Shown piece by piece: positions 1-23,107 of a stretch of 23,107 nucleotides of DNA (positions within the stretch are counted from its first letter, which is position 1; each line of letters starts with the position of its first letter). Origin of the DNA: a virus. The stretch covers positions 1-23,107 of IMG/VR virus record IMGVR_UViG_3300000228_000304; one strand, 5' to 3'. The notes beneath the pieces are model-generated. The model did no database searches and had not been told where the DNA came from. It saw only the letters and a list, made by a program, of their open reading frames with translations. Both the position numbers and the translations under genes were made by a program.

Positions 1-105
1 AGAAACTTATATAAATAAATATATAAAAGTTTTTTGTTCTAATTAGAACAATAGAACTTAAGAGATTATTAAAAAAAATATAATAAAATATAATTTTAAT
101 TTGAT
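1..105. repeat. Left terminal inverted repeat (105 bp)
   Basis: The first 105 bases are the exact reverse complement of the last 105 (23003-23107); identity stops at base 106. The repeat contains an 18-bp perfect palindrome, TTGTTCTAATTAGAACAA (34-51), and ends with a promoter-like motif at 89-105. Inverted ends are known in protein-primed linear phages and, as palindromes, in hairpin-telomere phages. They can also arise as assembly or amplification artefacts. If the two ends were joined, the junction would be a 210-bp palindrome. Confidence 0.97.
89..105 (+). promoter_or_regulatory. Promoter-like motif TATAATTTTAATTTGAT
   Basis: A 17-bp motif beginning with a consensus -10 hexamer, 62 bases before the first gene. 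The identical 17-mer occurs at 4253-4269 and at 23003-23019 on minus, and a one-mismatch copy lies at 18151-18167. Every copy sits just before the first gene of a unit. A promoter role is inferred from position and recurrence; no clear -35 box is visible. Confidence 0.55.
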
Positions 106-138
106 AATTTATAAAGAGTGTCATATATACACATTGTG

Positions 139-158
139 AAGATTTATTATTTAACTTA
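139..158 (+). promoter_or_regulatory. Repeated leader motif, copy 1
   Basis: AAGATTTATTATTTAACTTA, 9 bases upstream of the ATG at 168. Close copies lie before the starts at 1581 (1548-1567), 4330 (4305-4324) and more loosely 1809 (1783-1803). Here and at 4305 it begins about 33-35 bases after the promoter-like motif, so it probably lies in the 5' leader of the mRNA. Its role (translation signal, operator or second promoter element) is unknown. Confidence 0.45.
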
Positions 159-167
159 TTACAAGAT

Positions 168-437
168 ATGAAAAAATATACAATAGATATAAACGAACTT
201 ATGAACATGGATGGTTGAAGTGTTAGAATATTCTTAAAGGTTCTTGATAATGTAAGATATGATATAGTAGAGAAAGCTCTGCGAAGTTCTCTTAAAAGAG
301 AAGATATGTTATACTTGGCTGGAGGTAAAGATTTTGCCGAGCAACTTATAAAGGAGATATATTCTATATATTCGGAAGTTGTAGAAATGAAAGCAAAAGA
401 TAGATTATCAAACATGGAAGATGAAGAAAACAATTAA
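168..437 (+). CDS. Small early-type protein, unknown function (89 aa)
   Basis: First gene after the left inverted repeat, so likely among the first expressed. With TGA as Gly there is one recoded codon (residue 17, in MNMDGGS). The protein is helical-looking and charged, with an acidic tail NMEDEENN and no membrane segment or cysteine. The ATG is the first in frame and follows the repeated leader motif by 9 bases. The next gene starts 17 bases after the stop. I recognise no family. Its place next to the terminus and small size fit a host-takeover or regulatory protein, but that is inference from position only. Confidence 0.8.
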
Positions 438-454
438 TTTATAACTTATAGACT

Positions 455-643
455 ATGGAAACAATAATAAATAGAAAATGAACTTATTATTTCAAAAATA
501 AAGAAATAAAAGATATATGAATATTATACCTATTAGAATTAAAGAATAGTATTCATACGGAATACGTAAGAAAAGAAATAGATAGAGAAGAGTATAATAA
601 CTCCACGAGAACATTAAATAATTACATATATGACAATTTATAA
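455..643 (+). CDS. Small hypothetical protein (62 aa)
   Basis: Short frame opened by TGA=Gly (two recoded codons, residues 9 and 22). The sequence starts METIINRKGTYYF and continues with lysine- and glutamate-rich stretches, a tyrosine-rich end and a TAA stop. The middle (LLELKNSIHTEYVRKEI) could form helices as in a small winged-helix DNA-binding protein, but no family is recognised. Tightly packed with its neighbours on the same strand, so probably cotranscribed with 168-437. Confidence 0.65.
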
Positions 644-660
644 TATAATATAAAAACAAA

Positions 661-987
661 ATGCTAAAAATAACAGAAAAAGACTTTTATAAACATTTAA
701 TCATTGAATGAATCTTTATAAAGACAGAACAAGCCTCAATAGAGGAATATATGAAGTTATACGAAGATAGTTGAGAAATAACTACAACAGTTCCTTCAGA
801 CGAATTAAAATTAAAATGTATTAAAAGGGTAAATGGAGAAAGAGTTTTATTTAATTCAGATTTTGAAATTATATACTCAAATTTCTACAGCTTATACTTT
901 GAAATACTTAATTCAAAAAAAACTACAAAAAAAAAGGAGGATTTAGAAAAGGAACTAATATTTAACGCTTTAATTAAAATAACTTAA
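661..987 (+). CDS. Hypothetical early protein (108 aa)
   Basis: Continuous frame with TGA as Gly at residues 17 and 38. Mixed alpha/beta-looking sequence; the C-terminal third is lysine-rich (SKKTTKKKEDLEKELIF). The AAGGAGG inside it (about 933-939) lies within the coding frame and is not placed to drive the next start. The stop is six bases before the next ATG. No known domain seen. Confidence 0.7.
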
Positions 988-993
988 ACCACT

Positions 994-1395
994 ATGCTTA
1001 ATGTAATACATAAAATGTTTGAAGACTATATAGAAAACTTTTCAGATTATCATGATCAAGATAGAATAATTATCGTAGATAATGAAATATCTATAAGAAA
1101 ATTTGAATTAGAACTTGTAGAATTCTGGAAAGACTGATTTAAGATTACTTATAATTTATATAATAAAGCAATACAAATAGATATATATTCAGATAATGAA
1201 TATACTTTAGAATATATTGTAAATGATTTATCAGCAACATATTTTAAGAATAAAGACAATATAAAGAAAGAATTAGTATTAATTATAGAAGAAAGAAAAC
1301 AAAAAAGCGAAGAAAAATTAAGAAAACTTAAAATTTTATTACTTAACTTAAAGAACAATGAAAACAGTGGGATTTTGAATAAAAGAGGAAGGTAA
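994..1395 (+). CDS. Hypothetical early protein (133 aa)
   Basis: Starts six bases after the preceding stop. Only one TGA codon (residue 49, FWKDGFKI). Acidic and aromatic in the first half; the second half is a strongly charged helix (NIKKELVLIIEERKQKSEEKLRKL) suggesting a coiled coil near residues 95-120. The last 38 bases overlap the next gene in another frame, a compact arrangement typical of phage early regions. No family recognised. Confidence 0.7.
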
Positions 1396-1525
1396 GAGCT
1401 ACATTAAAATTAAAATGATAGATTCTGGAGATATATTCCTACTATATGAAATAGATGAAGATAAGAAATCGGAGTTCAAATCCGATTATATACTAATTGA
1501 AAGTAAGTTTAATAATAAATTTTAA
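1358..1525 (+). CDS. Small hypothetical protein overlapping its neighbour (55 aa)
   Basis: Reads MKTVGFGIKEEGKSYIKIK and onward with one TGA=Gly (residue 7). The pattern of alternating hydrophobic residues (KSYIKIKMIDSGDIFLLYEID) suggests a small beta-sheet protein. It overlaps the end of 994-1395 by 38 bases, which suggests translational coupling. A hairpin resembling a tRNA T-arm (ATCGGA/TCCGAT) lies inside the frame and is discounted as a tRNA. Confidence 0.6.
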
Positions 1526-1547
1526 TAAAATATATTATATAAGTAGG

Positions 1548-1567
1548 AAGATTTATTATTTAACCTA
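1548..1567 (+). promoter_or_regulatory. Repeated leader motif, copy 2
   Basis: AAGATTTATTATTTAACCTA, one base different from the copy at 139-158, 13 bases before the ATG at 1581. No matching TATAATTTTAATTTGAT element lies upstream here, so this motif can occur without it. Confidence 0.45.
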
Positions 1568-1580
1568 TAATTTTATATAT

Positions 1581-1748
1581 ATGAAAAAAGAAAAAATGAC
1601 ATTCCAAGAGTTTGGAGAAAAAAGATCTTTTGATTGGTATGCTGATAGAAAAATTAAAAAGAATTTTGAAGCATATAAATCATTATGGTCTGATTGGGCT
1701 GATTATCAATATATAATTACCTGAAGACATATTAATATAGACGAGTAA
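1581..1748 (+). CDS. Small aromatic-rich hypothetical protein (55 aa)
   Basis: Starts at 1581 after the repeated leader motif. An in-frame upstream ATG at 1497 lies inside the preceding gene and is less likely. Rich in Trp, Tyr and Phe (SFDWYADRKIKKNF, SLWSDWADYQY), with TGG encoding Trp. The single TGA reads as Gly at residue 48 (IITGRHINIDE); without recoding the frame would end eight residues earlier. No family recognised. Confidence 0.6.
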
Positions 1749-1808
1749 TTGTATAAAATTATATCGCAAGCGTGGAAAATATGATTTTTATTATTAACTT
1801 ACAAAATT

Positions 1809-2078
1809 ATGAAAAATATAATGAATTCAGATTTAGTAAATGAAGAATTTGAATTACAAAGAATTCTAAAAGAAGATTTACTTATAGATACTGAAATATG
1901 AAAATATAGAAAATATGTGAAAGATAGATTATTAGAAAAGATGATGTATGGTAAAAGATATGAAGATTGATTACAATATGAAATAGAAGATAGAGTGAAT
2001 AACTTTAGTAGAAATTCACGTGAAACTATATTAAATATAGCAAGGAGAACAAATAATTTATTAATTAATAACAAATAA
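1809..2078 (+). CDS. Hypothetical helical protein (89 aa)
   Basis: Starts after a looser copy of the leader motif (1783-1803). Two TGA=Gly codons (residues 31 and 54). Almost entirely charged helix (LQRILKEDLL, KYRKYVKDRLLEKMMYGKR, SRETILNIARRTNNLL), consistent with a small oligomeric regulator, but no fold is assignable from sequence. Its stop is one base from the next ATG. Confidence 0.65.
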
Positions 2079-2079
2079 T

Positions 2080-2229
2080 ATGGAAATAACTACAACTTGG
2101 AAAATAGAAAACAGTGAAATAGATCTATGAATTGACTTTATTGAAAAATACAAACAATTATGATTTTGTAAAATTATAATTCAAAAATCAAATGAATTAA
2201 ACATACCAAAAGTAATAGTAAATATTTAA
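2080..2229 (+). CDS. Very small hypothetical protein (49 aa)
   Basis: Starts one base after the previous stop, so almost certainly translated with it. Reads MEITTTWKIENSEIDLGIDF with two TGA=Gly codons. Beta-rich C-terminus (FCKIIIQKSNELNIPKVIVNI). Its size limits confidence; tight coupling and a clean frame are the main support. Confidence 0.5.
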
Positions 2230-2251
2230 TTTTAACTTATAACTAAAAACT

Positions 2252-3727
2252 ATGATTATGAAAAAAATGTCAAACCAAACAAAATTAATAATTCAATTAT
2301 TATCAGAATATAATGATTATGATGGTGTAATTGAAGAATTAGAAGAAAAATGAATTCAAATAACAGTGAAGAAATTAAGAGATTATAAATATCAATACAA
2401 AGAAGAAATAAATAGAATTAAAAATGAAGATAATATATCAGAATTAAATAATCACTTCAAAAAAGAAGCAAGTGGTTATGATATAGACAAAAATACAAAT
2501 GAATATATTATCACTTATAATAGAGTAAATAGTATTACTGGAGAGGAAGAGCCAATAACTATAAAACTTGATATTGATTTAGTTGATAATATGATGAGAG
2601 ATTTTAGTTTATACTGAAATAACTTCACTCAAAAACAAATAATTAGAAAGTATAGTTTAGATCCACATACATGGAATGTTTTGAAATGAAGATTTAGTAT
2701 GTATAAACAATCAAACATATTTACAGATTATACTTATGAAAAGTCAAGTGAATGAGATATTTATGATGCTATATCAGAAAGTTTTGATAGTAAATATTGA
2801 AAGAAGAATGATATTACTGAAATATATGACAAAGCATTTAATAAGAAAGCGGAGGAAGCATTAAAATTAAAATATTATACAGACAGTGTTATTTCATACA
2901 TAAATGATACATTACAAGTAAAACCTGTAAAATATAAAGAATTTGTATGAAAGAAAAAAGTATGAACTACTCCAGTCTATGTATCAAGTGATTATCACTT
3001 TTGAGAAGACGATGATGATATATTAGAAGAAAGAATGAAAACTTTATTTTGACATATGATTAATGAAGATGTAAAACACTTAACATGGTTTAGTTTATGA
3101 GATTTAGGTGAAAATTTCTTGGTTGAAGGTATGCATAGCGGTCAAATACAAAGAATGAAAACACATTGATTTGAATTAGTTCAAAAAATTACAAGTATTT
3201 TCGTTTCAGGTATAAAAAGTATAATAGATAATTGACATACATTACATATAGAGTGGCAAGGAGGTAATCATGATAGAACAGGTAAAACTAATGATATGGA
3301 TCGTGAAAGAACATGGGCTTTAGTAATAGGAGAATTAATACAAGCATATTTAACTGAATATATCAATAAAGGGTTATTAACGTTCAATAATGAGATTAAA
3401 CCAACAAATGTGATATGTTTAGAAGAAGTAAAGACAGTAATTATATGAAATCATGGTGATTGAGCTTGGGTGAAAAAGAATACACATGAGATTATATCAT
3501 TATATGGTAAAGGTTCAGAATATTACAATATAATAGTTGAAGGTGATAAACACCATTTTAGTGTAAAACAAGATACAAACTCTATACGTATTATTACAGC
3601 TAGTGTAAAATCTGGAGGTCAATATGCTGAAGATATAATATATAAAAATTCTATTGCTTGATATACAAAAATATCATTTAATGAATATAATACACCTATA
3701 GTTGAATTAAGAACATTTGGAATATAA
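2252..3727 (+). CDS. Helix-turn-helix plus metallophosphoesterase protein (491 aa)
   Basis: Calcineurin-like phosphoesterases use two metals to hydrolyse phosphate esters; phage members often act on DNA ends or nucleotides, but the substrate here is unknown. Visible motifs in order: DxH in SSDYHFG (D247, H249), GDLGE (283-287, where the family usually has GDxxD), GNHD (338-341), GNHGD (399-403, H401) and GDKHH (431-435). The first ~60 residues look like a helix-turn-helix (VIEELEEKGIQITVKKLRDY), and about 120-160 looks like a second one (NFTQKQIIRKYSLDPHTWNVLKGRF), suggesting a DNA-bound enzyme. Many glycines are TGA, including G251 after DYHF, G283 of GDLGE and G399 of the GNHGD motif. It follows the early genes by 22 bases and is the only enzyme in the left arm. 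Alternative ATGs at 2258 and 2267 are possible. Confidence 0.8.
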
Positions 3728-3910
3728 TTAAAACTTGAAAATAATGTAAGTATAAATCTCTATTAAATATAAGTAATATATAGTGCTATTACATTACGAG
3801 AAAATAGTGCTTTGGAAATATTGTCGTTTATCGGATATTAAGTATATTATTTATATTATTATAAAAAGTATAATAAAATATAATTTTACAATTTAACAAT
3901 AAAAAATAAT
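3728..3910. other. Intergenic region, 183 bp
   Basis: No frame of useful length on either strand. The middle (about 3779-3838) is less AT-rich than its surroundings and carries the octamer ATAGTGCT twice, so it may hold a small RNA or an operator; I cannot fold it convincingly. The last 45 bases contain a 20-base match to the terminal repeat. Confidence 0.4.
3869..3888 (+). promoter_or_regulatory. 20-bp match to the terminal-repeat promoter region
   Basis: TATAATAAAATATAATTTTA is identical to bases 79-98 in the terminal repeat and ends 22 bases before the ATG at 3911. It diverges before the ATTTGAT part of the motif. Likely a promoter for the 3911 gene; inferred from recurrence. Confidence 0.45.
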
Positions 3911-4222
3911 ATGATAATTAAAAATACATTAGATAAAACATTAGATTACAAATTAGATGGTAAAGAATTAATATTATTACCATGATTAAATTTAGTAGAT
4001 TGATTTAATGAAACATATTTGAGAAATTTAATGAAAAACGCATTCTTTTTATTAGAAGTAACTTATCTTGAATATACAGAAAATTTAGAAGCAAAAAATG
4101 AAGTAAATGTAAAAGTAGAAAATGACATTAAAGAAGAAATTATAACCACAACAAATGAAGTTATAAACAAACAACCAGTATCAACTGAAGAAATAGTAAA
4201 AAAAGTTATTAAAAAGAAATAG
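3911..4222 (+). CDS. Small protein with acidic/lysine-rich tail (103 aa)
   Basis: Frame carries two TGA=Gly codons (LLPGLNLVDGF). The first ~50 residues (KELILLPGLNLVDGFNETYLRNLM) resemble small phage virion-assembly proteins in which a short beta segment precedes an acidic helix, but the similarity is only impressionistic. Residues 60-103 are low-complexity and charged (VKVENDIKEEIITTT, then EEIVKKVIKKK). Ends with TAG, one of two genes here that do. A long-loop inverted repeat follows the stop. Confidence 0.65.
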
Positions 4223-4231
4223 TATTAAAAC

Positions 4232-4281
4232 AATAAAGAAAGTACCAAAATATATAATTTTAATTTGATATTTTCTTTATT
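4232..4281 (+). terminator. Inverted repeat after the 3911 gene, possible weak terminator
   Basis: AATAAAGAAA (4232-4241) and TTTCTTTATT (4272-4281) are perfect complements separated by 30 bases. The stem is almost all A-T, so a factor-independent terminator would be weak. The loop contains the promoter-like 17-mer at 4253-4269, so an operator around a promoter is an equally good reading. Confidence 0.35.
4253..4269 (+). promoter_or_regulatory. Promoter-like motif TATAATTTTAATTTGAT, internal copy
   Basis: Exact 17-bp copy of the motif at 89-105, 60 bases before the ATG at 4330 (62 at the left end). It is followed after 35 bases by the repeated leader motif, the same order and nearly the same spacing as at the left end. 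Confidence 0.6.
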
Positions 4282-4304
4282 ATAAATAATAATATATTAT
4301 TATA

Positions 4305-4324
4305 AAGACTTATTATCTAACTTA
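4305..4324 (+). promoter_or_regulatory. Repeated leader motif, copy 3
   Basis: AAGACTTATTATCTAACTTA, two bases different from 139-158 and five bases before the ATG at 4330. Confidence 0.45.
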
Positions 4325-4329
4325 ATATT

Positions 4330-5031
4330 ATGACTAATAAAAAAGAATACCATAACTTTGCTGTTTACGGGTCAAAAGACGGTAAGAGAGCATTAAATGT
4401 AAAATACTTCGAACATTTTAGAATGAAAGAAGGTAGCCAGGAAGAAACTTCTATGGGTTGGAAGGTTTGAATTGAGACAACTAATGATGGTTGGCAAAAA
4501 GATTGAGACAAAAAGATTATTATGCTTGAAGGAAATGAGTTAGTTGAAATAATAGCATTATTACAATGACACATATCATATATGAAAGCAATGCGTAATA
4601 ACCCAGTAAAACACTTTGAATTAAAAACTCAAGGTAATGATTACTTTGTATCATTAAAATCAAGCAATACAGTTCATGGTTTCAAAATGAATAAATATGA
4701 TTGATTAAGATTAATGTCATTTGCTGCTAAGGCACTTGAAAAAGATTTTGATACTTCATATAGTATATATATTCAATGAATTGAATATGTTAATTCATTA
4801 TATAATAAAAGTAATCAAGAAGAAACTGTAAAACAAGTTCAATTAAAAACTGAAGATAGTCCAATAGAGATAGAAGAAATTAGTAATATTTCAACAAAAA
4901 ATAATGATAATTGATATACATGTTCATGTTGTTGAAAAGAATTAGATCTAGTATCTGAAAAGAAAGTAATAGATTTTTCAATGAAAAAATATTGAAAAGT
5001 AATATGTTATCAATGTCAAAAGAAAATATAA
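4330..5031 (+). CDS. Probable ssDNA-binding protein with C-terminal zinc ribbon (233 aa)
   Basis: Two halves of the first ~155 residues look like repeated beta-sheet/helix units: NFAVYGSKDGKRALNVKYF ending in a helix (ELVEIIALLQG), then HFELKTQGNDYFVSLKSS ending in YDGLRLMSFAAKALEKDF. This is the pattern of PUR-alpha/Whirly-type single-strand-DNA binders; the assignment is an inference from shape, not a firm match. After an acidic linker, residues 195-233 form a small zinc ribbon with CxxC at 198-201 and 226-229 (CSCCGKEL and VICYQCQKK), as found at the tail of phage recombination and ssDNA proteins. Both CGKEL and KYGKVICY glycines are TGA. It has its own promoter-like motif and leader and stands alone between the early genes and the capsid genes, fitting a replication or recombination role. 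Confidence 0.6.
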
Positions 5032-5123
5032 CAATAATACATAAGTACAAAACTAAAAAATAGTTTATATCAAACTTGATTAAATTTTACATATGCTGAT
5101 ATATATAATAATATAAGATGATC

Positions 5124-5132
5124 TGTTATAAT
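5124..5132 (+). promoter_or_regulatory. Extended -10 promoter candidate for the capsid genes
   Basis: TGTTATAAT: a consensus TATAAT with the upstream TG of an extended -10 element, in the 230-bp gap between the zinc-ribbon gene and the scaffold gene. No good -35 box. The rest of the gap (5032-5261) holds no gene; a GAGG near 5213 is too far from the ATG to be a ribosome binding site. Confidence 0.35.
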
Positions 5133-5261
5133 GATTAATAAACAAAATTAAAAGAATCTATATTAATTTGTCAATATACTCCAATACTCTTCCCCATATA
5201 CTTTATAGAGGATACTAATTAATTATAATTACCCTTTTTACATACTAATCTAACCCATACT

Positions 5262-6125
5262 ATGGCAGATACAGAAAAAATAAATACATGAGAAGATATT
5301 ACTATCCAACCTCAAGATAATTTAGGTAATGAAGATACAAACATTGAAAATTGAGAGCAATGATCTGATAGAGACCAAAAGGCAATAAAAAATTTAATAG
5401 AAAAATATAAAACTCCTGAAGAGTTAGCAAAAGCTAAAAGAGAAACTGATAAAAAAATGAGTGAGATAATCGCTGAAAAGAAAGTTCTTGAAAAAATACT
5501 AAAGGATGAAAAAACAAAATCTCTCAAAAAATGAAACAAAACTGATTTACTTGAAGCTTATTCAGATGATCCAGAATTAGCTGACGAAGTATCTAAAGAA
5601 TTGTTTTGAAAAAATGTTGTAGAACTTGTTGAAGACTATAACGACTATGATATAATTGAAAATCAAGATGATTGAAGACAGTTTATAGCTATGACTGATG
5701 TTGATAAGATTGTTGAAATGAAAATGAAGAAAATACTCGCTTCACAAAAAAAGGAGGAATTAGAAAATACAAAAACAAAAAAAAAGGAAGAAAAAATAAA
5801 TTCATTTATTGAAGAAAAGTGAGTTGACGCTGAAGATTTTGCTAAATATGTAGAAGAATATGAAATGTTGTGAGATATTGACAAAGTTCTAAAAACTGCT
5901 TATGCTGCTTATTTTTCCGACAACTACGAAGATAATGATAAAATATCAAGAATGAAAGAAAAAGCTGCTTCAAATATGACTTGAAATTCAAAAAAGTCAA
6001 ATTGAAATAATTTATCATATACTGATGAAGATTTAGTAATTGCTAAATATGCTAAAATGAGCATAGAAAAGTATATGGCGTTCAAAAACGAACAAGCAAA
6101 GAAATGAAATCCTTTGTATTTGTAA
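5262..6125 (+). CDS. Capsid scaffolding protein (287 aa)
   Basis: Scaffolds guide capsid shell assembly and leave before DNA entry. This call rests on features typical of the class: very high Glu/Lys/Asp content, long coiled-coil runs (KAKRETDKKMSEIIAEKKV, about residues 58-85, and QKKEELENTKTKKKEEK near 165-180), no globular-domain motif, and a position just before the decoration and major capsid genes. The C-terminal part (LSYTDEDLVIAKYAKMSIEKYMAFKNEQ) is the kind of short helical module by which scaffolds touch the capsid protein. About a dozen glycines are TGA (for example FGKNVV and MTGNSKK). The single upstream ATG follows a pyrimidine-rich leader. Confidence 0.75.
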
Positions 6126-6170
6126 GAAATAATAAACAATAAAAATAATTAATAATTAATAATAATAAAT

Positions 6171-6569
6171 ATGTCAAAATTATTTATAACAAGTGAAGTT
6201 AATGGAACTTCTACTACTGTTAATGGAGTTGTTGCTACTGGTGATTTAGTTAAATTAGTTTCTGGAGTTGCTACGGTAACTACTGTTAATACTGATTTAA
6301 TACTTGGAGTTGCTCATTCTAATGATGGGACTTCTACAATTATAGATTTAATTAATGCTGGAGAGGAATATGTTATACCTACTTCTGCAATTACAACTAA
6401 TAATACTTTTGTTGCTGATGTTGCTGCTGGAAAAATGGCTTCTGTTTATTTTACAGGAACTGCTTTTACTTATGATGCTACTGGAAACACTTTATGTGGT
6501 TACTCTAATAGAAAAGTAAAAGATGGTTACGTAATTAGATTTGTGCCTGCTGTATTAGTTTTTTGCTAA
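6171..6569 (+). CDS. Head decoration-type protein (132 aa)
   Basis: Small Gly/Thr/Val-rich beta protein lying between scaffold and major capsid genes, the usual place of a capsid decoration or stabilising protein. The order VNGVVATGDLVKLVSGV, LILGVAHSNDGTS, then DLINAGEEYVIP is like DUF2190-type/lambda-D-like head proteins; family membership is a tentative inference. Unusually for this genome there is no TGA: all 12 glycines are GGN, so the frame is open in either code. The leader is pure A/T (AATAATAAAT before ATG). It probably shares a transcript with the capsid gene that starts 41 bases downstream. Confidence 0.65.
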   Translation: MSKLFITSEVNGTSTTVNGVVATGDLVKLVSGVATVTTVNTDLILGVAHSNDGTSTIIDLINAGEEYVIPTSAITTNNTFVADVAAGKMASVYFTGTAFTYDATGNTLCGYSNRKVKDGYVIRFVPAVLVFC

Positions 6570-6610
6570 TATAACTAAAAATAAATTTTATAATTAATAA
6601 TTAAAATAAT

Positions 6611-7582
6611 ATGAATATATTAAGTGGAATTAAAATGACTTGAGATCTTGGTGCTTTAATTAAAGGTGTTGACGCTCAAATTCATCAAATATATAATGAC
6701 AATAAAAATTTATCTGAAAAGAAATATACAAAATATTTAAATGTATTATCTGGAGATGGAGCAAGATATAATGTTAAAAATATATCTGGAGCTTCTGTAT
6801 TGAAAAGTGTTGCTGAAAATGGTAAATTACAAGAATTGAATACTTACCTTGGGGCTGAAACTTCTTTCATATTTAAGAAATTTGGTTGAATAATTACTTT
6901 CACATCTGAAGCAATCGAAGATAATGCTTACGCAAGTGAAATGGAAGCTGTTAAAATATTAGCAGTAACTGGAGACGCTACTAAAGAAGTACATGCTGCT
7001 GAAATGTTAAGAACGGGTTGGTCTACAACTTCTAATACTGAATTTCCAATTTCTAAACCAACTGGTGTATCAAGATTGTTCTCAATCGCTCATACATTAG
7101 CAAACGGTGATACATTCTCTAATACATTAGCTAATTCTAATCCTTTATCTGCTGACGCACTTAAAGATATGAAAAAAATGTTAATGGAACAAAAGGCTGA
7201 TGATGGTAAATCTATGAGAAGTTCTGGTAAATTAATATTAATTGTTTCTCCTGCAAATGAAGATTTGGCCATGAGAATAGTTAATTCTGATTTAAGACAA
7301 GGAACTAATAATAATGATATCAATACATTGAAATGAATAGAAGTTGTTGTTGAACCACAATTATCATCTGTATTTGGAGGTAATGATACATCATACTTCT
7401 TGACTGATAAAGGTATGTCAAAATTAAGTCTTGTAAATAGAAAAGATTTTACTCTTGAAACTTCACCAGATTTTGAAACTAAAAACTTAAGAGCTTCTAT
7501 TGATGGTCGTTGGGCTGTTGGTTTCTCTGATGTTAGAGGTATTATAGGTTCAAAATGAGATGGATCAACTATTTCTATTTAA
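6611..7582 (+). CDS. Major capsid protein, HK97-like (323 aa)
   Basis: Main shell protein. Length and layout fit the HK97 fold: a basic N-terminal arm, a region after residue ~80 (YLGAETSFIFKKFGGIITFTSEAIEDNAYAS) that matches the way these proteins enter the P-domain ('treatment/tracker of early TSEAIEDNA' type), a long helix (ALKDMKKMLMEQKADDG) and a C-terminal A-domain (LILIVSPANEDLAMRIV, then GIEVVVEPQL, then RASIDGRWAVGFSDVRGII). The SPANEDLA and DGRWAVGFSDVR segments are what I weigh most. Only 4 of 28 glycines are TGA, against a majority in the tail genes, which suits a highly translated gene. It follows the scaffold and decoration genes and is closed by a strong terminator. Confidence 0.85.
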
Positions 7583-7616
7583 TCAAAAATAATTGAATAT
7601 AACCTGTATATAAAAT

Positions 7617-7676
7617 AATACAGTGTTGGTGTTAAATGATATTTATCTGCTAACACTAATACTGTATTTTTATTAT
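7617..7676 (+). terminator. Strong intrinsic terminator after the capsid gene
   Basis: 18-base arms at 7617-7634 and 7651-7668 pair along their whole length with two G-U pairs, around a 16-base loop, and run into a T-rich tail (TTTTTATTATTT). It separates the capsid unit from the tail/lysis genes and would limit read-through from the most strongly expressed gene. Confidence 0.85.
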
Positions 7677-7693
7677 TTAAATAAAAATAAAAT

Positions 7694-8014
7694 ATGTACT
7701 CACAAACAAAAAAAATAGCAACTAATATAGGTACTAACTGATATAGTGATGTATTTGACTTAAGTTGATTGAAATCTGGAGATATTAGTATTATATGTAA
7801 TGAATCATGTACTTGAGATATATTAGTTGAAAAATCTTTTGATTGAAATAACTGGTATTGAATTGAAGGTGCTATTATAACACTTAATTGAAGTGAATAT
7901 GCCTTAAGATTATCAAGATCAATCACTATAAACACTCCACTTAAACTTGTAAGATTAAAAAATACTTCTACAGGTTTTATTGATATTTATATAGTATCAG
8001 TATCGTATACATAA
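7694..8014 (+). CDS. Small beta-rich structural protein (106 aa)
   Basis: Reads as a beta-sandwich: GYSDVFDLSGLKSGDISIICN, then GDILVEKSFDGNNWYGIEG, then SITINTPLKLVRLKN and a final FIDIYIVSVSYT. The pattern 'V-E-K-S-F-D-G-N-N-W-Y' is common in small phage virion proteins (head fibres, carbohydrate-binding-like modules). Seven of nine or so glycines are TGA. It begins 18 bases after the terminator tail, so it may start a new transcript or be reached by read-through. Function in the virion is inferred from its place beside the capsid gene. Confidence 0.65.
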
Positions 8015-8067
8015 TAAATGTATAATAAAATAATAAAACAAAAATATACCATATAACAAAATATATA

Positions 8068-8589
8068 ATGTTAGCAGAAACAAAATCAATAACAGCATTA
8101 TCCATAGGTTGATTATTTGCGTATTTATGAATACCTGAAGAAGCGTTTTATCTTTTTGCCATATTGGTAATGATAGATACGTTTACATGATGGATAAAAT
8201 GATTTATACACAAAAATCTATCAAGCGTGACAGCTTTTAAATGAATTATAAGTAAAAGTATTATACTTATAATACCAATAGTAATTTGATTAATAATAAA
8301 ATTAGGAGGTTTTGATGAAGAATGAATAGTTATATCTTGATTTTTCTGAATTATATCACTTATAGAATGATACTCAATCTTATGAAATTTAATGGAAATA
8401 AAAACATGAAAGAAACAGTCAGAATTTGACGCTTTAGAGTTATTTTATAAATTATCACTTATAACATTACAAAAAAATATTGAAAGTTTATTAAAAAATA
8501 AAATGAACTATGATACAAAAATTATACAAACTAAAGAAATTGATTGAAAAAGCAAAAATTCAGAATGAGATATAGAATCTCAAAAATAA
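8068..8589 (+). CDS. Holin, phage holin_4 (Cph1-like) type (173 aa)
   Basis: Forms lesions in the cytoplasmic membrane at lysis and releases or enables the endolysin. Hydrophobic segments lie at about 10-35 (ALSIGGLFAYLGIP, YLFAILVMIDTF), 60-80 (IISKSIILIIPIVIGLIIK) and 86-107 (GIVISGFFGIISLIEGYSIL). The signature of the family is visible: MIDTFTG(W)IKG at 35-45, a Lys-Gly/Ser-Lys pair after the first loop (FKGIISKS), and E-G-Y-S-I-L-G-N near 100-107, matching 'E..SILEN'. The C-terminal 60 residues are charged and cytoplasmic. Glycines in membrane segments are nearly all TGA. The amidase is not adjacent: about 6.3 kb of adhesin genes separate them. Confidence 0.8.
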
Positions 8590-8598
8590 ATGTGAAAT

Positions 8599-8734
8599 AC
8601 TTGATTAGAAGTTGTATAAGAACACGTATAATATATATTGAATGATGTCAGGTTTATATTATTTAAGTGATAGAGAAGTAACACTAGATAAATCACCTAA
8701 TTTTTATACAAAATCTATTATGATTAATACTTAA
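8599..8734 (+). pseudogene. Relic of a tail-protein C-terminus (leader of fibre copy 1)
   Basis: Two out-of-register fragments survive: TGLEVV followed by TAA, then MMSGLYYLSDREVTLDKSPN (8642 onward, stop at 8734). 'GL...YYLSD...' is a frequent C-terminal pattern of phage tail and fibre proteins, so this looks like the frameshifted end of a lost gene. In copies 2 and 3 the same stretch reads MMSDLYYLNDRE, losing the Gly and Ser. Confidence 0.45.
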
Positions 8735-8751
8735 TTTTTAATAATAAAAAT

Positions 8752-9924
8752 ATGACACTAATATCAAATACTCAATATCCAAGCCCTGGTTGAGATCTAA
8801 TAATTGCTATTGAAACACATAATACTAATTCATGAGCTCATGAAAACATTCAAGATGATATTTCACAATTAAATTATCAACTTAACTTAACAAACTGAAA
8901 TGTTACTAACAAAGCAGACCAAGTAACAACTTATACAAAAACTGAAACAAATAATCTTTTAAATACTAAAGAAAATACAGTAAATAAATGAGTTGCTAAT
9001 TGATATGCTAGTCTTGATTTAAATTGAAAAATACCAAACTCACAAATAAATGATGTAATACTTTGACAGTTATATTATATGTGAGTTTATGATTTTTCAT
9101 CTTGACTTCCAACAGCAACAGAAAAAGGGCAATATTGGATATGTTCTATAGCTTGAAACTGATATGAAGTGGGAGATTGGGCTGCTTATAACTGAACTAC
9201 TTTTGATAAAGTAGACAATACTGATGCAGTAAGTTCAGTAGCTGGTAGAACTTGAAATGTAGTTTTAACTAAGACTGATGTTTGACTTGCTAATGTAGAC
9301 AATACAACAGACTTAAATAAGCCTATATCAACATTAACTCAAACAGCTTTAGATTGAAAAGCAAACCAATCTACAACATATACTAAAACTGAAACAAATA
9401 ATTTACTTGATTGAAGGGTAGCTAAAATATCTTCTACAGATAATGCAATAACTAGATTTGATTGAACTACTTGAGAGATACAAAATAGTAGTGTAATAAT
9501 AGATGATAATTGAAACTTAAATGCTAATAGTATTTCTACATCTATAGGATATGGTAGAATATTAACTAAATCAGGAACTACAGATTTACATTCTATGAGA
9601 GTACTCAATATTCCTTATATTGGTGGAGAAAGTGGTTCATTTACTTTTGACCCTGTATTAATATTTGGATTAAATCATCAAGGTGGTAGTGTTAGATTTG
9701 AAGTTAATAGTCGGGAAATGAAGCACTCATTTGGGTATATACAATGGAGAAATAATGGTGATGCTGGTGCTCCACTCAGCACAGGAGTTATTCAATATAT
9801 ATTATTAGATAATAATGGGGTAACTATATCTGTTTCAACAATTACTGATAGTAATACAATAAAAGTAGACATAGATGGTGTTCATACAGGCGAACACGGT
9901 TGGCAATGTAGAATAATAGCATAA
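8752..9924 (+). CDS. Tail fibre protein, copy 1 (390 aa)
   Basis: Adhesin of the virion. After MTLISNTQYPSPGG the shaft region carries standard tail-fibre motifs: TTYTKTETNNLL twice (about residues 59-71 and 205-217), and AVSSVAGRTGNVVLTKTDVG followed by LANVDNTTDLNKPIS and QTALDGKA, a linker seen in many phage fibres. A small Trp-containing domain (KGQYWICSIAGNGYEVGDW) lies between. From about residue 266 a compact beta-rich head follows (RVLNIPYIGGESGSFTF ... GEHGWQCRIIA). Codon use changes there: 19 of 23 glycines are TGA up to codon 254, then all 17 are GGN to the end. The head domain therefore looks imported. ATG chosen because the same start and leader precede all three fibre copies. 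Confidence 0.85.
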
Positions 9925-10536
9925 TAAATATAATTATGGAGTAATATCACAAAAAAATTTAGATAAAAGTATAACTTATGATGTTTGAACTACTACAACT
10001 AATATTAATTGAAATGCTTGACTTTGAATTTCAAAAGAAACAAATAATTAAAAATAATTTATAACCAATTTTTTATAATAAAAGATCATAATTAATTTTC
10101 TATTAATTTGATTTGAACCAGGATATTTTATTAAATACCTAACTCAGACTAAACACTGACTTATTTAACTATAAATCAAATAATAGAAGTAATCCTTTAT
10201 ATTTACAGACAATTACAAAATTAGAATTTAGATTTATTTAATGAAATATAAATATGAATTATTCTACTTTAGAAAATATATTAAGAACTGAACTATTAAA
10301 ATTTACTTGAGAAAAAGTTTATAAAAAAATAGTTTTAAATAAAATAAATTGGTATGATAATAAGTCCAGGAAAATAATAAGAGATTTTTAATATATAATA
10401 CAAAACATTTCTTTTCAGATACAGCATTTACCGCTTGAAAAACTGTAGTTTGGTAATTTATATAAAAGCTAAATGATATCAACAATAACAATCTTTTACA
10501 ACTTCAAGCACTACTATTACAATGACTTATATAGCA
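9925..10536 (+). pseudogene. Gene debris downstream of fibre copy 1 (612 bp)
   Basis: No complete gene. Fragments in different frames look like remains of tail proteins: QKNLDKSITYDVGTTTTNIN ending with a stop at about 10048; FEPGYFIKYLTQTKHGLI near 10117; FSDTAFTAGKTVVW with a stop near 10455; and TSSTTITMTYIATGLEVV crossing into copy 2. TGA-as-Gly is still evident, so the source genes used the same code. The 45-codon frame at 10254 is listed separately. Repeated exactly at 11863-12474. Confidence 0.5.
10254..10391 (+). CDS. Short frame within debris, doubtful gene (45 aa)
   Basis: ATG to TAA reading MNYSTLENILRTELLKFTGE then a lysine-rich end, with one TGA=Gly. It has the usual A/T leader with T before ATG. 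It is bounded on both sides by broken frames, so it may be the N-terminal stump of a lost gene rather than a working one. Confidence 0.3.
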
Positions 10537-10689
10537 ACTTGATTAGAAGTTGTATAAGAACGTGTATAATATATATTGAATGATGTCGGATTTATATTAT
10601 TTAAATGATAGAGAAGTAACACTAGATAAATCACCTAATTTTTATACAAAATCTATTATGATTAATACTTAATTTTTAATAATAAAAAT

Positions 10690-11862
10690 ATGACACTAAT
10701 ATCAAATACTCAATATCCAAGCCCTGGTTGAGATCTAATAATTGCTATTGAAACACATAATACTAATTCATGAGCTCATGAAAACATTCAAGATGATATT
10801 TCACAATTAAATTATCAACTTAACTTAACAAACTGAAATGTTACTAACAAAGCAGACCAAGTAACAACTTATACAAAAACTGAAACAAATAATCTTTTAA
10901 ATACTAAAGAAAATACAGTAAATAAATGAGTTGCTAATTGATATGCTAGTCTTGATTTAAATTGAAAAATACCAAACTCACAAATAAATGATGTAATACT
11001 TTGACAGTTATATTATATGTGAGTTTATGATTTTTCATCTTGACTTCCAACAGCAACAGAAAAAGGGCAATATTGGATATGTTCTATAGCTTGAAACTGA
11101 TATGAAGTGGGAGATTGGGCTGCTTATAACTGAACTACTTTTGATAAAGTAGACAATACTGATGCAGTAAGTTCAGTAGCTGGTAGAACTTGAAATGTAG
11201 TTTTAACTAAGACTGATGTTTGACTTGCTAATGTAGACAATACAACAGACTTAAATAAGCCTATATCAACATTAACTCAAACAGCTTTAGATTGAAAAGC
11301 AAACCAATCTACAACATATACTAAAACTGAAACAAATAATTTACTTGATTGAAGGGTAGCTAAAATATCTTCTACAGATAATGCAATAACTAGATTTGAT
11401 TGAACTACTTGAGAGATACAAAATAGTAGTGTAATAATAGATGATAATTGAAACTTAAATGCTAATAGTATTTCTACATCTATAGGATATGGTAGAATAT
11501 TAACTAAATCAGGAACTACAGATTTACATTCTATGAGAGTACTCAATATTCCTTATATTGGTGGAGAAAGTGGTTCATTTACTTTTGACCCTGTATTAAT
11601 ATTTGGATTAAATCATCAAGGTGGTAGTGTTAGATTTGAAGTTAATAGTCGGGAAATGAAGCACTCATTTGGGTATATACAATGGAGAAATAATGGTGAT
11701 GCTGGTGCTCCACTCAGCACAGGAGTTATTCAATATATATTATTAGATAATAATGGGGTAACTATATCTGTTTCAACAATTACTGATAGTAATACAATAA
11801 AAGTAGACATAGATGGTGTTCATACAGGCGAACACGGTTGGCAATGTAGAATAATAGCATAA
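10690..11862 (+). CDS. Tail fibre protein, copy 2 (390 aa)
   Basis: Same sequence as the fibre at 8752-9924, at an offset of 1938, including the TGA-rich shaft and the TGA-free C-terminal head domain. Two identical genes could raise fibre dosage or be a transient intermediate of unequal recombination. Perfect identity over about 1.2 kb indicates a very recent event or continuing gene conversion; a collapsed or over-expanded repeat in assembly is an alternative. Confidence 0.85.
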
Positions 11863-12474
11863 TAAATATAATTATGGAGTAATATCACAAAAAAATTTAG
11901 ATAAAAGTATAACTTATGATGTTTGAACTACTACAACTAATATTAATTGAAATGCTTGACTTTGAATTTCAAAAGAAACAAATAATTAAAAATAATTTAT
12001 AACCAATTTTTTATAATAAAAGATCATAATTAATTTTCTATTAATTTGATTTGAACCAGGATATTTTATTAAATACCTAACTCAGACTAAACACTGACTT
12101 ATTTAACTATAAATCAAATAATAGAAGTAATCCTTTATATTTACAGACAATTACAAAATTAGAATTTAGATTTATTTAATGAAATATAAATATGAATTAT
12201 TCTACTTTAGAAAATATATTAAGAACTGAACTATTAAAATTTACTTGAGAAAAAGTTTATAAAAAAATAGTTTTAAATAAAATAAATTGGTATGATAATA
12301 AGTCCAGGAAAATAATAAGAGATTTTTAATATATAATACAAAACATTTCTTTTCAGATACAGCATTTACCGCTTGAAAAACTGTAGTTTGGTAATTTATA
12401 TAAAAGCTAAATGATATCAACAATAACAATCTTTTACAACTTCAAGCACTACTATTACAATGACTTATATAGCA
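11863..12474 (+). pseudogene. Gene debris downstream of fibre copy 2 (612 bp)
   Basis: Exact second copy of 9925-10536, with the same out-of-frame tail-protein fragments and no complete gene apart from the doubtful 45-codon frame at 12192-12329. Confidence 0.5.
12192..12329 (+). CDS. Short frame within debris, second copy, doubtful (45 aa)
   Basis: Identical to 10254-10391 at an offset of 1938. Same reservations: probably the stump of a lost gene. Confidence 0.3.
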
Positions 12475-12669
12475 ACTTGATTAGAAGTTGTATAAGAACG
12501 TGTATAATATATATTGAATGATGTCGGATTTATATTATTTAAATGATAGAGAAGTAACACTAGATAAATCACCTAATTTTTATACAAAATCTATTATGAT
12601 TAATACTTAATTTTTAATAATAAAAATATGACACTAATATCAAATACTCAATATCCAAGCCCTGGTTGA
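12475..12669 (+). repeat. Partial third copy of the tandem unit (195 bp)
   Basis: Repeats the first 195 bases of the unit: the relic leader, the A/T-rich start region and the first 14 codons of the fibre gene (MTLISNTQYPSPGG). It then departs into a different fibre gene. This segment is the likely site of the unequal crossover that made the duplication. Confidence 0.95.
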
Positions 12670-13398
12670 AGCCCTGGTTGAAGCCCTGGTTGAAGCCCTG
12701 GTTGAAGCCCTGGTTGAAGCATTGAGATTTATGAAAATTTTACTAATTGAGTATCATCACTTGACACATCTTCTTTTTTTTGAACTACAATAGCAAGTTC
12801 AGGTTGAGCATATTGAACTATAAATAGTAATCTTTATGAATCTAATATTGAACCATGAAATACATTTTTTTGATGTTCAAGTTTTTTAAGTAATTGAACT
12901 GCTAGTGAACTTAATACAGCATATATATCTACGTTTGTAAATAACAGATATATAAAATTAAATACATTGAGTTTATTTGAAATTGAAAATAGAGTTGCTT
13001 TTTTACAAAGCAATAATTCCAAATCTCAAAATATAAGATTTTGATTAACTAATTCTACAAGTATATCAACATCTAATACTGATTCTATATATATAGAATA
13101 TATATCTGAAACTTGAGTATTAAGTTTAATATCAAAATCAGCATGAAATAAAGTCTCTGTAATATTAAAAACTTTTACTAATTCTGAAGCAAAAATATTT
13201 TCTAAAATAAAAATCACATATGATTGAACTTCTATAAAATGATACATTAATAATGTATTATTATGAACTATTACAACTAATATTCCAATAGATGTATGAC
13301 TTAGATATATACCATATCAAATATATATATCTAAGTCAAGTGTTATTAGTCGGTCATTCCTTGATTACTTTTACGCAAAATTCAACTTTAACTACTAA
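12628..13398 (+). CDS. Lectin-like tail fibre with SPGG repeat linker (256 aa)
   Basis: Shares leader and first 14 residues with the two upstream fibres, then diverges. Residues 11-30 are five SPGG repeats, a flexible linker. The rest reads as a concanavalin A-like jelly roll: SIEIYENFTNGVSSLDTS at the start, ISTFVNNRYIKLNTL, then KIKITYDGTSIKGYINNVLL (a typical lectin/LamG strand pair, 'YDG..I.GYINN..LG'), and a final SFLDYFYAKFNFNY like the closing strand of such domains. Glycines are mostly TGA along the whole length, unlike the head domain of the upstream fibres. Probably a receptor-binding protein with carbohydrate specificity. The next fibre gene begins 12 bases later. Confidence 0.75.
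12658..12717 (+). repeat. 12-bp tandem repeat, five units
   Basis: AGCCCTGGTTGA repeated five times without error; each unit encodes Ser-Pro-Gly-Gly, with the second Gly as TGA. The upstream fibres have a single unit at the same place. The unit length is a multiple of three, so gain or loss changes linker length without shifting the frame. Confidence 0.97.
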
Positions 13399-13410
13399 TA
13401 AAAATAAAAT

Positions 13411-14103
13411 ATGGAAAGAACTGTTTGAAACAATAGACTTATAGATGGTATTAAATTAGACACTATAAACCTAAACGTTTCATGAAAAGTAAATACTACT
13501 TCTATTGCAGATTGAACTGTTTCTGACGCTGAATTACAAACATTAAATTGAGTTACTTGAAATATACAACACCAAATTGATAGTTTAGAATCAAGAAATC
13601 TTACTCCAGAACAATCAAGCGCATTAAATTGAGTTACTTGAAATATAGAAGTTAGACTTGATAACCTTGAATGAACTGATTTATGAGATGCTGCGTTGAA
13701 ATCATGAAATAATACATTTACATGAGCTAATGTATTTAATAATACAACTTGATTTTGAAGGGCTGTATACTGAAACCCAGTTTCAAATACTTCTGGTTCT
13801 ACTATAACAGTAGATTGTAGTCAATCAAATAACCAAAAAATAACAATATCTGAAAATACAACTATTAAATTTGAAAATTTATTCCAATGAACTGTATTTA
13901 ATTTTGAATTAAACCTTACTTGAGTTTATACTATAAATTATGTATGTAAAGCGTTACCAGGTAATACAATTGTTCCAATGTATTCTGAAGGTTGAACTAA
14001 ACCAACATTTACAAATAGTGGAGTTTATCATATAACTCTTAAAATGTCAGCGGTTGCGTGTCATTTTATGACAAGTTGAAAATTTTTAGAATTTACTAAC
14101 TAA
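13411..14103 (+). CDS. Coiled-coil tail fibre protein (230 aa)
   Basis: N-terminal MERTVGNNRLIDGIKLDTIN leads to a shaft with a repeated LNGVTGNI motif (about residues 45-52 and 72-79), each followed by a heptad-like stretch (QHQIDSLESRNL; EVRLDNLEGTDL), as in trimeric phage fibres. Then comes ALKSGNNTFTGANVFNNTTG, the common 'A.L.GNNTFTG.N.F' fibre connector, and a beta-rich C-terminal domain (STITVDCSQSNNQKITISEN ... VYTINYVCKALPGN ... MTSGKFLEF) of the kind that caps receptor-binding fibres. Most glycines are TGA. It lies 12 bases after the lectin-like fibre and 11 before the propeller gene, so all three are likely cotranscribed. Confidence 0.8.
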
Positions 14104-14114
14104 TTTATAAAAAT

Positions 14115-14891
14115 ATGCTACATGCACTTTGATTTGTAATAAAACAAAAAATAAAAGAAATAATAACTGAGGTGATTACAAGTGTTAGGGTTATAAGTCC
14201 TACCTATTCACCAGATTGAAATTATATAGTATATACAAATGGTTCAAATTGAAAATTATATAAAAAGGATGCTAATGATGTTAGTGATTGATCTGTTATT
14301 ACATCAGTATGATGATATTTTCCTACCTATTCACCAGATTGAAATTATATAGTATATAAAAGTAGTTCAAATTGAAAATTATATAAAAAGGATGCTAATG
14401 ATGTTAGTGATTGAATACAAATTACAAATCATATATCAAACTTCCCACAATATTCTCCAGATTGAACTTATATTATATACTTTGATAATACTCCTCTTTT
14501 AAGAAAGAAATTATCAAGTGATACAAATAATTGAGATATAATAGTACCTTGAAAATTAGCTTCATATTGAACTTATTCACCAGATTGAAATTATATAGTA
14601 TATACAAATAATACTGATTGAAATGTATTATATAAAAAGAGTTCAACTGATGCAACTGTATGAGTTCAAATAAGTAATAACCAAAGTCGATGAGTTAATA
14701 CATACTATGATAATTGAAATTTTATGCTTTATGAGTTTAACTCAAATATATATAAGAAAAATCCAAATGATACTTGAAATTGATCTATATGGATCAATAA
14801 TGCCACAATGTATGATACTTTTAATAATCAGTATATAATATATAGAAACTCTTCTGATCAAGGAAGATTATATAGAACTAATAATATATAA
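14115..14891 (+). CDS. Six-bladed propeller protein, TolB/PD40-like (258 aa)
   Basis: After a short amphipathic N-terminus (MLHALGFVIKQKIKEIITEV) come six repeats with a period of 41 residues: SPDG at 32-35, 73-76, 114-117 and 155-158, with weaker equivalents near 197 (YYDNGNFMLY) and 238 (NNQYIIY). Each repeat reads YSPDGNYIVY...NGKLYKK, the PD40/WD40-like blade of TolB. Six blades make a closed propeller, so nearly the whole protein is one domain. Such propellers bind proteins or sugars; among fibre genes this suggests a receptor-binding tip, which is inference. All four SPDG glycines are TGA. Blades one and two are almost identical in DNA, showing recent internal duplication. Confidence 0.8.
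14199..14291 (+). repeat. Propeller blade repeat, copy 1 (93 bp)
   Basis: Nearly identical to 14322-14414, at an offset of 123 bases (41 codons). The visible differences cluster at one place (ACAAATGGT against AAAAGTAGT). A third, more diverged match starts near 14574. Confidence 0.9.
14322..14414 (+). repeat. Propeller blade repeat, copy 2 (93 bp)
   Basis: Second copy of 14199-14291, encoding the second blade of the propeller protein. Near-identity at DNA level means blade number could change by recombination. Confidence 0.9.
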
Positions 14892-14902
14892 CATATAAAA
14901 AT

Positions 14903-15520
14903 ATGAATATTCTTGAAACTAAAAAAAAGAACTGAAAAAATACTTGTAAATACATAATGCTTCACCACACAGCGATGTGAAGTGATAGAAATTGATTACA
15001 GGCAGCAAATTTACTATCAACTGGTGAAAAAGAAGTATCTTGCCATTACGTTGTGTGAAAAGATTGAACTGTATGGAAAATAGGAGAAGATACTGATAGA
15101 TTATGGCACGCTTGAAGTTGAAATTATGATTGAATAACTGATATGAACAGCAACGCTATATGAATTGAAGTTGATAGTAATTGAATTGACTTTACAAAAG
15201 AACAATTTAATATTACATTAAAACTTGTAAAAGATTTAATATTAAAATATAAAATATCAGATAAAAATGTAATAAAACATGCTGATTATACAGCAAGAAA
15301 ATGGGATATTTGAGATAATTTCTTCAAATTTTGTTGAAAAGATATAAATGATTTCAGAAAATTACTTATAATTAATGAAGATGAATGATTTTATGAAAAA
15401 ATATTTAATGAAAAATATAATTGAGTTTCAAGTATTTATTCAGATATGAATACATCGAAAGAAAAATTATGAGATGTTGCTTTCTTTGTAGCACTATGAC
15501 TTGAAAGACTTAAAAAATAA
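14903..15520 (+). CDS. Endolysin: N-acetylmuramoyl-L-alanine amidase (205 aa)
   Basis: Amidase_2 (T7-lysozyme/PGRP-like) zinc enzyme that cuts the bond between muramic acid and L-alanine in peptidoglycan at lysis. Visible: MLHHTAMGS with zinc ligand H21, SCHYVVGKDGTVWKIGED at 46-63, RLWHAGSG (66-73), NAIGIEVDSNG (84-94), FTKEQ (97-101), VIKHADYTARKWDIGDNF with ligand H126 and D135. The last ~45 residues (GFYEKIFNEKYNGVSSIYSD onward) form a small extra helical domain, perhaps a cell-wall anchor. This gene is the best proof of the code: 16 of 18 glycines are TGA, including those in KDGT, HAGSG, IGIEV and DIGD, where the family has glycine, while W58, W68 and W134 are TGG. No signal peptide, so export relies on the holin, which is encoded about 6.3 kb upstream. 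Confidence 0.92.
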
Positions 15521-15531
15521 CAAAATAATTT

Positions 15532-18051
15532 ATGGAAAACACTAAAAATATAGATTTAATAGGAGTATTTAGTAAATGATTTGTTTATGATGACAATAAT
15601 ATCAATACAAGTCAAGTATTTTGACGTGTATCGCAAAATACAAGAAATTGAATTTGAACTATAAAAAATCGTAAATGATACGCATTATTACAAGAGTTAT
15701 GAGTAGTTAGTGGTGAAGAAATTAAATCACTAACTGCTCATGATTCAAAGATTTTAACAGAATATGATTGAGATTTATATGTTTCTAATGAAAGCCTTAA
15801 TTTATATATTAATAAATGAGTGATAAATACTTGACTATGAACTACAGCATACTGAAATACTACAAAAACTATTTGAGATATTGCTATTATAGCAAATGGT
15901 TGAGATATGCAGTATTATGATAAGAAAGATTGATTACTAAAAACAATAACAAACCCATATAATGATATAGGAGATATATGGGAAACAGAACAAGATGATA
16001 TAGTAGGAGATAAATTGTGAAAATGGACTTGAATAGTATCTAATGATGAAGCAACTATAATTATAGCGGTTGAAAATGATTGATATATTTACAAATCACT
16101 TAATTATGGTGAAACTTTTACTCAAAAATGAAGTATAGCATGATATGTTTGAGTTTGTATGTCAAGTGATTGATTACATGTATATGCTTTGGCATATCAA
16201 GAAAAATCAAATGTGTCAAGTGCTGATCAATCTTGAGTTTATTATTCAAGTAATGGTTGAGAAACTTTTACAAAAACTCTTACTAATAATAATACATTTT
16301 GGAACGCAATTACTTGTTCTACTGATTGAAGTAAAGTTTATATTGCTTGACACTCTTGAGATACCTCTGTTTGAAAAGTTTTTAAATCTTCTGATTATTG
16401 AACTACATTTACTGAAGTATTAATTTGAAAAGATTTTGTATGAATTTGAACTAATTCTACTTGAACTAAAGTTATAGTATGAGTAAAAAATTGAAAATTA
16501 CAATATTCTACTGATAATTGAACTACATTTACTGAAAAAGGTGAAAGTAAAATATATACTTCAGTATTTATGAATAGAGATTGAATTATTTACTTTTCTG
16601 AATGAGTTAATTTATATAGATCTGATAATGAACTTATTTGATCTACTATTATATTAAACTCTAACAAGTATGAAACAACTTGATTTAGAATAAGTGGAGA
16701 TAATTTAATTAAAATAGATTGAAAAGAGTTTATATCAATACAATGATCTACAAAAGAATGAATATACCTTGCTACTTGTTATAATGGTGCTATATTTGCA
16801 AGTTTTGATGGTTGAATTACTTGGGATATATTAAATACTCAAATTGATAACTATACTTCAGTATTCGTAAATGAAAATTGTGATGAAACTCAATGAGTTT
16901 TACTATCAACTTCATATAATTGATACATAAAAAGAAGTAGAAATTCAATTAAGTTTAATCCTTCAATTATAGAAATGTATAATAAAAGATTATATATAGC
17001 ATGATTATCAAATAGAAAATCAACATTAATAACATCTCAATGATTTATAATAAATGAAAGAGACTTAATTGATTTTTGACCTAATAGAATTAGAAAACCT
17101 GTTATATCAGTAAGAGAAGGTGATATTGTATGAATAAAGGCGAGTTGAAATAACTTATATTTATTTGATACTATATGAACCCTAATGCTAACCTGATTTA
17201 ATTGAGCTATAAACCCAGTATTTGAATATCTTGACAAAAGCACCGTTCCAGTGTCTAATAAAACAATTGTTACTGCTGATAATTTAGTATTTGTATTAAC
17301 AAGAGATAAAAAGATAAAGTCAATATGATATACTCCTTGAATAACAAACCCTTCAATAGCTGAGTTATCAAATTTAGAATGACAATCTATTCAAAATTAC
17401 TTAAATGAAGTTTTAGACAATAGTCAAGAATTAGCATTTTGATACTTCTACGATCCTGATAAAACAGTAAAATTTCACGTTAGAAGTAAATGAAGTTCAT
17501 ATAATAATTTAGTAATAGTATATGATATGGTAAATAAAACATTCCATATTGATACTAATAAGAAATTTTGAAGTTATTGTGTATTGAATTGAAAATATTA
17601 TACTTGATCTAATATAGATTGAAAAATATTTCAAGATGAAACATGAGCTAATGATAATTGAGTTGCTATCACTTCAATTAGAGAACTTAAATTATTTGAT
17701 TTTTGAGACTCAACAGTTTCAAAAATAATGAGAGAATTAAGATTATCATGAATGATAGATTTGAATACAACTATACATATGAAATTATATGCTGATGAAG
17801 AATTAGTATTTGATGAGATTATATCACGTAGTTTAGTTGATAATCAATTTTATTGAAATAAAGTAGAAAATAAACTATATCAATTCAGAAAAGAAATGTC
17901 AAAATGAGATATATACGCTCGTTGATATACTTATAAGATAGTTTTTGAAGCAACATGAACAACTGAAAGTATTTGATTTGTATTAAATCAATTATCTACA
18001 AGAGTTTGAGGAGTTTGATTAATTTGAAAGAATGAATTGTTTGAAAAATAA
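15532..18051 (+). CDS. Large tail protein with Asp-box propeller (839 aa)
   Basis: Largest gene. Residues ~170-450 contain five Asp-boxes (S-x-D/N-x-G-x-T-F/W): SLNYGETF 189-196, SSNGGETF 239-246, SSDYGTTF 286-293, STDNGTTF 326-333, SFDGGITW 424-431. These mark a sialidase/BNR-type beta-propeller, though no sialidase catalytic set is evident. The N-terminus (IDLIGVFSKGFVYDDNNINT, then KNRKGYALLQELG) and the C-terminal half (NNLVIVYDMVNKTFHIDTNK, YCVLNGKYYTGSNIDGKIFQ, then AITSIRELKLFDFGDSTVSK) resemble podoviral tail hub or stabilisation proteins (P22 gp10/T7 gp12-like propellers); this is the likelier role, with moderate certainty. Glycine is overwhelmingly TGA. Ends just before a terminator, as last gene of the rightward late unit. 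Confidence 0.7.
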
Positions 18052-18101
18052 AATATAAGTATATAAGAAAAATTAATGATAAACTAAAATATTTATATTA
18101 C

Positions 18102-18138
18102 AAAAAAAAGGCAATGATAAACATTGCTTTTTTGTTTT
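18102..18138 (+). terminator. Intrinsic terminator ending the rightward late unit
   Basis: GCAATG (18111-18116) pairs with CATTGC (18122-18127) across a 5-base loop; the flanking A-run and T-run extend the stem with one bulged G, and the T-run gives the release tract. It lies 51 bases after the large tail gene. Confidence 0.85.
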
Positions 18139-18150
18139 AAGTTATATTTA

Positions 18151-18167
18151 TATAATTATAATTTGAT
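18151..18167 (+). promoter_or_regulatory. Promoter-like motif, one-mismatch copy
   Basis: TATAATTATAATTTGAT differs at one base from the 17-mer in the terminal repeats. It lies just after a terminator and 41 bases before the ATG at 18209, which indicates independent transcription of the secreted protein gene. Confidence 0.55.
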
Positions 18168-18208
18168 TTTTTACATGTTTATATTATTACAAATAATACT
18201 TTATTATT

Positions 18209-18790
18209 ATGAAATTATTTATTATGAAACTATTTACAATAATTATTTTATATTTTTGTTATATACAAACAACAAATTGAATGACAAATGAAGAATTTAT
18301 AGAAAAATTTGGAGATACGCATAAAATTATATGATGTTATAATACAAAATCTTGAGAAATATCACAAATAAACAATAGACAAAACTGTTTAAAAGGTAAA
18401 AACTTTCAAAATATACTAATTCCTCCTAAATCACATATAGAAAAGTATTTTATTGTGTATGATAATTACAATGATATAATTAAATCATTACCAACAGAGA
18501 ATTCTGAAAGTTGATTTAATGAAAATGCTGAAAATTGACACGCAAAATGATACGTTCAAACATTAAAATCATATAATATTAAACCAGAGATAGTATCACA
18601 ACTTACATGGAAAAAAAACAGGCAAGATTCACAATTAAATAATAAGAAACAATGTTGATATTATGAAAAATGAAGCGTGGATCAACAAAAATGCATATAT
18701 AGATACCATTATCATTCAAAAAAATGATATAATTATGCAGAAAAATCATATAAATTATATGAATATTATAAAAACTATTTTTGAATATAG
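18209..18790 (+). CDS. Secreted protein, possible lysozyme-like fold (193 aa)
   Basis: N-terminal signal peptide: MKLFIMKLFTIIILYFCYIQ then TTNG, with probable cleavage near residue 24. An alternative ATG is residue 6. The mature part holds four cysteines (43, 60, 149, 162), consistent with two disulfides outside the membrane. Residues 99-121 (SESGFNENAENGHAKGYVQT, with E100) resemble the catalytic segment of lytic transglycosylases (E-S-x-F-N-x-N-A...G-x-x-Q), so a murein-cutting enzyme is possible, but the rest of the fold is not recognisable. Flanked by its own terminator-promoter pair, it looks like an independently expressed accessory gene. A superinfection-exclusion or host-surface role is equally open. 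Ends with TAG. Confidence 0.65.
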
Positions 18791-18903
18791 TTGTAAACTC
18801 ATTTAATTAAGTTTTAACGCATTGTAAATTAATTTAGCTATATTCTATCGTAAAATATATAAACTCTTCAAATTTCAAGGAAATCTAACGGAATTTAACA
18901 AAT

Positions 18904-18932
18904 AAAAAACCATACGTAATGTATAGTTTTTT
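18904..18932 (-). terminator. Terminator between convergent units
   Basis: AAAAAACCATAC and GTATAGTTTTTT flank a 5-base loop. On the minus strand all twelve pairs form with one G-U; on plus there is one C-A mismatch. It starts four bases after the TerL stop on minus and probably serves both directions. The rest of the 145-bp gap (18791-18935) has no gene. Confidence 0.8.
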
Positions 18933-18935
18933 ATT

Positions 18936-20750
18936 TTATCATCTTCTTTCATTTATTGTAGTTCAAGTTAATGGATCTATATATGTTATATAATCATCTT
19001 CATCATCTTGTTTTTGACTATTTTCAATAAAGTTTGATTTACTATCAAGCATTAATACTCATTGTGTTAAAGCATCAGGAAAATCATCATGTCTCATTCA
19101 TGGGAATTTAATTAATTCACTTTCAAGAGTTTTAAAATTATCATTCCAACCAGTATCATTTTTTGATAAGAAATAAATCTTTCAATTAAAAAATCTTGGT
19201 TGTAATGTATATTTTATACGATCTTTTTTATTTTCTCTTGGAATATACTCATAAACCATATAATACATATCATGCTTTTTCATATAATCAAGGAAATCTT
19301 CCTTAAATTTAGTTTGTTGCTTATTTATAGATACTTGTTCTATTGATATGAATGAAGTATTCAATCAACGTTGCTTCCAATAATTTATAGTATTAAATAT
19401 ATTGTTATATGCTTCACTTGGAGCAATCTTACCTCCAACTATATCAATTACATAGAAATCTTTTGTTATTTTATTTTTTCACATAATAACACCTACAGTA
19501 TCATCTGATAATTTATTAGTAGATTGTGCTGGATCTATAAACATTCACCAAGTAAAATCTGAAAATGACATATTTATTTCTCATTTCTCAAGTTCTGAAC
19601 TTAAAAAATACTTAAATTGTTCTTTTTTGAATAATTGTCAAGAAGCTTTAATAGGGCTTTGTTGATAGATAGCCTCAAAATCATATTCTCCAACTTCTAA
19701 TCTGAATTCTTCATAATTTTCAAGTGAAAACTTCTCTTTCCATAATTGTTCTCCAGTATCTTCATTAATTGCCTGGTAAATAATAGTTTTGAATGGAATA
19801 GCGCCTTCAGTTTCTTTTTGTTCTATATATCAAGCAATATCATCTACTTGCCAACGAGTCATTAATAGTATTTCTGCAGGTTGGTATATATCATTTATAT
19901 CATCCAATCAATCATTTGTTTTATTAGTTGTTTCTTTACGTCTTGTCCAAGTAGATTTGTACCAATTTTCAACAGTGTCTCTTATGGTTTGACTTTCAGC
20001 GTCTTTACGACCAGAATATGGATCATCTAACAGTAATATATTAGCACCAACACCGTCCAAATGTCATCCAACACCTATTGTATCAATATATCATAGTCTA
20101 TTTTTATGTAAAAACTCTATTTTATCTTCATTTTCTTTCTTAATATCAAGATTATTGAATACACTTTTATACCATTTTGAGTTTATATTCATACGAATAG
20201 CAGATATACATTGTTTTGGAACTTTTGTAGTAGCGCCTCATAATAGTAACTTAAACCAAGGTCTATTTCATATAACAAACATTGGGAATAATATACTTGT
20301 AATAAATGTCTTTCAATGACGAACAGGCATATGTAATCTTAATCTTTGTGTGTTTCAATTAAATATATCTTGTAATTGTTGTATCAAATCATAATGAAAA
20401 TCTCATAATGGAAATTCAAACTTGTTTTGAACCATATTTTCAATAGCAATTTCAACAAATGTTTTAAAATCACGTTTAGCAAGTTCATTTCTTGCGTTTT
20501 TTATCAGTAACGCTTCTTTTATTTGATTCGTTACTATATCATCCCACTCTGCATGGAGTTCATTTACTCTTTCTTTCATAGTGTTTGCTTTTAATTGTCA
20601 TAAAAATACTTTCATTTCATTCACACTTCTTTTATTTTGTTTTTTTATATAATCTTTATCTAATTGATTGTATTTTATAGATTGTAGTTGAACTCACTTT
20701 CATGCCAATTTTTCAGTGAATTCAACTCTTTCTTTTGGTTTTTTAATCAT
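18936..20750 (-). CDS. terL: Terminase large subunit (604 aa)
   Basis: Motor and nuclease of DNA packaging: ATPase pumps DNA into the prohead and the nuclease cuts the concatemer. Walker A MPVRHGKT (141-148), Walker B ILLLDDP (238-244), the EAIYQQSP region (359-366) typical between the domains, and an RNase H-like nuclease with D406 (FIDPA), E471 (SIEQ) and the HDDFPDA motif (554-560). Length is normal for the family. The glycine of Walker A is encoded inside RHGKT by TGA, as are many others, so the ATPase exists only if TGA is Gly. The start overlaps the end of the preceding gene by eight bases (ATGATTAA), indicating coupled translation. Last gene of the leftward operon. Presence of a terminase argues against a phi29-type packaging ATPase despite the inverted termini. 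Confidence 0.95.
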
Positions 20751-21327
20751 AAATTTTCTTTTTAATTATATTATAAATTCTTTTAATCTTTTTATGTGTT
20801 AAGGAGTTATATGTAGGTTTTTTATTCTCTAAAATTAAACAATCTTTAATATATTCAAAATCTTCATTAGTAAAAATATTATTTTCTTTTCAATAATTCA
20901 TTATTTCTTGTATAATACTTTTTTCATCACTATATGGAATATTATAATTAGAATAATTATTTTCATAATCATCAGACTCAATATCATCAAAATTAATATT
21001 AATAGTATCTTCATAACTATTTATTCTATAATATTTTCATCAATTAAAATATAATCAATTAGTATTATCATCAACTATTTCATCTATATAATAATTATTT
21101 TTTGAATTAAAAGATACTCTCATATCTTTTTGTTTATATCTTGTAAAATTTTTTATAAAATAATAAAAATTATGTGATTTATCATAATATTTTATTTTTT
21201 CTATAATATTTAGTGTTAATTCATGACATATATCTTCAGGTGTGTCATTTGTAAATTTGTGAATATAAATATTTGATTTTTTGACTATATTATATATTTG
21301 CGTGTATAATTCTCCTAAATTTTCCAT
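20743..21327 (-). CDS. Sigma-factor-like protein between the terminase genes (194 aa)
   Basis: Residues 1-80 have the layout of sigma-70 region 2: a helix (ELYTQIYNIVKKSNIYIHKF), TPEDICHELTLNIIEKIKYY (29-48, like the 'EDl.QEv...' core helix), YDKSHNFYYFIKNFTRYKQK and KDMR. The middle is acidic and Asn/Tyr-rich; the C-terminus (residues ~148-194, NEDFEYIKDCLILENKKPTY then basic KKIKRIYNIIKKKIYD) could hold a DNA-binding helix. A phage sigma for late or motif-specific promoters is the most attractive reading, but no residue proves it; a packaging accessory is the alternative given its place between TerS and TerL. Three TGA=Gly codons stand close together after residue 90. It overlaps TerL by eight bases. 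Confidence 0.6.
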
Positions 21328-21341
21328 ATCATTTTTATTTA

Positions 21342-22025
21342 TTAATTATTATTTTCTTCTTTATTATCATATCATTGATTTTTGAATATTCTTTGTCTTA
21401 ATAATGGTTTCGCTAATAAGTTAGTTAATTCTTCAGTTGATAATTTTGATAAATCAGGCATTTCTTTTAATTGAAATGATTCCATTTGTTCTATTTTAAT
21501 TTTATTACTATATTGAGATATAGTTCATAGTATTAAGGCAACCGCAGCTGGGTTGTACACACCATTTACAGCACCTCATGCCATATCATTAATTAAATGA
21601 CCTTGAGATAAATTAATAGCTTCTTCATATGTTTCATGAGTTCATTCCCAAGCAAAATGCGTATTGGCATGTATTCAGTTTGAAGATATAAAACCCTCCA
21701 TTACATTAATTCTACTCTTTTCTATAAACCCAAATTCGTTTGGATCAAGATTATGTTTTACTTTACGGAAATACTCAATCATTTTTCTTGGTAAATCTTT
21801 CGTATATATACGACCTTTATGATTATATAATTGCGGCGTAGTATATCTATCAACAAAAACACTTTTATAAGATATTCTTGCTAATTCCTCTTCAGTGAAA
21901 TCTTTATATGATTTAGAACGATTAAGATATTCTTTTATATTATAATCTCAATCTAAATCTAATTCTTTTAATATAAAGTATCACTCCTCCATATTATCTA
22001 CTATCGTTGTGTGTAAATCGTTCAT
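21342..22025 (-). CDS. terS: Terminase small subunit (227 aa)
   Basis: Recognises viral DNA and regulates the large subunit. The call rests on the central region: RKMIEYFRKVKHNLDPNEFG then helix-turn-helix-like material, followed by NTHFAWEGTHETYEEAINLS (like 'W...peF.eA...a'), and HLINDMAGGAVNGVYNPAAV with ALILGTISQYSNKIKIEQ, which matches the 'G..nG.ynp..a.f.Lkn' signature of many TerS proteins. The C-terminal tail (FQLKEMPDLSKLSTEELTNL) is the oligomer/TerL-contact type. Order TerS, small gene, TerL on one strand supports it. The start at 22025 overlaps the upstream nuclease by 32 bases; a second ATG at 21992, one base after that gene's stop, is an equally plausible start (216 aa). Confidence 0.8.
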
Positions 22026-22512
22026 ATTTTAGTGTTAATAAATATTCTTCAAAATATCATTTATCAATAACATCTTTCTTTATAGAAATTAATTGTTTAT
22101 TATATTTTAATTCAAATAATTTCTTTTTTAATTTGAATGTATCTGTTTCTACTCATTTAGCATCAACAACCAATTCAATTCAATTATTTAATATCAAAAC
22201 AAAATCTGCAATATAATCACTTCCTCTATTTTTTATTTTTCATATCTTAAATTCATATCATTTTCATAATTTCTTTTTAATAAATGATAATCAATTTATT
22301 TTATACTTTGGTATAAGTTCAAAAGCAACCTGAAATTTTACATCAATTATACCATACTTTTCTTGGAAGTCAATATTATATAATATATCAAATAATCTTG
22401 CTTCAAGTAGTGAGTCTACTATAACCTCGGTTCAATCAGGAAGATTTCTCTTCGATTTTATATTTCAATATTTATTCATTGATCTTACTCACCTTACTCT
22501 TTGCAGTTTCAT
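21994..22512 (-). CDS. DUF1064-type phage nuclease (172 aa)
   Basis: DUF1064 proteins are small phage PD-(D/E)xK nucleases, thought to act on DNA in replication or packaging. Visible: MNKYGNIKSKRNLPDGTEVI (12-31, the usual opening), VDSLLEARLFDIL with E37, FQVAFELIPKY (60-70), YIADF with D103, and VVDAKGVETDTFKLKKKLF with D117 and K119 as the catalytic D-x-K. Glycines in the DAKG and NNGIE segments are TGA. I start at 22512 because an A/T leader typical of this genome (TTTAATAAAT) precedes it. Alternatives are 22560 (longer) and 22479 (starting MNKYGN, preceded by AAGGTGAG, the nearest thing to a Shine-Dalgarno here). Confidence 0.8.
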
Positions 22513-22595
22513 ATTTATTAAATTTATAAAGTAAATCTTCAACTTTTTACAAGCACTCATCTCTTAAACGTTCGCATTCAGTTTTATCTTTTGTA

Positions 22596-22925
22596 TTATT
22601 TATTTTCTCCTTGTATTCAAGAGTTATTTCATAAATCAATTTTAGTATCATCTGGTAAACTTTTATATACTAAATACATCTTCACAAAATTTCTTAATGA
22701 GGCTCAATTGATAACATTAATATTATCAAACTTTTTAACCTCCTCTTCAAGATTTTCAAACAACTTATCATCAAACTTTAATTGATTAAAAAATACTCTT
22801 GAAAATTCCATTAAATAGTTTCAAACTATATAAAGTTCATCTAACTCTTGTTTTCTAAAATTTTTTACAATCTTTCTAAATGTCTTATCTTGTTTTTTAG
22901 TAGTTTTAACTGTATTGGTTGTCAT
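22596..22925 (-). CDS. Hypothetical protein, first gene of the leftward operon (109 aa)
   Basis: Begins 77 bases inside the right terminal repeat. Reads MTTNTVKTTKKQDKTFRKIV, then helical and charged (KQELDELYIVGNYLMEFSRV), with four TGA=Gly codons, the last two close together near the C-terminus (LGNNSGIQGENK). No family recognised. Its position, promoter-proximal and just before nuclease and terminase genes, parallels the unknown gene at the left terminus. The 83 bases between it and the nuclease gene hold no convincing gene, only an upstream in-frame ATG of the nuclease. Confidence 0.7.
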
Positions 22926-23002
22926 TTTTCTTGTAATTAAATTATATTTGGTGGTGAGATTTCAACTTCTCATTTTACATGATAAAAAGTTTTAATAAAA
23001 AA

Positions 23003-23019
23003 ATCAAATTAAAATTATA
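23003..23019 (-). promoter_or_regulatory. Promoter-like motif for the leftward operon
   Basis: Minus-strand exact copy of TATAATTTTAATTTGAT, within the right terminal repeat, 77 bases before the ATG at 22925. The leader between (22926-23002) contains a small TGAGA/TCTCA hairpin and no gene. Confidence 0.55.
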
Positions 23020-23107
23020 TTTTATTATATTTTTTTTAATAATCTCTTAAGTTCTATTGTTCTAATTAGAACAAAAAACTTTTATATATTTATTTATATA
23101 AGTTTCT
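23003..23107. repeat. Right terminal inverted repeat (105 bp)
   Basis: Exact reverse complement of bases 1-105. It carries the same 18-bp palindrome (23057-23074) and, on the minus strand, the same promoter-like motif (23003-23019), which faces the leftward packaging operon. Together with the left copy it gives the two outermost transcription units identical upstream DNA. Confidence 0.97.

Follow-up and report, generated by a model that had tools for sequence, protein, structure and literature searches.

A probable leader-mediated duplication of a mosaic tail-fibre gene in a code-25 phage

How does a phage come to carry the same tail-fibre gene twice, head to tail, with the leader of that gene repeated a third time in front of a different reading frame? 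The question is raised by a viral record of 23107 bases; this window is the complete IMG/VR virus record. The sequence-only reading of the locus described a 1938-bp unit that occurs twice, with its first 195 bp a third time, and this proves exact on offset comparison, since positions 8599-10731 equal 10537-12669 at an offset of 1938 apart from five sites. The same reading held that leader copies 2 and 3 are identical and that copy 1 departs from them by five transitions, which we confirm: copies 2 and 3 agree at 195/195 bp (10537-10731 = 12475-12669), and the five differences (copy 1/copy 2: 8624 A/G, 8625 C/T, 8650 A/G, 8652 G/A and 8667 G/A) are all transitions, inside 44 bp. The longest exact repeat measures 2064 bp (8668-10731 = 10606-12669), a length that excludes chance. 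While this description of the repeats stands, two features of the locus were overlooked in that reading, namely its recoding in genetic code 25 and the TGA-free tip of the fibre. The features of the array are collected in Table 1.

Table 1. Coordinates of the features of the fibre array and its surroundings in the window.
Feature	Position	Strand	Evidence or remark
First unit, consisting of leader A, the fibre ORF and the spacer	8599..10536	+	Offset comparison, 1938 bp
Second unit, with leader B; fibre ORF and spacer identical to those of the first	10537..12474	+	Offset comparison, 1938 bp
Third leader, B-type, with 14 codons, before a different ORF	12475..12669	+	195 bp
Five variable sites, copy 1	8624..8667	+	Counterparts: copy 2, 10562-10605; copy 3, 12500-12543
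126 bp identical across the three leaders, proposed crossover zone	8668..8793	+	= 10606-10731 = 12544-12669
Diagnostic junction of 128 bp, from the last B-type site to the first base of the fibre body	10605..10732	+	Present only if the duplication is real
Fibre ORF copy 1, with 390 aa and 19 in-frame TGA when read in code 25	8752..9924	+	PHROG matches, codon table, homologue alignment
Fibre ORF copy 2, identical protein	10690..11862	+	ORF calling in code 25
TGA-free fibre tip, from codon 266	9547..9924	+	Copy 2 at 11485-11862; codon counts
Orphan 41-codon frame without a start, Gly mostly TGA	9926..10051	+	Copy 2 at 11864-11989
Candidate fibre ORF of 256 aa after leader 3, different from the duplicated one ('lectin' of the sequence-only reading)	12628..13398	+	ORF calling, structural match
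12-bp repeat AAGCCCTGGTTG x5.3, encodes Ser-Pro-Gly-Gly	12657..12720	+	Repeat search

The record is that of a tailed phage using code 25, in which TGA encodes Gly. Open reading frames of at least 150 codons cover 72% of the window in code 25 versus 2% in code 11. Among the 26 tabulated ORFs, TGA makes up 294/450 glycine codons, and the stop codons are TAA or TAG throughout, with TGA never used as a stop. In an alignment of the fibre with four standard-code homologues, TGA faces Gly at 35/57 aligned positions, and the residue most often aligned with TGA in the terminase is likewise Gly (93/214, versus a background of 4.5%); the capsid gene has 4 TGA codons only and is uninformative in this respect. 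Under the standard code each fibre gene leaves a 109-aa open fragment and nothing longer. It is because TGA is read as Gly, the only way in which these genes are readable, that each can be recognised as a 390-aa tail fibre. At 6171-7582, we see glycine encoded by TGA in 0/12 cases in a decoration-like gene and 4/28 in the capsid gene, with 11/12 in the adjoining scaffold-like gene.

Profiles recognise the capsid (Pfam Phage_capsid_4), a terminase, a holin and an amidase. No portal was recognised in the window: structural proteins from two distant relatives, portals among them, matched the capsid and terminase only, and the record may be incomplete despite its inverted terminal repeats. These repeats lie at 1-110 and 22998-23107, with the first 105 bases forming the perfect reverse complement of the last 105; genes converge from both record ends, and inverted termini are unusual next to a terminase. 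They may mark the real ends of the genome or stem from the assembly. On the minus strand at 21994-22560, a Holliday-junction-resolvase-like protein (PHROG 190, DUF1064, E=4e-16) is a candidate player in recombination. A profile search with the capsid returned distant homologues only, none of which shows code-25 behaviour. Capsid and terminase searches for close relatives revealed no relatives of the terminase, nor did a TGA-bearing Walker A pattern, and a TGA-bearing pattern for the fibre motif had zero matches elsewhere, though it does match the window. The absence of sister strains means little, because the scans may omit near-identical records. Absconditabacteria and Gracilibacteria have known phages that use code 25, and phages compatible with code 11 have been described from these hosts as well (PMC10746230). 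The record resembles the code-25 phages of these hosts in its dense in-frame TGA for Gly and its TAA/TAG stops.

The duplicated gene matches the minor tail protein family PHROG 13892 (E=4.1e-36, residues 55-234), and there are further PHROG matches. Its likeness to tail fibre and minor tail proteins of the PHROG 13892 type extends over residues ~55-260, including the stretch GRTGxVxLTKxDVGLxNVDNT, whereas the N-terminal 14 codons and the C-terminal tip have no match in proteins of this type. The end of the family similarity coincides with a break in TGA use between codons 254 and 266. Codon 254 (9511-9513) is the last TGA of the gene, and glycine is encoded by TGA at 19/23 positions in codons 1-254 versus 0/17 in codons 266-383 (Fisher p=7e-8). 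A change-point analysis gave a log-likelihood ratio of 17.1 for the fibre and at most 4.8 for every other gene. The last ~125-135 codons are thus free of TGA, and the fibre is a mosaic. The tip was probably taken over from a standard-code donor, which does not use TGA for Gly, too recently to have gained TGA. Prediction of the tip structure without an alignment gave an unusable model.

Beyond the stop codon, the spacer of each unit (9925-10536 in the first copy) holds several short open fragments that lack a start, some of them with TGA, and one of which reads KLNDINNNNLLQLQALLLQGLI. These fragments are possibly the remains of older fibre genes. The orphan 41-codon frame at the head of the spacer had no phage match, and may derive from the C-terminus of an earlier fibre.

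The leader itself is not purely untranslated-looking, as its variable sites lie within a 41-codon open frame (8609-8731). Three of the four changed codons in this frame are non-synonymous, and so there is no sign of selection on it. A similarity between the encoded peptide and capsid residues 269-293 (E=0.004) was dismissed, because 3/300 shuffles equalled it in a comparison with 24 proteins, before correction for the fragments tried. The leader has no unusual RNA fold, and its promoter-like sites show no excess over shuffles. Searches with an exact 35-mer, with a degenerate ISNTQYPSP pattern and, in phages, with the array itself (blastn) found neither the leader nor the N-terminus that it encodes in any other sequence. 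A recent common origin accounts for the DNA identity that the leaders show even in their non-coding part, with no need to invoke functional constraint. The sequence-only reading assigned virion attachment to the end encoded by the shared codons, and suggested that fibre bodies could be swapped behind the leader; this role of the 14 codons is putative, and such swapping is hypothetical.

Behind the third leader, the divergence from the fibre ORF falls within the 12-bp Ser-Pro-Gly-Gly repeat. The ORF that follows belongs to no PHROG family, and its only Pfam match is a weak one to DNA_mis_repair, below the cut-off. Its sole PDB match includes the collagen-like SPGG repeat, and a model made without an alignment reached a pLDDT of 32, which is too low for fold comparison. 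Its designation as a lectin is therefore unproven. Further downstream, a beta-propeller-like ORF (PD40, E=1e-15) contains 123-bp tandem repeats at 14198-14473, of which the first two are 97% alike; this is another young duplication close to the fibres.

With a probability of roughly 0.6, we propose that the array is real, that it arose in a code-25 phage by recombination between leaders, and that the fibre had received an imported tip before it was duplicated. In the ancestor, one fibre would have stood behind leader A and the other ORF behind leader B, with the two leaders already different at the five sites. The fibre would then have acquired its tip from a source that used the standard code or was compatible with code 11; the join would lie at the boundary usual in the family, and TGA-coded scraps of the older end may have been left downstream. 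More recently, the leaders would have paired out of register, and homologous recombination within their 126 shared bp would have duplicated the 1938-bp unit and given the order A-fibre-B-fibre-B-other. The tip is the same in both copies, which would place its acquisition before the duplication. As no relative carrying the leader or the tip was found, we infer the donor and the order of events.

The sequence-only reading had proposed a single crossover between leaders A and B. The structure and the B-type middle leader fit this proposal exactly, although other histories fit too. If the array is real, a crossover within the 126 bp that follow the last variable site is the simplest history. Crossing over among the variable sites is predicted to leave a mixed middle leader, and crossing over upstream of them an A-type one; the B-type form is the likely outcome because 126 shared bp lie after the last variable site, as against 25 bp before the first. 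The perfect identity of the copies implies either that the event was recent or that the copies have been homogenised. Copy number in the array is probably variable, because the 2064-bp exact repeat can recombine again.

A tandem array known from an assembled record may also be a product of assembly, in which case the genome would hold leader A, the fibre, leader B and the other ORF once each, and a loop at the 126-bp segment was walked twice. Versions of the array with one, two and three copies were built, and their k-mer contents were compared. The one- and two-copy versions have identical k-mers up to k=127 and show a single difference at k=128, so that an assembler working with short k could traverse the loop twice, and the perfect identity of the copies over 2064 bp is what such a double passage would leave. 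The shortest path through the loop gives one copy, however, and to write two an assembler would presumably need some signal from coverage or linkage; with k of at least 128 or with long reads, the junction from leader B to the fibre should have been present in the reads. On balance we consider an artefact doubtful, though a serious contender. The two- and three-copy versions have the same k-mers up to k=2065, and two copies may therefore be a minimum, if the duplication is real. A real duplication might also have been produced without a reciprocal unequal crossover, by replication slippage or template switching, or by excision of the unit as a circle and its reinsertion. The final structure would be the same, and the young tandem repeats nearby (12-bp x5.3 at 12657-12720 and 123-bp at 14198-14473) show that duplication of the slippage kind does occur in the fibre region. 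We nevertheless think these routes distinctly improbable, as the endpoints of the unit lie in a pre-existing leader repeat, where homologous recombination would place them.

The origin of the tip can be questioned separately, because a native tip shaped by codon-use selection would be compatible with any of these readings of the array. The decoration and capsid genes are TGA-poor as well, so low TGA use alone is not proof of foreign origin, and no homologue of the tip that might represent a donor was found in phages, viral contigs or genomes. Recoded relatives of the tip may have escaped these scans, because glycine was back-translated as ordinary codons. Against a native origin, the switch from 19/23 to 0/17 is abrupt, occurs within a single ORF and a single transcript, and falls where the similarity to the family stops. 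Import is favoured because expression level cannot differ inside one ORF, and we regard a native tip as unlikely.

Tandem duplication at a fibre locus has a precedent in the Enterococcus phage EfV12-phi1, where 1.8-kb tail-fibre duplications differ in copy number between reads (PMC6365445). The two arrays are alike in their identical head-to-tail copies at a fibre locus and in their similar unit size (~1.8 kb in EfV12-phi1). The precedent therefore shows that fibre tandem duplication is real as a kind of event, and not new. In EfV12-phi1 the repeated segment lies in frame within one fibre gene, the setting was experimental coevolution, and variable copy number was demonstrated by coverage, PCR and long reads; here, the array is known from sequence alone, the unit comprises a whole gene with its leader, leader repeats stand at its ends, and the phage is an uncultured one that uses code 25. 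Two other systems that vary phage fibres were considered and set aside. A diversity-generating retroelement does not fit, as there is no reverse transcriptase in the 20 proteins scanned and the changes, among them C/T, fall outside the fibre ORF. An invertible fibre cassette of the Mu/P1 type does not fit either: the region 8400-18300 has no high-identity inverted repeats (the longest is 52 nt, at 73%), and no invertase occurs among the 20 proteins scanned. The comparison in PMC10746230 is made between codes per genome, and in the part of that paper compared here no mosaic within one gene is described. Code-25 phages and fibre duplication are thus already known, while no earlier description of a change in code usage inside one fibre gene was found in the literature compared, as far as the parts consulted extend.

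The 128-bp junction can be spanned by a single read of 150 bp, so the reality of the array and its copy number can be checked cheaply in existing reads. Tentatively, and at rather less than even odds, we suggest that TGA-recoded phages keep an expandable fibre array with shared leaders, which is refitted with receptor-binding tips from standard-code phages. A recoded host could translate such tips, because a gene that lacks in-frame TGA can be read in either code. Codon reassignment should limit gene exchange in a single direction: a code-25 host can read code-11 genes as long as their stop is not TGA, and TGA-rich genes are unreadable outside such a host. A recoded fibre body joined to an unrecoded tip would be a domain-level marker of such import. 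If this is true, host-range modules would be imported one-way across the genetic-code barrier.

Follow-up and report, generated by a model that had tools for sequence, protein, structure and literature searches.

The window, here the whole stretch of 23,107 bases that was analysed, is a virus record, a metagenomic contig with 24% G+C. Its genes are open only if TGA codes for an amino acid (translation table 25), and about 290 in-frame TGA codons are spread across them. When the shaft of its tail fibre is aligned with homologues translated in the standard code, glycine stands opposite the TGA codons 489 times and the next most frequent residue, asparagine, 53 times. A reading of TGA as glycine is well supported by these alignments. 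The window holds a tailed-phage gene set, including a terminase (18936-20750, phrog_38, 3e-77), a holin (8068-8589, PHROG profile match), an amidase (14903-15520, profile match) and, on the plus strand, a major capsid protein (6611-7582, Pfam Phage_capsid_4, E=9.5e-11). A small protein, decoration-like by its position, is encoded on the same strand before the capsid gene (6171-6569). There is no tRNA gene in the window. No close relatives of the phage were found by a terminase search, nor by the capsid protein in other TGA=Gly contigs.

Three fibre genes follow one another on the plus strand, as do their leaders, parts and repeat units. The first (8752-9924) is a table 25 open reading frame of 390 amino acids, with a shaft that matches PHROG minor tail and tail fibre families. 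The second (10690-11862) is identical to it, its head beginning at about 11479. The third (12628-13398) has the same 14-residue anchor, followed by (SPGG) repeats and a different body; its last 12 glycines are all TGA. The SPGG repeats, at 12628-12720, come directly after the shared anchor, with one TGA glycine in each repeat.

The first two genes lie in a perfect tandem duplication of 1938 bases, with units at 8668-10605 and 10606-12543; the run of identity extends from 8668-10731 against 10606-12669, with a period of 1938. Each gene begins with a common leader. Leader 1, together with the first 14 codons (MTLISNTQYPSPGG, 8599-8793), is about 97% identical to the two others until the sequences diverge after codon 14, and differs from them at five bases. 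Leader 2 (10537-10731) and leader 3 (12475-12669), the one before the different fibre, are identical to each other. This pattern is what would be expected from unequal crossing-over between the leaders of neighbouring cassettes, and the repeat itself may be either a true duplication or an artefact of assembly. A short coding-like relic at 10489-10554, QSFTTSSTTITMTYIATGLEVV*, runs into leader 2, and leader 1 is likewise preceded by an end of the form ...TGLEVV*.

The first fibre gene can be divided into an N-terminal anchor and shaft (codons 1-254, 8752-9513), a module joint (codons 227-263, STDNAITRFDGTTGEIQNSSVIIDDNGNLNANS, 9430-9540) and a head domain (codons from about 264 to 390, 9541-9924). 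Its glycine codons change abruptly between these parts. Up to codon 254, 19 of the 23 glycines are TGA and 4 are GGN, and in codons 255-390 none is TGA and all 17 are GGN (GGT 9, GGA 5, GGG 2, GGC 1). The first-pass annotation had reported 19 of 23 and then 17 of 17 GGN, and these counts were reproduced exactly (Fisher p=6.9e-8). A change-point test places the optimal single break behind codon 254, with a log-likelihood gain of 17.05; none of 1,000,000 shuffles gave a gain as large, so that the permutation p is about 1e-6 or less. The background for comparison is small, namely eight TGA=Gly phages (the window and seven others). Across their genes the largest within-gene gain is the 17.0 found here, and the next largest is 5.6. 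Among 80 gene calls with at least 17 glycines, a run of 17 successive non-TGA glycines occurs only in this fibre, counted twice with its copy, and in two capsid genes. The switch is thus real and strong. It had also been noted in the gene at 10690, where it falls at 11452; the pattern is indeed the same there, but the copy lies inside the perfect 1938-base repeat and therefore adds no independent support.

The place of the switch coincides with a module border. Residues 55-260 match three PHROG families of minor tail or tail fibre proteins, phrog_13892, phrog_5207 and phrog_35419, with E-values from 4e-36 to 9e-17, and the head lies outside all three. Homologues of residues 75-254 occur in hundreds of phages (780 records), mostly of the standard code and of far higher G+C. 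Past codon 254 the alignments diverge, so that homology stops at the joint. Residues 223/227-254 match phage contigs, and the joint peptide, codons 227-258 in this comparison, is 73-86% identical in contigs L071-L073, L075-L078 and L082, some of which have no other match to the shaft. The codon switch falls at a joint peptide common to otherwise unrelated fibres.

One consequence of these matches is that the shaft module itself has crossed code borders, since a shaft rich in TGA has homologues in phages of other codes, and that it is now fully adapted to TGA. That modules cross this border can thus be seen without any lack of TGA, from the hundreds of phages of other codes with homologues of the TGA-rich shaft. 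An example is provided by three phages, L023, L024 and L025 (fibre from 8594; GC 0.286), which carry the same shaft. Their TGA codons stand at sites such as YIGTwDII, KLNwEF and EEPwTD and their glycines are all GGN; judged by these sites, TGA appears best read as tryptophan. Counting these AT-rich, apparently TGA=Trp phages, the shaft occurs under three codes or more. Their codon use outside glycine fits the model of the window; of the standard-code loci with G+C above 30%, the majority fall outside it. With a donor of such composition one would expect precisely what the head shows, namely codons that are normal except for glycine.

No relatives of the head were found in any of the collections searched. 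Peptide patterns drawn from the entire head and from each of two halves gave none in IMG/VR; such scans may miss relatives that are distant or contain TGA. The only pattern match there, L118, arose from a chance seed and has no open frame. Patterns gave none among 84,980 genomes, tblastn none in phages and plasmids, six-frame searches none in 395, 398 and 296 genomes, and phmmer none among all retrieved loci. Likewise, the head has no match in PDB, Pfam, PHROGs or NCBIfam, and none of the three shaft families covers it. A blastn match in phages spans only 61 bases and belongs to an unrelated crAss-like replication region. The first-pass annotation took the head for a beta-rich domain of receptor-binding type, which is a putative assignment; structure models of it are of low confidence (pLDDT 35 for the head alone, about 45 when the alignment of the shaft was included, range about 35-50).

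Apart from glycine, the head does not look foreign. The first-pass annotation had described it as less AT-rich and as using codons that are rare elsewhere, and neither description holds. The GC3 of the head is 0.124, compared with 0.094 for the shaft and 0.07-0.23 for other genes, and its higher total GC arises largely because GGN stands where TGA would. Rare codons are limited to CTC (2), CGG (1) and AGC (1), of which AGC is found in the shaft too. The non-glycine codons cannot be told apart from those used elsewhere in the window (z=+0.71, G-test p=0.13), which rules out a foreign composition. Thus, either the donor was about as AT-rich as the phage or the third positions have already drifted. 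The doubled stop TAATAA at the end of the head is no mark of origin, as three other genes of the window carry it too.

The best explanation for the switch is that the head was imported from a genome in which TGA does not mean glycine, and this is probably what happened. The proposal had been made in the first-pass annotation; the transfer across a code border survives as the best remaining reading, while the foreign composition once cited for it does not, and the searches returned no relative. The case for a transfer is built on the exclusion of rival explanations and on a relic behind the gene. Since no head relative was found, the donor and its code can only be inferred.

One rival explanation, an unlikely one, is that no transfer took place and that the head shuns TGA by selection on codon use, TGA being decoded more slowly or less accurately. 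Avoidance of TGA is a genuine phenomenon in phages of this code. Seven further TGA=Gly phages were retrieved by a DNA pattern encoding the shaft motif VGLxNVDN with TGA, since relatives that are distant or contain TGA may escape a peptide scan, and were read whole. Across the eight phages the overall TGA share of glycines is 51-70%. The capsid genes, recognised via PHROGs or Pfam, have shares of 0-31%, the lowest or second-lowest in all eight phages among genes with at least 12 glycines (0/24, 1/14, 2/31, 4/24, 4/28, 7/33, 8/31 and 10/32). The 4/28 belongs to the capsid gene of the window; the others are at 13687-14730 in L106, 5-946 in L108, 6777-7724 in L110, 15781-16947 in L111, 8806-10038 in L113, 11942-12832 in L115 and 11835-12653 in L116. 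The gene at 6171-6569 (0/12) shares the avoidance and has a capsid-like codon bias; it and the capsid gene are TGA-poor genes of the window beyond those mentioned in the first-pass annotation.

Capsid genes also prefer ATC, TTC, TAC, CAC and TCT. A codon bias of this kind is usually tied to strong translation, and the avoidance of TGA together with this distinct bias, seen in all eight phages, suggests that translation selects against the reassigned codon. The head does not share the bias for ATC, TTC, TAC and TCT. A capsid-signature score, which compares capsid with other genes, excludes glycine and was computed leaving one out, averages +0.039 for capsid segments and is +0.056 for gene 6171, but is -0.068 for the head. 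None of 52 capsid segments is that low, and 45% of background segments are lower still. High expression is thus rejected as the reason for the missing TGA. In addition, the head and the TGA-rich shaft are a single product in one reading frame, so that both should be translated equally; inspection by eye revealed no internal start preceded by a ribosome-binding site.

Seven other TGA=Gly fibres keep TGA at their tips. A shared GGN pattern in TGA=Gly phages, which the first-pass annotation had named as evidence against a transfer, did not appear in these fibre genes, all of which have the shaft motif: none has a significant loss of TGA in the last 135 codons (p 0.1 to 1). These fibres share the shaft motif and have ends that are not homologous to the head, so the comparison addresses a habit of fibre tips and not the relatives of the head itself.

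A second rival, equally improbable, is an exchange between TGA=Gly genomes, in which the head came from a TGA-poor gene or from a lineage with low TGA use. Genes of the first kind are known in such phages, as the capsid genes demonstrate, and the non-glycine codons of the head would suit an AT-rich TGA=Gly phage. With the share at its lowest observed value of 51%, however, the chance of finding no TGA among 17 glycines is about 5e-6, and the TGA-poor genes that were found are mostly capsid genes, with a codon signature that the head lacks.

A different kind of exchange is that of a "bilingual" module, ever moving between phages of both codes, in which TGA is continually selected against while the other codons adapt to AT-rich genomes. 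This is a long shot. If true, it would explain the normal non-glycine codons and the absence of TGA better than recency alone, and would make tail tips a shared currency between phage pools separated by their codes.

That the head DNA of another organism was misjoined during assembly and the tandem duplication is false is very unlikely: a perfect 1938-base repeat is difficult to resolve when reads are short, and the virus contig is of metagenomic origin, but the reading frame is continuous across a joint that other phages use as well, TGA=Gly coding lies on both sides of the head, and the codon usage of the head agrees with that of the phage.

Support for an import of the head comes from the sequence just behind its stop codon. 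An open frame shifted by +1 (KYNYGVISQKNLDKSITYDVGTTTTNINGNAGLGISKETNN*, 9926-10048, plus strand, with a second copy at 11864-11986 on the same strand) runs for 41 codons, and four of its five glycines are TGA. Its coding-likeness is 15.9 bits, a value reached by none of 1000 simulated intergenic regions. It is likely to be the stranded 3' end of an older head that was adapted to TGA. No homologue of it is recognisable, and its identity as the old head is therefore inferred.

In the model proposed for this fibre, the protein would be a mosaic. The cassettes of the TGA=Gly phage begin with the common leader and the 14-residue anchor, and the widespread shaft (codons from about 75 to 254) ends in the common joint peptide. 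Next, a head module some 380 bases long, from a genome that does not read TGA as glycine, would have taken the place of the domain behind the joint. The donor would have been about as AT-rich as the phage and would have used either the standard code or TGA=Trp. The normal non-glycine codons need such a donor, or else a drift of third positions faster than the gain of TGA. With its glycines all GGN and its end TAATAA, the head would be readable unaltered in the new host. If the replacement is recent, the head, a putative receptor-binding domain, would have yet to gain TGA. The 3' end of the old head would have been left out of frame downstream of the new stop. Finally, the whole cassette would have been duplicated in tandem, probably via unequal crossing-over between leaders.

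Mosaic tail fibres with exchangeable C-terminal domains are a known system, and the present fibre is like them in its conserved anchor and shaft, its variable tip, its duplicated cassettes and a joint peptide common to unrelated fibres. It differs in that the exchange is marked within the gene, with TGA as glycine before the joint and only GGN after it. Phages of Absconditabacteria and Gracilibacteria that read TGA as glycine have been described (Liu et al. 2023, PMC10746230; phage RSA-ATP1, PMC13059738). Such phages have dense in-frame TGA for glycine, an AT-rich genome and a tailed-phage gene set, as the window does. The sections consulted treat code use per whole genome and describe no split within a gene. 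PMC10746230 also describes phages without TGA whose predicted hosts are TGA=Gly bacteria. These code-11-compatible phages resemble the head in that their coding sequence lacks in-frame TGA and can be read under both codes; by that account TGA is absent genome-wide, whereas here it is absent from one domain of one gene. A literature search of partial coverage found no title or abstract on a switch of code usage inside a single gene.

A stop codon that has been reassigned can act as a built-in time mark: a segment incoming from another code is revealed by the absence of that codon, even where its composition passes for native. The fibre illustrates this clearly within one gene, and recoded phages could be scanned for domain swaps across code borders. 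Such scans would have to allow for the capsid genes, which avoid TGA in all eight phages, seemingly for another reason; a lack of TGA alone is therefore no proof of foreign origin. Gene flow across the border should be largely one-way, since a transfer from the standard code into a TGA=Gly genome needs no repair and the reverse meets stops.

Several minor features of the window may be added. Glycine use is mixed in the gene at 2252-3727, with TGA at 10 of 13 glycines and then at 5 of 21 (p=0.04), which is possibly a weaker mosaic. A beta-propeller-like protein with PD40 repeats at a spacing of 123 bases is encoded at 14115-14891 amid the tail genes. Codons CGA and CGG together occur only five times in the window, and the head has one of the five. 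CGG itself is found just twice, at codon 321 of 8752-9924, which is the codon in the head, and at codon 242 of 12628-13398, in both cases in the C-terminal part of a fibre. In Absconditabacteria, CGA and CGG are perhaps also reassigned, to tryptophan (PMC8629427); if the host is an absconditabacterium, these two fibre codons may be read as tryptophan.
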